64,000 bases of DNA from Rhodococcus sp. IEGM 1409 (GTDB lineage: Bacteria > Actinomycetota > Actinomycetes > Mycobacteriales > Mycobacteriaceae): the NCBI RefSeq assembly GCF_030056735.1, contig NZ_JASHKN010000015.1, positions 1-64,000 on the forward strand, given 5' to 3'. Shown here in pieces: positions 1-64,000 of this stretch. A program made the position numbers and the translations under genes. The notes under the pieces were generated by a model that was given only the letters and a program-made list of their open reading frames with translations, searched no databases and was not told the origin of the DNA. The number at the start of each line of letters is the position of its first letter. Positions within the stretch are counted from its first letter, which is position 1.

Positions 1-1001
1 ATGGCCGCCGACAACGACGGGTACATCTCGAGGACCTGCCACTCGCCACTGATGTCGTACTCGGAACCGTCGGCGAGAGTGAGGACCTGCGTGCCGAATG
101 CCTCCTGCGCAACTTCCTGGACGAGTTCACGAATCATCTTCGCGGAATCGTCGTACGTGCCGTAGGCCTCGTACGTCTCGAGCATTGCGAACTCGGGCGA
201 GTGGGTGGAGTCGACGCCCTCATTGCGGAAGTTGCGGTTGATCTCGAAGACCTTCTCGATACCGCCGACGACGCAACGCTTGAGGAACAGTTCCGGCGCG
301 ATACGCAGGTACAGGTCGATGTCGAGGGCGTTGGAGTGCGTGACGAACGGGCGAGCTGCCGCGCCGCCGTGCAGCGTCTGCAGCATCGGCGTCTCGACCT
401 CGAGGAAGCCGCGGCTCTCGAGCGCATTGCGCAACGCGCGGACAACAGCAACACGCTTGCGGGCGTTGTCACGAGCCTCGGGGCGAACGATCAGGTCTGC
501 GTAGCGCTGACGCACACGGGACTCTTCGCTCATCTCCTTGTGCGCAACCGGCAGGGGGCGAAGCGACTTGGATGCGATCTGCCAGGCGTCGGCCATCACA
601 CTGAGCTCGCCGCGGCGGGAGCTGATGACCTCACCATGAATGAAGACGAAGTCGCCGAGGTCGACGTCGGACTTCCAGGCCGCCAGTGCCTCTTCGCCGA
701 CGCCGGCGAGGCTGATCATGGCCTGCAGCTGAGTGCCGTCGCCTTCCTGCAGAGTCGCGAAGCACAGCTTGCCTGTGTTGCGCATGAAGATGACGCGGCC
801 GACGACGCCGACCAACACACCAGTCGCCGTGTCCGGCTCGAGTTCCGGGTACTCCGCGCGGATCTGCGCGAGCGTGTGGGTGCGATCGACCGAAACCGGG
901 TACGCCTCCTGCCCCTGCGCCAGGATCCGTTCACGCTTCTCGCGCCGGATACGGAGCTGCTCGGGGGTGTCGTCGACTGGCTGGGCTTCTACATCACTCA
1001 C
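1..1001 (-). CDS. lysS: Lysyl-tRNA synthetase, class II (3' part outside window)
   Basis: Charges tRNA-Lys with lysine in the cytosol. About 333 N-terminal residues are visible, reading leftwards from a GTG at 1001. They contain an N-terminal OB-fold anticodon-binding region ([18 protein letters not shown] and following) and then the catalytic core with the class II motif 2 stretch [14 protein letters not shown]. The C-terminal half with motif 3 lies beyond the left edge. The start lies 11 bp after the stop of the DUF1772 gene, so it is probably co-transcribed with it. In mycobacteria lysS sits between coaX and lsr2/clpC, which agrees with coaX being upstream here. Confidence 0.95.
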
Positions 1002-1012
1002 GGGGTACAAGA

Positions 1013-1516
1013 CTACTGGGCCGTGTCCACCGCGTTTGTTGCTGGTAGCACCGCGGCCACCGCGAGCACGATTCCCGACAGCAAGTACAGCCCGACCCGG
1101 ACGTGATTCCACATAGTCCAACCGGCCTCGTACGACGCCCATGCGGCTGCGTCGGTGGCGCTGACCGAGGCAAACGCGTCGTTGCGGGGGACGTGGTAGA
1201 TCGCGGTCACCGCGAAGGAAGCGAGCACCCCGACGCAACCGACAACAGCAAGGACCCAGCCGTCCGGCCTGGAGATCGATACCCAGATTCCAGTGGTGAT
1301 CGCGGTGAGCGCCGATCCGACCAGCGGCAGCATCAACGCACTGCGCGGCGCTTCGACGTTGATCGACTGCATCGACGTGATCGCGGTGTGTGCATCCACC
1401 GACCGCAGGGCGGGCATCACGAAGGAAGAGAACGCGAACAACGCACCACCGGCGACGAGCGCGCCGAGCGCAGTCACGCCGACCAGTAGCTCCAGAATGA
1501 TCTCGGACTTCTTCAT
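1013..1516 (-). CDS. DUF1772 (anthrone oxygenase-like) membrane protein
   Basis: A 167-residue membrane protein with four hydrophobic segments (about residues 7-30, 58-80, 85-105 and 140-160), typical of DUF1772. Family members include anthrone-oxygenase-like proteins, but most are uncharacterised. The ATG at 1516 overlaps the stop of the upstream NmrA-like gene in an ATGA arrangement, so the two are translationally coupled. A TTG at 1522 would add two residues and is less likely. DUF1772 proteins often neighbour NAD(P)-binding reductases and regulators, as here. Substrate unknown. Confidence 0.8.
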
Positions 1517-2346
1517 GACCAAACCCCTGTTCGAGCGGCCTCGGCGGCAAAAGTAGGGAAATCGCGTGCGGGCCGTCCCAGGACCTCTTCGACGACGCTC
1601 GTCACACTTTGATTTCGTCCGTCGAGAACCTCGGCAAACAGGTACGTCAGTAACTCCACGACGTCACTCGGGACGCCGACTTCCGCCATACCGTCGGAAA
1701 ACTGTTGGAGTCCAATTCTTTCGAATGTCACGGAACGGCCCGACGCCGTCGAAATCGCATCCACTGCCTCCGCGAAAGTGAGCAACTCCGGACCTGTCAC
1801 CTCGAGGGCTCGGCCAAGGAGATCGGTTCGAGTCAATGCGGCCACCGCCACGTCAGCGAGATCGTCGACGTCGATGAAGGGCTCCCTCACCTCACCTACC
1901 GGAAGTGCCAGGCGGCCTTCCCTGATCGGATCGAGCAGATACCCCTCACTGAAGTTCTGGGCAAACCAACTGGCCCGCACCACAGCCCATTCCAGGTCGC
2001 TGTCGGCCAGAACCTGTTCGGCTTTCTGCGCCGCCGGTTCACCCCGTCCGGACAGGAGCACCATTCGACGAACCCCTTCGAAGTACGCAAGCTCCGCGAA
2101 TTCCTCGATGTGTGTGCTCGATTCCGGCACTGCAAGGTCCGGCGCGTAGGTCACGTATGCCGCTTCGACACCGGACACCGCGGGCCGCCATGTCGTCTGA
2201 TCGTTCCAGTCGAAAAGTGTCCCGGATGTTCTCGACGCCATTCGGGTACGGATTCCCGCCGCCGTCAGCCTCTGTGCAACGCGCGCACCGGTCTTGCCGG
2301 TACCACCGATCACCACTGCCGATTGAATTTCACTTGTTGAAGTCAT
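1513..2346 (-). CDS. NmrA/NAD(P)H-binding atypical SDR oxidoreductase
   Basis: A 277-residue Rossmann protein of the NmrA/QOR2-like atypical short-chain dehydrogenase group. The dinucleotide-binding motif [10 protein letters not shown] lies at residues 11-20. Downstream are a YVTYAPDL strand, the MVLLSGRG stretch and a [13 protein letters not shown] segment typical of this family. The classical YxxxK pair is not obvious, so it may be a redox sensor or an NADPH-dependent reductase. I chose the ATG at 2346; an in-frame start at 2403 would run into the divergent promoter region. It is divergent from the AraC-type gene at 2427 and couples into the DUF1772 gene. Confidence 0.82.
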
Positions 2347-2426
2347 GAACTCATTCGACCGTGCGACGGCAATACGATCCATAGCTGAAGGTCGCAAAAA
2401 CATACGCCAGCGTCTACCGTCGAATT

Positions 2427-3386
2427 ATGGATGCATTGTCGATGATGCTGGCAGGATCTCGAGCGGAAGGTGCATTTCTGTTGCGCTCGTTGCTCGATCC
2501 GCCTTGGTCGTTACGTATCGAGGACCACGCACCCGTCACCGTGCTGATTTTGGTTCGCGGCACGGCTGTCGTCGTCTCCGACGCCGGACAGACCGAGAAT
2601 CTCGGGGCCGGAGACGTGGCACTTCTGCGGGGTCCTGATCCCTATACAGTCGCTGATCAACCCGGCACCCCGGTCCACGTACTCATCGACGAAGCGCAGA
2701 ACTGCGCCGCAATCGACGGCTCACCACTCGAGGACATGTCAGTGCTCGGGGTTCGCACGTGGGGCAACGGGGCGAGCGGCGAGACCGTCATGCTCACGGG
2801 CACATATCGTTTGGACTCCTACGTCAGCCGCCAGATCCTCGACAGCCTGACACCCGTCGCGGTAGTTCGACGCAGCATCGAAACCGAGCCGATGACAACG
2901 CTTCTGGAGCAACAGATCGCCTCCGACGGGCCAGGGCAGGAGGTGTTGTTGGACAGGCTCCTGGACCTTGTCCTGATCTCGGCGGTCCGTACGTGGTTCG
3001 CCGAAAACCCGGATCGATCACCACGGTGGATCAAGGCCTACGAAGACCCTGTCGTCGGGCATGTCTTGAGGCTCATGCACAATCGGCCGGCACACTCCTG
3101 GACGGTCGCGAGTTTGGCCCAGGAAGCCGGCAGTTCGCGAGCAGCCTTTGCTCGCCGGTTCACCAACCTCATGGGAATGGGGCCGGTTGGATACCTGACC
3201 GAGTGGCGACTGTCCGTGGCCGCGGATCTGATGGCAGATCCCGGGCGGACAGTGTCGTCGATCGCGCGAGAAGTCGGCTACTCGAGCCCTTTTGCCCTCA
3301 CAACCGCGTTCACCCGCCATCACGGAGTGAGTCCGAAGACGTATCGCCAGACCCGCTGTGCGCCTTTATTAACCGCCCGCGGTTAA
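2427..3386 (+). CDS. AraC-family transcriptional regulator (cupin-type sensor)
   Basis: A 319-residue regulator. Residues about 15-190 form the AraC_binding_2/cupin_6 sensor (PPWSLRIEDHAPVTVLILVRG), and about 215-310 the double helix-turn-helix (SLAQEAGSSRAAFARRF and SSIAREVGYSSPFALTTAF). It is divergent from the NmrA-DUF1772 pair, with 80 bp between, and probably controls that pair. Its last residues (RCAPLLTARG) and its stop codon are encoded by the left arm, spacer and start of the right arm of the long palindrome at 3355-3400, so the coding region ends inside a terminator-like hairpin. Confidence 0.88.
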   Translation: MDALSMMLAGSRAEGAFLLRSLLDPPWSLRIEDHAPVTVLILVRGTAVVVSDAGQTENLGAGDVALLRGPDPYTVADQPGTPVHVLIDEAQNCAAIDGSPLEDMSVLGVRTWGNGASGETVMLTGTYRLDSYVSRQILDSLTPVAVVRRSIETEPMTTLLEQQIASDGPGQEVLLDRLLDLVLISAVRTWFAENPDRSPRWIKAYEDPVVGHVLRLMHNRPAHSWTVASLAQEAGSSRAAFARRFTNLMGMGPVGYLTEWRLSVAADLMADPGRTVSSIAREVGYSSPFALTTAFTRHHGVSPKTYRQTRCAPLLTARG

Positions 3387-3400
3387 TAAAGGCGCACAGC
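3355..3400. terminator. 46-bp perfect palindrome, probable bidirectional terminator (copy 1)
   Basis: Two 22-bp arms beginning GCTGTGCGCCTTTATTAACC are perfectly inverted around a 2-nt centre (CC at 3377-3378). The element lies between the converging AraC gene and the rhodanese gene. The AT-rich middle of the arms and the position suggest bidirectional termination. A copy identical over 47 bp lies at 59168-59214, also between convergent genes. Confidence 0.8.
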
Positions 3401-3407
3401 AAATACC

Positions 3408-3830
3408 TCAATGCGCGGAAACCGCCGCCAACTCGCGGGAGCAATGACGCACTCCGCTGAGCGCACCGAGCAGGCCGGCGGCCTTGATCGCCTGGTACCC
3501 ACCCACCAGATCGGTAGCCTTGTGCAGGCCGAGCTGCTGCAACGACGCTGCGGCGAGGCTCGAGGTGTAGCCCTCGGAGCACACGATCACCCACTCGACG
3601 TCGTGGTCGGTGGCCAGCGCAAGGTGCGCGCTGCTGGTGGGATCGAGGCGCCATTCGAGCACGTTCCGCTCGATCGCGAGTGCGCCAGGGAGAGTTCCCT
3701 CGATGGCGCGCTGCGCCTGCGGACGAATGTCGACGAAGATTGCTCCGCGATGAAAGGCCTCGGTGAGCTGGAAGACGTACATGCGATCGATCTGTGCGCG
3801 AGCGTCGTCGAGCATTTGGTCGATGGTCAT
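3408..3830 (-). CDS. Rhodanese-like sulfurtransferase
   Basis: A 140-residue single rhodanese domain. The catalytic loop is C84-SEGYTS in VIVCSEGYTSSLA, and VDIRP at 33-37 is the family's CH2A-like strand. The ATG at 3830 overlaps the stop of the upstream cysteine dioxygenase (ATGA), so the pair is coupled. Rhodaneses move sulfane sulfur between thiols, and the pairing with a cysteine dioxygenase points to cysteine or sulfide catabolism. The gene ends just before the palindrome at 3355-3400. Confidence 0.88.
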   Translation of the reverse strand: MTIDQMLDDARAQIDRMYVFQLTEAFHRGAIFVDIRPQAQRAIEGTLPGALAIERNVLEWRLDPTSSAHLALATDHDVEWVIVCSEGYTSSLAAASLQQLGLHKATDLVGGYQAIKAAGLLGALSGVRHCSRELAAVSAH

Positions 3831-4468
3831 TTGGTGCCCCCCTCGGGCAGGTCGGTCAGCTCGGTACGGGTGCGACGAAGTGTCCGGTGGTCCGTCACTT
3901 CGTAGTAGGACATTGCCGTCAGCGGCGGCGAGTAGGCGTGAACGCTCAGAGTCGGTGCATCCGAGCTGATTTCGACGGGAGCGCCGAGTTCGTCGGGCGA
4001 ACGCACGACATCGTGAACCCATCCGAGGGGGAACGATGCCTGATCCCCGGCGTCGAGCTGGCGTTCCACCAGGGCGTCACCGGCCCAACGGAATTCGGTG
4101 AGAGAACCACTGAGGACGGTCAATGCGCCGAACGAGCCTGCGTGGTCGTGCAATTCGGTATTGCGTTCGGGTACCCAGCTGATGAGCCACACATCGACGT
4201 CGTCGTCCGCATGCAAGCGGGTGGACCAACGGTCGAGCGTCGGGAAGGCGTCGGGGATGAGGTGATCGAAACGGCCGTCGAGTACGCCGTTTGCTCCCTC
4301 GTCGGTCAGTCGCAGCAAATCGGCCGGGCGAAGGCGGGTGGGCAACGAGGCACCGCTCGGGCGACGTCCGGACGGCCCGCGATTGATGCCACGACCTGCG
4401 GAAACAGCACGGTCAGCAGTAAGAGTCGGGGCCAAAACAGAGAGATCTGCAGAATATGTGGATAGCAC
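3827..4468 (-). CDS. Cysteine dioxygenase-type thiol dioxygenase
   Basis: A 213-residue cupin of the type I cysteine dioxygenase family, which oxidises a thiol such as cysteine to the sulfinate with Fe(II) and O2. The metal ligands are visible as H107-D-H109 (in ELHDHAGSF) and H152 (GWVHDVV), and the catalytic HAY (177-179) is followed by SPPL. It starts at a GTG at 4468. The first 40 residues look low-complexity, so a later start is possible. The gene is coupled to the rhodanese downstream. The exact thiol (cysteine or 3-mercaptopropionate) cannot be told from sequence. Confidence 0.87.
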   Translation of the reverse strand: MLSTYSADLSVLAPTLTADRAVSAGRGINRGPSGRRPSGASLPTRLRPADLLRLTDEGANGVLDGRFDHLIPDAFPTLDRWSTRLHADDDVDVWLISWVPERNTELHDHAGSFGALTVLSGSLTEFRWAGDALVERQLDAGDQASFPLGWVHDVVRSPDELGAPVEISSDAPTLSVHAYSPPLTAMSYYEVTDHRTLRRTRTELTDLPEGGTK

Positions 4469-4606
4469 GAGCTAGCTCCAAGGAGTGTGAATTGGTCAAG
4501 GCAGCGGTCAGCCTCGACAACACTCCTGAGCACCCATGCAGCGATTCACGAGCACCATTGTGGCATAACTTTTGCAATCGCGAAACTGCTGGGACAAAAC
4601 CATCGA

Positions 4607-5422
4607 TCAGGCGACCGGTCGTCGACCGGAACCGCGACGTGCCTGATTGCGCTCGAAAACCAACCGCAGCCCCTCGAGTGTGAGGTCTCGCTCGAAGTGA
4701 TCGATGGTGTCGGATTCGGGGATCATCAACGGTGCACTGTCCCCGGTTGCGATCACGGAGACGTCGTCACCACCGAACTCGGGCAGTTCGTCGCGTATGC
4801 GGTTGACCAATCCGTCCACGAGGCCCGCGAAGCCGAATACCGCGCCGGACTGCATGCATTCGACGGTGTTCTTCCCGACCACCGAACGCGGACGCACCAA
4901 TTCGACCTTGCGCAAAGCAGCAGACTGCGACGCCAAGGCGTCGGTCGAGATCTCGAGCCCAGGCGCGATACAGCCACCCAGGAACTCACCCTTGGCGGAA
5001 ACGACGTCGACGCAGGTCGACGTGCCGAAGTCCACGACGATGCACGGACCCTCGTAAAGATGGTGCGCGGCAAGGCTGTTGACGATCCGGTCGGCTCCCA
5101 CTTCTTTGGGGTTGTCCACCAGTAGCGGCACACCGGTGCGCACGCCCGGCTCGACCACGACATGGGGAACATGACCCCAGTACCGCTCGAGCATGACGCG
5201 GATCTCACGCAAGACGGACGGCACCGTCGACAGCGCGGCGACGCCGGCGATCTGATCGACATGAGTACCCAACAGCCCACGGAAGGTCAACGCCAACTCG
5301 TCGGCAGTCATCCGAGGGTCGGTTCGCATTCGCCAGTCCTGCAACAGCTTCGAATGCTCACCAGTTCCGGAAAACAGACCGAGAACGATGTTGGTGTTCC
5401 GCACGTCGACCGTGAGCAGCAT
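4607..5422 (-). CDS. coaX: Type III pantothenate kinase
   Basis: A 271-residue ASKHA-fold kinase that phosphorylates pantothenate, the first step of CoA synthesis. N-terminal phosphate motif DVRNTN (6-11), GADRIVN (109-115) and DFGTST (131-136) are the type III signatures. It lies 3 bp after panD in a panC-panD-coaX operon, so pantothenate production and its activation are co-expressed. The 138 bp downstream, before the cysteine dioxygenase start, hold no recognisable gene. Confidence 0.95.
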
Positions 5423-5425
5423 GGA

Positions 5426-5872
5426 TTACACCAGACTGGATTCGCGCGAGGCCTCAAGTGTCGACAGCATGCGCGGGGTGATCAGACCCGAACCCTCCGG
5501 CGCGTGAGCCGGGTCGGAGCCGAGTTCGATCTGCTTGTTGCCGGCATCGACGAACACGACGCGCGGGGAGTACTCCTTGACTTCCTGCTCGTTCATCACG
5601 CCGTAGGCGATGAGGATGACCAGGTCGCCCGGCTTGACCAGATGCGCTGCTGCACCGTTGATTCCGATGACACCAGTTCCACGCTCACCGGCGATGACGT
5701 ACGTCTCGAGACGCGCACCGTTGTCGATGTCGACGATGCACACCTGTTCTCCTTCGAGGAGGTCGGCGGCGTCCATCAGATCCTGGTCGACGGTGACGGA
5801 GCCGACGTAATGCAGGTCGGCGTGAGTCACGGTGGCGCGGTGGATCTTCGACTTCATCATTGTGCGAAACAT
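5426..5872 (-). CDS. panD: Aspartate 1-decarboxylase (pyruvoyl enzyme precursor)
   Basis: A 148-residue proenzyme that makes beta-alanine from L-aspartate for pantothenate. The self-cleavage site is G24-S25 in HYVGSVTV; Ser25 becomes the pyruvoyl group. Tyr/Asn-containing active-site stretches ([20 protein letters not shown]) are intact. The start ATG at 5872 has an AAGGAC ribosome-binding site upstream. It sits between panC and coaX. Confidence 0.96.
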
Positions 5873-5899
5873 ATCCAGGTCCTTACTCGTGAAAAGTGC

Positions 5900-6832
5900 T
5901 CAGTGAGAAAGCAGGTCGTCGATGGCGTCGGCGGATGGATCGGTGTCACGCTCGAGGAATCCAGTTCCCACGGCAACACCGACATTGTCGATCAGACGGG
6001 TGGTTCCGAGCTTGGCGGCCACCAACAGCCGGCCGTCACCCCGCTCGGGAGCGGGGCCCAGATCGACGCCCCGAACCTCGAGGTAGTCGACCTCGATTTC
6101 CGGAACAGCTGCCAGGACAGCGCGCGCGGTTTCCAGAATTGCTTCCGCTCCCCCGGACGCCGCGTGTGCACCCGCGATCAGAGCTGCAGACAGCGCAACC
6201 GCTGCGGCGCGCTGACTCTCGTCGAGGTAGCGATTGCGAGAGGACAACGCAAGGCCGTCGAACTCGCGGACCGTCGGAACTCCGATGATCTGTACGTCGA
6301 AGTTGAGATCCCACACCATCTGACGGATGAGCGTCAGCTGCTGATAGTCCTTCTCGCCGAAGTACGCGTGATTGGGTGCCGCGATCTGCAGCAGCTTCGC
6401 CACAACCGTCAACATTCCCGCGAAGTGAGTGGGGCGCGCGCCGCCTTCGAGTTCGCTACCCAATGGTCCGGGCACGATGGTGGTGCGCTGACCACGCGGG
6501 TACATCGTCTTGGCACTCGGCGCGAACACCAATTCGACGCCCTCGGCGCGAAGCAGGTCGAGATCGGCATCGAGAGTGCGTGGGTACGCGTCCAGGTCTT
6601 CGCCGACACCGAACTGCAGCGGGTTCACGAAGATGGAAACGATCACGACGGCGCCGGTGACCTTGGCCTGACGAACCAGTTCGATATGGCCCGCGTGCAG
6701 CGCACCCATCGTCGGAACGAGCGCCACCTGACGCCCGACTCCGCGCAGTGCCCGCGAGACGCGCCGAAGCTTGTCCGGATCGTGGTGCACCGTCAGTTCG
6801 CCGCGCTTGTATCCGCCCTGCAAATCACTCAC
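5900..6832 (-). CDS. panC: Pantothenate synthetase (pantoate-beta-alanine ligase)
   Basis: Condenses pantoate with beta-alanine using ATP. The nucleotide-binding HIGH-type motif is in [10 protein letters not shown] (40-49), followed by the FVNPLQFG pantoate pocket and the GEKDYQQL region. I prefer the GTG at 6832: it has GGGAGG 8 nt upstream and overlaps the DUF2520 stop by 8 bp (GTGAGTGA). The GTG at 6841 lies within the Shine-Dalgarno sequence itself. Length (310 residues) is normal for the family. Confidence 0.95.
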
Positions 6833-7766
6833 GACGGTCACCTCCCGTTTCAGTCAAGATGTCGAACAATTCGGTGGGGGCGCCCACCCGCTGGGCCGAT
6901 CGCAAGGACATCGCTCGATAGCCGGCAGCGAGCTCCGGATCAAGTTCTGTCAGTACGCGCAAATGTGTGTCGACGGCAGCGGCATCGCCGCGTGCCACCG
7001 GTCCGGTCAACGCCGAGGGACCGCGTCGTAGTGCGTTGTCCAGGGCAGCCGACAACAGCGGTTGCAGGACACGCTCGGCCACTCCACCCGGATCTCCGTC
7101 GATCAACTGCTGACCGAGCAGCTCGTCACCCTGCAACGACGCTCGCAGCGCCTCGACAGCGTCGACCACGAGCGTGACCAGGTGATTACTGCCGTGAGCC
7201 AGTGCCGCGTGGTAGAGCGCGCGGTTCTCCTCGCGCACTCGGATCGGCTCGCCGCCGATCTCGAGGACAAGAGATTGCGCGATCGCGTATCCGATGTCGT
7301 CGCCAGCTGTTATTCCGAAGCACGCCGACGACAACCGTGCAGTGTCCTCGTCGTGGCCGGTGAACGTCATCGCCGGATGGATAGCCAAGGGCAGTGCGCC
7401 CAGTTCGGTCAGTGGAGCCAGGATCGCGATGCCGTTGGCACCGGACGTGTGGGCGACGAGCGTGCCCGGCTTGACGGCTTTCGTGGCCGCGAGCCCCCGA
7501 ACAAGATCAGCAAGCTGGTCGTCCGGAACAGCGAGAATCAACAGTTCGGAGCGAGCTGCGACGTCGGCGGCCGGAAGAATTTCGGTATCGGGAAGCCGCT
7601 TCACAGCGCGGGCCACCGAGGCGCTGGAGACTGCGGAACACGCGCTGACAACATGACCGGCTCGCTCCAATGCGGCACCGACAGCTGTTCCGACCCGGCC
7701 TGCGGAGACAATTCCCACCGTCAATCGCGCAGGTGCAGGTCCATTAGTGATCCCGAAGGAAGTCAC
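6825..7766 (-). CDS. DUF2520 Rossmann-like oxidoreductase
   Basis: A 313-residue protein with an N-terminal NAD(P)-binding Rossmann domain ([22 protein letters not shown], about 17-38) and the C-terminal DUF2520 helical domain. It resembles ketopantoate/pyrroline reductases in layout. Its fixed place directly upstream of panC in mycobacteria and here suggests a role in pantothenate metabolism, possibly ketopantoate reduction, but this is inference. The GTG start at 7766 has AGGA 5-6 nt upstream. Its end overlaps panC by 8 bp. Confidence 0.85.
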
Positions 7767-7876
7767 CGGATTCCTCTCGTTCGTTCCAGTCCCGCTCGGC
7801 GGGTACCAGACGTTCTGCGTCCGAGGATATCCTTCGCCCGAACCGTCATGCCATGGCCGGGCGAGTGATCTGCGAC

Positions 7877-8986
7877 TCAGTCCTCTCGGCGACGGCGACG
7901 ACCGGAGCCTTCGGACGGGTTGGTCGAACTCAGATTTGCCATTATTTCGGCGACGGTCAATCCGTTGGAATGAGCACCACTCGCGGCATCTTCCGGGGCA
8001 GCACGACGACGACGGCGCGGCTCTGCGTCGGACTCAGCGGCGGGTTCAGGTTCTGTTTCCGCAACAATTTCGGGAACAACCTCGGGCACCTCTTCGACGA
8101 CGGCGTCTTCGATGACGGCGGCTTCGATGTTCGGGGCCTGGGCGGGAGCCTTGATTTCAGGCTCGACCGTCGCGACCGGCTCCGGATCCTTCTCCACCGG
8201 AACATTTTTCACCGTTCGTGTCGGCGTGGAACTCGCAGAACTCACCGGGGAACTCTTCGGCGCCTGGTTCCGGCTCTGATCCTGGGGCTTCTGCGCCTCT
8301 TGGGGCTTCTGCGTCGGATTGACGCGCGGCGCCACGAAGCTGCTGTCGCGCCACGACGTCTCGGCGAACACGACGGTTGTCTCGGCAGTCACCGGATCGT
8401 CGTTGGGCGATGCCAGCCCGCCGACGTTCGGTGCCGGTTGACTGGGTCCGCTCTGGCCGGCGCCGGGAACGTACAGTCCCGACGGTGCCGGCTGGTAAGC
8501 GCCGTACGAGCTACCGCCAAGTTCCGGTACTCGCGTCGAATCGGTCTTGAGCGCGGTCTGTTCGGGTAGCAGTCCACCTTCGAAAAGTGCTTCGAGGTTT
8601 CGGCGCAGTGCCACCAATTCGGCGCGCAGCCCGGCCAGTTCCTCCGCGTCCGCAGTCACCTCACGTCGCACGCGGCCTTCGACGCTCAGTTCGTACTCGC
8701 GTCGAGCAGAAATTTCACGTTCGAGCTGCAGTTCGTACACTGTCTGCAGATCGGCAACCTTGGCTTTGTCCAGTGCCGACTCTCGCCGATACTTGGTCAT
8801 GGCGATAGCGCCGAGGGTGGCTGCCCACAGAGCGACGACCAGTCCCACCCGAAGAAGCTGAACGCTGTTGCTGAAGATCAGAAACAGCGAAGCAATGACA
8901 GCAAGTGCCAGAAGAGCAGCAACGATCATCTGGCTCGCGCTGCGCTTGCTTCGGCGCGCAGACTTCGATCGACCAGAATTTGTCAT
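7877..8986 (-). CDS. DUF6779-type membrane protein with Pro/Glu-rich tail
   Basis: A 369-residue protein: a basic N-terminus, two closely spaced membrane helices (about 20-60), a Glu/Arg-rich coiled-coil stretch (about 65-125), then a long disordered tail rich in Pro, Ala and Glu, ending with basic patches (RRRRRA and RRRRRED). It is the mycobacterial conserved membrane protein found between the DUF3180 and DUF2520 genes. Function unknown; the layout suggests an envelope or divisome-associated scaffold. A GTG at 9022 would add 12 residues and has GGAGGT only 2 nt upstream, so I chose the ATG at 8986; the choice is uncertain. Confidence 0.8.
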   Translation of the reverse strand: MTNSGRSKSARRSKRSASQMIVAALLALAVIASLFLIFSNSVQLLRVGLVVALWAATLGAIAMTKYRRESALDKAKVADLQTVYELQLEREISARREYELSVEGRVRREVTADAEELAGLRAELVALRRNLEALFEGGLLPEQTALKTDSTRVPELGGSSYGAYQPAPSGLYVPGAGQSGPSQPAPNVGGLASPNDDPVTAETTVVFAETSWRDSSFVAPRVNPTQKPQEAQKPQDQSRNQAPKSSPVSSASSTPTRTVKNVPVEKDPEPVATVEPEIKAPAQAPNIEAAVIEDAVVEEVPEVVPEIVAETEPEPAAESDAEPRRRRRAAPEDAASGAHSNGLTVAEIMANLSSTNPSEGSGRRRRRED

Positions 8987-9054
8987 GGTTGCCAGGGTAC
9001 TTGCCGAGACCGGGGTCGCCACGTACCTCCGTGGGTGATTTGCCGACCAGGCTG

Positions 9055-9543
9055 TCAGTGCGCCGGTTCGTCAGGTGTATCTTCCGGCGTCTTGCAACAA
9101 TGTTCGAGCCACAGAGCCGCCGCTACCAGCGCAATTGCGGCGCCCAACCCCACCCACGCGCCCGGCGTGTCGGAGGCCGCGGCCTGCAGAACCGAGCGCT
9201 GTGGGATGAGATACACCAGCACTCCGACCCAGACACCCACGGTAGCTGAACCGACCAAAGCGGATGCTTTTGCCAATGCCAGCGCGCGGGCGGCAGTGAT
9301 CGGATGAAGCTGCCTGAGCCCGTCGCCGACCTGACGGTTCTTGACGCGCGAACGAATGACAAAAGCGAAGACGGCTTCGGCAACGGCCACAAAGTACAGC
9401 GACGCTCCCGCATAAACAGGGATGGGCGGCATCGAACCGTAGAACACGCGAATCAAAATCCAGGTGGCCACCGCCGCAACCGCGGCCAGAACAGCGAGTT
9501 CACTGATCCGGGTCGGCTTCAAACCCTTGTCTTGTTCGGTCAC
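9055..9543 (-). CDS. DUF3180 membrane protein
   Basis: A 162-residue protein with four predicted membrane helices (about 15-35, 43-63, 88-110 and 130-147), matching DUF3180, which in actinobacteria follows the folate operon. Its GTG start at 9543 overlaps the folK stop (GTGA), so it is translationally coupled to folK. No function can be read from the sequence. Confidence 0.85.
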   Translation of the reverse strand: MTEQDKGLKPTRISELAVLAAVAAVATWILIRVFYGSMPPIPVYAGASLYFVAVAEAVFAFVIRSRVKNRQVGDGLRQLHPITAARALALAKASALVGSATVGVWVGVLVYLIPQRSVLQAAASDTPGAWVGLGAAIALVAAALWLEHCCKTPEDTPDEPAH

Positions 9544-10043
9544 CGCGCAAGCACCACATCGGTAGTGCGCACACCTTCACGTTCGCTGCGATCGAGCCCG
9601 TCCAGAATTTCTGTCACCGACAACTTCCGACCGTCGACGATCAGAGTCGCATCAGGCTCGACGTCCAGCCAGGGAACGAGCACGAAGGCACGAAGATGAG
9701 CTCGGGGGTGCGGAAGTGTGAGCTCGGGATCGGAACTGACGACGCCTTCGCAGTCGACCACGTCCACGTCCAGGCTCCGGGGTCCCCAACGCAGTTCGCG
9801 CACCCGGTCGGCGGCTTCCTCGAGAGCTTGCGAACGGCGAAGCCATTCAGCGCTGTCGGCGTCGGGATCGTCGACCACCACCACCGCGTTGAAAAAATCC
9901 TGCTGCTCGACGCCACCCCACGGCGCCGTCGAGTAGACCGGTGAGACAGCAACGACGGCGCTGCCCAACCCGTCGACGACGGACTGCAGGTGAGCCACGC
10001 TGTCGCCGACGTTGGAACCGATCGACAGAACAGCGCGCGTCAT
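9540..10043 (-). CDS. folK: HPPK, 6-hydroxymethyl-dihydropterin pyrophosphokinase
   Basis: Transfers pyrophosphate from ATP to 6-hydroxymethyl-7,8-dihydropterin. Signatures are [10 protein letters not shown] near the N-terminus, [20 protein letters not shown] and the catalytic [12 protein letters not shown]. At 167 residues it is a standard single-domain enzyme. It overlaps folB by 4 bp (ATGA), as part of folE-folP-folB-folK. Confidence 0.96.
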
Positions 10044-10405
10044 GCCGACCTGGTCCGATGTGCGACGACGGCGACGTCCGCAAAGACCAGCGGAATCGGC
10101 GCCGACGGCTTGTGGACCACGACCTCGACGCTCTCGACTCGCGAATCCTTCATGACGTCGTCAGCGATCTCGGCAGCGACGGTCTCGATCAGATCGCGCG
10201 ACGGGCCGGCGACGATTGCGGCGGCGGCTTCCGCCAACTCGCCGTAGTGCAGGGTCTGGGTCAGGTCGTCCGACGCCGCGGCCGGAGCCAGGTCCATCCA
10301 CACCGTGATGTCGATGAAAAAGTCCTGACCGTCACGCTTCTCGTGGTCGAACACTCCGTGATTGCCGCGAACCTTCAGCCTGCGCAATTCGATTCGGTCC
10401 CCCAT
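10040..10405 (-). CDS. folB: Dihydroneopterin aldolase
   Basis: A 121-residue enzyme converting dihydroneopterin to 6-hydroxymethyl-dihydropterin and glycolaldehyde. The family stretches [21 protein letters not shown] and LHYGELAEA are present, as is the catalytic lysine in VHKPSAPI. The ATG at 10405 lies one base after the folP stop; longer in-frame extensions overlap folP and are not real. Confidence 0.95.
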
Positions 10406-10406
10406 G

Positions 10407-11276
10407 TCAGGCCCTTTCTCGTCCACGGTTCCAGGCATCGACCACGGCAATGGCGTCGAGCGAGGCTTGTGCGTCGTGCACCCGAACGCCCCAGGCGCCT
10501 TCGCGCGCCGCAAGGGCGGAGACCACGGCCGTCGCAGTCTCACGGCCGGCCGGCGGGCGCGGATTGCCTTCGGGATCGCTGAGCAGAGACCCGAGGAACC
10601 GTTTACGGGAAGCACCGACCAGGACCGGGAATCCGAGTGCGTTGAACTCGGGCAAGGCCCGCAACAGAGCCCAGTTGTGGTCGGCGTTCTTCGCGAACCC
10701 GAGGCCGGGGTCGAGGATGATCGACGACGAATCAACGCCCGCCTTCAACGCCAGATCGACCTGCGAAAGCAGTTCGTCACGGACGTCGCGGACCACGTCG
10801 TCGTATTGATCTGCACTGCCACGATGGACGTAGTCGCCGGCCGAGCGCCAATGCATGAGGATCCAGGGCACTCCGGCGTCGGCGACAACGGACGCCATGT
10901 CGGGGTCCGCGCGACCGCCCGAGACGTCGTTGACGATCCCCGCACCCGCTTCGATCGCGGCTGCGGCGACAGAAGCGCGCATGGTGTCGACGCTGACGCG
11001 GATTCCGGCAGCAACCAGTTCTTCGATCACCGGGGCAATGCGATCGGCCTCGAGTTTCGGGTCCACTCGGGTGGCACCGGGGCGCGTCGACTCGCCGCCG
11101 ACGTCGACGATGTCGACACCTATGCGTTGCAGTTCGAGCCCGCGAGAGATCGCCGCGTCACGATCAAGGAATTGGCCACCGTCGGAAAACGAATCGGCAG
11201 TGACGTTCAGAATCCCCATCACGACCATCCGGGCGGGATCGCTGTCTGCAACGGGAGCCGCGGACATCTCGCTCAT
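10407..11276 (-). CDS. folP: Dihydropteroate synthase
   Basis: Joins 6-hydroxymethyl-dihydropterin pyrophosphate and p-aminobenzoate; it is the sulfonamide target. It is a 289-residue TIM barrel with [15 protein letters not shown], the [12 protein letters not shown] loop, NDVSGG and GASRKRF, all intact. The start overlaps the folE stop by 4 bp. Confidence 0.96.
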
Positions 11277-11890
11277 TTACGAAGGATGAGGTCCAGCGCT
11301 TCGGACCGTGAGGCCGCGCTGGATTGCAGGAGCCCACGAACCGCAGACGTGGTCGTGCTGGCTCCAGGCTTGCGGATACCGCGCATCGCCATGCACAGAT
11401 GCTCGGCTTCGATGACGACGATGGCTCCACGCGGATCGAGTTTGCGCATCAACGCATCCGCGATCTGACTGGTCAGGCGTTCTTGGACCTGCGGACGCTT
11501 CGCGTACAGGTCGACAACACGCGCCAGCTTCGACAAACCGGTCACCTTGCCGGACTTTCCCGGGATGTAACCCACGTGAGCAACACCGTGGAAAGACACC
11601 AGGTGGTGCTCGCACGTCGAGAACATCGGAATGTCTCGCACGAGCACCAATTCCTGATGCCCCTCGTCGAAAGTCGTGTTCAACGCGTCGTCGGGTTCGG
11701 AGTACAGACCCGCGAAGATCTCCTTGTACGAGCGCGCCACCCTGGCCGGCGTATCGATCAGGCCTGGGCGCTCGGGATCTTCACCGACCGCGATCAACAG
11801 TTCCCGTACGGCAGCCTCTGCCCGAGCCTGATCGAACGGGCGGCCCGTTCCGAGCGACACCAGTTCACTGGCCACATCATTCACCGACAA
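11273..11890 (-). CDS. folE: GTP cyclohydrolase I
   Basis: First enzyme of folate synthesis (GTP to dihydroneopterin triphosphate). It has 205 residues with the zinc ligands in [13 protein letters not shown] and [10 protein letters not shown], and the VGYIPG and [20 protein letters not shown] stretches. It is the first fol gene, 59 bp downstream of the ftsH stop. ftsH and folE are also adjacent in mycobacteria. Confidence 0.96.
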
Positions 11891-11949
11891 CCGAACTCTC
11901 CTCGAGAATTGTTCACAGGTCCCCCGCCGCAGAGCCTAGTGGCGCAAGG

Positions 11950-14505
11950 TCAGCGAGATCCGTCCGGTCCGTCCCAGCGAACGGTGCTCGGTCCCTCGTC
12001 CTCAGCCGAATGATGCGGCGGAGGAGTTTGCGGCTGTTCCGGTGCGGGGCTCTGCCACTGGTTTTCGCCGGTCGGGTTTCCCCGGTTCGGATCGGCGAAG
12101 GGTCCACTGTCCGGGTACTGCACCGGGTAGTCGGGCTGTGCGGGGTAACGGCGGCCCGGGTGCGGCTGCTCCGGGTACGCCTGCTGTCCCGGATGCGGCT
12201 GACCGTACTGCCCCTGATCGGGCTGGGGCTGACCGTGTTGGGGCTGACCGTACTGGCCCTGTGGCGGGTTCGGATTCTGTCCACCGGTGTATCCACCCGA
12301 CTGCTGTCCGGGGTACGTCGGCGACTGGTTCTCACGCGGGGGCCAACCCGGTGCCGACCATCCGGCGGGCGCTCCGTAGTCGGGTGTACCCGGTTGCGGA
12401 GCGTTCTGCGGAGCACTCGGCTGCGGGTACGAAGGCTGTGCGTAGCCGTTCGAGGGTCCCTGGTTGCCGTTGTTTGGGAGGCCGCCGCTGTTGGGGACAC
12501 CGTTGTTGGGGACACCGCTGTTGGATGCGCCTGCCTTGACGAGGATAGGGGCAGCAGCGGGCTCCGGCCAGGTTTCACCGCGCTCGATCGCGAGTTCGCG
12601 CGGAGTCTTCACCGGCGGACGATCCGAAGGCGTGCGCCCACCGAAATCGTTGAAAGCCGTGATGCGCGGACGCTTTTCGACGCCGGCAAGGATCTTCTCG
12701 AGGTCCTTGCGAGTCAACGTCTCACGTTCGAGCAGTTCGGTCGCGATGAGGTCGAGCGCATCGCGGTACTCGTTGAGAATGGCCCACGCTTCGGTGTGCG
12801 CTGCCTCGATAAGGTTGCGCACCTCTTCGTCGATTTCACGAGCGATCTCATGCGAGTAGTCGGACTGCACGCCCATCGAACGGCCGAGGAACGGATCCCC
12901 GCCCTCCTGTCCGTAACGAACCGCGCCGAGCTTGGCACTCATGCCGTATTCGGTGACCATCGCGCGGGCAATCTTTGTGGCCATGTCGATGTCCGACGAC
13001 GCTCCGGTGGTGGGCTCGTGGAACACGAGTTCCTCGGCGGCGCGTCCACCCATTGCCATCACGAGACGAGCGATCATCTCGGAACGCGTCATCAATCCCT
13101 TGTCGTCCTCGGGCACGGTCATCGCGTGACCGCCGGTGCGACCGCGAGCGAGGATCGTGACCTTGTAGACCGGCTCGATGTCAGGCATTGCCCAGGCAGC
13201 GAGCGTGTGCCCGCCCTCGTGGTAGGCCGTGATCTTCTTTTCGTGCTCGCTGATGATGCGACTCTTACGACGCGGTCCACCGACAACACGGTCCACCGAT
13301 TCCTCGAGTGAGGCTTCGGTGATGACGGTTCCGTTTTCGCGTGCGGTGAGCAGCGCAGCCTCGTTGATGACGTTGGCAAGATCGGCACCCGACATTCCCA
13401 CGGTCCGCTTGGCGAGACCTTCGAGGTCTGCGTTGGGATCGATCGGCTTGCCCTGCGAGTGCACTCGCAGGATCGCGCGGCGACCGGCGAGGTCGGGGGC
13501 GCCGACCGGAATCTGGCGATCGAAGCGTCCCGGACGCAGCAGTGCGGGGTCCAGGATGTCGGGGCGGTTGGTTGCGGCGATCAAGATGATGCCGGTGCGG
13601 TCACCGAAGCCGTCCATCTCGACGAGCAACTGGTTGAGCGTCTGCTCGCGTTCGTCGTGTCCGCCGCCCAGACCTGCGCCGCGCTGACGACCGACGGCGT
13701 CGATCTCGTCGACGAAGATGATGCACGGGCTGTTCTGCTTTGCCTGCTCGAACATGTCGCGAACACGCGAAGCACCGACACCGACGAACATCTCGACGAA
13801 GTCCGAACCGGAGATGGTGAAGAACGGGACGCCGGCTTCGCCTGCAACAGCGCGAGCGAGCAGCGTCTTACCGGTTCCGGGAGGGCCGTACAGCAGGACG
13901 CCGCGCGGAATCTTGGCGCCGAGCGCCTGGTAACGAGCCGGGTTCTGCAGGAAGTCCTTGATCTCGTACAGCTCTTCGACAGCCTCGTCCGCACCGGCGA
14001 CGTCGGCGAACGTGGTCTTCGGCATGTCCTTGGTGAGCTGCTTGGCCTTCGACTTACCGAATCCCATGACTCCGCCGCGACCACCGCCGCCCTGCATCCG
14101 GTTCATGACGAAGAAGAAGATGCCGAACAGAATGATCATCGGCAGCACGAACAGAAGGATCGACGTCAGCCAACTCTCCTGCGTGACCGATGTGTTGAAC
14201 TTGTCCGCACCGGCGCCTTCGACCTTGTCGAAGATCTGCTCCGACGCACTCGCGGGGTACTTCGCCAGGATCTGCGTCTTACCGTCGGTGGCGTCGTTGC
14301 CGTTCTTGAGCCACAGGCGAACCTGCTGCTCACGGTCGTCGATCTGCGCCGACGCGACATTCTTGGCGTCGAGTTGGGAGATCGCGACCGACGTGTCGAC
14401 GGTCTTGAAGTCGCGGGTGTCGTTGCTGAAGTAGCTGAAGGCATAGATCACCAACAGCACGACGGCTACGAGTAGCACGTTACGGAACACAGTCTTACGG
14501 TTCAT
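11950..14505 (-). CDS. ftsH: ATP-dependent zinc metalloprotease FtsH with long Pro/Gln-rich tail
   Basis: Membrane-anchored AAA+ protease. An 851-residue protein from the ATG at 14505: membrane helices at about 8-27 and 115-134 flank a periplasmic domain; Walker A GPPGTGKT is at 207-214, Walker B IIFVDEID at 262-269, and the zinc site HEGGH at 429-433. The core ends near residue 645. The remaining ~200 residues are a low-complexity tail of short repeats (GVPNNG-like, then GQPQHGQPQ and QYGQP units) rich in Pro, Gln, Gly and Tyr, much longer than in most FtsH proteins. Upstream starts lie within the promoter region. Confidence 0.97.
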
Positions 14506-14783
14506 ACAGGTCGGCCGATGTGGCCGGTCCTTTCGAGAGTGCGGGTCTGCCAGGTCGCCTTCCGGCTGCCAACCGGACACCTGCAGGTTACCGCGATCGG
14601 CCCCATCGATGCCCGCCAGCAGCCGTGCCGCTTGGTCGGAACGGTCGTCACTGTGTTCAACGTGCGTATTGCCGATCAGGTTCCCGGGCTACGCCGCAGC
14701 ACAGTTTCCCGTGAGCGAACACGCTCATAGCGGTTATCGTGCGCTTTTCGGGCGCTTTGTCGGGCTGGTTTGGCCGAGGCGCC

Positions 14784-15431
14784 TCAAACGGTCTCGGAGA
14801 GGATTCCCGCAACAGCGTCGGCGGCGCCCGATTGATCACCGTCGATGATGTGGTGTGCGAGCTGATCGAGTCGCGCAGCCAGCCGAGCCGAGGATTCGGG
14901 CACGTCCGCCTGCTGGGCGATGGTGTCGTCGAGATCAGCCAATAAGCCACCGCCTGCCAGGTGTCTGACGCAACGCCACGTCTCGGCGAAGTTTCTCGCG
15001 GTCCCGTCGTCGGTCAGCATCGCGACCCGAAGCGCAGCGTTGGGATTCGACGCCGCCGCCCGAGCCAGGCCGGCCATGATCGCTTCCCGCGCCGCAGTCA
15101 GTTCGTCGACGGTCCGATCCTGAAGCCGCACTCCCGAGTCCGTGGAGCGGCCCGCGTCGGGCGTCGGTGCTTCACGAATCACTGCACCGTTGCCGTGCTG
15201 GATTTCGACTCGGCCCCGGATCTCGAGGGCAACGAGCGCCTGAGCCAGCGATGCGCGGCTCACGCCGAGTTCAGCGGCCAGGCTGCGTTCGGGAGGAAGT
15301 CGATCGCCGGGCGAAAGACCTTGAGCCTCGATGAAATTCGAAATGTGCTCGGCCAACTGCTCGTACAGACGCGGACGCTTCAACCGTCCGGGCAGGCCCG
15401 AGCGCGAGCCGGGCGATGACGTCGAATTCAT
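14784..15431 (-). CDS. matR: FadR/GntR-family regulator, probable malonate regulator MatR
   Basis: A 215-residue regulator with an N-terminal winged helix (about residues 20-90: LYEQLAEHISNFIEAQG, LPPERSLAAELGVSRASLAQALVALE) and a C-terminal helical FadR-type ligand domain. The ATG at 15431 was chosen over an earlier start at 15452. It is divergent from matC-matB and separated by 99 bp, so it almost certainly controls that pair, by analogy with the matR-matABC system of rhizobia. A TTGACA hexamer at 15446-15451 may be a -35 box for matC. Confidence 0.82.
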   Translation of the reverse strand: MNSTSSPGSRSGLPGRLKRPRLYEQLAEHISNFIEAQGLSPGDRLPPERSLAAELGVSRASLAQALVALEIRGRVEIQHGNGAVIREAPTPDAGRSTDSGVRLQDRTVDELTAAREAIMAGLARAAASNPNAALRVAMLTDDGTARNFAETWRCVRHLAGGGLLADLDDTIAQQADVPESSARLAARLDQLAHHIIDGDQSGAADAVAGILSETV

Positions 15432-15530
15432 GCCTCGGAGTGTACTTGACAAATGGAGCAGTGGCAGAGAGGCTAGGCCAATTCAAAGTGATGCAGACCA
15501 CAAGCTGGTCGCGAACGGATTGAGAGTTCG

Positions 15531-16871
15531 ATGGCAAATGTCATAGCCCTGTCAGTACTTGTCCTGGTGTTCGTCATATCCACCGTGAGGTCGGTGAACA
15601 TGGGCGCGCTTGCCCTGGTGGCTGCCTTTGTCGTCGGAACACTGGTATTTACCGTCGATACCAGCGAGATCCTCGACGGCTTCCCAGCCAGCCTCTTCGT
15701 CATCCTGGTCGGCGTCACCTATCTGTTCGCGCTGGCCAGAAACAACGGCACGGTCGACTGGATCATTCACGCGGCCGTCCGGGCAGTCAGAGGACGAGTG
15801 GCCCTCGTGCCGTGGGCGATGTTCGCGGTGTGCGCGGCCGTCACCGCCATGGGCGCGGTCAGTCCCGCTGCCGTCGCCATCATCGCGCCCGTGGCGATGG
15901 GCTTCGCCACCCGCTACCGAATCCACCCCATGCTGATGGGCTTCATGGTCGTCCAGGGCGCAACGGCGGGCAGCTTCTCCCCCATCGGAATCTTCGGCGT
16001 CATCACCAACGACGTCATGCGCCAGAACGGCCTCCCGTCGAGCCCGGCCTTGCTGTTCGTCTCGACCTTCGCGGCCGCGGCCGTTGTTGCTGCAATCGCA
16101 TACGTCTCGTTCGGCGGTCGCGCATTGATTGCGCGCGGCGCCTCTGAACGCGTGCTCGTCAACGCAGTCGGCAACGTGTCTGGCGGTGGCGACACCATCA
16201 CCGGTTCGGGCCCCGGCGACAGCTCGAAGGGTGGCGGCAAGCCCTCCGGTGGGACCGCTCCGCATGAGGGAGCCCTCAATCTCGAGCGGCGACTCACCCT
16301 GCTCGGACTGGCGTCGCTTGCACTCGGCGCCTTGGTCTTCGACCTCGACGTCGGATTCACCGCACTGACCGTCGCGGTACTTCTCACTCTGATCTTCCCG
16401 GCCTCCGCCCGTGGCGCCGTCGACAAGATCAGCTGGGGCACCGTGCTCCTCATCGGTGGAATCGTCACATACGTCGCTCTTCTGCAGAACCAGAACACCG
16501 TCCAGTGGCTCGGGGATTCGGTTGCACACGTAGGTATTCCACTTCTCGCAGCCTTCTTGATCTGCCTGATCGGCGCGATCGTGTCGGCGTTTGCATCCAC
16601 CACCGGAATCCTCGGAGCACTTATCCCCTTGGCTATTCCCTTTCTCATGACCGGTCAGGTCAATGCAACCGGCCTGGTCATCGCGCTGGCAATCTCCTCG
16701 TCCCTGGTCGATTGCAGTCCGTTCTCGACCAACGGCGCACTTGTGGTGGCCAACGCCGCTCCGGAAGAACGCGACGTGGTGTTCGGGCTGACGATGCGGT
16801 GGGGCATGACCATCATGGTGGTGACGCCGATACTCGCCTGGCTGCTGTTCGTTGTTCCCTGGTCCGTCTGA
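15531..16871 (+). CDS. matC: Malonate/dicarboxylate transporter (MatC-type, SLC13-like)
   Basis: A 446-residue permease with about 11-12 hydrophobic segments and the MatC N-terminal domain signature, including GATAGSFSPIGIFGVI and the C-terminal SSLVDCSPFSTNGALVVA loop. A soluble glycine/serine-rich insert (about 210-245) separates the two halves. It is followed 28 bp later by matB, so uptake and CoA activation of malonate are coupled. The exact dicarboxylate carried is inferred from matB, not from transporter residues. Confidence 0.85.
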   Translation: MANVIALSVLVLVFVISTVRSVNMGALALVAAFVVGTLVFTVDTSEILDGFPASLFVILVGVTYLFALARNNGTVDWIIHAAVRAVRGRVALVPWAMFAVCAAVTAMGAVSPAAVAIIAPVAMGFATRYRIHPMLMGFMVVQGATAGSFSPIGIFGVITNDVMRQNGLPSSPALLFVSTFAAAAVVAAIAYVSFGGRALIARGASERVLVNAVGNVSGGGDTITGSGPGDSSKGGGKPSGGTAPHEGALNLERRLTLLGLASLALGALVFDLDVGFTALTVAVLLTLIFPASARGAVDKISWGTVLLIGGIVTYVALLQNQNTVQWLGDSVAHVGIPLLAAFLICLIGAIVSAFASTTGILGALIPLAIPFLMTGQVNATGLVIALAISSSLVDCSPFSTNGALVVANAAPEERDVVFGLTMRWGMTIMVVTPILAWLLFVVPWSV

Positions 16872-16899
16872 ATCTTCGCTCAAAGAAAGAGAACTCGCG

Positions 16900-18309
16900 A
16901 TGAACAGCGAATCCACACTTCTGCGCTCCCTCGACCCTCGCACATTCGACGACCACGAGGCGGCGGTCAGTTTCGGCGAAAGTGCCACCCTCTCTCGCGC
17001 CGACCTGTTGGCCGCCGCCACCGCGGTCGCCGATCGAATCCACGGTGCACAGCGAGTGGCAGTACAAGCCGCCGCCGGCCTCGAGACGGTGGTCGCTGTC
17101 GCCGGCGCACTGATCGCTGGTGTTGCCGTGGTCCCGATCCCACCGGACTCCGGCCCGCTCGAACGTGAGCACATCATCGCCGATTCCAAGGCCGAACTGA
17201 TACTCGGAGAAGGACCGTCGGATTCGAGCATCCCGTTGGTTCCCATCGATATTCACGCGCGATCCGCGACGTCCTATCCCGAACCGTGCGCGGCAGCTAC
17301 CGCACTGATCATGTACACCTCGGGAACCACCGGAGCTCCGAAAGGCGTCGTCCTCTCGCGAGCAGCGATCGCAGCAGATCTCGACGCGCTTGCCCACGTG
17401 TGGAATTGGACTCCGGAGGACACACTCGTCCACGGACTGCCCCTCTTCCACGTCCATGGACTGATCCTCGGAGTGCTGGGCGCGTTGCGCGTGGGCTCGC
17501 CGCTGATTCACACCGTCAGACCGACCCCGGAATCGTATGCCGCCGCAGGTGGTTCGTTGTACTTCGGTGTTCCGACCGTCTGGTCACGCGTGTGCGGTGA
17601 TCCCTCGGCGGCAGCGGCATTGCGATCTGCGCGCTTGCTCGTGTCCGGCAGTGCACCACTTCCGGTTCCATTGTTCGAGCGGATGAAATCGCTGACCGGG
17701 TTGGCTCCCGTCGAGCGCTACGGAATGAGTGAAACCCTCATCACCGTCAGCACGACGCACGACGGCGAACGCCGCCCGGGTTGGGTCGGGCACGCCGTAC
17801 CGGGAGTCAAGACGAGGTTGCGCGGCGAGAACGGGGAATTGTCGGCGCACGACGGAGAGCAGCTAGGTCAACTGGAAGTCGCGGGAGCCGTGCTCTTCGA
17901 CGAGTACCTCGGTAACCCTTCGAAGACAGCGGAATCCATGACCGAAGACGGTTGGTTCCGCACCGGTGACATCGCGGTGGTCGACGAAGGCGGATTCCAC
18001 CGCATCGTAGGTCGCGACTCGGTGGACATGATCAAGTCCGGTGGATACCGCATCGGTGCCGGCGAGGTGGAACAGGCTCTGCTGGCGTACCCGGGTGTTC
18101 GCGAAGCCGCCGTCGTCGGTGTGCCGGACGACGACCTCGGACAGCGCATAGTCGCGTTCATCGTCGGCGAGGTATCGGACTGCGCCGTGGTTTCGGACTT
18201 CGTCGCCGAATCGCTGTCGATCCACAAGCGCCCTCGCCAGGTATGGCTGGTCGACAGCTTGCCGCGCAACGCCATGGGCAAGGTGCAGAAGAAACTGCTC
18301 ACGCCCTGA
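16900..18309 (+). CDS. matB: Malonyl-CoA synthetase (MatB-type AMP-forming ligase)
   Basis: An ANL-superfamily enzyme forming malonyl-CoA from malonate, ATP and CoA. 469 residues from the ATG at 16900. P-loop YTSGTTGAPKG, the MatB-like LPLFHVHGL stretch, ERYGMSET (A5), GWFRTGDIA with the later IKSGGYRIGAGEVE hinge, and the catalytic lysine in NAMGKVQK are all present. No malonyl-CoA decarboxylase (matA) is found nearby, so the product may feed fatty-acid or polyketide synthesis directly. Confidence 0.9.
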   Translation: MNSESTLLRSLDPRTFDDHEAAVSFGESATLSRADLLAAATAVADRIHGAQRVAVQAAAGLETVVAVAGALIAGVAVVPIPPDSGPLEREHIIADSKAELILGEGPSDSSIPLVPIDIHARSATSYPEPCAAATALIMYTSGTTGAPKGVVLSRAAIAADLDALAHVWNWTPEDTLVHGLPLFHVHGLILGVLGALRVGSPLIHTVRPTPESYAAAGGSLYFGVPTVWSRVCGDPSAAAALRSARLLVSGSAPLPVPLFERMKSLTGLAPVERYGMSETLITVSTTHDGERRPGWVGHAVPGVKTRLRGENGELSAHDGEQLGQLEVAGAVLFDEYLGNPSKTAESMTEDGWFRTGDIAVVDEGGFHRIVGRDSVDMIKSGGYRIGAGEVEQALLAYPGVREAAVVGVPDDDLGQRIVAFIVGEVSDCAVVSDFVAESLSIHKRPRQVWLVDSLPRNAMGKVQKKLLTP

Positions 18310-18317
18310 GCCGGGTC

Positions 18318-18342
18318 CGCGCCTGAGCCTCACTCAGGCGCG
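18318..18342. terminator. Hairpin between convergent matB and hpt
   Basis: A perfect 10-bp inverted repeat (CGCGCCTGAG / CTCAGGCGCG) with a 5-nt loop in the 40-bp gap between the stops of matB and hpt. There is no strong U-tract. Position and stem strength suggest a shared terminator. Confidence 0.6.
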
Positions 18343-18349
18343 AGCAGGC

Positions 18350-18904
18350 TCAGCCGCCGTAAACCTCGGGGTCCAGGGTGCCGATGTACGGCAGATCGCG
18401 GTACCGCTCGGCGTAGTCGAGGCCGTAACCGACGACGAACTCGTTGGGAATGTCGAAGCCCACGTCGCGGACGTCGACGTCGATCTTGACGGCATCGGGC
18501 TTGCGGAGCAGGGTGACGACCTCGAGCGAAGCGGGGTTACGCGTCTTGAGGTTGCGCATCAACCACGACAGCGTCAGACCGGAGTCGATGATGTCCTCGA
18601 CGATCAGCACGTGGCGACCGGCAATGTCCTTGTCGAGGTCCTTGAGGATGCGGACGACGCCCGAAGACGAGGTCGAGGATCCGTAGGAGCTGACGGCCAT
18701 GAATTCCATCTGCGACGGGATCGGCAGGGCGCGGGCGAAGTCGGTCATGAAGAAGACCGCTCCCTTGAGAACGCCGATCAGCAGGAGATCCCCTTCGGGG
18801 GCGCCTGCCGGGTAACGCTTGGCGATTTCCTCAGCCAGTTCCGTCGTTCGTGCACGGATCTGTTCTTCGGAGATCAGTACCGATGCGATGTCGCCCTCGT
18901 ACAC
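18350..18904 (-). CDS. hpt: Hypoxanthine-guanine phosphoribosyltransferase
   Basis: Purine salvage enzyme converting hypoxanthine or guanine with PRPP to the nucleotide. 184 residues, GTG start. The PRPP loop is [14 protein letters not shown], with [12 protein letters not shown] and the base-binding [14 protein letters not shown]. It lies 3 bp after tilS in the conserved tilS-hpt(-ftsH) order; here the mat genes separate hpt from ftsH. Confidence 0.95.
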
Positions 18905-18907
18905 GCG

Positions 18908-19885
18908 TCAAACCCTTCGTCGGTCTTCGAATCCGAGGATCAGCCTGCCACGTCGGCGGGCCGCCACCAACCTCGCCTCCGGTGTTCCGCCCCCGATCGC
19001 GACGCCGCCTTGCCCCCGCCAGTCGGTCACCAGGGCGTCGACTGCCCGTAACTGTTTGTCCGTCAATGCTTTTGCGCCACCCTGCAACAACCAGGCCCGC
19101 AGAGCGCGTCGACGGATTGCGGTGGGCGCATCGGCAAGTGTGTCCACTTCCACTTCCCCGTCGACGACAACCCGTAGAAGAAGGGCCTCGGTGTACTCGT
19201 CGAGCGCCTCGCCGTCCTCACGCAACTGCGTCGCGGTTCGGGCCAACGCTTCGGGAACTCCCCCGCCGAGAATTTCTTCGAGCAGCGGCAACGCCTCGTG
19301 CCGCAGACGCACGCGAGTGAACTCGGGATTGTTGTTGTGCGGGTCCTCCCACGGCGTGATTCCCAGGTCGACGCAGGCCGCCCTGGTCACCGATCGACGG
19401 ATGCCGAGTAGCGGCCGTCCCCAGGGAACGTCGAATGCAGCCATACCTTGAATCGATCGCCCACCGGACCCGCGGGAGAGTCCGAGAAGCACGGTCTCGG
19501 CCTGATCGTCGAGGGTGTGTCCGAGTAGAACCGGGCGGTCGGCCCTGGCGCCGCGCAGGGCGTTGTAGCGAGCCTCACGCGCGGCGGCTTCGAGACTCCC
19601 ACCTTCGGCGACGTCGACGGTCAGCACCGTCGCGGTCCGGCAACCCAGCGTCAGTGCCTGGTCCGCGGCCGAGCGTGCGACAGTATCCGAACCATCTTGG
19701 AGGCGATGGTCCACGATCAGCGCGTCGACTGATTCGGTTTCCGCCACAGCTGCTGCGGTGAGCGCCAACGAATCGGCTCCCCCGGACAGGGCGATGACCA
19801 CGCGGCGTCGTGGCTCGTATGCGACTGTCCACGCCCGCACGGCCTGTCGCAGCGCCAACAGTGCAGGCGTCTCGGGCAGCAGCAT
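18908..19885 (-). CDS. tilS: tRNA(Ile)-lysidine synthase
   Basis: Modifies C34 of tRNA-Ile(CAU) to lysidine so that it reads AUA. A 325-residue N-type ATP pyrophosphatase with the P-loop SGGADS (in VIALSGGADSLALT), followed by VDHRLQDGSD and the LLGHTLDDQAET motif. It starts immediately after the stop of the upstream metalloprotease. The length fits the shorter actinobacterial form with a reduced C-terminal domain. Confidence 0.93.
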   Translation of the reverse strand: MLLPETPALLALRQAVRAWTVAYEPRRRVVIALSGGADSLALTAAAVAETESVDALIVDHRLQDGSDTVARSAADQALTLGCRTATVLTVDVAEGGSLEAAAREARYNALRGARADRPVLLGHTLDDQAETVLLGLSRGSGGRSIQGMAAFDVPWGRPLLGIRRSVTRAACVDLGITPWEDPHNNNPEFTRVRLRHEALPLLEEILGGGVPEALARTATQLREDGEALDEYTEALLLRVVVDGEVEVDTLADAPTAIRRRALRAWLLQGGAKALTDKQLRAVDALVTDWRGQGGVAIGGGTPEARLVAARRRGRLILGFEDRRRV

Positions 19886-20968
19886 CTAGCCGAGAACGCG
19901 CGTCACCCACGCGTCGGGGTTGTCGATCTCGTCGAGCAACGGCAGGGTTTCCGGCCCGGTCCAGATGGTGTTGAACTGCTCCATGCCGACCTTGAGAACC
20001 ACCGCGTCGACGAAGGCCTTGCCACGTACGTACTGCGCCATCTTGGCGTCCATGCCGAGCAGCATCTTGATGATCCGCTGTACGGGGTTGGACTTGCGCT
20101 GCCGACGCTTGTCGAAGGCCGCGCGGATAGTTGCCACCGACGGCACCACGGCGGGACCGACGGCATCCATCACGTGGTCTGCATGCCCTTCGAGGAGGGT
20201 GCCGAGTACGAGCATTCGATCCAGCGCGTCACGCTGAGGTTCAGCCTGCGAGGCACGCAACAGACCGATGATCCCGCCCGCCGTCGCACCGTCACTGGAG
20301 TCGGGTTCCTTCCGGGAACGCAGCTCTGCGGCGAGGCGCCCGACTACGTCGGTCATAGACTCGTCCACCGTCGCACCGAGCGTTTCGACGGATTCCTTCA
20401 TGTAGTCCGCGAGCCAGGGCGAGGACGAGAACTGGACCCGGTGCGTGACCTCGTGCAGGCAGACCCACAACCGGAAGTCACTCGGGTTCAGGCGAAGGGA
20501 CCGTTCGACGGAGACGATGTTCGGTGTGACCAGAAGCAGCGTGCCGTGCTCACCGGTGAACGGGTCGTACTGGCCGAGGATCGCCGAAGACAGGTACGCC
20601 AGCATTGCGCCGGCCTGCAGGCCTGCCGGCTTTCCGACGATGAAATTGCCACTGCCATCGGGGTCGGCGCCGGTGAGATGCGCCATCGACCGCGAGGCTG
20701 CCGTGATCCACCCGGCCCGGTCCAACACGTCAGCGGCCGGGACCGGAAGACCGTCGGCCAAACCGGTCACTTCACGAACCGGCAGTTCTGCGCGCTTGGA
20801 TGCTTCGGCTAGTTCTGCCGTCGCAGTCTCGGCTGTGTAGCGAGACATCGCGGGGCCGCCACGCGCCAGTTTTATCCCGGCTTTGGCGGCAAGACTCCAG
20901 TCGACGGCGCCACCGAGCGGAGCCGAGGCTTCGTCATCTTGTGGAGTCTTTTCGGCCACTATTGGCAC
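19886..20968 (-). CDS. Zinc-dependent metalloprotease (DUF2342 family)
   Basis: A 360-residue actinobacterial DUF2342 protein, often annotated as coenzyme F420 biosynthesis-associated or zinc metalloprotease. The zincin motif HEVTH is visible in LHEVTHRVQF near the middle. I chose the GTG at 20968, which has GAGGAA 6 nt upstream; an in-frame TTG at 20974 abuts that site and a GTG at 20959 is also possible. It overlaps the dacB 3' end by a few bases, and the dacB-protease-tilS-hpt order is the mycobacterial one. Physiological substrate unknown. Confidence 0.87.
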   Translation of the reverse strand: MPIVAEKTPQDDEASAPLGGAVDWSLAAKAGIKLARGGPAMSRYTAETATAELAEASKRAELPVREVTGLADGLPVPAADVLDRAGWITAASRSMAHLTGADPDGSGNFIVGKPAGLQAGAMLAYLSSAILGQYDPFTGEHGTLLLVTPNIVSVERSLRLNPSDFRLWVCLHEVTHRVQFSSSPWLADYMKESVETLGATVDESMTDVVGRLAAELRSRKEPDSSDGATAGGIIGLLRASQAEPQRDALDRMLVLGTLLEGHADHVMDAVGPAVVPSVATIRAAFDKRRQRKSNPVQRIIKMLLGMDAKMAQYVRGKAFVDAVVLKVGMEQFNTIWTGPETLPLLDEIDNPDAWVTRVLG

Positions 20969-22368
20969 CCGCAATTCCTCAATGCTCCGGCAATCGCGTC
21001 CAGGGCAGGACGGCTCACTTCTGGCGGCCGGTCATTGGACATCAGTGCGAAGGTGAGCACTCGCCCGTTCTGATCGACCACGAACCCTGACAACGCGCTG
21101 GCCGTCGAGAGAGTTCCCGTCTTGGCCCGTACCCAACCCGCACCGGTTCGGTTTCCGGACGCGTAGCGGTCCGACAAACTTCCTGTTCCGCCGGCCACCG
21201 GAAGGTAGTCCAACAGGGGACGCAGTTTCGGATCACCGTCACCGGCCGCAGCCGTCATGACGCGATCGAGTACCTGAGCGGGAATGAGATCGTCGACGGA
21301 CAGCCCGCTGGAATCGTGCAGCGAAACTCCGGTGTAGTCGAACCCGGCCGCCTGCAAGGTCTTGCCGGTCGCGTCGACGGCTCCGGTGAACGAGGCTTCG
21401 ATTCCGGAGGCAATCGCGACCTCACGCCCGATGGTCTCGGCGAGCACGTTGTCGGAATGTTCCATCATCTGCAGCAACCGGTCGCTCAGCGGTGCCGACT
21501 GCACGGTGGCGATCGGCTTGGCACCGGCAGGCGCCGCACCGAGACTCACGTTGGTGGGATCGACACCGAGCGCCTGAGCGAGGACCTTGCCCGCGTCCAA
21601 CGCGGGAGTCTCCGAACGCGGCGACTCGTCTTGAGTGCCGTCGTACCGACCGCCTTCGACCATCACCGATTCGATCGGAGTGATGTAGCCCGCCGCGATG
21701 TCAGCAGGGAACCAGCCGGTGGCCATGTTGTCGCCCTTGAACAAGCTCGCGTCCACCACGACGCTGGTCACCGGCGTACCGACAGCCTTGATCTGGTCGA
21801 CGAGATCCGCGATGTGAGCGGCGTTGGCGTAATACCCGCTCTGCCCCTTCGGCGTCGCCGTCAGCGTCGGGTCACCGCCGCCGACCAGAACGACCTGGCC
21901 GGGACTCGCTCCGGGAACCACCGTCGTGGACAGTCGGTGGTCGAGCGGCAACTTCAGCAGTGCCGCAGATGCGGTGAGCACCTTCGTCGTCGATGCCGGC
22001 GTCATCGGGGTCGACGGGTCTGCGCTCCACAGAATGTTCCCCGTCAGCGCGTCGGCGACAACTCCGGTGAACTTCCCGAGATCCGGGTTGGCCACAGCCG
22101 GGCCGATCGCCGCAGCGATTCCCGACGCGCTCGGGATCGGTGCGTCCGTCGGGACGGGCACCACCTGAGGTGACGGCGTCACGAGCGCAGGCTGCGGCGA
22201 CGTAGTCACGGTCGCGCTGCCGGCAGTGTCGTTCGACGTACCGAGTTTCACGACGACAACTCCGGCGACAGCCAGTACAACCACTGCACCGACCGCCAGA
22301 AGGATGCGGAAGTTGCGCCGTCGACTCTCTTCCAACGAGCCGATCTTCTTCTTTCCTTGGCCCGCCAA
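20959..22368 (-). CDS. dacB: D-Ala-D-Ala carboxypeptidase/endopeptidase (PBP4, S13)
   Basis: A 469-residue class C penicillin-binding protein that trims peptidoglycan stem peptides outside the membrane. A single signal anchor (about 20-42) precedes the penicillin-binding fold. The three motifs are STTK (in [11 protein letters not shown]), SDN (in [10 protein letters not shown]) and KTG (in [10 protein letters not shown]). It is divergent from ppa, as in mycobacteria. A Thr/Pro-rich linker (about 50-80) follows the anchor. Confidence 0.93.
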
Positions 22369-22471
22369 CGCCCCTCCGTCTGTGCTCTGCCTACTGGGTG
22401 GTCAGGCAACCTTATCCTTGACCCGATATCCTTCCGACGAATCATTACCGACACGACAGCGAGGAATCGGC

Positions 22472-22963
22472 GTGGAGTTCGACGTCACCATCGAGATCCC
22501 CAAGGGTCAGCGCAACAAGTACGAGGTCGACCACGTAACCGGTCGCGTCAAACTCGATCGCTACCTCTACACAGCTTTCGGCTACCCGGCCGACTACGGC
22601 TTCATCGAAAACACCCTGGGTGAGGACGGCGATCCGCTCGACGCCATGGTCCTGCTCCCCGAGTCGGTCTTCCCCGGCGTCATCGTCGAGGCTCGCGCAG
22701 TCGCGATGTTCAAGATGGTCGACGAGGCCGGCGGAGACGACAAGGTCCTCTGCGTTCCGGCCGGCGACCCCCGCTGGGATCACATCCAGGATCTGGGTGA
22801 CATCTCGCAGTTCGAGCTCGACGCGATCAAGCACTTCTTCGTCCACTACAAGGACCTCGAGCCGAACAAGCACGTCGAGGCCGCCAACTGGGTCGGCCGC
22901 GCCGAGGCAGAGGCCGAGATCGAGGCTTCGATCAAGCGTCTCGCTGCCAACGGCGGTCACTGA
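22472..22963 (+). CDS. ppa: Inorganic pyrophosphatase
   Basis: A 163-residue soluble family I pyrophosphatase that hydrolyses PPi. Signature [14 protein letters not shown], here [15 protein letters not shown], plus [26 protein letters not shown] and [10 protein letters not shown]. The GTG at 22472 has GAGGAA 5 nt upstream; longer in-frame extensions overlap dacB and are not real. Confidence 0.96.
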
Positions 22964-22984
22964 GCTCAAGTTCTCAGGCCTTGC

Positions 22985-23022
22985 AAAAATCCCCGCACAT
23001 CGGAAGATGCGCGGGGATTTTT
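22985..23022 (+). terminator. Rho-independent terminator of ppa
   Basis: 12-bp inverted repeat AAAAATCCCCGC / GCGGGGATTTTT with a 14-nt loop, followed by T residues, starting 22 bp after the ppa stop. The A-run on the other side could make it work for the converging crotonase gene too. Confidence 0.85.
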
Positions 23023-23051
23023 TGTGCTGTTTTTACTCGCCCTTGCAGTTC

Positions 23052-23882
23052 CTACTCACCCTGGAAGACCGGCGGGCGCTTCTGGAAGACGGCGGTGATG
23101 GCCTCGGTCAGATCCTGTGAAGGCAGGAACGCCGCGTTCCAGGCTGCGACGTAGCGAAGGCTGTCGTTCACGCTCGCACTGCGGGTGTGATCGAGCACGT
23201 CCTTGATGCCGTGGACGACGAGCGGCGGATTGAGGGCAATCTCCTTCGCGGTTTCGCGCGCCGCGGCCAGTACTGCGTCGGCATCTTCGAACACGTCGTT
23301 GACGAGACCGATCTTCTCGGCGCGCACTGCGTCGATGTCCTTGCCGGTCAGCGCCAATTCACGCAGGTGTCCGTCGCCGATGATCGCGGGCAGACGTGCG
23401 AGGCTGCCCATGTCTGCGACGATCGCGACCTTGACCTCGCGGATGCTGAACTTGGCGTCGGCGCTCGCGTAGCGGATGTCCGCTGCAGTGATGAGGTCGA
23501 CGCCGCCGCCGATGCACCAGCCCTGCACAGCTGCGACGACGGGCTTGCGGCAATCTGCGACAGCATTGATACCCGACTGCATGCGCTTGATCATGTCGTG
23601 GAACTTGGTGCGTGGTCCTGCCTGAGCCTTGTCCGCGAGGACAGCACCGAAGTCACCGCTCATTGCCGGCAGGTCCAGGCCGAACGAGAAGTGCTTGCCG
23701 GAACCGGCGATGACGATTGCGCGCACCTCGGGGTCGGCGTCCAAGTCGGCGAAGATTTCGGGGAGTTCACTCCAGAAATCCGGACCCATCGCGTTGCCCT
23801 TGCTCGGCCCGATCAGCGTCACCTGGGCGATGTTGTCTTCGCGCTCGACGGTGAACGCATTCCAGCTCTTCTGTTCAGTCAT
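23052..23882 (-). CDS. Crotonase, dienoyl-CoA isomerase-like (EchA21-type)
   Basis: A 276-residue crotonase-fold protein. Oxyanion-hole strands are in GKHFSFGLDL and QGWCIGGGVDL. The stretch FSIREVKVAIVADMGSLARLP carries the Glu and Asp that correspond to the catalytic acids of delta3,5-delta2,4-dienoyl-CoA isomerase (ECH1), a better match than to plain enoyl-CoA hydratase. Probable role: auxiliary enzyme for beta-oxidation of unsaturated acyl-CoA. It stands alone and converges on ppa. Confidence 0.87.
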   Translation of the reverse strand: MTEQKSWNAFTVEREDNIAQVTLIGPSKGNAMGPDFWSELPEIFADLDADPEVRAIVIAGSGKHFSFGLDLPAMSGDFGAVLADKAQAGPRTKFHDMIKRMQSGINAVADCRKPVVAAVQGWCIGGGVDLITAADIRYASADAKFSIREVKVAIVADMGSLARLPAIIGDGHLRELALTGKDIDAVRAEKIGLVNDVFEDADAVLAAARETAKEIALNPPLVVHGIKDVLDHTRSASVNDSLRYVAAWNAAFLPSQDLTEAITAVFQKRPPVFQGE

Positions 23883-23945
23883 TACTCAAGAGTAACTAAA
23901 GGTTGGGCTCAGCCGAAGACCGCTGCCCTATCCAAGACGCTGCCT

Positions 23946-24152
23946 TCATCCGAAGGTTCCTGCCTCGTCGAGTACGAGCACTACGAGGGTGACGGCCATC
24001 AGGGCGAACATGATCAGCATCGCCATCCTCGCCGCCCGCTCACTCGTGGGCGGAAAAACTCGCTGCGCGGGATGCTCGGCCACGTACTCGGACAAGGACA
24101 TGGTCCTGGCGTCTGAGCGTGTCGGATTCTGTACCGCTGCTGTTGTAGCCAT
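23946..24152 (-). CDS. Small single-pass membrane protein
   Basis: A 68-residue protein with a soluble N-terminus (about 1-42) and one C-terminal membrane helix (about 43-62: MAMLIMFALMAVTLVVLVL). AAAGGA lies 8-9 nt before the ATG, supporting translation. I recognise no family. The 63 bp to the crotonase start and the 133 bp to the LCP gene hold nothing else recognisable. Confidence 0.6.
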   Translation of the reverse strand: MATTAAVQNPTRSDARTMSLSEYVAEHPAQRVFPPTSERAARMAMLIMFALMAVTLVVLVLDEAGTFG

Positions 24153-24285
24153 GTCGGTGATCCTTTCAACTACGCAATCTCAGTCAGGTACCCCAAAGGT
24201 GAAGTACCCGACTGAGTTCGACTTCTCCAATGTAGACCCGCAGACGAAAGAAGTCAGCGTGAGTTTCGTGCGAATTACCTGAGAG

Positions 24286-25833
24286 TTAGTCCACACAGGG
24301 GATGCCGCCGTTCGCGTCGCTTCGGATGGGCGATCCCTGTGCTCCCGTATCGGGAACGGTCCCATCCGATACCGACGGGCCGGGTTGTGCAGGAGCGGCC
24401 GAGAACACGGTCTGCGCATTGTCCTCACCGATCAGTACAGACACAGATTCGGCCGCTGCCTGCTCGTTCGACACCGCGACCACACCCAGCTGCTCGGCCA
24501 GCGCCTCTGCGACGGCTTTGGCGCCGACTCCATAGCTGACCACCGACTTCGCCGTTGGAGCCGCGGTGCTCACCTCTCCGACTTCGACTCCCGACGCTTT
24601 CAACTCCGACGACAACGCGGCGCCCAACCCGTCCGTCGCGGTTCCGTTGCGGATGTCCACAACTTCGTTCCCGGTCGAGATCGCGGTGTCCATCGAAGGC
24701 GCTGACGCCGCGTCACCTCCCGCGAAGATCTTCGACACTTCACTACGCAGACGCGCCGGATCGACCATGTTGACATCCTGGCCGTCGACGGTCTCGTATC
24801 CCTCGATCGGAAGGGTGTAGAAGTCGATGTTCCCACCCGCGAGAGCGCTTGCCTGAGAAGCGAATCGGACGGGATCCATGGCGGAATCGATCACCACGTC
24901 CTTCTTCACCACGTCGGCCAGTGCCGTCATCTTCGGAATGTTGCCGATGACGCCGGAGCCCTTCAGGTTGGCGATCACCGCACTGATGAATGCCTGCTGT
25001 CGGTGGGTGCGATCCAAGTCCCCGTTGTCCAGACCGTGGCGTTGCCGGACAAACGAAAGCGCCTGTGACGCATCAAGAGTCTGGACCCCGGCCGGAAAGT
25101 TGGCACCCGAGAAGTCATCCTGCACCGGATTGTTGAGACACACCTGGACTGTGCCGATAGCAGAAACGACGTCGTAGAAGCCCATCAGGTTCACTTCGGC
25201 AAAGTGATCGATCGGAACCTCGAGCAGATTCTGCACGGTGGTCAGTGTCGACCGCCTTCCGACTTCGCGTGCTTGCTGTTCTCGTACAGCAGGATCCGTC
25301 ACACCGTCCGCTACGAGTTTGGCGTCAGCTTCAGCCTTCGCCAATCCGTATGCTTCCTTGATCTTGGCCATTCCGTAGCCGGGTACCGCAACGTAATCGT
25401 CGCGTGGAATTGCCACCGCACTCGCCTTGCCACCATCACCCGGAACATGGAGCAGGATAAGCGTGTTCGTGTTGTACCCACCCACATCGCTGTCCCCCGC
25501 GTGCAACTTGTCGGTGACGAACTCTGCCGGCAGGTCGCTGCCGTCCATCGCCTTACGACTGTCGAGCCCGATCAACAAGATGTTGGTATCCCCGTCGAGC
25601 GAGCTGCCGGCGTCGTCACCGAGGGCGGAGAGCGCGTCCGACCGATACAGCCCCGACGTCAGATCCGACTGCACGTACCACCCGATTCCGACGCCGACCA
25701 GAATCGTCGTCGACAAGGACGCCGCCGCCAGCTTGCGCCCCACCGAGAGCGTCGAACGCTGCGGTGGACGCCTACGTCTGTGCCTGGTTGCCGAGTGTCG
25801 AGGTCGCGGTTCCACGGCCGACACGCTATCCAC
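24286..25833 (-). CDS. LytR-CpsA-Psr (LCP) family cell-wall glycopolymer ligase
   Basis: A 515-residue membrane enzyme. A basic N-terminus and one membrane helix (about 33-53) are followed by the extracytoplasmic LCP domain (NILLIGLDSRKA, AIPRDDYVAVPG, FYDVVSAIGTVQVCLNNPV, LSFVRQRHGLDNGDLDRTHRQQ) and a C-terminal LytR_C domain (about 395-480, starting DIRNGTATDG). In mycolata such proteins attach arabinogalactan or other polymers to peptidoglycan. It is divergent from the polysaccharide deacetylase gene. The GTG start at 25833 has AGGAA a few bases upstream. Confidence 0.92.
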   Translation of the reverse strand: MDSVSAVEPRPRHSATRHRRRRPPQRSTLSVGRKLAAASLSTTILVGVGIGWYVQSDLTSGLYRSDALSALGDDAGSSLDGDTNILLIGLDSRKAMDGSDLPAEFVTDKLHAGDSDVGGYNTNTLILLHVPGDGGKASAVAIPRDDYVAVPGYGMAKIKEAYGLAKAEADAKLVADGVTDPAVREQQAREVGRRSTLTTVQNLLEVPIDHFAEVNLMGFYDVVSAIGTVQVCLNNPVQDDFSGANFPAGVQTLDASQALSFVRQRHGLDNGDLDRTHRQQAFISAVIANLKGSGVIGNIPKMTALADVVKKDVVIDSAMDPVRFASQASALAGGNIDFYTLPIEGYETVDGQDVNMVDPARLRSEVSKIFAGGDAASAPSMDTAISTGNEVVDIRNGTATDGLGAALSSELKASGVEVGEVSTAAPTAKSVVSYGVGAKAVAEALAEQLGVVAVSNEQAAAESVSVLIGEDNAQTVFSAAPAQPGPSVSDGTVPDTGAQGSPIRSDANGGIPCVD

Positions 25834-25937
25834 CGTTCCTGAGTAGAACCTGTCGATACCGGATACGGCTGGTCATTCGCTGAAAGAACGCTGAGAATGA
25901 AGTCCGAATTGGGCGAATCTGCTCTAGGCTCCGCCCT

Positions 25938-26756
25938 GTGGACCGCCGACGCTTCCTCAGTGCCCTCGCAGCAGCAACTCTGACCGGAACCGCCGCGGTG
26001 ACCATGGGAACCGCTTGTTCGTCACGTTCGGTCGGGACAGCCATCGCCGCAGCCGACGAACCAGCGGACCCCATCCCTGTTCCGGATCTCCCGCAGGCCT
26101 TGTTACCGCCTCCACCGCTGTCTGCCCGGGTGGCGCTACCTGCCGGCGGATCGTTGACCGGACTGCCAGGTGGCGGAGATCTGCTCGCGCTGACCGTGGA
26201 CGACGGAGCCAGTTCCGAAGTCGTGCGCCTCTACACACAGTTCGCAAAAGACACCGGCATCCGTTTGACGTACTTCGTCAACGGGCAATACAACTCGTGG
26301 ACCGAAAACGCTGGACTTCTCAGGCCGCTGGTCGAGAGCGGACAAATTCAGCTCGGCAATCACACCTTCTCGCACCCGGATCTGACGTCCGTGTCGAAGC
26401 AGCAGATTGCCGACGAGTTGACGAAGAACGGCACGTTCCTGCGCAACACTTACGGCGTGGACGCCGCGCCGTACTTTCGGCCGCCGTACGGAAGGCACAA
26501 CGCGACAGTCGATTCCGTGGCCGCAAGCGTCGGATACACCGTGCCCACCCTCTGGTACGGGTCACTGTCGGATTCTTCGTTGATCACCGAGGAGTACATC
26601 CTGCAGATGGCGAATCAGTACTTCAATCCGGGGGCCATAGTGATCGGACATCTCAACTACCTGCCCGTGACCCACGTGTATCCGCAACTGGTGGACATCA
26701 TCCGGAGCCGGAACCTGCGGACGGTCACGCTCAACGACGTGTATCTGAAGCCGTGA
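25938..26756 (+). CDS. Exported polysaccharide deacetylase (NodB-type)
   Basis: A 272-residue exported protein starting at a GTG. The N-terminus has a twin-arginine-like RRRF followed by a hydrophobic stretch and a possible lipobox GTAC (cysteine near residue 27), so a Tat lipoprotein is likely. The NodB domain carries the metal motif as TVDDG, HTFSHPD and RPPYGR. One Asp of the usual TFDDG is intact and the second is followed by GA, as in several active members. It probably deacetylates cell-wall glycans. It leads directly (4 bp) into the APC permease. Confidence 0.87.
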
Positions 26757-26760
26757 CGCC

Positions 26761-28740
26761 GTGGTAACCGCAGCCGACAACGAGGTCCCGGCCGAAAACA
26801 CGGCTCCGTCTGTGAAACAACGCACCGAGGCCTGGCTGCTCGCGGACATCACCGAGGAACCCGCCGGACATCTGGGGCCTCACCGGATGGCGCCGAAGAA
26901 GGAGAAGCGCCACCCGTGGTGGAAGGTGATGTGCCTGACGGGTGTCGATTACTTCTCCACTCTCGGTTACCAACCCGGTATCGCGGCACTGGCGGCCGGC
27001 ACCTTGGCTCCCATCGCGACGGTCGTATTGATCCTGCTGACGCTGTTCGGTGCGCTGCCGGTCTACCGGCGAGTGGCTCGCGAGAGTCCGCACGGCGAGG
27101 GCTCGATCGCCATGCTCGAGAAGCTGCTCCCCAAGTGGCGCGGAAAGATATTCGTTCTCGTTCTTCTCGGGTTCGCGGCCACCGATTTCCTCATCACCAT
27201 GACACTCTCGGCTGCCGACGCCACGGCGCACCTCGTCGAGAACCCTTTTGCACCAACCTTTCTCTCCGGGCACACCGTCGCCGTCACCCTGGTTCTGCTC
27301 GCGCTCCTCGCCGCGGTATTCCTCCGCGGATTCACCGAAGCTATCGGTATCGCGGTTGGACTGGTCGCCGTCTATCTCACCTTGAACGTGGTGGTCATCT
27401 CCGTAGGTCTGTGGCACATCGCGACCGCGCCGTCTTTGGTCACCGACTGGACGCGCGCCATGACCACCGAGCACGGAAACCCGGCGATGATGATCCTGAT
27501 CGCGCTGATCGTCTTCCCGAAGTTGGCTCTCGGCCTGTCCGGCTTCGAAACCGGGGTCGCGGTCATGCCGCAGATCAAGGGCGATCCGCACGACACCGAG
27601 CAGAACCCGCGCGGCAGGATCAAAGGCGCACGGCGCCTACTCACCACGGCGGCACTGATCATGAGTGGATTCCTGCTGACGTCGAGCCTGGTCACCACCA
27701 TCCTGATCCCGGAGAACGAGTTCCAGCCCGGAGGCGCTGCCAACGGTCGCGCACTTGCCTTCCTCGCGCACGATTACCTGGGTGAGATCTTCGGAACCTT
27801 CTACGATCTCAGCACGATCCTGATCCTCTGGTTTGCCGGTGCGTCGGCAATGGCGGGCCTGCTCAACCTCGTTCCGAGGTATCTCCCCCGCTACGGCATG
27901 GCGCCGTCGTGGGCCCGCGCCGTGCGTCCTCTGGTCCTCGTGTTCAGCGTCATCGCCATCACCGTCACGATCTACTTCGACGCCGGTGTCGACGCTCAAA
28001 GTTCCGCGTACGCAACCGGCGTCCTCGTGCTCATCTCGTCGGCGACCGTCGCCGTTGCCCTGTCCGCCCGCAAGCGTGGTCAGCGAAAACTGTTCGTAGG
28101 GTTCAGTTTTGTCGCCGTTCTGTTCGTCTACACGACGATCGCGAACATCTTCGAACGCCCAGACGGGGTGAAGGTCGCTTCCTTCTTCATCGCCGCGATC
28201 ATGGTGGTGTCCTTTCTTTCCCGGATCTCGCGAGCCTTCGAACTTCGCGCCACCTCCGTCGAATTCGACGAGACCGCGCTGCAATTCATCACCGAGGCGG
28301 CAGAGAAGGGCTACCTCGCGGTGGTGGCGCACGACGTCGACCGCCTCGACGAGGACGAGTATCGGCAGAAGGAATCGCAGCAGCGCGCCGAGAGCAACAT
28401 CCCGGAGGCAGAGTCGATCATCTTCATCGAGGTAAACGTCACGGACTCCTCTGAATTCAGCACCGACCTCCTCGTCCACGGGCGACAGCGCGGTGAGCAC
28501 CGGATTCTGTGGGTCGACAGTCCGGCCGTCCCCAACACCATCGCGGCGGTTCTCCTGCGGACGAGAGACATTACCGGCGTGATTCCCGACGTCTACTTCG
28601 AGTGGACTGAGGGAAACCCGATCATGTACCTGCTCCGATTCCTCTTCATCGGTGAGGGCGAAACCGCTCCGGTGACCCGTGAGGTCCTTCGCCGCGCCGA
28701 ACCCGACCAGTCCCGACGGCCCCACGTCCACGTCGGTTGA
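26761..28740 (+). CDS. APC-family amino acid permease with cytosolic C-terminal domain
   Basis: A 659-residue transporter. A soluble N-terminus is followed by about 12 membrane helices (roughly 60-500; [23 protein letters not shown] opens the first) and a ~160-residue cytosolic tail with charged helices. The overall layout matches the APC/amino acid-polyamine superfamily. The substrate cannot be predicted. The GTG start at 26761 lies 4 bp after the deacetylase stop. Confidence 0.87.
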
Positions 28741-28914
28741 CGCCGCACTCCCACCGACTCCCACGCGTGTACAGGTGCGGCGTTGCTCGCACAGCCAGCG
28801 TCGTTGATTGCGTCGGGTCACAACCATCCTCGGCCACGATGTTCGTGCATCCCGCAAATACGCATCCGGTGAACATCTGCGAATCCGCGTCTGACCCTCT
28901 ACTCGCCGGGGCAT

Positions 28915-29278
28915 ATGTGTTGGGCGAAGCGATCAACGAGTGGGGGCGTGACGACGGCCGGGACCCGCTTGGACGTTACGCAAATGGCAACTCCGGTGAT
29001 GCGGCACGCGAAGCTGAGGAACGCGGCCTCGACCAAGTCGGCGAGCAGTTCGAAGCCAATGTACTTCGAGACCAAGTCCTGCGAAGGTCCCGGGGGACAC
29101 ACACGGCCGCCGCTACGACAACCTCGTAGAGAATGAAGACGGCACCTACATTGGAATCAAAATCAAAAGCGTTACAGCGCAGCGGAGTCGGCAGCAACGG
29201 GAGCTCGATGCGAAAGTCGGCGCAGACAACCCCGCGACCGCGACACTGAACGGCGCAACGATAGAAATCGTCGAGTAA
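28915..29278 (+). pseudogene. Frameshifted relic of a polymorphic-toxin C-terminal nuclease domain
   Basis: Frame 1 reads ...DPLGRYANGNSGDAAREAEERGLDQVGEQF...LRDQV up to about 29100. After a frameshift near 29090-29105 the homology continues in another frame as GRRYDNLVENEDGTYIGIKIK and on to PATATLNGATIEIVE, ending with TAA at 29276-29278. This block is typical of the REase-like toxin tips of actinobacterial secreted polymorphic toxins. The catalytic strand, normally GVEVK, reads GIKIK here, so the Glu is lost as well. No N-terminal part or start is found. Confidence 0.6.
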
Positions 29279-29393
29279 TAGAACACCGCACCGTCAACTA
29301 GAACGATCATCGAAACCCCGGATACTGTAGAGGATCGCGAACTGATGAAGTCACGTCTCATCCAATGCGCAGGATCTGCGGCGACCGGACTGA

Positions 29394-29582
29394 CGGTCGA
29401 AAATCGGCGAACCCGATGCGCAGGCACCCCACGTCTACACGATCGGAAGAGGTGGCGACCGTACCGCAGACCCGAGCGAGGCCATCAACTACGACCACGG
29501 AAAGTACACGAAATCGGTGCACCCGGACGAGGTTTTCACCGCCGACGGCGCAGCAGAGCACCGAATCCGAGCCAAATCGTGA
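29394..29582 (+). pseudogene. Orphan C-terminal gene fragment
   Basis: An open frame of about 62 codons directly follows an in-frame TGA and has no usable start. It encodes HVYTIGRGGDRTADPSEAIN, then YDHGKYTKSVHPDEVF, and ends at TGA 29580-29582. The composition is protein-like, unlike the alternative frames. It may be the tail of another toxin- or immunity-type gene next to the relic at 28915-29278. Family not recognised. Confidence 0.4.
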
Positions 29583-29773
29583 GCGACGGCTCGACCTGAT
29601 CTGACGGCCAACGCCCAGTCTCGGCGCCCAGTTCTGCCGTCGACGTGATTCTCGATCTATTCAGGCGTTCAGGTATCGCCGATTAACTCTCACCAGCGCA
29701 ACATATTTCGACGAGAATCCTGGCGATGTATCTGCGGGTGGAACGATGTTCAGCTCACCGCGTCGATCACCTG

Positions 29774-30229
29774 TCATGTCAGTGCCCGAGCGAAGGTCAC
29801 CATGGCGTCTCCACCCAACGGATGCTCATGCACGCGGCCTGTACGCTCGAAGCCGATCGACCGGTATAAGCCGATCGCGCGGGAGTTGCCTGCACGTACC
29901 TGCAATTCGATCTGCTGATAGCCGGCGAGCTGAGTGCTGTTCACTGCGTCCACCAACAGCGCCGTCCCGCATCCTCTACCGACGGTATCAGGACTCACCG
30001 CCAACAGTTCCAGAACGGCGACGCGCTCCGTTGTTTCGACGGTGAGCGCGAAACCGATCGGCTCGGGGCCCAGGACGGCGAATCGTATGATCGGCCGTTC
30101 GAACTTGGCGCGTGCACGGTCGCGCACTCGATTCTCGTCGACCTCACCATCACGTCCCTGCAGTGCAGAGAGCCATAGCTCGATGCAGCACTGCTCGTCG
30201 CGTTCACGCACGCCCGTCTGCACATCCAT
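29774..30229 (-). CDS. GNAT-family N-acetyltransferase
   Basis: A 151-residue acetyltransferase. The acetyl-CoA pyrophosphate loop is in LLAVSPDTVGRGCGTALLVDAV (R/QxxGxG/A type), followed by LQVRAGNSRAIGLYRSIGFERTGR, the usual motif B. The start was placed at the ATG at 30229, giving a normal single-domain length; the in-frame extension to 30364 looks noncoding. Substrate unknown. Confidence 0.78.
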   Translation of the reverse strand: MDVQTGVRERDEQCCIELWLSALQGRDGEVDENRVRDRARAKFERPIIRFAVLGPEPIGFALTVETTERVAVLELLAVSPDTVGRGCGTALLVDAVNSTQLAGYQQIELQVRAGNSRAIGLYRSIGFERTGRVHEHPLGGDAMVTFARALT

Positions 30230-30621
30230 GTTCCTGATTGTAGGAAACTCACAAACGAACGCAGTATCTCGCGATCGACCGTTTCCGGTCACCCGCATGT
30301 CGGCCAGATATGGAGTGCGATCAAGGCCGGAGCGAAGCGGAGTCAGTGGTTGCGCGCAGGTCACCGCCGGTCAAAATCGGAAGGCCAGAAGGAGAATCTC
30401 AATAGGCTTTGTCAAGCACGACCGCAGGCCGTTCCGATCGGGACGGAGCCGAAGGCTGCGCGGTTTTTCCCAGGTCGATGCTTCACCGAAGGACGCGGCA
30501 TTGCTGAAGCCAGCGAGCGTGCGTGATCGCCTATCCGAAGACTGACCCTCGGCCCGTCGAGCCTGGCTGTGGTCATAGTTCGTTCAGCAGTTCGTCACCG
30601 ACCACCACTAGCGTCGCCTGC
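30230..30621. other. Intergenic stretch without a recognised gene
   Basis: About 390 bp between the divergent GNAT and methyltransferase genes. Reading frames exist on both strands but show no recognisable protein, and none has a convincing ribosome-binding site. It presumably contains both promoters. Confidence 0.5.
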
Positions 30622-31389
30622 ATGGATGACCATGTCAGAGCAGAAAGAGCCCTCAGTTTCGGCCAGACAGCCGAACAATACGATCGATGGCGACCGGGTT
30701 ACCCCGAGCAGCTATATACCGATGTCCTGGCAGCCGGAACCGGCAACCTCATCCTCGAAGCAGGAGCGGGCACCGGCCGCGCCACTCTCGCCCTCGCCGA
30801 GCGGGGCGCAATCGTCACCGCTATAGAGCCAGACCTCGACATGGCTGAAATCGCGCGGTCTCGAACGAGCGGGCACAGGGTCCGCGTCCTGAACGCTGCA
30901 TTCGAGGACACCGACCCCAACCTTGGGCAGTTCGACATCGTCGCCGCTGCCCAATCCTGGCACTGGATCAACCCCACACAAGGAAACGCTGTCGCGACGG
31001 CAGCGTTGAAAGACGGCGGGGCACTGTGCCTGTGGTGGAATCGTCCCGGAGCTCTCACCGGCCCTGTCTGGGATCGAATCCGCGACGCCTACACCCGAAT
31101 AGCCCCTGAACTCCCCCCTCCAGGAACGAAACAGGAACAACAAGCCAAATCCACACCCGTGCAACACATCACCGGCTTCACCCCCTGGACGAACCGAACC
31201 TACGAATGGTCGCACCGATATACCGCTCACAGCTTTTGCGCCCTGGTCGGTACCTATTCCGATCACATCCGACTCGGCGCCGATCAACGAGACCAGCTAC
31301 TGACCGCAGTACGGAAAATAATCACCGCCACCGGGACACTCGACCACCCGTACCGAACCGAGTTGATCACGGCTAAACGAGAGATCTAG
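30622..31389 (+). CDS. Class I SAM-dependent methyltransferase (type 11-like)
   Basis: A 255-residue protein. Motif I is LILEAGAGTGRATLALAERG, followed by the acidic AIEPDLDM and the FDIVAAAQSWHWIN strand characteristic of type 11/25 methyltransferases. The ATG at 30622 is preferred; a longer in-frame start at 30523 adds only low-complexity sequence. The acceptor molecule cannot be predicted. It lies directly next to the IS110 element. Confidence 0.82.
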   Translation: MDDHVRAERALSFGQTAEQYDRWRPGYPEQLYTDVLAAGTGNLILEAGAGTGRATLALAERGAIVTAIEPDLDMAEIARSRTSGHRVRVLNAAFEDTDPNLGQFDIVAAAQSWHWINPTQGNAVATAALKDGGALCLWWNRPGALTGPVWDRIRDAYTRIAPELPPPGTKQEQQAKSTPVQHITGFTPWTNRTYEWSHRYTAHSFCALVGTYSDHIRLGADQRDQLLTAVRKIITATGTLDHPYRTELITAKREI

Positions 31390-31453
31390 CCCTACCACCA
31401 GCGATAATTGGAGTCCCGTCCTTCAGCTGAGCGCAGCGCAGCAAAAGAGGATT

Positions 31454-33023
31454 TGTCCCCGAAGCCCCGGACGCACCGGGATCGCAACCCTCCGGTCCGG
31501 GCGGCTGGGTCTCTGGTCAGCTCGCCATTCGTTGCCAAGCGACTTATGCGGCAGTACCCGTCCCGGGCTGATAGACAGCGTTGTCCCGGAGCATCGCCCA
31601 CAACACGTTCAACCGCCGTCTCGCTAACGCGAGAACTGCCTGTGTATGACGTTTTCCCTCGGCTCGTTTGCGGTTGTAGAGGACTTGAGACTGAGGGCTG
31701 TGACGGATACTGAGCTGCGCAGACAGGCAGAAAGCGCGTAACAACCTGCGGTCATATCTGCGCGGTCGCCGAAGATTTCCACTGACACGCCCTGAATCAC
31801 GCGGCACTGGCGCCAGACCAGAGATGCCGGCCGGCCCGTCGGCGCTACAGAAAGCAGACACATCTCCACCAGTCGCAGCCAGGAATTCGGCACCGAGCAA
31901 CGGCCCGAAACCTGGCATCGATTCGATCACCTCTGCATGCCGGTGCCCACGGAACCGCTCCTCGATCACGGAATCCAACTCCCGCAATTCAACATTCAGA
32001 TTCAGTATCCGACGTGCCAGCTTACCCACTGCCGATGCGGCGACATCTTGCCCAGCCACCGGCACCGACTTCCCGCTTGCAGCCTCGATCGCAACATCCG
32101 CCAGTCGAGAGGCGTTGTATGCCTTCCTCTTCCGCAACCACCCTTCCAACTTCGTCCGACCGAGCTTCCGAAGTCCGTCAGGCGATTGATATCCGGTCAA
32201 CAAGATCAACCCGCCCGCAGAGTTGCGCACATCCAATGCTCGTTCAAGCGCCGGGAAATACCCGGTCAGCAGTGCTCGAAGCCGGTTGATTGCTCGGGTC
32301 CGATCTCGCATCAGATCCGTGCGACGAGAGGTCAGGATCTTCAACTCCACGCTGATCTCATCGTCCACTCGCATCGGATGCAGATCGCGGTGCATCCGGG
32401 CCTGATCAGCAATGATCGCCGCGTCCTTCGCATCGGTCTTGCTGTCACCGCGATAACCGGCGGCGGGGTGATAAACGATCCTGCCTGGCAGCAACAACAT
32501 CTGCTCTCGGTCCGCGAGCAACGCGATCAGCAGTCCGGCGCAGCCGCTGTTGAGATCCCGCACCCAAGTCACGACACCACCACCAGACAGTTCGAGCACG
32601 GTGTCGACGAGCGTCGTCAGATCTGCTTCGTCGTTTGCGACCCGACGAGAGAGCAATCGCATTCCCTCACTGTCGATCACCACACAGTGATAATGAGCTT
32701 TACCTGCATCTATACCCGCTAGCGGCTTCACGCGCTCCCCTTCGGTTGGTTGTCGAGTCGGCTGAAAACCTGGTGGACGACCTCTCCGTCGTGTCCTTAC
32801 ACAGCGATATCGTTCGCGTCTCTCAATGAGCGGTCGCGTCGTCGAGACCGGGCGGCCATTCTCCTTCAGCCATGCGCACAGCAGAAACAAAGGAGCCATA
32901 CCCGGCGTTCCCAGGCAAGCTCCGAACCTACAAATATTCGGCCAGCACCGCCCGGCAAGAACGGTAAGGAAACAAACAGAACGCTTTCACAGACTGAGCG
33001 AAGCGGAGTTCTCTTCGGGGACA
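31454..33023 (-). mobile_element. IS110-family insertion sequence (approximate extent)
   Basis: The element carries one transposase gene (31544-32731). An 11-bp sequence TGTCCCCGAAG occurs at 31454-31464 and, inverted, at 33013-33023. It may mark subterminal repeats of the IS1111 subgroup, giving about 1.57 kb; true ends are unproven because IS110 elements lack classical terminal repeats and target duplications. About 290 bp of noncoding DNA lies between the transposase start and 33023, where a guide (bridge) RNA could be encoded. Confidence 0.6.
31544..32731 (-). CDS. IS110-family transposase (DEDD plus Transposase_20)
   Basis: A 395-residue recombinase from the GTG at 32731 (GAAGGGGAGC just upstream). 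The N-terminal RuvC-like DEDD domain starts GIDAGKAHY and includes the KTDAKDA stretch. The C-terminal Transposase_20 domain includes SMPGFGPLLGAEFLAATGG and GISGLAPVPRDSG, with the catalytic-serine region, and ends with YNRKRAEGKRHTQAVLALARRR. It is full length with no frameshift, so the copy may be active. Confidence 0.93.
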   Translation of the reverse strand: MKPLAGIDAGKAHYHCVVIDSEGMRLLSRRVANDEADLTTLVDTVLELSGGGVVTWVRDLNSGCAGLLIALLADREQMLLLPGRIVYHPAAGYRGDSKTDAKDAAIIADQARMHRDLHPMRVDDEISVELKILTSRRTDLMRDRTRAINRLRALLTGYFPALERALDVRNSAGGLILLTGYQSPDGLRKLGRTKLEGWLRKRKAYNASRLADVAIEAASGKSVPVAGQDVAASAVGKLARRILNLNVELRELDSVIEERFRGHRHAEVIESMPGFGPLLGAEFLAATGGDVSAFCSADGPAGISGLAPVPRDSGRVSGNLRRPRRYDRRLLRAFCLSAQLSIRHSPQSQVLYNRKRAEGKRHTQAVLALARRRLNVLWAMLRDNAVYQPGTGTAA

Positions 33024-33270
33024 CCGCAGGTGGCCAGGCAGGCGGGCGGGCGGGCGGGCGGATGCAGTAAATGATCTGACTCACAGGGGTTCCTGGTCTA
33101 TCGCTCATCCGACAGACGGGTGCACCGACCGAGCCCGTCCGCGACCGCAGTCGGCGACCCCATCGGGACGCGGCGATGCGACGGAGATCGGGAATGACCG
33201 CGACATACAATCGCAATCAGGGTGAAGCTCCAGGCCGAGATTCCGGCACCGGTGCGAGGGAGGGGTCAGG
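32732..33270. other. Noncoding flank upstream of the IS110 transposase, with G-run repeat
   Basis: About 540 bp with no convincing gene. It contains the region where an IS110-type guide RNA would lie (read leftwards into the transposase), the inverted 11-mer at 33013-33023, and a GGGC tandem run at 33043-33060 that could form a G-quadruplex on the plus strand. Frames here lack ribosome-binding sites. Confidence 0.5.
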
Positions 33271-33729
33271 ATGTTCGGTTGGAAGAAGAAGCGCAACGAT
33301 TCGAAGATGTCGCTCGACGATGTGATGTCGAAGCTCAGGCCCGATCTGAGTCGGGAATCGCTCGGCGTCGGGCCCGACTTTCCGGGCGTCGCCCCGAATC
33401 CGTTCATGAGTAGTGGTGCATTGAAGCGCAATTCGGAACTGCGTACGGGGGAGCTTGCGCTCGGCGTTCTCGTCGACTGGCGGGAGGTCAACAGCAATCC
33501 ACGCGTGGTCCTGATGTTCGACGTGGAGACCTCCGACGGCATCTCGTTCCGCGGTATCGCAGACGAAGACCTCACGATCACCGAGCTGACCCGACTCGCC
33601 CCAGGACAGACGTTGCCCGTGCGCTACCGGCCGGCCGTCATGGACCACTACGTCGCCCTTGCCCGGGATGCGGACCCCGCCCACGTTCAGCAACTCTCTG
33701 ACGAGATCGCGAGCCGCAAACGGACCTGA
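33271..33729 (+). CDS. Hypothetical protein
   Basis: A 152-residue soluble protein with a basic start (MFGWKKKRNDSKM). The middle is beta-rich (TGELALGVLVDWREVNSNPRVVLMFDVE and following, then LAPGQTLPVRYRPAVMDHYVAL), reminiscent of DUF3592-like beta domains. I do not recognise the family. GGAGGG lies about 10 nt upstream of the ATG. Codon use is like the core genes, so I think it is real. It stands alone beside the IS. Confidence 0.6.
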   Translation: MFGWKKKRNDSKMSLDDVMSKLRPDLSRESLGVGPDFPGVAPNPFMSSGALKRNSELRTGELALGVLVDWREVNSNPRVVLMFDVETSDGISFRGIADEDLTITELTRLAPGQTLPVRYRPAVMDHYVALARDADPAHVQQLSDEIASRKRT

Positions 33730-34457
33730 CCCCAAGCCGGCAAGGGGAAGTGAGATCGCCAGCCTCGCCCGGCGCCTGCCGATGTCGCATTGGCGATCGC
33801 GGCTGCCGCGGTCCTCGGTGTCACGGTCTGGGTCCTCCTGGCCGACGTGGTGTCCGGTGTCGCGGTCGGAGCCGGTACCGCTGTGGTCTTCCGCTTTCGT
33901 GTTGCGGACGATCATCACCCGGAAATGATCGACTGCGCTGTTCAGCGGTGTGGAATAACTCTGTGGGCGTGTTCGTTGCAGAGGCTGTCGGTGTTCGGTT
34001 CTTTGCCCCGGGTACCACCCTAGAAATGCCGCTTCGAGCGGCCACTTGCCGAGAGGCGCAAGACGGGCACCGACCTTGTGAAGCCGCTGGACACACTCTT
34101 TGGTGCCGGCGGCTTCGCCATATCTACCAGGGTTTCAGAAGCACTGTGTTCCGCCGAGCTCACACGGAGTCACCTCGGAGAGCTTGCCTGGCGAGGTCTT
34201 GTTGCACGGCGAGGGAAAGTACGAATGCGCCAGGCGGTGATGCCGAGGGCAATGACGATCGCGAGAGCGAGTGCGGCGAGCAAGGCGCCTAGCTGGATGC
34301 GGGCCGGTCAGCTCGTTACGCCGCGTTAAGAACCTGAAAACTCGGTGAGCGAACCTTCCTTTCCCAGGTGAAGCGGCGGATTATCGAATTGGCCGCGTAT
34401 CTGGTTACCGCGCGGCATGTCGAGCGCGCCTGGAGGCACAACGGGCCGGGAGGTCAC
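33730..34457. other. Stretch with no confident gene
   Basis: About 730 bp. One plus-strand frame (33790-34023, TTG start) opens with a hydrophobic segment (IAAAAVLGVTVWVLLADVVSGVAVG) directly after an in-frame stop, and could be the end of a broken small membrane protein. A minus-strand frame near 34190-34300 also encodes one hydrophobic helix without a start codon. Neither is annotated. Confidence 0.5.
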
Positions 34458-34979
34458 ATGCTGCTACATCAATCGATCGGGTTGGAGCGCTTCAACGAAC
34501 TACCGCGGCAGAAGGCGGTACACGCACTTTTCGAGTGCTGCTGTTCCCTGACGTGGGCCGGGTGGGTCAGCGACGGACGTCCGTTCGCTGATCACGCGGA
34601 GATCCTCTCGCGAGCCGAGGACGCGATTCTCAACCTCTCGGACGAGGACGTCGAGCGAGCATTGCAGTGCCATCCACCGGTCGGTGTGCGCAAGAACAGC
34701 GTGCCGTCCCACCTCGAACAATGCTCGATCTGGGCTCCGGACGACGCCGTCATGGCAACCATCTACCGCGCCGGCGAGGAGTACGAGCGGAACTTCGGCT
34801 TCCGGTATCTGTGGTGTTCGCACGGCCATGACGCCGACGACCTGCTCGAGAACATCGGCCAGCGGATGTCCAACGAACGGTCCGTCGAGCGCAAGGTCTG
34901 CGTCGACGAGCTCGCCAAGATCACGCGGACGAGGATCGAGCGAATGCTGGGCCCCGAGGACGGTTATCCCGAGTACTGA
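34458..34979 (+). CDS. OHCU decarboxylase-family protein
   Basis: A 173-residue helical protein similar to 2-oxo-4-hydroxy-4-carboxy-5-ureidoimidazoline decarboxylase (last step of urate to allantoin). Supporting stretches are GLERFNELPRQKAVHALFECC, WAGWVSDGRPF, LQCHPPVG, EEYERNFGFRYLWCSHG and ELAKITRTRIERML. The ATG at 34458 has GGGAGG 5 nt upstream and gives the family's usual length; a GTG at 34368 would add an unrelated 30 residues. No other urate-catabolism genes are nearby. In OHCU decarboxylases the catalytic His precedes a Pro (HPRIG); here HPPVG keeps the His. Confidence 0.75.
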   Translation: MLLHQSIGLERFNELPRQKAVHALFECCCSLTWAGWVSDGRPFADHAEILSRAEDAILNLSDEDVERALQCHPPVGVRKNSVPSHLEQCSIWAPDDAVMATIYRAGEEYERNFGFRYLWCSHGHDADDLLENIGQRMSNERSVERKVCVDELAKITRTRIERMLGPEDGYPEY

Positions 34980-34983
34980 ACGC

Positions 34984-35021
34984 GAAAGCGGGTGCAGCGC
35001 CTTCGCGCTGCACCCGCTTTC
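34984..35021. terminator. Perfect 17-bp hairpin between convergent genes
   Basis: GAAAGCGGGTGCAGCGC (34984-35000) and its exact inverse (35005-35021) surround a CTTC loop, in the 56 bp between the OHCU-family gene and terB stops. The GAAA/TTTC ends allow termination in both directions. Confidence 0.8.
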
Positions 35022-35035
35022 ATGCCCTGAATCGA

Positions 35036-35491
35036 TCAGAGATCGAACTCGGCCGGAGAGATTCCGACTGCAAAACACATGTCGCGGACGACGCCGCGCT
35101 CGTGCTCGTCGAAGTTGCCGTCCGCGCCGCCGATGATGATGCCGATCTGAATGACCGCGCGAGCCTGATCCTGCTTCGACTTGAGCTTGGCGATGGTCGC
35201 CGTTGCCTCGACCTTGCCGAACTCGTAGTCCGAGGACAGCTTGCTGCAGTACCAGTCGAACTGCTCACGAAGCTCGTCCGGCGGGAAGACCGCGAGCGAC
35301 TCGTTGCTCATGATCAGCGCGGCGGTCTTCTGACGCTCCGACGGATCGATCGAACCGTCTGCGGCGGCGATCAACGCGCACATTGCCATGCTCGCGTTCT
35401 TGAATTCCTTGTTCTGGAACTGGCTGGTCTTTGTCTTGAGCTGGCCGTTCATCTCCTGAGCCTTAGCCTTCAACTGATCCCAGAATGCCAT
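35036..35491 (-). CDS. terB: TerB-family protein
   Basis: A 151-residue all-helical TerB protein: N-terminal MAFWDQLKAKAQEMNG amphipathic helix, then SMAMCALIAAADGSIDPSERQ and VIQIGIIIGGADGNFDEHE, the paired acidic AADG-D-E motifs of the family. TerB interacts with TerC at the membrane in other Ter systems. It is the last gene of the minus-strand Ter arm, 84 bp after the TerD/FtsK-like gene. ATG 35491 chosen. Confidence 0.88.
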   Translation of the reverse strand: MAFWDQLKAKAQEMNGQLKTKTSQFQNKEFKNASMAMCALIAAADGSIDPSERQKTAALIMSNESLAVFPPDELREQFDWYCSKLSSDYEFGKVEATATIAKLKSKQDQARAVIQIGIIIGGADGNFDEHERGVVRDMCFAVGISPAEFDL

Positions 35492-35575
35492 GAGTCTCCT
35501 CGAGTATTGCCGCCACACACTGCGCGTGGTCGTACCACCACTCTGCCTGTGCGCTCGGCAATTCGCCATCGGCCG

Positions 35576-37132
35576 CTAGGTACGGTCGAACACTGCCAGA
35601 ATTCGTGTCTCGGAGATCGGGTCGAGCACGTCTGGGGTGAAGTGCCACTGTGTTCCGGTCCACGGATCGTGAACCTCTGTCTGCCCCGCGGCCGCAAGAT
35701 GTTGGCACCCCTCGGACAGTGCGGCGACGGATTCTTCTGCGAAGTTCGACTCGTCCTCTCCGACAAGCAGTATCGACAAACCGATTGCCGGTCCGCGTTC
35801 GGCGAGGAACATGACGGTTTGTGCGTCCTCGGCGGAGTATCCGTGCGGGAAATCGCTGAGGATCAACAGGCGCAGAGAACTCGGGCCATCTGCGACGCCA
35901 CTCATTCGCGCGAGTTCGCCCATGTCGACGGCCTCGGCCATCGCGCGCAGGCGCGCTGAGATCTCGGTGTGAGCGGTGATGACCGAGCCCGCGAGCATCG
36001 GCGCCAGCCTGTCGGTCAGTGGCGTGAGCGAGCCGGTCAGATCGACGACGTCGAGTAGCGGCATCGGGCCTGCGGCCATGACGCGCACAGTGACGGCACT
36101 GATCAGTCCGAGCGCTGCTTTGCTGGACGTAGTGTCCACCCAGATGGGCCGACGCAGTGGCAGCGGGACGCAGTAGGGAACCGTGAGCGTGCCGCGGTCC
36201 GGAGCCGAAAGCTCGCCCAGACGCATTCCGTCGCTGACGGCCGTGATGTGGGTCGGATCAGTTGTACCCGCCCACGACACCGACTTCCACGACGCCATCG
36301 ACCGTGGGAGCACGCCGTCGATCACGCCGAGTTCGTGTGCAAGCTGAGCGCTGTCGCGGGCGTGGTTGTCTCTCGCGAGCGAGACGAGGTCGTCGTGACG
36401 CTTCTGTGCGGCGTCGCGCGCCGCCACTCCTGCTGCCGAGTTCCGCAGCGACGGATCTGCGACGGCAGCGGTCAGGTCTTCGTCCAAACGGGCGAGCGCA
36501 TAATCGCTGCTGGAGACGAGCGAAGCGGCAGATCGCGAGGCGTCCTCGAAGATCATCCACGCGCGCTCGAGACCTCGCCCTACCTCCAACGGCTCCACCG
36601 CGGAGTCCCACGCGGGCGCAGCTGTCGGGGCTGGTTGTGCCGGCTCGTCGTCCACCTCGACGCCGTGCACCGAGATCAGTTCCGCCAGTCCACCCGCATA
36701 GCCCTGCCCTACGGCCCGGACCTTCCACGCACCGGACTTTCGGTACAACTCCCAGCAGATGACCGCTGTCTCGGTACCTGCGGTGGGGATCGCGAATTCG
36801 GCCAGGACCGAACCCGATTGATCAGTCAGCGAGGCGGAGAGCCCGGCCGTGCGAAAGGCGCCCGCAGCCGTCGCTGCCGGATCCACGCTGACGATGCACA
36901 ACACGGCTGCGGCATCGGGGTGAAGTCGATCGAGTTCCACCCGGATGCCGCTCTGGTCGAGTTGCACTCCAGCGGTGGACGGTTGGTTGTAGAACACGAA
37001 GTCCGCTGACGTCAATGCCCGCAGGTTCGCGTCCGCTACCAGCGCCGACACGTCGAACGGCGTCTGGCTCTCGGCTCGAAACGTCACCACGGGCGCCTGC
37101 AGCGGCGCGTTCTGTCCGGGAGCAAAAGTCAT
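35576..37132 (-). CDS. TerD-domain protein with degenerate FtsK-like C-terminal domain
   Basis: A 518-residue protein. N-terminal TerD domain (about 1-170, TSADFVFYNQPS and the hallmark WKVRAVGQGYAGGLAEL). The acidic Ca2+-binding stretch typical of TerD is missing. A helical middle (about 185-290) is followed by a C-terminal domain (about 315-510) resembling FtsK/SpoIIIE-type modules: PIWVDTTSSKAALGLISAVT sits where Walker A is expected but lacks GxxxxGKS, then LLDVVDLTGSL and LLILSDFPHGYSAEDAQ. I infer a non-hydrolysing adaptor. It ends 84 bp before terB. Confidence 0.8.
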   Translation of the reverse strand: MTFAPGQNAPLQAPVVTFRAESQTPFDVSALVADANLRALTSADFVFYNQPSTAGVQLDQSGIRVELDRLHPDAAAVLCIVSVDPAATAAGAFRTAGLSASLTDQSGSVLAEFAIPTAGTETAVICWELYRKSGAWKVRAVGQGYAGGLAELISVHGVEVDDEPAQPAPTAAPAWDSAVEPLEVGRGLERAWMIFEDASRSAASLVSSSDYALARLDEDLTAAVADPSLRNSAAGVAARDAAQKRHDDLVSLARDNHARDSAQLAHELGVIDGVLPRSMASWKSVSWAGTTDPTHITAVSDGMRLGELSAPDRGTLTVPYCVPLPLRRPIWVDTTSSKAALGLISAVTVRVMAAGPMPLLDVVDLTGSLTPLTDRLAPMLAGSVITAHTEISARLRAMAEAVDMGELARMSGVADGPSSLRLLILSDFPHGYSAEDAQTVMFLAERGPAIGLSILLVGEDESNFAEESVAALSEGCQHLAAAGQTEVHDPWTGTQWHFTPDVLDPISETRILAVFDRT

Positions 37133-37172
37133 ACCCACAGCAGCGAACTATGCCATGACCGGGCTCTCTCGG

Positions 37173-38066
37173 TCAGCCTTGCAGGTCCGCGACCACTAGA
37201 TCGGCCACCGCGGTCATCCCTGCGTCCGTGAAGTGCAAGCGCTGCGCTGTCGACTCCGAGAACAAGCCCTCGAACCAACGCTGATCTGCACTCGCGCACG
37301 CGTCGTGCCCACCGGCGATGCTCGCCGCCGCAATATCGACGGTACGCACACCGTGGGCGTGCGCGACCTCGTCGAACTTCGTGTTGTAGCGCGCGAAATA
37401 GTCCATGAACCAGGCTGCGTCGGCGTCGGAGAACGGGATGTTCGGCCAGCATCCGCGAGAGGAAATCATGCCGCCCTCACCGATCAGGTAGATGCGAGCG
37501 TTAGGCGCGCGCTGCGTGACCGCACTCAGGATGCGATCCAATTCTCCGGCGGCCCGGTCGATTCCGGATTGGGCGACGGAATTCGCGAGCGGGTCGTACC
37601 GACATCCACGATCGGTTCCTGGTCCCGGAGCGACGCACAGGGGGCCGAGGAAAATACTGTTGGAGTCGTTGCCGCCGATCGAGATGGTGATCAGGTCTGT
37701 GTCCGGGTGCACGGCGTCGAGTTGGACCGGCCAGTAGTTCGGAATCAGCTGTGGAGTGTCGATGATGTTCTCGGCGCGTGCCGCGCTGCAGGAGACGTCG
37801 GCGAACTCCGCGACCTCGAGTGTCCGAGAGATCTTGCCCGCGAAGTTCTCGTACGAACGCGAACAGGCGTCGGGGTACATCGGTTCCAACCGTGGACCGG
37901 AAGCGCGGGAGTCACCGAGGGCGACGTACTTGATCCCGGTCTCGGATACACCTGACCGAGTTACCGACTGGGGTACCGAAGCCTGCGCGATTCCGGTGCT
38001 CACGAGCGCCAGCACAGCGCCTGCGACAGCCGCCGCACTACCGAGAAGTTTCCCTCGAATGATCAT
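37173..38066 (-). CDS. Secreted SGNH/GDSL-type hydrolase
   Basis: A 297-residue lipase/esterase-like protein with a Sec signal peptide (about 1-30, ending near AQASVP). Block I is VALGDSRASG (catalytic Ser in GDS), block III is ISIGGNDSN and block V is LHFTDAGM (catalytic His). Paired cysteines suggest extracytoplasmic disulfides. It belongs to the rhodococcal/mycobacterial secreted SGNH hydrolases. It interrupts the Ter gene series between two TerD-domain genes on the same strand, so it may be co-regulated or a passenger. Confidence 0.88.
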   Translation of the reverse strand: MIIRGKLLGSAAAVAGAVLALVSTGIAQASVPQSVTRSGVSETGIKYVALGDSRASGPRLEPMYPDACSRSYENFAGKISRTLEVAEFADVSCSAARAENIIDTPQLIPNYWPVQLDAVHPDTDLITISIGGNDSNSIFLGPLCVAPGPGTDRGCRYDPLANSVAQSGIDRAAGELDRILSAVTQRAPNARIYLIGEGGMISSRGCWPNIPFSDADAAWFMDYFARYNTKFDEVAHAHGVRTVDIAAASIAGGHDACASADQRWFEGLFSESTAQRLHFTDAGMTAVADLVVADLQG

Positions 38067-38225
38067 CTACTGTGCCAAGTCCTCTCGCGCACGGCCGCTC
38101 GACTGACGGCTCGACATGCCGCATGAGGTTAACGCACAGAGGGGACAACGATGTCCGGTTCGGCGGACGGCAATCGAAATCACCTACCGCCGAACCGGAT
38201 TCGTCAGAACTTATACAGTCTCGAC

Positions 38226-39611
38226 TCAAGCAGTGAGGAAGCGACCCAGCTGCGGCGCAGCTTCTCCCGCATGCTTGGCCTGGATACCTTCACCGATGGC
38301 CTGCAGCTTCCATTCACCGTTCGCGCGGTACACCTTGGCCATCACCATTCCGGTGAACGCCATGCCGCCCTGGAGCGTGTATCGGGCGAGCTCGGAGTTG
38401 GTGGTGCTGTCCACGAGACGGCAGAAAGCATTGGAGACCTGCTCGAACGTGTGTCCGCGGTACGAGGTCACGGTGAAGATCACGGCGGTCACGTGCGCCG
38501 GGACCCGTTGCAGATCGACGAGCATGACCTCGTCGTCGCCTTCGCCGTCGCCGGTCAGGTTGTCACCCATATGACGGACGGAGCCGTCCTTGGACGTCAG
38601 CTGACCGTAGTAGCAGACGTCGACGAGGTTGCCGTCGGCGTACAGGAGAGCCGAAGCATCGAGGTCGACGTCGGCCGTCCGGCTTCCGAAGAGGCCGCTC
38701 TTCTTGATCGGATCCCAACCCAGACCCATCTGGATCATGGTGAGCGCGACGCCACCCTCCTTGCGGAGCGTGACCTTCTGACCCTTGGTCAAGCTGACGG
38801 GACGTCCCTTGACCAGGCTCACCTCGGGCTGCTGGGCCGGCGGCTGGTTCTGAACGGGAGGCGCCGGGGGTGCCTGGTTGTACGCAGGCTGCTGGTTGTA
38901 CGCAGGCTGCTGGGCCGGTGGGTATGCCGGCGGCGTCGGTCCCTGGTTGTAGGCGGGCGGCTGGTTGTACGCGGGCGGGGCAGGCGGAACCGGCGGCGCG
39001 TTGTACGAAGGCTGCTGCTGCGGCGGCTGGTTGTATGTCGTCGGGGCGACGGACGAGGGCGGCGTGATCGGAGCGGGAGCCGCGACCGGAGTGGGAGGCG
39101 GCGGCGGTGCATCGTCGACGGACACACCGTGATCGGTGACCAGTGCGGCAAATCCACCCGCGTAACCCTGGCCGACGGCGCGCACCTTCCACGCACCCTG
39201 GCGTCGGTACACCTCGAGTGCGATGACGATGGACTCGGCGGTGAGACCGTCGATCACGTACTCGTACAACACGTTCCCGGCCGCGTCGGAGACCCGAGCG
39301 GTCGGTGCAGCGCTGCGCCCGAAGTTCGACGAAGCGTCGTCGAGCGTGATGACGGCGCGAACCTGCTCGATGTCGGCCGGAACACCGGCGAGTGAGACTC
39401 GGAGTGAGGCAATGCCACCCGGGTTGGGAACCAACTGCACACCGGGTCCGGTGGGCTGGTTGAAGAAGACGAAGTCGGCGTCGGAACGAACTTTTCCGTT
39501 GCTCGTCACGAGGAGTGCAGACAGGTCAGCGGCTGCAGCCAACTGAACAGACACAACTACATCCGAGACGTCCAGCGGGCCGTTCTGCCCTTTGGCAAGC
39601 GATACAGACAA
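38226..39611 (-). CDS. Double-TerD-domain protein with Pro/Tyr/Asn/Gln linker
   Basis: A 461-residue protein. First TerD domain at about 1-170 (DADFVFFNQPTGPGVQL, WKVRAVGQGYAGGFAAL), without the acidic Ca2+ stretch. A disordered linker (about 172-275) of YNQPPA/YNQ repeats follows. The second TerD domain at about 285-450 starts PVSLTKGQKVTLRKEGG and keeps the acidic site GDNLTGDGEGDDE. Ca2+ binding by TerD acidic loops is known from the family. The gene is the first after HAD (27 bp gap) in the minus-strand Ter arm. Confidence 0.92.
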   Translation of the reverse strand: MSVSLAKGQNGPLDVSDVVVSVQLAAAADLSALLVTSNGKVRSDADFVFFNQPTGPGVQLVPNPGGIASLRVSLAGVPADIEQVRAVITLDDASSNFGRSAAPTARVSDAAGNVLYEYVIDGLTAESIVIALEVYRRQGAWKVRAVGQGYAGGFAALVTDHGVSVDDAPPPPPTPVAAPAPITPPSSVAPTTYNQPPQQQPSYNAPPVPPAPPAYNQPPAYNQGPTPPAYPPAQQPAYNQQPAYNQAPPAPPVQNQPPAQQPEVSLVKGRPVSLTKGQKVTLRKEGGVALTMIQMGLGWDPIKKSGLFGSRTADVDLDASALLYADGNLVDVCYYGQLTSKDGSVRHMGDNLTGDGEGDDEVMLVDLQRVPAHVTAVIFTVTSYRGHTFEQVSNAFCRLVDSTTNSELARYTLQGGMAFTGMVMAKVYRANGEWKLQAIGEGIQAKHAGEAAPQLGRFLTA

Positions 39612-39638
39612 CTAAATCCCCTTCATAGAGAGCGTGTA

Positions 39639-40496
39639 TTACCCGAGCGCGGAAGAGAACCACCGCAATATCTCCGCGCTCGCTGCGATACCGGACCTTT
39701 CTGTCACAGTAACGGTCGGCCGTTGCCAATTCAGTTCTTCCAGCTCACCGTGCCTCGGCCGGATCGCGAAATCGGAGTATTCGAGCATGTCCGCATCCAA
39801 CGCACCGTCACCAGCCGAGATCACGACGGCGGACTGATCCAGATCACCCGACTCGACCAGTCTGCGGCGCACCTCTGCCAGCGCGCGTGACTTCGAGACC
39901 GCGTCGGGCATCGTGTAGATCTTCCGGCCTTGACGCGAGACGTTCCAGCCTCGTGCCACGCACCAGTGATTCCACTCGGATTCGAAATCACTCGGCATCG
40001 CAGCCAGATCGACGACCAGGTACGGAAACAGGTCGTCGGCAACACGAATGGAGCTGACCCAGCTCGAGTCGATCCGCGATTCCAGTTCCGCCTGAACCTG
40101 CGGCAACTCGGCGCCGGCCTTGCGAGTCGAACGGTCGATCTCGTTTCGCCACTCGAGATCGGCTTCGCCGTCCACCAGGATGTTTCCGCCGTTGCTCGTG
40201 ATCGCGTACTTCCACGGTCCGCCGGGAAGATCGATCCGCTGGAACTGCGCGATGGTCCTGGTGGTTGTCGGAATCACCGGAACCCGCGAGCTGAGCGCAG
40301 TCAGCAGATCGATCGATTCGACGCTCATGTGTGAGAGCGGACCGCCGTTGTAGTACTCGACGCACAGCGGGCTCGGTGCCGAATCCAGGTCGGAGCCACT
40401 GGGATCGCCGCCGATCGCGGCCTGTGAATAGATCATCGTGCGGTCCAGATCGGTGGCGATCAGGACCTGGGAGGCAGCGGTGTCCGCACGGCTCAC
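39639..40496 (-). CDS. HAD-superfamily phosphatase of the Ter biosynthetic module
   Basis: A 285-residue HAD hydrolase. The nucleophile motif is D16-L-D18-R-T20, with a later TTRT (motif II) and SAGDGALDADML (motif IV). The GTG at 40496 overlaps the StiP stop (GTGA). HAD proteins of this subfamily accompany StiP, PRTase-TRSP and CitE-like genes in Ter operons, where they are predicted to dephosphorylate an unknown nucleotide-like intermediate. Confidence 0.88.
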   Translation of the reverse strand: MSRADTAASQVLIATDLDRTMIYSQAAIGGDPSGSDLDSAPSPLCVEYYNGGPLSHMSVESIDLLTALSSRVPVIPTTTRTIAQFQRIDLPGGPWKYAITSNGGNILVDGEADLEWRNEIDRSTRKAGAELPQVQAELESRIDSSWVSSIRVADDLFPYLVVDLAAMPSDFESEWNHWCVARGWNVSRQGRKIYTMPDAVSKSRALAEVRRRLVESGDLDQSAVVISAGDGALDADMLEYSDFAIRPRHGELEELNWQRPTVTVTERSGIAASAEILRWFSSALG

Positions 40497-41602
40497 GTGA
40501 TGTCCTTGATCAGGCCGACACACGAGTAGGCGAGGTCAGGTACCACCTCGACCGGAACCCCACGTGCCTGTGCCAACAACCGGATGTGTGCGTGCTCCGG
40601 GGCTTCGAGTTCGCGCACCAGAACCTTCCAGGGAAGCCGGCGCAGCAGCACCCTGGTTGTTTCTCCGACACCGGGTTTGACGAAGTTGACCGTCGAGATC
40701 CCGTACTCGGCCTGCACTTTCTCCACCGACTCACAGCCGGCCCAGGTCGGTGTCCGATCGGAATCGAGCACTGCGGCAAGAGAATCCGCGGCATCGGCAC
40801 GGACGGAGTCGAACTCGGCCGAGACCACGTCGAGCAACCTGTTGGAGACGTCGACGTCGGCGAGGTCTGCATAGAACTTGGCGCCGTGGAAATCGCCAGG
40901 CCCGATGAGGGTGTCGTTGAGGACTGTTCGTGAGACCAAGCCCGACACCGTCGAATTGAGGCACGCCGACGCGATCAGGAAGTCGTCGCGAGTGCCATAC
41001 GTTCGCACGCAGTGGCCGGGGTCTGCGAGAACAGCCAGATCGGAATCGAACTTTGCGCCACCCGCCTCGTGGTACTCCGTCAACGCCGCGTCGAGTTCGC
41101 GAGCGATGGCCCCCTTACCGGTCCAGCCGTCAACGAAGACCACGTTCTTCGAGTTGTGTTGGTGCGCAAGATAATCGAGTGCGACGGAATCGATGCCCTT
41201 GCCGCGGACGATGGACACCGCGTAGTGCGGCAACGTCAATCCGCGGGTCTGCTGGGCCCAGCGCCGCATCAGAATCCCGATCGGCGTCCCGGCCCGGGCA
41301 AGTGAGACCAACGTGATGTCACTCCCCCGCTCGGCCAGCACCAGGTCCATCACGGTCCCGACAGCGCGCGCCAGCCGGGGAGCACTCTCGGCGAGCACCG
41401 TCTCGAACAGATCCCGGTATGCCTGATCGGGTTGGTACTCGATGGGAAGAGACTCGGCATAGTGCGCCTCACCCGACTGAATGCGCTTCTCGCGCACGGA
41501 AACATCCGCTTCGAGATCCACGTGCGAGAGATCCTTGAGCAGCCACTTCACTTCACCCGGCGCGTACGAACCGAAATCGGGCCCGACCAATGGTTCGTTC
41601 AT
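40493..41602 (-). CDS. StiP-family protein (PRTase-like plus Pelota-type RNA-binding domain)
   Basis: A 369-residue protein annotated in relatives as cysteine protease StiP, but the fold is a phosphoribosyltransferase: LVSLARAGTPIGILMRRW (98-115) and the PRPP-loop-like VFVDGWTGKGAI (155-166). The C-terminal ~75 residues (VLVRELEAPEHAHIRLLAQA and following, then DLAYSCVGLI) look like the Pelota RNA-binding domain described for this family. The start overlaps the PRTase-TRSP stop (ATGA), and its own end overlaps the HAD start. The reaction is unknown. Confidence 0.88.
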   Translation of the reverse strand: MNEPLVGPDFGSYAPGEVKWLLKDLSHVDLEADVSVREKRIQSGEAHYAESLPIEYQPDQAYRDLFETVLAESAPRLARAVGTVMDLVLAERGSDITLVSLARAGTPIGILMRRWAQQTRGLTLPHYAVSIVRGKGIDSVALDYLAHQHNSKNVVFVDGWTGKGAIARELDAALTEYHEAGGAKFDSDLAVLADPGHCVRTYGTRDDFLIASACLNSTVSGLVSRTVLNDTLIGPGDFHGAKFYADLADVDVSNRLLDVVSAEFDSVRADAADSLAAVLDSDRTPTWAGCESVEKVQAEYGISTVNFVKPGVGETTRVLLRRLPWKVLVRELEAPEHAHIRLLAQARGVPVEVVPDLAYSCVGLIKDIT

Positions 41603-42888
41603 GTCGACTCTCCTGCTCTGGAATCTCGCAGCGCCGACGGATCGGCCCCGCGAACGGTGGCGACCAAGACGTCGGTGCCGGAGTTTCGCAGCACCTCGAT
41701 CACTCCGTCCGTCGCGGTCAACCGATCGGTGTCGGCCGGCTCGTCCACCACGAGCAGGGCAAGGGCGTCGACCGCCGCATCAGGCCACTGCGCGTTGTAC
41801 ACGTATCGAGGCTCGTTCTCCCCCAGCTCCGGCGCCGGAAAGGTGAACCCGCGACGCAGCGGGTATCCCGGCACGTCGACGACATAGGCGGGTGAGCGAG
41901 TCGTGGTCTGGTAACGAACTGCTCGCCCAGTGCTTTCCAAGCCCGCTGCGATCCGCAATGGCAGGTACATCAACTCTTCGTGACCGATCACGATCACAGC
42001 ACGCGACGGGTCGATCGATGCCCCGAGGATGGACACCGCCGCCTCGACGGCGGACTCGAATGCCTCGGTGTCGCCGTCGAGAAAACCGTGCCGGCCACCG
42101 TCGGGGACATGTGCCGGCCACGGCAGATCCATGCGAGACAGTGTGCCGCGCCGGTCACCGATCGGATTGAGATCCGGAGCATCCAGAGCCGTGACACGCT
42201 CGGTCAGGCCGTCGGGCAGGACGGTCGAACCCGAAGCGAGAGAGACGTAATCGATCCGCACGCCCAACTCTAACGCCGCGGCTTCGCAGGCGGCGCGGTG
42301 TTCCTCGGCTCTCATGTCCACCAGCGAGGCCACGACGTAGCGGCTTCGCGGGCATTGCCCGTGCAGCGCCCGGATGGCGTCGATCGCGGTGGCGCCGGTG
42401 GAGATCTCGTCGTCGACGAGGACCAGTGGCAGGTCGTTCTCGAACAGTTCGGCGGACGTCGGCTGCATCAGATGGCTCGTGGCGTGCGAGTGCCCCTCCT
42501 CGAATCCGGCGAGCGTCGTAGCGCCGGGTACGTCTCGGCGCGTGGAGTGCAGGTAGCAGTGAGCGTGCAGGCGAGCTGCGACGCAGTGGCCCAAACCTGT
42601 TGCGGTTTCGGCAAACCCGAGAACGACGACGTCGACGCCGTCACCGAGGGTGGTTCGCACCAAGTCCCCGAGGTCGTCGGCAGCACCGATGACCACGGAC
42701 GGCTCGGTAGGCACGTGCTTACCCAGCACGGTGGACACCAGCAGGTGCGCGCGGCGCGGATTCCGCCGAAGTCCCGGGATCACCAGATCGGGTACCGAAT
42801 GCCCGAGTGACGAATCGCCGTGAACCAGGTCCAAGCCGAATTCTGCGGTAGCCCAGGGGACGTCCCTGTACTGGACAACCTCTGTCAT
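41599..42888 (-). CDS. Phosphoribosyltransferase-TRSP domain protein
   Basis: A 429-residue protein: an orotate-PRTase-like domain with the PRPP loop VDDEISTGAT at 158-167, then a C-terminal TRSP domain with the namesake T330-R-S-P333 in QTTTRSPAYV. This PRTase_2-TRSP architecture is a marker of Ter-linked biosynthetic modules. The ATG at 42888 overlaps the CitE-like stop (ATGA). Upstream in-frame sequence to 42981 lies within that gene and is not used. Confidence 0.9.
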   Translation of the reverse strand: MTEVVQYRDVPWATAEFGLDLVHGDSSLGHSVPDLVIPGLRRNPRRAHLLVSTVLGKHVPTEPSVVIGAADDLGDLVRTTLGDGVDVVVLGFAETATGLGHCVAARLHAHCYLHSTRRDVPGATTLAGFEEGHSHATSHLMQPTSAELFENDLPLVLVDDEISTGATAIDAIRALHGQCPRSRYVVASLVDMRAEEHRAACEAAALELGVRIDYVSLASGSTVLPDGLTERVTALDAPDLNPIGDRRGTLSRMDLPWPAHVPDGGRHGFLDGDTEAFESAVEAAVSILGASIDPSRAVIVIGHEELMYLPLRIAAGLESTGRAVRYQTTTRSPAYVVDVPGYPLRRGFTFPAPELGENEPRYVYNAQWPDAAVDALALLVVDEPADTDRLTATDGVIEVLRNSGTDVLVATVRGADPSALRDSRAGEST

Positions 42889-44042
42889 CGATCGACCAAC
42901 GCCGTCAGCAACTCGACGAACGTGATGCCCTTGTTGGTCACACCGAACACGTGAGCGCGAAGCGCAGTCTGACGAGCCCAATTGCGGTGCGGCTTCATCT
43001 CGTTCATCTTGTTTCGGTATCCGGACGCCTGCACTCCCCCGGCGTCAGCGCCGAGGATGTCGAGGGCATCGTGGTACTCCTCGTGCGTGACCGCGGAGAG
43101 AGCATTGACCGCCGCGACGTGTGACGGGTGGATGACCGTCTTGCCTTGAATTCCGTTGGCTCGGTCCAGCGCGATCTCACGGAGCAGGCCGTCGAGGTCG
43201 CGGCTGACGAGATGCTGACGGAACCGGACGGCGTCGTGTTCCTCGAACGGGGTGGCACGCAGCATCGGCCGGAACATGCGTTCGTGATCGGCGAAGTACT
43301 CCCACACCGGCCCGGTGATGACAAAACCCGAACCGTCGGCGCGGCCGAGATAGTTGACGATGTCGGCGATGACGTCGACCACCACGCGCACGTCGTAGAT
43401 GGTCAGATCGCGGTCACGACGGATGCCGAAGGTGCTGCACATGTCGGTGGCGCCGATGCGAACGGCAAGGATTCGATCGCGGTGTTGCGCGAGAATCCCA
43501 CTGATGGTGCGCAATTCGAGATCACGCGTATCGCGGTGAACCAGCGCGGGTGATTCGAGCACCGGCATCGCATAGAAATGCTTACCCAGCAGCTCGGATG
43601 CGTCCGCGACGGCGTCGAGAAACACGGGGCCGGACTCGCTGCCGAACTTGGGGATGACGAACCCGGTGAGCGCGGCGCGCCCCTCGGTCAACGACGCGGC
43701 GACCTTGTGGATGTCCGCGACTTCACGAACCCGCACGAACAGCAGCATGCCGACGGCGTCGGTGGACGCGATCTTGTCGAGAGCTTCGACCGCGTTCGCT
43801 CGCGCCGATTCGACCTCGTGATCTGCGACGGCGTCCTCGAGATCGAGCACCATCGAGCTGACGCCCTCGGACGCACGCTTGGACACGATGTCGGCCAACC
43901 CGGCCCGAGTGGCGGGAACGTAGAGAGTTGCACCCAGAGCAATCGCGAGCAGATCCCTCTCGTCGGAATCCGCGAACGATCGAGGCGCATGCAGGAACAG
44001 TTGCTCCCGCACGTCATCCTCGAGATGTTGAAAATGCTGCAT
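42885..44042 (-). CDS. CitE/HpcH-like C-C bond lyase of the Ter module
   Basis: A 385-residue TIM-barrel protein of the HpcH/HpaI-citrate lyase beta superfamily. Motifs: MVLDLEDAVADHE (acidic metal ligands), VRIGATDMCSTFGIRRD, and GIQGKTVIHPSHVAAV. The start MQHFQHLEDDVREQLF resembles the conserved N-terminus of Ter-linked relatives and has GGAGA about 9 nt upstream; an ATG at 44078 is the alternative. It opens the chain of four genes joined by 4-bp overlaps. Confidence 0.88.
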   Translation of the reverse strand: MQHFQHLEDDVREQLFLHAPRSFADSDERDLLAIALGATLYVPATRAGLADIVSKRASEGVSSMVLDLEDAVADHEVESARANAVEALDKIASTDAVGMLLFVRVREVADIHKVAASLTEGRAALTGFVIPKFGSESGPVFLDAVADASELLGKHFYAMPVLESPALVHRDTRDLELRTISGILAQHRDRILAVRIGATDMCSTFGIRRDRDLTIYDVRVVVDVIADIVNYLGRADGSGFVITGPVWEYFADHERMFRPMLRATPFEEHDAVRFRQHLVSRDLDGLLREIALDRANGIQGKTVIHPSHVAAVNALSAVTHEEYHDALDILGADAGGVQASGYRNKMNEMKPHRNWARQTALRAHVFGVTNKGITFVELLTALVDR

Positions 44043-44134
44043 TTCTCTTCTCTCCGTAACCGCAATCAAGTCCATGAAACGCCCCCCTGTGACAACGCGC
44101 CGAACAACTCCGATCCCCCGATCGGCTCGACCAT

Positions 44135-45364
44135 TCAGTTTTTGCCGGCTCGCGCCCGCATCTTCTCGACAACTTCGGTGATGAACGTCGATACCGAGTC
44201 CAGCTGTAATACATACGACCAGTAGTCCGGATGAGTTCCCGACAGTGACGCACTCGCTCGCTCGATCCTTGCTAGTTGAGCATCGAGTACGGAGCCCCAC
44301 TCCGCCACCAACCCTTGGTTAACAGCGAACATCTGGGCGTCTTTCAAACGGAAACGAACCTCACGTTCCTTTTCGCTCGGATCTGCCCGAACTGCACGCA
44401 GCGTAGCGAGACGGTCCGTCACGGCGTCGGCACACGCTTCGGCGTCGGCCAAGTGCACTCGGGCCTCAGCCATCAGAGCCAGTGCATGTTCGGGGTTACC
44501 CGCAGCCAGCGACTGCTTCGCTTCCTTGAGATCGATGTCGGCCTGATCGATGTGCGCTCGGCTGCGACTGCTGTTGTCGACGAGGTCAGCGGAACTCGCG
44601 GCGTTGAACTCGCGGAGCAATGCCGAGTACGCCGGGTCGAGTCGGTCCACTCGCGTCCGCACAGCCGACAACCTGGTGGAGACGGAGGAAATCGTCATCT
44701 CCGCGCGGTGCTGCGTCGACGGGGCGTCTGCCAGTGCTTCCTCGAGCGCGGACACGGCTTCGCGGACACGCTCGGCCCGTGTGCGGAGCGCGTCGGCGCG
44801 ACCGGAGGAGCGCGCATTCTCGAGCGCCGTCATCGCGTCGTCGAGTTGTTCGGAGGCCGTCACCACCGACGGGTACTCGCGATAGCGCTGCTCGGTGGCA
44901 GCAAGTTTCTCGCGGGCTGCTTGGGCCTGAGTTCGCGCCTGCTGGCCGAGGACGGGGATGGCGGACATCGTGACCGTCGCCTGCTCCAGATGCGCGCGAT
45001 TCCCGTTGTAGAAGGAGTCGACACCCTGTGCCGCTTCGACGAGTTCGGCTACCGACTTCTCGAACGCGGCCCGAGCACCGTTCGGGTTCTGGTGGAGTAC
45101 CTGATCGTTGCCGTATCGCTCGGATGTGTCGAGGTAGTCCGACGCTGCCTGGTAGCACCGGTCACGAACGGGTTCCCACTCCGCGCGCAGCCCTCGCTCG
45201 GGAAAAAGCTCGGCGGAGGCTTCGACTGCTGCCGACGCAATGGTCTGCCGCTTGTCCATGTCGAGGAACGCCGAAACCATGGCCGTCTGCGCCTCCCGCG
45301 CACGACTGACCGACTCCCCCACTCTTGCCCCCCGATTGAAGCGTTCCGACCATCTTCCCACCAC
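44135..45364 (-). CDS. Coiled-coil protein of unknown function, first gene of minus Ter arm
   Basis: A 409-residue, almost entirely helical protein rich in Ala, Glu, Arg and Ser, with heptad-like patterns over most of its length (for example QLDDAMTALENARSSGRADA and RVREAVSALEEALADA). It has no signal peptide or membrane helix. The GTG start at 45364 faces the terD gene at 45524 across a 159-bp divergent promoter. I recognise no family; position suggests a scaffold that assembles with TerD proteins. Confidence 0.75.
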   Translation of the reverse strand: MVGRWSERFNRGARVGESVSRAREAQTAMVSAFLDMDKRQTIASAAVEASAELFPERGLRAEWEPVRDRCYQAASDYLDTSERYGNDQVLHQNPNGARAAFEKSVAELVEAAQGVDSFYNGNRAHLEQATVTMSAIPVLGQQARTQAQAAREKLAATEQRYREYPSVVTASEQLDDAMTALENARSSGRADALRTRAERVREAVSALEEALADAPSTQHRAEMTISSVSTRLSAVRTRVDRLDPAYSALLREFNAASSADLVDNSSRSRAHIDQADIDLKEAKQSLAAGNPEHALALMAEARVHLADAEACADAVTDRLATLRAVRADPSEKEREVRFRLKDAQMFAVNQGLVAEWGSVLDAQLARIERASASLSGTHPDYWSYVLQLDSVSTFITEVVEKMRARAGKN

Positions 45365-45523
45365 GATTGAATCCTACGGGTCCAGCACTTCGCTTCTCGG
45401 TTCGTAATTCTGCTGTTACGGCGAACACACCGGAACTGCGGTTAGGGTGGTGGAGGTAAACACACTCCCAAGACGACTTCGCGTCGTAGTGGGCCTTGTC
45501 TCTCCTCTTGAAAGGACCCCTGA

Positions 45524-46099
45524 ATGGGCGTCAGCTTGACCAAAGGCGGCAATGTCTCTCTCACGAAGGAGGCCCCGAACCTGACTGCAGTGGTCGTCGG
45601 CCTGGGCTGGGACGCGCGTTCCACCACCGGAGCTGCTTTCGACCTCGACGCCAGCGCAATCGGCGCAGGCTCGAACAAGAAGGTCCTCTCCGACCAGCAC
45701 TTCATCTTCTTCAACAACCTGCGTTCGCCCGACGGCTCGATCGAGCACAAAGGTGACAACACGGACGGCGAAGGCGAAGGCGACGACGAGCAGATCGACG
45801 TGAACCTCGCAGCGGTTCCCGCCGAGATCGAAAGCGTTGTCTTCCCCGTCTCGATCTACGACGCAGAAGCCCGCTCGCAGTCCTTCGGCCAGGTCCGCAA
45901 CGCGTACATCCGCGTCGTAGACAAGGCGAACGGCAACGAGCTCGCTCGTTACGACCTCTCCGAGGACGCTTCCACCGAAACCGCCATGGTCTTCGGTGAG
46001 CTGTACCGCAACGGTGCAGAGTGGAAGTTCCGCGCAATCGGCCAGGGTTACGCATCCGGCCTGTCCGGTATCGCGCGCGATTACGGCGTCAACGTCTGA
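45524..46099 (+). CDS. terD: TerD-family stress protein, canonical single domain
   Basis: A 191-residue protein, [20 protein letters not shown] being the classical TerD opening. The acidic Ca2+-binding site [17 protein letters not shown] and the C-terminal [14 protein letters not shown] are intact. AAGGA lies 10 nt upstream of the ATG. It is the first gene of the plus-strand Ter arm, divergent from the coiled-coil gene, and is followed by its own terminator. Confidence 0.96.
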
Positions 46100-46122
46100 T
46101 CCTCGCTCTCGACGAGCTGACT

Positions 46123-46164
46123 CGGGGAAGGTTCCGCAGTAGTGTGTGGAACCCTCCCCGTTTT
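46123..46164 (+). terminator. Rho-independent terminator after terD
   Basis: A 13-bp stem, CGGGGAAGGTTCC with GGAACCCTCCCCG, has one mismatch and a 12-nt loop and is followed by TTTT. It separates terD from terC, so terC is expressed by read-through or from its own promoter. Confidence 0.8.
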
Positions 46165-46237
46165 CACGTTCGGATGCGGGTGAGGCACCGCTTGCAGTAA
46201 CCACTCTGCATTGACCAACTAGAAAGGGCCACGCTCC

Positions 46238-47359
46238 GTGGTACTGCGAATATTCGGTTTGTCCATCGCGATCTCGATCATCGCGATGATCGTCGCGTTC
46301 ATCTACGGCGGACCCGAGGCACTATTCCTCGTCATCATCCTGTCGATTCTGGAAATCTCGCTTTCCTTCGACAACGCCGTCATCAACGCCACCGTTCTGC
46401 AAAGAATGAGTGAATTCTGGCAGAAGATCTTCCTCACCATCGGCGTCATCATCGCCGTCTTCGGCATGCGCTTGGTGTTCCCGCTCGTGATCGTCTGGGC
46501 TGCTTCCGGACTCGGGCCTGTAGCTGCACTCGACCTCGCGCTCAACCCGCCTGCCGACGACGCAGCGTACTTCGCCAACGGCGAGCCGAGCTACGAAACC
46601 ATCCTCACCGACGCTCACCCGCAGATCGCTGCCTTCGGTGGCATGTTCCTGCTGATGCTCTTCCTCGGCTTCATCTTCGAAGAGCGTGAGATCACCTGGC
46701 TGTCCTGGCTGGAGAAGCCCCTCGCTCGCATCGGCAAGCTCGATCAGCTCTCGGTCGTCGTGGCCGGCATCGTCCTGGTACTGAGTGGTTCGTTCCTCGC
46801 CGCTGACGACAAGGTCTCGACCGTCATGATCTCGGGCGTTCTGGGCATGATCACTTACATCGCGGTCAACGGACTAGGTGAACTGTTCAATCTGCCGGAA
46901 GAAGGCGAAGAGGAAGAAACCGCCAAGTCCGGAGGACCCACGCAGCTCGCGAAGGCAACCGGCAAGGCCGGCTTCTTCCTGTTCCTCTACCTCGAGGTGC
47001 TCGACGCGTCCTTCTCCTTCGACGGCGTCATCGGCGCATTCGCCATCACTGCGGACCCGATCATCATCGCCCTGGGCCTCGGCTTCGTCGGCGCGATGTT
47101 CGTCCGTTCCATCACGGTCTTCCTGGTCCGCAAGGGCACGCTCTCCGATTACGTCTACCTCGAGCACGGTGCCCACTGGGCCATCGGCGCTCTGGCCGTC
47201 ATCTTGATGGTGTCCATCGGCGTTCACATCAACGAGATCATTACCGGTCTCGTCGGCGTCTTCCTGATCGGCGCTGCGTTTATCAGCAGCCTCATTCGCA
47301 ACAAGCGAATCGAGAAAAGCGATCCGAAGTTAGACGAGAACACTCCGGCAACTGTCTGA
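46238..47359 (+). CDS. TerC-family (DUF475) integral membrane protein
   Basis: A 373-residue protein with about nine membrane helices. Two repeats carry the family acidic signatures LEISLSFDNAVINATV and LEVLDASFSFDGVIGAFA, which are thought to bind metal ions within the membrane. GTG start at 46238 with AAAGGG 9 nt upstream. TerC is the membrane partner of TerB/TerD in Ter systems and is also linked to Mn2+ export in related families. Confidence 0.93.
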   Translation: MVLRIFGLSIAISIIAMIVAFIYGGPEALFLVIILSILEISLSFDNAVINATVLQRMSEFWQKIFLTIGVIIAVFGMRLVFPLVIVWAASGLGPVAALDLALNPPADDAAYFANGEPSYETILTDAHPQIAAFGGMFLLMLFLGFIFEEREITWLSWLEKPLARIGKLDQLSVVVAGIVLVLSGSFLAADDKVSTVMISGVLGMITYIAVNGLGELFNLPEEGEEEETAKSGGPTQLAKATGKAGFFLFLYLEVLDASFSFDGVIGAFAITADPIIIALGLGFVGAMFVRSITVFLVRKGTLSDYVYLEHGAHWAIGALAVILMVSIGVHINEIITGLVGVFLIGAAFISSLIRNKRIEKSDPKLDENTPATV

Positions 47360-47374
47360 CGTTCTTTTTCGAAT

Positions 47375-47405
47375 CGCCCGCGACCAATTGGTCGCGGGCG
47401 TTTTG
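47375..47405 (+). terminator. Rho-independent terminator after the TerC gene
   Basis: An 11-bp perfect stem CGCCCGCGACC / GGTCGCGGGCG with an AATT loop, followed by TTTTG, 15 bp after the stop. Confidence 0.88.
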
Positions 47406-47587
47406 TTTGTTATGCCCGAATGGAAGGCTTTCTGCATTCACAGCCGCGCGGCCAATGTTCAGCCGCGCGCCAAATTCAGCCTGCGGATGAACAATTGCCC
47501 TGCGGATTCGAAACCGCACAAATTTCGACCTACCCCTGCAGAATCAAGAGGCAAAATTCGACTGTGCACAGCGATGAGGGGAAATTC

Positions 47588-49687
47588 GTGGAAGACCAGT
47601 TCCTGTCCAAAGGTCAGAACATCGAGCTCCCCGACGAACTCGAACAGATCGACATCGTGATCACCTGGGACAACCCCGAATTCGGTGTCGACGCCTCGGC
47701 ATTGCTTCTGGGCGTCGACGGAAAAGTCAGGTCCGACGCGGACTTCGTCTTCTACAACCAACAGGAATCTGCTGACGGCTCGGTTCGATACCTCGGCCGC
47801 CGCGAAACCGAATCCGGTCCGCACGAGCGGCTCCTCGTCCACCTCGCTGCCGTGCCCGATCAGGTCGACGCGATCGCTTTGGTAGGCAGCGTCGACTCCG
47901 GTTCCTTCGGCGACCTCGGCAAACTTGCGCTCCAGCTGGTTGATTCCGGTGGCTCTCCTATCGCCGAATACGTCACCGCCGACGCGTCCACCGAAACCGC
48001 ATTCGTCTTCGGTCAGGTCTATCGCCGCAACGGAAAGTGGAAAATTCGTGCCATTGGCCAAGGTTGGGCTTCAGGACTCGCCGGGCTCGCCGAAGACTTC
48101 GGAGTCGATGTAAGCGAGGACGCCCCCGTCGAGGAGCCAGAGTCACCTGAGCTGGGGACACCCCACCCGATATCGGAGCCCGAACCATCAGGCACTGGAC
48201 CGTCAGACATGGCACCGTCAGACATGGCACCGTCAGACATGGCACCGTCAGACGTAGCACCGTCAGACGTAGCACCGTCAGACGTAGCACCGTCAGACAT
48301 CGAACTTACGACGCCGCCAAAGCCTGCACGACAACGAGGCGTTCGTACGGCGAAGCCCGTACCCAAGAAAGCCCCACTACCCGAATTCAAGCACGCAGAG
48401 TCCGAGGCCTGGCAACCTGCACGACTCTTCTCGGTGATCGGCGTCGGAACCGGCGAGGAACAAGAACGACGCACGACGTCGGCGCTGGTCTCCACGATGC
48501 AGGCCGTTCCGCTGTTCGCCCGGGCGGTCTCGTCCCGCGTGGGCGCACCGGCCGGCTCGTTCGAGGGTTACGTCGAAGTTCCCTACGTCAAAGGTGAATC
48601 TCGAGTGATCCCGGATGCGGTGTGGCGCATCGCCCGCGGAAGCCGACTCTGGACTGGCTTGCTCGAGGCAAAGACCGGTGCAGGCACCCATACCCGAGAG
48701 CAGCTCGAAAACTATCTCGACGTCGCCAGGAAGAACAAGTACGACGTCGTGATCAGCCTGTCGAACGACTTGCCTGCCGGTGCCGGCGAACTACCGGTCG
48801 AGGTGGACAAGCGCAAGCTCACCAAAGTCGCGCTGCGGCATCTCTCCTGGGCAGAAGTCATCCACGAGGCTCGGATGGTGCTCTCGCATGGCGGAATCGA
48901 CAATCCACTGCAAGGTTGGATTCTCAGCGAATTTCTCCGGTACATCGAGCATCCCAAGTCCGGGGCAGCGGAGTTCGTCGACATGGGTCGGCACTGGGTA
49001 TCGATACGCGACTCCGTCAGCGCCGGGACTCTACGTCCTGGAGATCCGAAGGCAGCGGCCGTCGCTCAGTCGTGGATCGCGCTCGCGCGAAATCTTGCAC
49101 TGCGGTTCACAGCTGATCTCGGTGTCGTCGTCAAACATGTGTTGCCCCGCCGGGTAGTCAACGACGCAGAAGCGCGTACCGCGCTGACAGTCAACGAATT
49201 GGCGAACGACGGCACCTTCAGCGCCACCCTCCGAATCCCCGACGCAGCCGGAGAGTTACGAGTTGCTGCTGATTTGAGAACCAACAAAGTGAGCTGCAGT
49301 ACAACGGTTTCCGCTCCTGACGAAGGTACCGCAGGAAAACGGGTAACTTGGGCTTTGCGTCAATTGAAGAACGCACCCGAGGACTTGTTGGTCGAAGCGT
49401 TGTTCACCGGTCCCGCCGCGTCGACATGCGAGACTCTTACATCGGCCCGTGCAACACCTCGTCTACTGACGGACGGACAAGGCGGTCAACTCAGTTCATT
49501 CGTACTGACGCAATCCTTCACTCTTGGCAGCAAGCGTTCGGGCACTGCTGCGAGTTTCATCAGCAGCGTCACAAGTTCAGCTGAGGTGTTCTATGCCGAA
49601 GTCATTCAACCGCTCCGTGAATGGGTCCCCGCCGCCCCCAAGGCCTCCGACCTCCCCCGTGAAGAACAAGTCGACAACGAAGACTAA
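47588..49687 (+). CDS. TerD domain fused to a PD-(D/E)XK nuclease-like domain
   Basis: A 699-residue protein from the GTG at 47588 (GAGGGGAA just upstream). TerD domain at about 1-175 (RSDADFVFYNQQ; WKIRAIGQGWASGLAGLAED), lacking the acidic Ca2+ loop. An acidic linker (180-240) has seven PSD(M/V/I)A-type pentapeptide repeats. Residues about 278-400 fit the PD-(D/E)XK fold: D343 in IPDAVW, E360-A-K362 in LLEAKTG and Q372 in REQLENYL, with VVISLSND as the following strand. The remaining ~300 residues are unrecognised. The nuclease call is from pattern only. Confidence 0.8.
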   Translation: MEDQFLSKGQNIELPDELEQIDIVITWDNPEFGVDASALLLGVDGKVRSDADFVFYNQQESADGSVRYLGRRETESGPHERLLVHLAAVPDQVDAIALVGSVDSGSFGDLGKLALQLVDSGGSPIAEYVTADASTETAFVFGQVYRRNGKWKIRAIGQGWASGLAGLAEDFGVDVSEDAPVEEPESPELGTPHPISEPEPSGTGPSDMAPSDMAPSDMAPSDVAPSDVAPSDVAPSDIELTTPPKPARQRGVRTAKPVPKKAPLPEFKHAESEAWQPARLFSVIGVGTGEEQERRTTSALVSTMQAVPLFARAVSSRVGAPAGSFEGYVEVPYVKGESRVIPDAVWRIARGSRLWTGLLEAKTGAGTHTREQLENYLDVARKNKYDVVISLSNDLPAGAGELPVEVDKRKLTKVALRHLSWAEVIHEARMVLSHGGIDNPLQGWILSEFLRYIEHPKSGAAEFVDMGRHWVSIRDSVSAGTLRPGDPKAAAVAQSWIALARNLALRFTADLGVVVKHVLPRRVVNDAEARTALTVNELANDGTFSATLRIPDAAGELRVAADLRTNKVSCSTTVSAPDEGTAGKRVTWALRQLKNAPEDLLVEALFTGPAASTCETLTSARATPRLLTDGQGGQLSSFVLTQSFTLGSKRSGTAASFISSVTSSAEVFYAEVIQPLREWVPAAPKASDLPREEQVDNED
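48197..48301 (+). repeat. Seven 15-bp in-frame tandem repeats (PSDMA/PSDVA units)
   Basis: Seven 15-bp units such as GCACCGTCAGACATG and GCACCGTCAGACGTA follow one another and encode a PSD(M/V)A linker between the TerD and nuclease-like domains. Copy number could vary between strains without breaking the frame. Confidence 0.9.
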
Positions 49688-49689
49688 CC

Positions 49690-50178
49690 ATGGACGAAAT
49701 AGTCATAGAGCGCGCAACAGACGGGGACGCCGCGGAAATCCTTGTTCTACAACGCTGTTGCTGGGTTTCGGAAGCAATCTCCAACAACAGCATGAACATA
49801 CCCCCACTCCACGAGGATCTTCCCACGGTCCGAGCCTGGGTTCAGGAGTCGACCGTCTGGACCGCACGACGCAGCGGCAGGCTCGTCGGGGCCGTTCGAG
49901 GCGCAGCGGACGGAACCGCATGGCAGATAGGGCGTCTCATGGTGGCGCCGGACTTGGCGGGCAACGGCCTCGGCCGGCGCCTCCTGCAGCACGTGGAACG
50001 GAATGCTCCGGCGCACATCACCAGTTTCGAGTTGTTCACCGGAAGTAGGAGCGCCCGGAACATTCGCTTGTACACCCGGGCGGGTTACGTGCAGTTGGCG
50101 ACGGACCCCAACCACATCCCGGAGTTGTCTACTTGTCGAAGCCGAACGTCACCGTCTCCGACTGAACGGCGATACTGA
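49690..50178 (+). CDS. GNAT-family N-acetyltransferase, possible 3'-end frameshift
   Basis: A 162-residue acetyltransferase starting 2 bp after the TerD-nuclease gene. The acetyl-CoA loop is LMVAPDLAGNGLGRRLLQHV, followed by SARNIRLYTRAGYVQLA. After HIPEL the reading frame gives an unusual STCRSRTSPSPTERRY tail, whereas the other frame reads VYLSKPNVTVSD and stops at 50153, a typical GNAT ending. A one-base loss near 50121-50125 would explain this; the catalytic fold is not affected. Confidence 0.82.
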   Translation: MDEIVIERATDGDAAEILVLQRCCWVSEAISNNSMNIPPLHEDLPTVRAWVQESTVWTARRSGRLVGAVRGAADGTAWQIGRLMVAPDLAGNGLGRRLLQHVERNAPAHITSFELFTGSRSARNIRLYTRAGYVQLATDPNHIPELSTCRSRTSPSPTERRY

Positions 50179-50183
50179 CTTGT

Positions 50184-50651
50184 GTGGTGAACATTCGCGT
50201 CGCAGCACAGACAGACTTGCCGTTCTTACGTGAGAACGACTCGCACATCGCAGCCGAGGAACTCGCGTCCGTGGTCCAACGCGGCCGGATTCTCCTCGCC
50301 GAGCACAAAGATGAAGCCGAGCACAACGATGCTCCAATCGGGTGGCTCCGCTGGGGCCTGTTCTGGGACGAGATTCCGTTCATGAACATGCTGACCGTCC
50401 TGTCTGCAAACCGCGGCCAGGGCACCGGGCGCGCCTTGGTCACATATTGGGAGAAACAGATGAACCAGGCGGGATATTCGAGGGTTCTCACCTCGACCCT
50501 CTCCGACGAATCAGCCCAGAACTTCTATCGCGCAATGGGATACATCGACGCCGGAGTCTTGTTACTCCCGGGCGAATCCTCCGAAATTTTCCTACTCCGC
50601 GACCTCGAGACGGCGCCCGATCTGCCCGATCCCCACATTACCCGTCAGTAA
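50184..50651 (+). CDS. GNAT-family N-acetyltransferase
   Basis: A 155-residue acetyltransferase. The acetyl-CoA loop is MLTVLSANRGQGTGRALVTYWE, with the C-terminal STLSDESAQNFYRAMGYIDAG. It starts at a GTG 5 bp after the previous GNAT. The two GNATs share the family but little sequence, so they are not a recent duplication. They close the plus-strand Ter arm and may modify its products or proteins; this is inference. Confidence 0.83.
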   Translation: MVNIRVAAQTDLPFLRENDSHIAAEELASVVQRGRILLAEHKDEAEHNDAPIGWLRWGLFWDEIPFMNMLTVLSANRGQGTGRALVTYWEKQMNQAGYSRVLTSTLSDESAQNFYRAMGYIDAGVLLLPGESSEIFLLRDLETAPDLPDPHITRQ

Positions 50652-50715
50652 TATATGGTGGGCGTCACACCACGATCTCAGGGTGGGGCGTGGCACACCA
50701 AAGTGGAGGACGAGT

Positions 50716-52077
50716 ATGTCGTCAAGGGTCTTATCTCGCACAGTTGTCGGAGTGCTCGCTGTCGCGCTGACAGGCGTCGGCGCACCGGTAGCGCTCGCGC
50801 AGCCAACCCTTGCCCAGTCTCCCGATGACGGTTTCTACAGCTACGACGGCGCGGCGCCCCTCTCGTCGTACGCCCCGGGCGCGGTCCTCGAGACTCGCAC
50901 CGTGCCGTACACCGTGCTCAACATCCCGACCCCGATACAGGCAGTCCAGATTCTCTATCGCTCGACCGACGCCCTCGGCCAGCCGTCCGCCAACGTCACC
51001 TCGATCCTGCGACCGGCCAACGCCCAACCGAACAAAGTTGTTTCGTACCAGTCCTTTTACGATTCGCTGAACCCCGACGACAGTCCGTCGCGAGCCATCG
51101 CGGGTAACACCCCGATCGGTGACTGGACGCCGAGCGGACGCAACTTCAACATCGGCGGAACCTTCACGAGCATCGAAGCGGCTCTGTTCGGGCCGCTCTT
51201 CACGCTGGGCTACACGATCGTCGTCCCGGACACCGAGGGCCCGGATGCGAACTTCGCTGCCGGACCCGAATACGGGATGATGACGCTCGACGCTCTGCGT
51301 GCCGCCCAAGATGTCCCGGAAACCGGAATCACCGACGATGCACAGATCGCGCTGATGGGGTACTCCGGCGGAGCGATCGCCACCAACTGGGCTTCGATCC
51401 TCGCTCCCGCGTATGCACCGGAGATCAACGACAACTTGATCGGTGCGGCGCAGGGCGGCGTGCTGGTCAATCCGGCCAACAACCTTCGCTACGCGAGCGG
51501 AAGCATCGGGTGGGGCGGCGTTGTCGGCATGGCAGTCGTCGGCGTTGCGCGTTCGTACGACATCGATTTCGGGAAGTATCTCAGCGACCGTGGACGCGAC
51601 GTCATGGCTCGACTCGAAGACGCGTCCATCGGCAATGTGCTGGCGCAATATCCCGGACTGACCTGGCAGGATCTGGTCAAACCCGAGTACGCCGATCCCA
51701 ATACGGTTCCCGAGTACGTCGATGTCGTGAACAAGATCAACATGGGCACCGCGGCGACACCGACCATTCCGATGTTCATCGCGCAGGCGGCCGGCGGCAC
51801 CATCGAGGGCACCCAACCCGGTGGCCCCGGCGTCGGGGCAGGAGACGGCGTCATGATCACGGGCGACGTCCGCAGCCTCGCACGCAAGTACTGCGACGCC
51901 GGCCTGGCGATTCAGTACGACCAGTACGACACCATCAGCCACTTCCTCGGCGCCATGCTCTGGCTCCCCGGTGCGCTCGCTTGGGTCGACGACCGATTGA
52001 ACGGCAAGCCTGCTCCGTCCAACTGCGCGAACATCGCACCGGGGAACTCACTTGCGCTGCAAGAACATGCGCGCTAA
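50716..52077 (+). CDS. Secreted lipase (LIP/secretory lipase family)
   Basis: A 453-residue alpha/beta hydrolase of the actinobacterial secretory lipase family. Signal peptide about 1-34 (ending near ALAQPTLAQ). The nucleophile elbow is GYSGG in ALMGYSGGAIATNWA, the acid probably lies in the 340-380 region, and the catalytic His is in DTISHFLGAM. GGAGG lies 6 nt upstream of the ATG at 50716. It likely hydrolyses acylglycerols or other hydrophobic esters outside the cell. It converges on mgtC. Confidence 0.88.
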   Translation: MSSRVLSRTVVGVLAVALTGVGAPVALAQPTLAQSPDDGFYSYDGAAPLSSYAPGAVLETRTVPYTVLNIPTPIQAVQILYRSTDALGQPSANVTSILRPANAQPNKVVSYQSFYDSLNPDDSPSRAIAGNTPIGDWTPSGRNFNIGGTFTSIEAALFGPLFTLGYTIVVPDTEGPDANFAAGPEYGMMTLDALRAAQDVPETGITDDAQIALMGYSGGAIATNWASILAPAYAPEINDNLIGAAQGGVLVNPANNLRYASGSIGWGGVVGMAVVGVARSYDIDFGKYLSDRGRDVMARLEDASIGNVLAQYPGLTWQDLVKPEYADPNTVPEYVDVVNKINMGTAATPTIPMFIAQAAGGTIEGTQPGGPGVGAGDGVMITGDVRSLARKYCDAGLAIQYDQYDTISHFLGAMLWLPGALAWVDDRLNGKPAPSNCANIAPGNSLALQEHAR

Positions 52078-52095
52078 CTGACAGAGACCTCGAAT

Positions 52096-52800
52096 CTACT
52101 TCGACGGCTCCACCTCCCAGCGAACGTGAGTCACCAACGGTTCCAGGCTAAGCCTGCTGACGGCGGATTCGAGGAGTCCGTCGTCACGCTCGGCGGCAGC
52201 CAGTTCGGCCACCACCCGCACGCGGTCGCTGTCCGGGATGTCAAAGGACTGCACTGACCGCAGTTGGAACTCCGGCCTCGAAATGGACTGCACGGTAAGC
52301 CCTCTGATGTGAGCTTCGGCGTCGCCGTGGCAGGTCACCTCGAAGGTGTAGTCCGCCGGCGGTTCCTCGCGACCGGTGCGGGCAGGTTGGTGATCCATCA
52401 TCCGGCCCAACGGCCTCAACAGCGTGTTCGCCAACATGATTGCACCGGCACCGAACACCGCCACCCAGTACATCCCGCCGCCGGCCAGTGCTCCGACAGC
52501 GGCCGTGGCCCACAGAGTTGCGGCGGTGTTCAGGCCGGTGACCGAGGCCCCCTGCTTCATAATCACTCCGGCACCGAGAAAACCGATCCCGGAGACGATC
52601 TGCGCCGCGACGCGCGTCGGATCAGCGTCCGGACCCTGAAACCCGTACGCGCCCATGATGACGAAGAGCGTCGCCCCCAAGCTCACCAACGCGTTGGTTC
52701 GCAGACCCGCCATCCTTGCGCGCCATTGCCTTTCGATCCCGACGGCAGCGCCGAGGACGAGCCCGAGCGCTATCCGCACAAGGATAACGTGGATTTCCAC
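52096..52800 (-). CDS. mgtC: MgtC/SapB-family membrane protein
   Basis: A 234-residue protein with an MgtC-type membrane domain (helices to about 135; RMAGLRTNALVSLGATLFV and QIVSGIGFLGAGVIMKQG are hallmark stretches) and a C-terminal ACT-like cytosolic domain. MgtC proteins modulate ATP synthase or growth at low Mg2+. It lies 9 bp downstream of mgtA and so falls under the same M-box control. Confidence 0.92.
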   Translation of the reverse strand: MEIHVILVRIALGLVLGAAVGIERQWRARMAGLRTNALVSLGATLFVIMGAYGFQGPDADPTRVAAQIVSGIGFLGAGVIMKQGASVTGLNTAATLWATAAVGALAGGGMYWVAVFGAGAIMLANTLLRPLGRMMDHQPARTGREEPPADYTFEVTCHGDAEAHIRGLTVQSISRPEFQLRSVQSFDIPDSDRVRVVAELAAAERDDGLLESAVSRLSLEPLVTHVRWEVEPSK

Positions 52801-52809
52801 GGTGAACTC

Positions 52810-55503
52810 CTAGAGCCAGGTCGCGAATCGACGGATGAACATTCCCTTGGCCACCTGCGTAACAACGCAATACGCCGCGAGAGTGAGGACCAGCCACGGG
52901 AAGTAGTTCCACGGCAGTGAAACCAACCCGAGGGAATGACCCCAGGACGTGAACGGGAACACCAGCGCGAAGACGCAGGCGGCGCCCGTGCTGAGCAGTA
53001 CCGGCAGCGATGCACGCGACTGGATGAACGGGATCTTGCGAGTGCGGATCATGTGAACGATCAGCGTCTGCGAGATCAACGACTCGATGAACCAACCCGA
53101 TTGGAACAGGGCCGCATGCTCGGGAGAGTTGGCAGCGAACACGAACCACATCAGCGCGAACGTCGAGATGTCGAAGATCGAACTGATCGGGCCGATGAAC
53201 ACCATGAACCGGCGCAGGCTCTTGGTCTCCCACTTGCGGGGCTTCGCGAGGAAGTCGTCGTCGACGCGGTCCCACGGGATCGTGAGCATCGAGAGATCGT
53301 AGATCAGGTTCTGCAACAACAGAACTACGGGAATCATGGGGATGAACGGCAGCAAGGCGCTGGCGACGAGCACCGAGAAGACGTTCCCGAAGTTCGACGA
53401 CGCAGTCATCTTGATGTACTTCTGGATGTTTCCGAAGGTCCGACGCCCTTCGATGACACCTTGTTCGAGTACGCCTAGGTCCTTCTCCAGCAAGATGATG
53501 TCCGCGGATTCGCGCGCGATGTCCGCTGCGGTGTCTACAGAGATGCCGACGTCCGCCGCCCGCAGTGCGGGTGCATCGTTGACACCGTCGCCGAGGAAGC
53601 CGACCGTGTGGCCGACCCGGCGCAGCGATTCGACAATACGTGCTTTCTGCATCGGATCCGTCTTCGCGAAGACAGTTGTCCGTTGCACCAACTCGTCGAG
53701 GGCCTCGTCGCTCAACGCTTCGATCTCGGCGCCGGATACCACGGTTCCCACATCGATACCGACTTTGCCGCAGACAGTTTCGGCTACCAGTTCGTTGTCA
53801 CCCGTCACCACCTTGACGGCGACGCCATGGCTCGCGAGCGCTTCGATCGCCCCGGCCGCAGATTCCTTCGGCGGGTCGAGGAAGGCAAGCAGTCCGACCA
53901 GGGTCATGCCCTCTTCGTCTGCGGTGGAGTACTCCCGTCGCTGCTCGTCGACAACGACCTTGGTCGCCACCGCAAGCACTCGCTTACCCTGACCGTTCAG
54001 TTCCGCGACCAGTCGGTCGATTCGGGCCAGCCAGCCTGGTGTCAGGTGGTGAGCCACTCCGTCCAGTTCCACCGATTCACAGACCGAAAGGAGCTCTTCC
54101 ACTGCACCTTTCGTGACGATCAGATCACTGTCACCGTGATCGACCACCACTGACAGGCGACGACGCTTGAAGTCGAAGGGAATCTCGTCCACCAACCCGT
54201 GCCGACGCGAGATCTCTTCGAGAACTTCGGGACCGGCAGCCTCGATCACTGCGTCGTCGAGGAGACTGCGCAGGCCGGTCTGATTCACGGAATTGACTGC
54301 CGCGAGCCGCAACACGTCCTCGGATTTACGTCCGGCAGTGTCCAGATGCTCACCGAGAACGATGCGGTCCTCGGTCAGAGTTCCAGTCTTGTCCGTGCAC
54401 AGAACGTCCATGGCGCCGAAGTTCTGAATCGCGTTGATCTGCTTGACGATCACCTTCTTGCGCGACATGTGCAGCGCGCCCTTGGCCAGATTCGCAGTCA
54501 CGATGAGCGGCAACATTTCCGGTGTCAACCCCACCGCGGTTGCGACGCCGAAGAGTAGTGCTTGGCTCCAGTCCTTGGTCAGTCCGTTGATGATGAACAC
54601 CGCGGGAACCATGATCAGCATGAACTTGATCAGCAGGTAACTGACGCTGCGCACTCCGACGTCGAAGCTGGTTTCGGGTCGCTTGGACGCCAATTGTGCT
54701 GTCATGGCACCGAAGTAGGTGCGCTTGCCCGTGTGCACCGCGACGGCGGTCCCGCTGCCCGACACGACGGAAGTACCCATGAATCCGATGTTTTCGGCTT
54801 CGAGCAGTCGATCGACGTCGATCCCCGAGGATGGTTCCGCCGACTTCTCGGCCGGCATCGATTCACCGCTGAGCATGGACTGATTGATCTGCAGATCCTT
54901 GGCCCGGATGATGCGGACATCGGCCGGGATCATGTCGCCGGCGGCAAGCTGGACAACATCACCTGGCAGTAGTTGCTCGATCGGAATCTCCGCCGTGACC
55001 ACGGTGTTGTTGATCTTGCGGGTGGCCGCGACTGTTGTCGTCACCATTGCCTTGAGCGCCTCGGCGGCGCGGCTCGAGCGGTATTCCTGCCAGAACCTCA
55101 GTGACACACTGACAAAGATCATCAACCCGAGGGTGATGATGCCCTCGTAGGAAGGTCCGTCTTCCGGGTCCGCCCACACCACGTCGGTCGCGACCATGAT
55201 CAGGGCGAGGAACACCAGGATCAGGATGAACGGGTTCTTGAACGCCCCCGCGAACTGCACGATTGCCGGCGCCGGGCGGTCGTGGCGGACGTCGTTGCGC
55301 CCGTATTGCCGGCGAAGATCGTCGATCTGATCGTCACGAAGCCCGTTGGCCGTCGTGGTCAGATCTGCGAGAACGGTGCGCGTGTCCGCGGTCGAGTAGT
55401 CGACCAATTCCTGTGCGCTTTCCTTTGCCAGGACTGTTGAATGTGTTTGTTGTGCACTGTTTCTCGTGGGCCGTGGCCGCAATGCGAGAACGGAAAATGA
55501 CAT
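52810..55503 (-). CDS. mgtA: Magnesium-importing P-type ATPase
   Basis: An 897-residue P3B-type ATPase. The phosphorylation site is DKTGTLTED, with LLPGDVVQLAAGDMIPADVR in the actuator domain, LSGESMPAEK, GDGVNDAPALRAADVGIS in the hinge and about ten membrane helices. The ATG at 55503 has GAGGGG 6 nt upstream; a longer frame to 55578 lies in the leader. It imports Mg2+ when external levels are low and is co-transcribed with mgtC. Confidence 0.95.
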   Translation of the reverse strand: MSFSVLALRPRPTRNSAQQTHSTVLAKESAQELVDYSTADTRTVLADLTTTANGLRDDQIDDLRRQYGRNDVRHDRPAPAIVQFAGAFKNPFILILVFLALIMVATDVVWADPEDGPSYEGIITLGLMIFVSVSLRFWQEYRSSRAAEALKAMVTTTVAATRKINNTVVTAEIPIEQLLPGDVVQLAAGDMIPADVRIIRAKDLQINQSMLSGESMPAEKSAEPSSGIDVDRLLEAENIGFMGTSVVSGSGTAVAVHTGKRTYFGAMTAQLASKRPETSFDVGVRSVSYLLIKFMLIMVPAVFIINGLTKDWSQALLFGVATAVGLTPEMLPLIVTANLAKGALHMSRKKVIVKQINAIQNFGAMDVLCTDKTGTLTEDRIVLGEHLDTAGRKSEDVLRLAAVNSVNQTGLRSLLDDAVIEAAGPEVLEEISRRHGLVDEIPFDFKRRRLSVVVDHGDSDLIVTKGAVEELLSVCESVELDGVAHHLTPGWLARIDRLVAELNGQGKRVLAVATKVVVDEQRREYSTADEEGMTLVGLLAFLDPPKESAAGAIEALASHGVAVKVVTGDNELVAETVCGKVGIDVGTVVSGAEIEALSDEALDELVQRTTVFAKTDPMQKARIVESLRRVGHTVGFLGDGVNDAPALRAADVGISVDTAADIARESADIILLEKDLGVLEQGVIEGRRTFGNIQKYIKMTASSNFGNVFSVLVASALLPFIPMIPVVLLLQNLIYDLSMLTIPWDRVDDDFLAKPRKWETKSLRRFMVFIGPISSIFDISTFALMWFVFAANSPEHAALFQSGWFIESLISQTLIVHMIRTRKIPFIQSRASLPVLLSTGAACVFALVFPFTSWGHSLGLVSLPWNYFPWLVLTLAAYCVVTQVAKGMFIRRFATWL

Positions 55504-55636
55504 GACGAATCCCCTCGGCTGCCCGAACGCATCAGACCATGTCAGTGCATCAGGGCAGCAGAATGCGCTGAACGACAATGGAAGTCGTCAGCGGACGCGG
55601 CAAAGCCGCGCAGATGAAACCGAGGGTGCAAAAAAG

Positions 55637-55723
55637 TCAGAGGCTGACGAGCGAAAGACCGGGGCGAGCACCGTCGGTAAGAGCAGAAGGATGGGTCGAA
55701 TATCGACTCGGCGGGTCGTCCAC
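55637..55723 (-). CDS. Short Asp/Pro-rich leader ORF between M-box and mgtA
   Basis: A 28-codon ORF with an excellent ribosome-binding site (AGGAGG, 8 nt before the GTG at 55723). It begins V-D-D-P-P-S-R and ends LSLVSL-stop. It lies 133 bp upstream of mgtA inside the leader RNA. Acidic-plus-proline starts (EPDPTP) occur in the enterobacterial MgtL leader, where they destabilise ribosomes at low Mg2+. The resemblance here suggests the same principle, but no homology is claimed. Hairpins CGCGGC-AAA-GCCGCG (55596-55610) and GCTGCCC...GGGCAGC (55518-55559) follow it. Confidence 0.55.
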   Translation of the reverse strand: MDDPPSRYSTHPSALTDGARPGLSLVSL

Positions 55724-55854
55724 GATGGTCACCTCCTGAAAGTTCGGGGCGCCCGATGACGCCACACGATTGCATGCGCACAGCACACGCCAGGAGAACC
55801 GAATATCGACGTACTCTCGCCTTCGCCGGAAGAAACCGGCACCAAGCTGCGAAA

Positions 55855-56020
55855 ACACCTCCACGTCCGAGTTTTGGCACTGCACGACGTGTCCCGATCG
55901 AAACCGGGAAGCCACTTTGGATCACCCCTTAAGCCGGGGAGATCTGTCCTAACCTTGGGCGTCTCTCGACGTCGTGAGATCAGTGGCCTGTGTTCGCGCA
56001 GAAGCCTCACCTAACGAGGT
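55855..56020 (-). ncRNA. M-box (ykoK leader) Mg2+ riboswitch
   Basis: Read on the minus strand, the leader contains GTTAGGTGAGGCTTCTG (5' conserved block), GCCACTG, the hallmark ACGTCGAGAGACGCC hairpin, and the 3' conserved GTGCCAAAACTCGGACG block. These match the order of the M-box consensus. M-box RNAs switch expression off when Mg2+ is bound. It precedes the leader ORF and mgtA-mgtC. Boundaries are approximate. A TTGACA (complement of 56056-56061) and TACCCT (complement of 56032-56037), 18 nt apart, form a plausible promoter just upstream. Confidence 0.9.
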
Positions 56021-56070
56021 ACTGCACCCAGAGGGTAGTTCTCAAATCTGTTGCCTGTCAACCGAGCAAC

Positions 56071-56712
56071 TCAGACGGAAGGCAATCCTGCCCGTGCGAC
56101 GGCACCGGCGAAGAGTGCCGTCACGGCGGCGCCCATCACGCTCTGATCAACTTCTTCCGGATCCACGGAGTGCTCGAGGACGAGCCCGGATATCAAGGCC
56201 ATCAACGAGATTGCGGTGGTCCGCACATCGAAGGAATCGTCCACTCCCCATTCCCGGGCACGTTCGCCGATCAACTCCACGAGTTGACTGCGCAAGTGGC
56301 GACGCTCACGCAAGTAGGCCTGAGCGATCTGCGGATCACGCCCGGCGAGGACTCCGAATTCGAGAACGAGCAGTGACCATCCCGGATCGTCGACCATCCA
56401 CGTTGCAATGGCCTCGCCGCCTTTGCCCGCTGCATCGGCCGGGTTCATACCGGCGATCTCGGCGAGCACACGGCCGGCCAGTTCGAGAGACCGTTGCGCG
56501 AACAGTTCGGCGAACAGATCTTGTTTCGACTCGAAGTTGGAGTAGACAGCCCCCTTGGTGAAGCCCGCTCGGCGAGCAACTTCAGTGAGACGTGCAGCAC
56601 TGAATCCGCGCTCCGCAAACTCTTCCGCCGCAGCGTCGAGCAGTCTTTGCCGCACCACGTCACGTCCGGGGCGGGTTACCGGAGTCCAGTCCGGTTGACG
56701 AGATTCAGTCAC
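56071..56712 (-). CDS. TetR-family transcriptional regulator
   Basis: A 213-residue repressor from the GTG at 56712. N-terminal HTH: LLDAAAEEFAERGFSAARLTEVARRAGFTKGAVYSNFESKQDL. The C-terminal domain is helical. An ATG at 56766 would extend the protein across its own operator region and is less likely. It is divergent from the membrane protein at 56781, which it probably represses together with itself through the dyads at 56714-56744. Confidence 0.87.
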   Translation of the reverse strand: MTESRQPDWTPVTRPGRDVVRQRLLDAAAEEFAERGFSAARLTEVARRAGFTKGAVYSNFESKQDLFAELFAQRSLELAGRVLAEIAGMNPADAAGKGGEAIATWMVDDPGWSLLVLEFGVLAGRDPQIAQAYLRERRHLRSQLVELIGERAREWGVDDSFDVRTTAISLMALISGLVLEHSVDPEEVDQSVMGAAVTALFAGAVARAGLPSV

Positions 56713-56713
56713 G

Positions 56714-56744
56714 ATACCTAGAGTATTCAATACCTCGGGTATTG
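56714..56744. promoter_or_regulatory. Probable TetR operator: perfect dyad plus imperfect second copy
   Basis: CAATACC-TCG-GGTATTG (56728-56744) is a perfect 7-bp inverted repeat. Directly before it, GATACC-TAG-AGTATT (56714-56728) is a degenerate version in the same register. Both lie between the two divergent start codons, so binding would block both promoters. Confidence 0.7.
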
Positions 56745-56780
56745 ACAAGCTCTTTACTTTCGACAAGATCAGGACTCTTC

Positions 56781-57884
56781 GTGACCACTACGCATCCGGC
56801 ACACGCCGCACCAGACAACAGCTCCACCCACGACGAACACCACCACGACAATCTGCTGGTGAAATACGGCGCACCCAAGGTGATGGCCGCACTGTTCGTC
56901 GGCGTGCTCCTGCTGCAGATGGGCTTCATCCTCAGCTACGTCGCCGCCTTCCATCAGCCGACTCCGCGAGACATCGAAATCGCGGTCATCGCCGATCAGG
57001 GCACGCCAGACGGCATGGATCAGCAGATCGCCGACAAACTCAACGCCATCGACGGCAGCCCGCTCGACGCTCAGGTGGTCGACAGCACAGCGACCGCTCG
57101 CCGCATGATCAACGACCGCGAGATCCAGGGCGCCTTTGTCATCAACCCGGCCGGACCGGACACCCTGATCACCGCGAGCGCGGCCGGCAGTTCCATCGCG
57201 ACGTCGCTCGAATCGGTGTTCACGAAGGTCGAGGCAACACAGGACCGACAGTTCGTCGTCCGCGACGAGATCCCCGTCGGAGCGCACGACAACCGCGGCC
57301 TCTCCGGCTTCTACCTCTCGGTCGGCTGGGTCGTCGGCGGCTATCTCCTTGCGGCAGCCATCGGACTGTTCATCGGTGCGCCGAAGACGCTCCGCCAGGC
57401 AAGCGCACACACGGGCGTGATCGCGATCTACTCGGTCATCTCGGGAGCCCTCGGCGCTCTCATCACCTCGCACGTACTCGGAACTTTCGCCGGCCACTGG
57501 TTCCCGCTCTGGATCCTGGGAACAGCCGTGGTGTTCGGCACCGCCATGTTCACACTCGGATTGCGCGCCGCCATCGGCGTTCTGGCAGTCCCGCTGGCTA
57601 TCGCCGTCTTCGTGATCCTCGGCAATCCCAGTGCGGGAGGCGCATTCGGCTCCAACGTGATTCCCTCGTTCTACGCCGCCATCGGCCGATGGATCACACC
57701 CGGCGCCGGCACCGAGGGCGTCCGGAGCATCGTCTACTTCAACAACGTCGGCGTCGGCCAGCCTGCCCTGACGCTCTTCCTGTACGCGCTGATCGGTGCA
57801 GTCATGCTCTTCGGCTTCACGATCCGTCGTAACCGAAAGTCCACCGACATGACGCCGACTCCAGCTGTGGCGAACGCCGACTAG
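56781..57884 (+). CDS. ABC-2/YhgE-Pip-like multipass membrane protein
   Basis: A 367-residue protein. A His/Asp-rich N-terminal cytosolic stretch (THDEHHHDN), membrane helix at about 35-57, an extracytoplasmic domain (about 60-185: DIEIAVIADQGTPDG, GAFVINPAGPDTLITASAAGSS), then five C-terminal helices. This is the layout of YhgE/Pip or DUF3533-type exporter-like proteins. GTG start at 56781. Controlled by the divergent TetR; possibly an efflux component. No ATPase gene is adjacent. Confidence 0.78.
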   Translation: MTTTHPAHAAPDNSSTHDEHHHDNLLVKYGAPKVMAALFVGVLLLQMGFILSYVAAFHQPTPRDIEIAVIADQGTPDGMDQQIADKLNAIDGSPLDAQVVDSTATARRMINDREIQGAFVINPAGPDTLITASAAGSSIATSLESVFTKVEATQDRQFVVRDEIPVGAHDNRGLSGFYLSVGWVVGGYLLAAAIGLFIGAPKTLRQASAHTGVIAIYSVISGALGALITSHVLGTFAGHWFPLWILGTAVVFGTAMFTLGLRAAIGVLAVPLAIAVFVILGNPSAGGAFGSNVIPSFYAAIGRWITPGAGTEGVRSIVYFNNVGVGQPALTLFLYALIGAVMLFGFTIRRNRKSTDMTPTPAVANAD

Positions 57885-57899
57885 TCCTAGTCTGAACTC

Positions 57900-58373
57900 A
57901 TGACGAGCCTCCTCCACCCCAACGCCTCGCACGTCGCCGAAACACTGATCTCACGGGGTCACCACGGCGTCATCGTCACGCAGCCTGACGCCACGCACAC
58001 CGCGGCCGAGGCAGCGGCGGCCGTCGGGGTGGAGGTAGGCGCGATCACCAAGTCCCTCGTGTTCCTTCTCGACGACGATCCGGTCCTGCTGCTGGTCTCG
58101 GGCGCACATCAGGTCAACCTGAAGGCCACCGGCGAACGCCTCGAAGGCAAACTCACGCGGGCGCCACTGGAAATGGCGAAGTCCGCGACGGGCCAGCCGA
58201 TCGGTGGGGTCGCCCCGCTCGGGCACCCCACCAATCTGCCCACGTACATCGATACCGCCCTCGAGCAATACCCCGAGTTGTGGGCTGCTGCCGGGCACCC
58301 CAACACGGTCTTTCGCACGACGTACTCCGAACTCCTCCGAATCACCGCCGGCCTCGCCGTCGACATGGACTGA
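57900..58373 (+). CDS. YbaK/EbsC-type aminoacyl-tRNA deacylase
   Basis: A 157-residue YbaK/ProX-domain protein that hydrolyses mischarged tRNA (Cys- or Ala-tRNA-Pro) in trans. The substrate-pocket lysine is in VGAITKSLVFLLDD, followed by LLVSGAHQVNLK, PIGGVAPLGHP and the C-terminal FRTTYSELLRIT. Start ATG 57900. Confidence 0.9.
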   Translation: MTSLLHPNASHVAETLISRGHHGVIVTQPDATHTAAEAAAAVGVEVGAITKSLVFLLDDDPVLLLVSGAHQVNLKATGERLEGKLTRAPLEMAKSATGQPIGGVAPLGHPTNLPTYIDTALEQYPELWAAAGHPNTVFRTTYSELLRITAGLAVDMD

Positions 58374-58410
58374 AGCGCTCCCGGGCAGACCGGTCCGAAC
58401 CCACTCAGAT

Positions 58411-58436
58411 GTGTGTCCACCTATAGTTGGACACAC
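58411..58436 (+). promoter_or_regulatory. Operator dyad spanning a TATAGT -10 box
   Basis: A perfect 9-bp inverted repeat GTGTGTCCA (58411-58419) / TGGACACAC (58428-58436) surrounds CCTATAGT. The -10 hexamer TATAGT (58422-58427) lies inside the dyad, so a bound regulator would block the promoter. A start site about 7 nt downstream would leave only a few bases before the leader ATG at 58438. Confidence 0.7.
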
Positions 58437-58437
58437 C

Positions 58438-58590
58438 ATGTGCACTGCAACAAGGACCCCGGCCGGCAACCACTGGCGACGACGGCACGTAGATCTGTGC
58501 CGCACCGACGCATGTCTGTGTATGCCGAGTGCAGTCACCTCGACCACACCGCACACCTCGAGTTCCAGCCGGAGAGTTCCCGTTGTCTGA
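58438..58590 (+). CDS. Cys-containing RRHVDL-type leader peptide (possible cysteine attenuator)
   Basis: A 50-codon ORF starting two bases after the operator dyad. It encodes [16 protein letters not shown] at residues 13-28, with Cys at 2, 21, 26 and 28. RRHVDL followed by R and Cys residues is the signature of actinobacterial leader peptides placed before sulfur-metabolism genes. Its stop codon (58588-58590) overlaps the flavin reductase start (TTG at 58583), so leader translation and reductase initiation are coupled. It is probably leaderless or nearly so. Confidence 0.6.
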
Positions 58591-59161
58591 CAAGCCGAAT
58601 GCCGTTTCCAGCCACACCACCCCCGATGTCCCCGAAGTAGCGGCGACGCCCGAGTTGTCCACCGGTATCTGCGCCGGGGACTATCGCGCAGCGCTTCGCC
58701 GCCACCCCGCCGGTGTCACCGTCGTGACCCTAGATTCGGGTACCGGCCCGGTGGGTTTCACCGCCACCTCGTTCTCGTCCGTCTCCCTCGAGCCACCGCT
58801 CGTCTCGTTCAACATCGCGGAGACGTCGTCGAGTATCAACGCCCTCAAGGCCGCCGAGTCCTTGGTGATCCACCTTCTCGGCGAACATCAGCAACATCTG
58901 GCCCAGCGCTTTGCGCGTAGCGCCGATCAACGTTTTGCAGACGAGTCGCTGTGGGCAGTACTCGACACCGGCGAGCCGGTTCTGCACGGCACCCCCAGTT
59001 GGATGCGCGTCAAGGTCGACCAGCTGATCCCCGTCGGGGATCACACCCTGGTCATCGGACTCGTCACCCGAGTTCACGCCGAAGAGGACGACGAATCCGC
59101 TGCCGCGCCCCTGCTTTACCACGAGGGCAAGTACTACCGCCCGACTCCATTAGGTCAGTAG
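58583..59161 (+). CDS. Flavin reductase-like FMN-binding protein
   Basis: A 192-residue protein of the flavin reductase/DIM6-NTAB family. [39 protein letters not shown] and [10 protein letters not shown] are the FMN-binding stretches. The TTG at 58583 has GGAGAG 6 nt upstream and overlaps the leader stop. It likely supplies reduced flavin to a monooxygenase, and the sulfur-type leader hints at organosulfur desulfurisation, but no partner oxygenase is in the window. Confidence 0.87.
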
Positions 59162-59167
59162 AGACAA

Positions 59168-59211
59168 CTGTGCGCCTTTATTAACCGCCCGCGGTTAATA
59201 AAGGCGCACAG
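59168..59211. terminator. 44-bp palindrome, probable bidirectional terminator (copy 2)
   Basis: 21-bp perfect arms (CTGTGCGCCTTTATTAACCG and one more base) around CC, lying between the converging flavin reductase and gabD genes. The 47 bases at 59168-59214 are identical to 3356-3402. Confidence 0.8.
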
Positions 59212-59215
59212 CAAG

Positions 59216-60661
59216 TTACAGCGCTACGTACTTGGTATCGAGGTACTCGTCGATACCCTCGGTACCGCCTTCACGGCCGAAGCCCGATTCCTTGACGCCA
59301 CCGAACGGCGCCGCAGCGTCGGAGATCGCGCCGCGGTTGACGCCGACCATGCCGGTGTCCAGCTTGGCCGAGACACGCATCGCACGGTCGATGTCGCGCG
59401 TGTAGAAGTACGCCACGAGGCCGTACTCGGTGTTGTTCGCAGCCGCGATCGCCTCGTCTTCGGTATCGAAACCGACTACTGCCGCAACGGGTCCGAAGAT
59501 CTCTTCCTTCAGCAGGCGCGCATCGGCGGGCACCTGGTCGAGGACCGTCGGGGTGAAGAAGAAGCCGGGGCCTTCGGGGGCAGATCCACCGGTGCGAACG
59601 CGAGCACCCTTGGACACGGCGTCGTCGACGAGTCCGGTGACGGTTGCGAGTTGCTTGGTGTTGATCAGCGGGCCGATGTTGGTGCCCTCGGCGTCGCCTG
59701 CGCCCACCTTCAAGGCCGCAACCTTGGCGGTGAACTTGTCGGTGAACTCCTCGCGCACCGAGTTGGCGACGTAGACGCGGTTGGCCGCGGTGCAGGCCTC
59801 GCCGCCGTTGCGCATCTTCGCGAGCATTGCGCCCTCGACAGCTGCGTCGATGTCGGCGTCGTCGAAGACGATGAACGGTGCATTGCCACCGAGTTCCATC
59901 GACGTGCGAAGCAGCTTGTCAGCGGCATTGCGCACCAACAGCTTTCCGACGCCGGTGGAGCCGGTGAAGGTGACCTTGCGCAGACGCGCATCTTCCATCA
60001 GCGGTCCGCTGATGGAAGCCGCGTCGGACGTCGGGAGGATCGAGAGCACACCGTCGGGTAGACCCGCGTCGGCAAACACCTGACCGAGAAGCTGCATGGT
60101 CAGCGGCGTGTCCTCGGCGGGCTTGACGATGATGGTGCAGCCGGCAGCCAGTGCCGGTCCGATCTTGCGCGTGCCCATGGCAAGCGGGAAGTTCCACGGG
60201 GTGATCGCGAGGACCGGACCGACGGCTTCCTTGGTGACCAGGATGCGACCGTTGCCGGCCGGAGCCTGCGTGAAACGTCCACCGATGCGGACCGCTTCCT
60301 CGCTGAACCAACGCAGGAATTCGCCGCCGTAGTTGACCTCACCGCGGCTCTCTGCCAACGACTTACCCATTTCCAGGGTCATCATCAGCGCGAAGTCCTC
60401 GGCGCGAGTGTGCAGCAATTCGAACGCGGTGCGCAGGATCTCGCCGCGAACACGTGCCGGAGTAGCCGCCCAGTCTTCCTGCGCCGCAGCGGCGAGGTCG
60501 AGCGCGCGGATACCGTCGGCCGCGGTGGCGTCGGCTACCTGGGCGAGTTCCTTACCCGTGGCCGGGTTGTAGACCGCGAAGGTCTTCTCGGCTGGGACAA
60601 GCTTGCCGCCGAGCCAGAGACCCTCGGGTACCGAGTCGAGAAGATCCGAGACGTTGGACAT
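59216..60661 (-). CDS. gabD: Succinate-semialdehyde dehydrogenase
   Basis: A 481-residue NAD(P)-dependent aldehyde dehydrogenase oxidising succinate semialdehyde to succinate, the last step of the GABA shunt. Signatures: ITPWNFPLAM, FTGSTGVGKLL, ELGGNAPFIVFDDAD (catalytic Glu) and NGGEACTAANR (catalytic Cys). It begins one base after the gabT stop, so the two are one operon. Confidence 0.93.
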   Translation of the reverse strand: MSNVSDLLDSVPEGLWLGGKLVPAEKTFAVYNPATGKELAQVADATAADGIRALDLAAAAQEDWAATPARVRGEILRTAFELLHTRAEDFALMMTLEMGKSLAESRGEVNYGGEFLRWFSEEAVRIGGRFTQAPAGNGRILVTKEAVGPVLAITPWNFPLAMGTRKIGPALAAGCTIIVKPAEDTPLTMQLLGQVFADAGLPDGVLSILPTSDAASISGPLMEDARLRKVTFTGSTGVGKLLVRNAADKLLRTSMELGGNAPFIVFDDADIDAAVEGAMLAKMRNGGEACTAANRVYVANSVREEFTDKFTAKVAALKVGAGDAEGTNIGPLINTKQLATVTGLVDDAVSKGARVRTGGSAPEGPGFFFTPTVLDQVPADARLLKEEIFGPVAAVVGFDTEDEAIAAANNTEYGLVAYFYTRDIDRAMRVSAKLDTGMVGVNRGAISDAAAPFGGVKESGFGREGGTEGIDEYLDTKYVAL

Positions 60662-60662
60662 G

Positions 60663-62027
60663 TCAGTTCCCCTGTGCTGCAGTGCGGATTGCGGTCTCGA
60701 GGACGGTCAATGCGTCGTCGAGCAGCTCCTCGGAGATGACCAGCGGCGGGAGCAGACGGATGACGTTGCCGTAGGTACCGCAGGTGAGGATCACGACGCC
60801 GGCAGCGAGGCAGTCAGCGGCGATCTTCTTGGTGATCTCGGCGTCCGGCTCCTGTCCACCGGGCTTGACCAGCTCGATGGCGAGCATGGCGCCGCGGCCG
60901 CGAACGTCACCGATGACGTCGAGTTCCTTTGCCAGTGCGTTCATTCGGCCGACGACAGTCGATTCGATGGTGCGTGCACGGCCACAGAGGTCGAGCTCAC
61001 GCATCTGGTCGATGGACGCCAATGCAGCGGCGCAGGCGACGGGGTTACCGCCGTAGGTTCCACCGAGGCCACCGGGGTGGACGGCGTCGATGAGCTCGGC
61101 GCGGCCCGTGACAGCGGCGAGCGGCATGCCGCCGGCGATGCCCTTGGCGAGCGTGACCAGGTCGGGGACGATGCCCTCGTGATCGCTGGCGAACCAGGCG
61201 CCGGTACGAGCGAAGCCTGCCTGAACCTCGTCGGCGATGAAGACGACACCGTTTTCCTTGGCCCACGCGACGAGCGTCGGGAGGAATCCTTCTGCGGGAA
61301 CGATGAATCCACCCTCGCCCTGGATCGGCTCGATGAGGATGGCGGCCGTGTTGGCAGCGCCGACCTGCTTCTCGATCATCGTGATGGCGCGCTGCGCGGC
61401 CTGCTCACCGGTGATCTTGGAACCGTCGATGTTGAGGCCCTCGCGGTACGGGTAGGACATCGGAACGCGGTAGACCTCGGGGGCGAACGGACCGAAGCCG
61501 CTCTTGTACGGCATGGACTTCGAGGTCAGTGCCATCGTGAGGTTGGTGCGGCCGTGGTACGCGTGGTCGAAGACGACGACTGCGTCGCGACCGGTTGCGT
61601 GACGGGCGATCTTGACGGCGTTCTCGACGGCTTCTGCGCCGGAGTTGAACAGCACGGAACGCTTCTCGTGATCACCGGGGGTGAGTTCGGCGAGACGCTC
61701 GGCGACCTCGATGTAGCCCTCGTACGGAGCGACCATGAAACAGGTGTGGGTGAAGTGTGCGACCTGATCCTGAACCGCGGACACGACGGCCGGGTTGGAA
61801 GCGCCGACGCTGGTCACGGCAATACCGGCACCGAGGTCGATCAGCGAGTTGCCGTCGACGTCGACGATGACTCCGCCGTCTGCGTCTGCGACGTAGACCG
61901 GGAGGGTGGATGCGACGCCTGCGCCGACGACCTTCTTACGACGTTCGGCGAGCGCAGCCGAGCGCGGGCCCGGGAACTCCGTGACGATGCGACGCTCCTG
62001 CGGAAGCCGGTATTCGATTGCACTCAT
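60663..62027 (-). CDS. gabT: 4-aminobutyrate aminotransferase
   Basis: A 454-residue class III PLP aminotransferase converting GABA and 2-oxoglutarate to succinate semialdehyde and glutamate. FNSGAEAVENAVKIAR, DHAYHGRTNLTMALTSK, FIADEVQAGFARTG and the PLP lysine in VTLAKGIAGGMPLAAVTGR are intact. I chose the ATG at 62027 (GAGAGGGTGG upstream) instead of a longer frame to 62135, which would cross the divergent promoter. Confidence 0.93.
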   Translation of the reverse strand: MSAIEYRLPQERRIVTEFPGPRSAALAERRKKVVGAGVASTLPVYVADADGGVIVDVDGNSLIDLGAGIAVTSVGASNPAVVSAVQDQVAHFTHTCFMVAPYEGYIEVAERLAELTPGDHEKRSVLFNSGAEAVENAVKIARHATGRDAVVVFDHAYHGRTNLTMALTSKSMPYKSGFGPFAPEVYRVPMSYPYREGLNIDGSKITGEQAAQRAITMIEKQVGAANTAAILIEPIQGEGGFIVPAEGFLPTLVAWAKENGVVFIADEVQAGFARTGAWFASDHEGIVPDLVTLAKGIAGGMPLAAVTGRAELIDAVHPGGLGGTYGGNPVACAAALASIDQMRELDLCGRARTIESTVVGRMNALAKELDVIGDVRGRGAMLAIELVKPGGQEPDAEITKKIAADCLAAGVVILTCGTYGNVIRLLPPLVISEELLDDALTVLETAIRTAAQGN

Positions 62028-62155
62028 GTGACCACCCTCTCGGTTGTGTATTGCATTCGAGTATGCGACGCGCGAAGCACCGCAAGCACTGCCGAAATGG
62101 ATACCTGAAGCTTCGGGTCTACTCCATATCGGCAACGCCAGCTAACCTTGATCAG

Positions 62156-63673
62156 GTGACGGTTCCGATCTCGTGGCTCTTGCGCCAGAAACACCTCTCG
62201 CTGGCTCTGCTCACCGACCGAGCAGCTGCCACCCACCCCGTCACGTTTGCGCAGGCCACAGAGCTGACGGACCCCACTCCGTGGCTTTCCGGCGGCGAGT
62301 TGGTGCTCACCACCGGGCTGGCACTGGTAGGCGCGGACGCCACCGACTACAGCGAGTACATCGACCGTCTGGCCGCCGCAGAAGTTTCGGCTCTGGGTTT
62401 CGGGACCGGCCTTTCCCACGAGCGTGTGCCCGCAGACCTGATTGCCGCCGCCCGTAGCCGCGGACTCCCCCTGCTGGAAGTGCCGTTCACGACCCCGTTC
62501 GCGGCCGTCACGCGCGCGGTGATGACCCGCCTGAGCCAGCAGGAATACGAATCGGTACTGCGCGCGGCAGAAGTGCAGACTCGCATCACCCGGGTTGCGC
62601 TGCGCGGTGGCGTGTCGGCGATCGTGCGTGAACTGGCCACAGCCACAAAGACTTCGGTGGCGTTTGTCGGGGATCGGATCACCGCGGTGCACCCGGCAAA
62701 CCAGAAGTCGTTGATCACCGAGGTTCGCGCGGTCGCGGCCACCACCCGCGATCCCAACGCTCCGGCGTCGATCTCGCAGAGCACACCCGAACGGACGTTG
62801 ACACTGTCCCCCGTCGGAGTGACCGACAGTTGGCACGGCTACCTCGCCATGGCAGGAGCCGGGCCCCTGAGCAACATCGACAGAGTGCTGCTCGGGCATG
62901 CCGTCTCGTTGCTCACCCTCGAACTCGAGAAGCCGGTTCGCCTACGCGCCGAGCGAACCCGACTCAACGCCATGGCTTTCGGGCTTCTGCTCGACGGCCG
63001 AATCCCCGAGGACGGCGTGCCGTCGTACCTGGACGAAGCGAGCGACACTCACGGAAACGTTCGTGTCGTCCACGTTCGCGGATCCGGACTCGGGCCCGTT
63101 CTTCGCGAACTCGACAACGCTCTCGCCCGGGCAGGCCGGCCGCTTTTCGCCCAATCCGAAGACGGCGCGCTGACCGTACTCCTTCGCGGAACCGACACCA
63201 TCGACACAGCCAAAACGCTACTGGCGCAACTCTCCCCCGCCGAGGCAAAAGCTGTGCGGGCCGGAATCAGCACCCCTCACCGTCTTCTCGACGCACCCCG
63301 CGCACTCGTCCAGGCCCGCGCCGCAGCCAACCTTACGACGGCCACGGCGCGCATTCTCGAGTTCGACGCCCTGAGCGGGTCGACAATTCTGGCGTCCGAG
63401 CCTGCCCGCGAGGCATTGATCGCCATGGCTGCGGACACCATCCCGGTGCTGACCGAACACGACCAGGCACACGGGACCGCACTGGTCGCGTCATTGCGCG
63501 CCTATCTCGAGGCAAACGGCCAATGGGAGTCGGCCGCAGCCGAACTCGGGGTTCATCGGCACACCCTCCGAGGTCGCATCGCTCGCATCGAGGAACTGCT
63601 GCAATGCGACCTCGGGCAGGCCAGGGTCAGAGCCGAACTGCTGCTCTCACTACTCGCCTGGGAGGGCCGCTGA
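62156..63673 (+). CDS. PucR-family transcriptional regulator of the GABA operon
   Basis: A 505-residue regulator. N-terminal PucR sensor domain (about 1-125: MTVPISWLL, LSGGELVLTTGLAL, LPLLEVPFTTPF), a GGDEF-like middle, and the C-terminal helix-turn-helix (GQWESAAAELGVHRHTLRGRIARIEELL). The GTG at 62156 is preferred. It is divergent from gabT-gabD with 128 bp between, so it is probably their activator (GabR-like role). Its last 24 bp overlap the converging gene at 63650. Confidence 0.87.
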   Translation: MTVPISWLLRQKHLSLALLTDRAAATHPVTFAQATELTDPTPWLSGGELVLTTGLALVGADATDYSEYIDRLAAAEVSALGFGTGLSHERVPADLIAAARSRGLPLLEVPFTTPFAAVTRAVMTRLSQQEYESVLRAAEVQTRITRVALRGGVSAIVRELATATKTSVAFVGDRITAVHPANQKSLITEVRAVAATTRDPNAPASISQSTPERTLTLSPVGVTDSWHGYLAMAGAGPLSNIDRVLLGHAVSLLTLELEKPVRLRAERTRLNAMAFGLLLDGRIPEDGVPSYLDEASDTHGNVRVVHVRGSGLGPVLRELDNALARAGRPLFAQSEDGALTVLLRGTDTIDTAKTLLAQLSPAEAKAVRAGISTPHRLLDAPRALVQARAAANLTTATARILEFDALSGSTILASEPAREALIAMAADTIPVLTEHDQAHGTALVASLRAYLEANGQWESAAAELGVHRHTLRGRIARIEELLQCDLGQARVRAELLLSLLAWEGR

Positions 63674-64000
63674 GCGCTCCGCAGCGTGCACCGAAGCGAA
63701 GCTGGACGCACCGCGGACGAGTAGTTCCAGTTCGGCGTCGACCGTGCAGAGCCGTGCTGTGTCCAGCGCTCCGCTGCGGCTCACGCTCGACATCAAGGCC
63801 GTGAACCGGCGCACCGCTTGCGGATTGGCGGCGGTCCACAACGCGACTACATCCGAAACACCTTCACCGAGCGCTCCGGACACGAGGTCCGCGAAACGCG
63901 CCGTCAACCTGGCATGGACGGCAGCGCTGCCCATGACCTCCCAATGCGAGGCACCGACAGCGACATCGACGCCACCGAGAACATCGCCCAGATCGAGAGC
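63650..64000 (-). CDS. C-terminal end of a large protein, possibly NAD-specific glutamate dehydrogenase
   Basis: The frame is open from the right edge (ALDLGDVLGGVDVAVGASHW) to TAG at 63650-63652, giving about 116 residues. The helical pattern (LGDVLGG, HARLTARFADLV, FTALMSSVSRSGALDTARL) resembles the tail of the large NAD-glutamate dehydrogenases, and glutamate metabolism would fit the gab neighbours, but the identification is tentative because the catalytic core is outside the window. Confidence 0.5.
   Translation of the reverse strand, partial: ALDLGDVLGGVDVAVGASHWEVMGSAAVHARLTARFADLVSGALGEGVSDVVALWTAANPQAVRRFTALMSSVSRSGALDTARLCTVDAELELLVRGASSFASVHAAERSAALPGE

Follow-up and report, generated by a model that had tools for sequence, protein, structure and literature searches.

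What does a short open reading frame do between a Mg2+ riboswitch and the transporter gene downstream of it? M-box leaders are usually viewed as a riboswitch alone, and in Rhodococcus sp. IEGM 1409 a stretch of 64,000 nucleotides from contig NZ_JASHKN010000015.1 (the window) carries, all on the minus strand, an M-box aptamer, a 28-codon leader ORF with a conspicuous ribosome-binding site and mgtA (Table 1). An earlier note on this DNA had likened the ORF to the enterobacterial MgtL leader and proposed that translation-based control is stacked on the riboswitch.

The leader ORF and its neighborhood

This genome has a single M-box, and a gene for a TetR-type regulator (56071-56766, minus strand) lies directly upstream of it on the same strand. 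The mgtA gene shares 99% identity with a contig of R. qingshengii, which places the organism within or beside R. erythropolis/qingshengii; its likely start is the ATG at 55503, behind GAGGGG, and not the mechanical TTG at 55578. Between the two, the leader ORF runs from a GTG (55723-55721) to a TGA ending at 55637 and translates as (M)DDPPSRYSTHPSALTDGARPGLSLVSL. The earlier note counted its ribosome-binding site among the strongest in the window; AGGAGGTGA is unique there, where 0.46 copies are expected by chance, it stands 5 nt from the GTG, and its GGAGGT is invariant in an alignment of 40 sequences. The GTG is supported as the start because spacer indels disrupt the upstream-extended frame in relatives; the longer ORF from 55915 (92 aa) in the ORF list was rejected on this ground.

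Constraint is concentrated at the beginning of the peptide. Five species of the R. erythropolis group share identical codons 1-10, and their alignment has no indels within the uORF and eight gap columns outside it. Pairwise differences among six distinct DDPP/DEPP sequences give a synonymous to non-synonymous ratio of 25:13 for codons 2-7 in the true frame, while the other two frames give 5:33 and 0:38, and codons 11-19 (23:274) are without constraint. The start VD[DE]PPS[RG] recurs in the R. erythropolis group, R. maanshanensis, R. oryzae and four loci of another genus, before mgtA in most cases and before mgtC in two (L100 and L125). The acidic-proline start described in the earlier note is thus retained as D-[DE]-P-P in related Rhodococcus species, and conservation of the ORF between M-box and mgtA, the check that the note had suggested, was likewise found. 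These comparisons identify the window ORF as a real, conserved coding leader ORF whose constraint is limited to the first ~10 codons, in the window D-[DE]-P-P-S-R. At one locus (L006, genome G025), a C-run is seven long, one letter too many, and the peptide is cut to VDEPPQ, where six C would give DEPPSRYRPTY; this may be a sequencing error, the alternative being recent decay.

Table 1. Features of the M-box, leader ORF and mgtA locus, in positions of the window
Feature	Position	Strand	Evidence or remark
M-box (ykoK) Mg2+ riboswitch aptamer	55852..56025	-	RF00380, 146.7 bits (gathering score 44), E 4e-34
SD1	55856..55862	-	sequence; position matches PMC12810186; pairing not beyond shuffles
candidate anti-SD for SD2, TTCTCCTG	55791..55798	-	invariant in five species
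SD2, leader-ORF Shine-Dalgarno, AGGAGGTGA	55729..55737	-	single copy in window; GGAGGT invariant
leader ORF (uORF2/Rv1805A-like), MDDPPSRYSTHPSALTDGARPGLSLVSL	55637..55723	-	GTG start, 28 aa
conserved core, codons 2-8 GAC GAC CCG CCG AGT CGA TAT (DDPPSRY)	55700..55720	-	
C-rich, G-poor stretch, uORF tail and just beyond; candidate Rho utilisation site	55604..55693	-	
hairpin GCTGCCC/GGGCAGC	55518..55559	-	directly 5' of mgtA Shine-Dalgarno; five species
mgtA, Mg2+-translocating P-type ATPase, 897 aa	52810..55503	-	TIGR01524 (1202 bits; equivalog cut-off 611) and PRK15122 above cut-off; Pfam

Spread of the leader-peptide family

In Mycobacterium tuberculosis (Mtb), a conserved uORF2 (Rv1805A) is under the control of the pe20 M-box, by way of a translational platform with Rho-dependent termination (D'Halluin et al., PMC12810186). 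This uORF2 is highly translated and switch-controlled, its platform was tested with reporters, Rv0115A is an Mtb homologue without an M-box, and the peptide was published as specific to mycobacteria (PMC12810186). We assign the window ORF, judged by its residues and its place, to the uORF2/Rv1805A family. Of 102 M-box downstream regions in the window's family, 91 (81 distinct) have a Shine-Dalgarno and a uORF, with M-S-x-[GSD]-D-S-P-Y-P-S as the commonest form. The layout is that of a short ORF with a strong Shine-Dalgarno about 110-185 nt beyond the aptamer, and the window ORF fits it, with SD2 ~135 nt past the aptamer anchor and inside the range of these 91 loci. Bridge sequences, for example MSSGDSPSRYLTS (MSSGDSPSRY, DSPSRY/DPPSRY), connect the mycobacterial form to DDPPSRYST; at the Pro7 that is invariant in mycobacteria the window has Arg7 in an ungapped alignment, Pro5 aligns only if two codons are gapped, a placement that the bridges favor, and Ser-AGT is kept. 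Among the remaining 11 regions, L124 and L160 also have a uORF, several are without a start codon or frame, and three have mgtC immediately downstream of the M-box. The mycobacterial copies L128, L142 and L159 have lost their start codon or reading frame, which suggests that some loci can do without the peptide; L142 and L159 carry ATT where the uORF2 start codon is expected, either an ATT start or a decaying copy.

Two further observations concern the genes around these leaders. A small protein of ~55-65 aa (LTPQER...TPVAVxxASLGG) is encoded between the uORF and later genes at L010, L046, L035, L008 (minus strand) and L187, in several mycobacteria and Rhodococcus, and its L010 copy has no Pfam or NCBIfam match. 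At L185, a uORF2 copy, MSPSDSPFPKS, lies behind an apparently truncated M-box and is followed by a TrkA-like gene.

We also identified the uORF in M-box loci of three further actinobacterial families (L210-L216, L220-L222) and in nine mgtA leaders in which no M-box was found at E 0.1. The latter comprise L012 of Leucobacter and a further locus, L229 (VSDDHSRL), L047 of Microtetraspora (MDGCSSPGH) and six leaders of one large-genome family (MSPDRSPC, MTSRSPEGSPR). Mg transporters accompany the uORF both with and without an M-box, the same search found no uORF at 24 paralogous P-type ATPases, and presence before mgtA without any M-box argues that the peptide has a role of its own. In L012, L229 and L047, TTGCGCAA-like palindromes lie near the presumed promoter, upstream of the uORF; they are perhaps a repressor site in place of the riboswitch.

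In Firmicutes, the first six M-box mgtA leaders examined all have a Shine-Dalgarno and leader ORF, and a uORF is also found in clostridial Mg-transporter M-box leaders. Paenibacillus peptides before mgtA or mgtC include MDSYPSRN, MDSSPSYR, MDSSSSSRFRR and MDDSSSPSSR. Two others, MDPDPSIERC before mgtE (L278) and the AEPEPEP leader MGSRSLAEPEPEPK/MGSRSLAEPEPEPKS (L281), before a protein that we take to be DUF1003-like, are both near the ribosome-destabilising motifs EPDP/EPEP and are the only ones with alternating acidic/Pro starts. The earlier note drew a sensible analogy with MgtL; an alternating start of the EPDPTP type is itself absent in the window, which has DDPP. A search for Shine-Dalgarno, start codon and early AGT in a short ORF returned 84 matches in 2 x 1.27 Mb, of which about two look like chance and the rest are leaders of the uORF family. 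One ABC-transporter permease family stands behind a uORF both in Microtetraspora (L047:5948, MDDDPGSPDRL, no M-box) and in Paenibacillus (L287, MDSSSRMRQ, with M-box), making this permease a candidate Mg2+-related transporter.

Taken together, these matches extend the leader-peptide family far beyond mycobacteria, to the whole class and to Paenibacillus and clostridia. Its class-wide core, as read from the aligned peptides, is [D/H/R/G]-Ser(AGT)-[Pro/Arg], and DDPP is a local variant. Homology across phyla is likely, and is judged on 6-8 residues and position.

Codon choice, tails and the proposed control of mgtA

The core is fixed at the level of codons as well as residues. Across 103 actinobacterial uORFs, 200 of the 321 Ser codons at positions 2-12 are AGT, compared with 7 of 224 in the tails and 4.7% in mgtA, and 59 of 60 Tyr codons are TAT. 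Locus counts are not independent events, as related species share ancestry, and clustering to 41 groups reduces this effect and does not remove it; among these clusters AGT makes up 76/121 Ser codons in codons 2-12 against 3/81 in tails (P 1e-19) and 19/401 in mgtA (P 4e-41), and TAT 16/17 against 6/104 (P 3e-14). At the core AGT is never AGC and TAT almost never TAC, though synonymous, and the window has the rare codons AGT, CGA and TAT there. The other AT-rich Ser codons, TCA and TCT, are not enriched, and general structure avoidance therefore fails to explain the AGT bias and was rejected as its cause. Near-fixed AGT and TAT are an unusually clear sign of the importance of decoding speed or codon identity. 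Residues 2-8 are also richer than tails in acidic residues (17.8 vs 5.1%), Pro (19.6 vs 9.0%) and Ser (33.4 vs 15.6%); most members have just one acidic residue, a weaker motif than EPDP.

The sequence of the tails is not conserved, yet C outnumbers G in them. In a 60-nt window at +30, C-G averages 0.14 and is positive in 98% of 103 loci, compared with 0.027 (sd 0.086) in mgtA coding DNA; the Rhodococcus leader itself has 0.20 per base at +30 and 0.15 at +60. Such a composition is that expected of a Rho utilisation site, and suggests one here. We found no conserved intrinsic terminator in actinobacterial leaders.

We think it fairly probable that the window ORF is a translated, cis-acting leader of the uORF2 family, in which the M-box gates the Shine-Dalgarno and slow first ~10 codons decide read-through into mgtA. 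By analogy with the Mtb pe20 homologue, the M-box probably controls access to the leader-ORF Shine-Dalgarno. Passage of the ribosome over the first ~10 codons, slow or destabilising through Asp/Pro/Ser and AGT, CGA and TAT, would then set whether RNA polymerase reaches mgtA, and in actinobacteria the read-out would be by Rho at the C-rich tail of the uORF, as its composition suggests. There, slow translation might favour termination or prevent it, the direction not being readable from sequence. The sequences show conservation, a coding signal, codon bias, the C-rich tail, an association with Mg transporters whether or not an M-box is present and, in Paenibacillus, a second terminator; that the leader acts in cis, through Rho and in a given direction is inferred.

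The window also holds candidates for the parts of the Mtb switch platform (SD1, anti-SD and SD2). The best partner of SD2 is TTCTCCTG, at -13.4 kcal/mol with a non-significant z of -0.9, and duplex energies for SD1/anti-SD/SD2 pairing at 81 loci were not beyond chance when compared with dinucleotide shuffles (mean z about -0.2). The fold of the whole leader (z -3.7, a single leader) mixes the riboswitch end, the uORF and the mgtA site and is not taken as evidence. The hairpin in front of the mgtA Shine-Dalgarno is maintained across the five species with G-C/G-U exchanges.

A different read-out is suggested by Paenibacillus, where the order is M-box, intrinsic terminator 1, leader ORF, second intrinsic terminator, and mgtA or mgtC. 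The second terminator follows the leader ORF in L016, L018, L264, L266, L270, L271, L273, L276-L279 and L283-L287; a PAS/GGDEF-like gene with an M-box in the same Paenibacillus genome lacks both the uORF and terminator 2. Near codons 17-21, the uORF holds a segment, CAGAGAGAG in L271 and L273, that pairs with the terminator-2 5' arm. This pairing exceeds shuffles in L270, L271, L273, L284 and L286 (P <= 0.013); among the other seven of the 12 leaders, where it does not reach significance, four are borderline (P 0.06-0.16) and three show none. Here, the second terminator would be the read-out: a ribosome halted at the start of the uORF would leave the segment free to pair with the 5' arm, and mgtA would be made, in the same sense as with MgtL in E. 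coli. We found no report of a tandem attenuator in Paenibacillus M-box leaders in the literature searched.

The strongest rival, which we regard as a real if lesser possibility, is that the uORF is merely the first M-box-gated cistron, as in the Mtb model, where high Mg2+ hides SD2, translation ceases and Rho terminates; any translated ORF would then protect the transcript, and the peptide would have no sensing role. Published reporter results on the Mtb pe20 homologue (PMC12810186) and a tail that is C-rich and otherwise unconserved agree with this, whereas the strong constraint on N-terminal residues and rare codons, and the persistence of the uORF before M-box-free mgtA, do not. It is unlikely that the peptide is instead a small functional protein, such as a transporter partner, produced under Mg2+ limitation. 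The M-box-free Mtb homologue Rv0115A (PMC12810186) and the M-box-free copies L185 and L187, away from transporters, would suit such a protein, but the peptides range in length from 13 to more than 50 aa, their C-terminal part is unconserved, neither Pfam nor NCBIfam holds a family for the leader peptide, and fixation is at the level of codons, not only residues. We give an equally low rating to the idea that the fixed AGTC and TAT form an RNA element, by pairing or as a protein site, with an incidental reading frame: the exclusion of synonymous AGC and TAC at the core is what it would predict, but neighbouring Asp and Pro codons vary synonymously in frame, the spacing from Shine-Dalgarno to start is fixed, and no consistent upstream RNA partner was found for AGTC. 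A classical, ribosome-controlled intrinsic attenuator at the uORF stop (GTCAGCCTCTGAC-TTTTTT, 55648-55636) is very improbable and was rejected, for although the window has a hairpin with T6 across the stop codon, 0.7 such sites are expected by chance in a scan and the T-run is lost in sister species, which have CTTTTT, CTCTTT, CTCTGT or CCTTCG.

It is likely that two controls are stacked on the one transcript, and it is possible that both read Mg2+. The least certain part, which we hold to be doubtful, is Mg2+ sensing by the peptide itself, by pausing or drop-off of the ribosome. The stacked control proposed in the earlier note is supported in part, by a conserved leader ORF between M-box and mgtA that is found also without an M-box and by the MDPDPS and AEPEPEP leaders of Paenibacillus; DDPP is not the class-wide core, and by sequence the peptide is kin of uORF2/Rv1805A and not of MgtL. 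More tentatively still than the cis-acting leader itself, we envisage an ancient Mg2+-responsive peptide of Actinomycetota and Firmicutes, mostly stacked on an M-box and able to act alone, MgtL-like in action, with Mg2+-dependent pausing or drop-off over an Asp/Pro/Ser start that has obligatory rare codons, and read out by Rho or terminator 2. Should such a translated peptide prove to be a regular second stage, two controls would be present in many leaders of Mg2+ transporter genes, and the mycobacterial uORF would gain a testable function, cis control via slow start codons. The uORFs before riboswitch-free mgtA would offer a clean system for the peptide alone.

Comparison with known Mg2+-responsive leaders

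The closest relatives are the Mtb pe20/Rv1535 uORF2 copies (Rv1805A, Rv1535A, Rv0115A; PMC12810186), which likewise lie downstream of an M-box in a Mg2+ context with a GAGGAGGTGA Shine-Dalgarno, and whose core M-S-x-x-D-S-P-Y-P-S is joined to the DDPPSRY of the window by the MSSGDSPSRY bridges. They differ in that the window copy precedes mgtA and starts with DDPP, and in that the Mtb platform is reporter-tested while the window is known from sequence. In M. abscessus, mgtE (MAB_2717c) has an M-box and a short uORF found ribosome-protected by Ribo-seq (PMC4974804), as in the window a short uORF after an M-box and before a Mg2+ transporter gene; it was described as a vcgB homologue (PMC4974804), and identity with uORF2 is not implied.

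The leader is also reminiscent of MgtL from Salmonella and E. coli, a short leader ORF before mgtA with early acidic and Pro residues. In E. coli, low Mg2+ makes ribosomes drop off at EPDP, which protects mgtA from Rho (PMC11282234), and Rho would be the likely read-out in the window as well. The likeness is closest in the two Paenibacillus M-box leaders with MDPDPS and AEPEPEP. The two differ in that DDPP does not alternate as EPDPTP does, that MgtL sits in a different Mg2+-responsive leader without an M-box, and that the resemblance is without a demonstrated sequence relationship.

The aptamer itself is of the same family as the ykoK M-box of Bacillus subtilis, in which a terminator directly follows the aptamer. 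Compared with that arrangement, Rhodococcus is without a conserved intrinsic terminator, and Paenibacillus adds a leader ORF and a second terminator.
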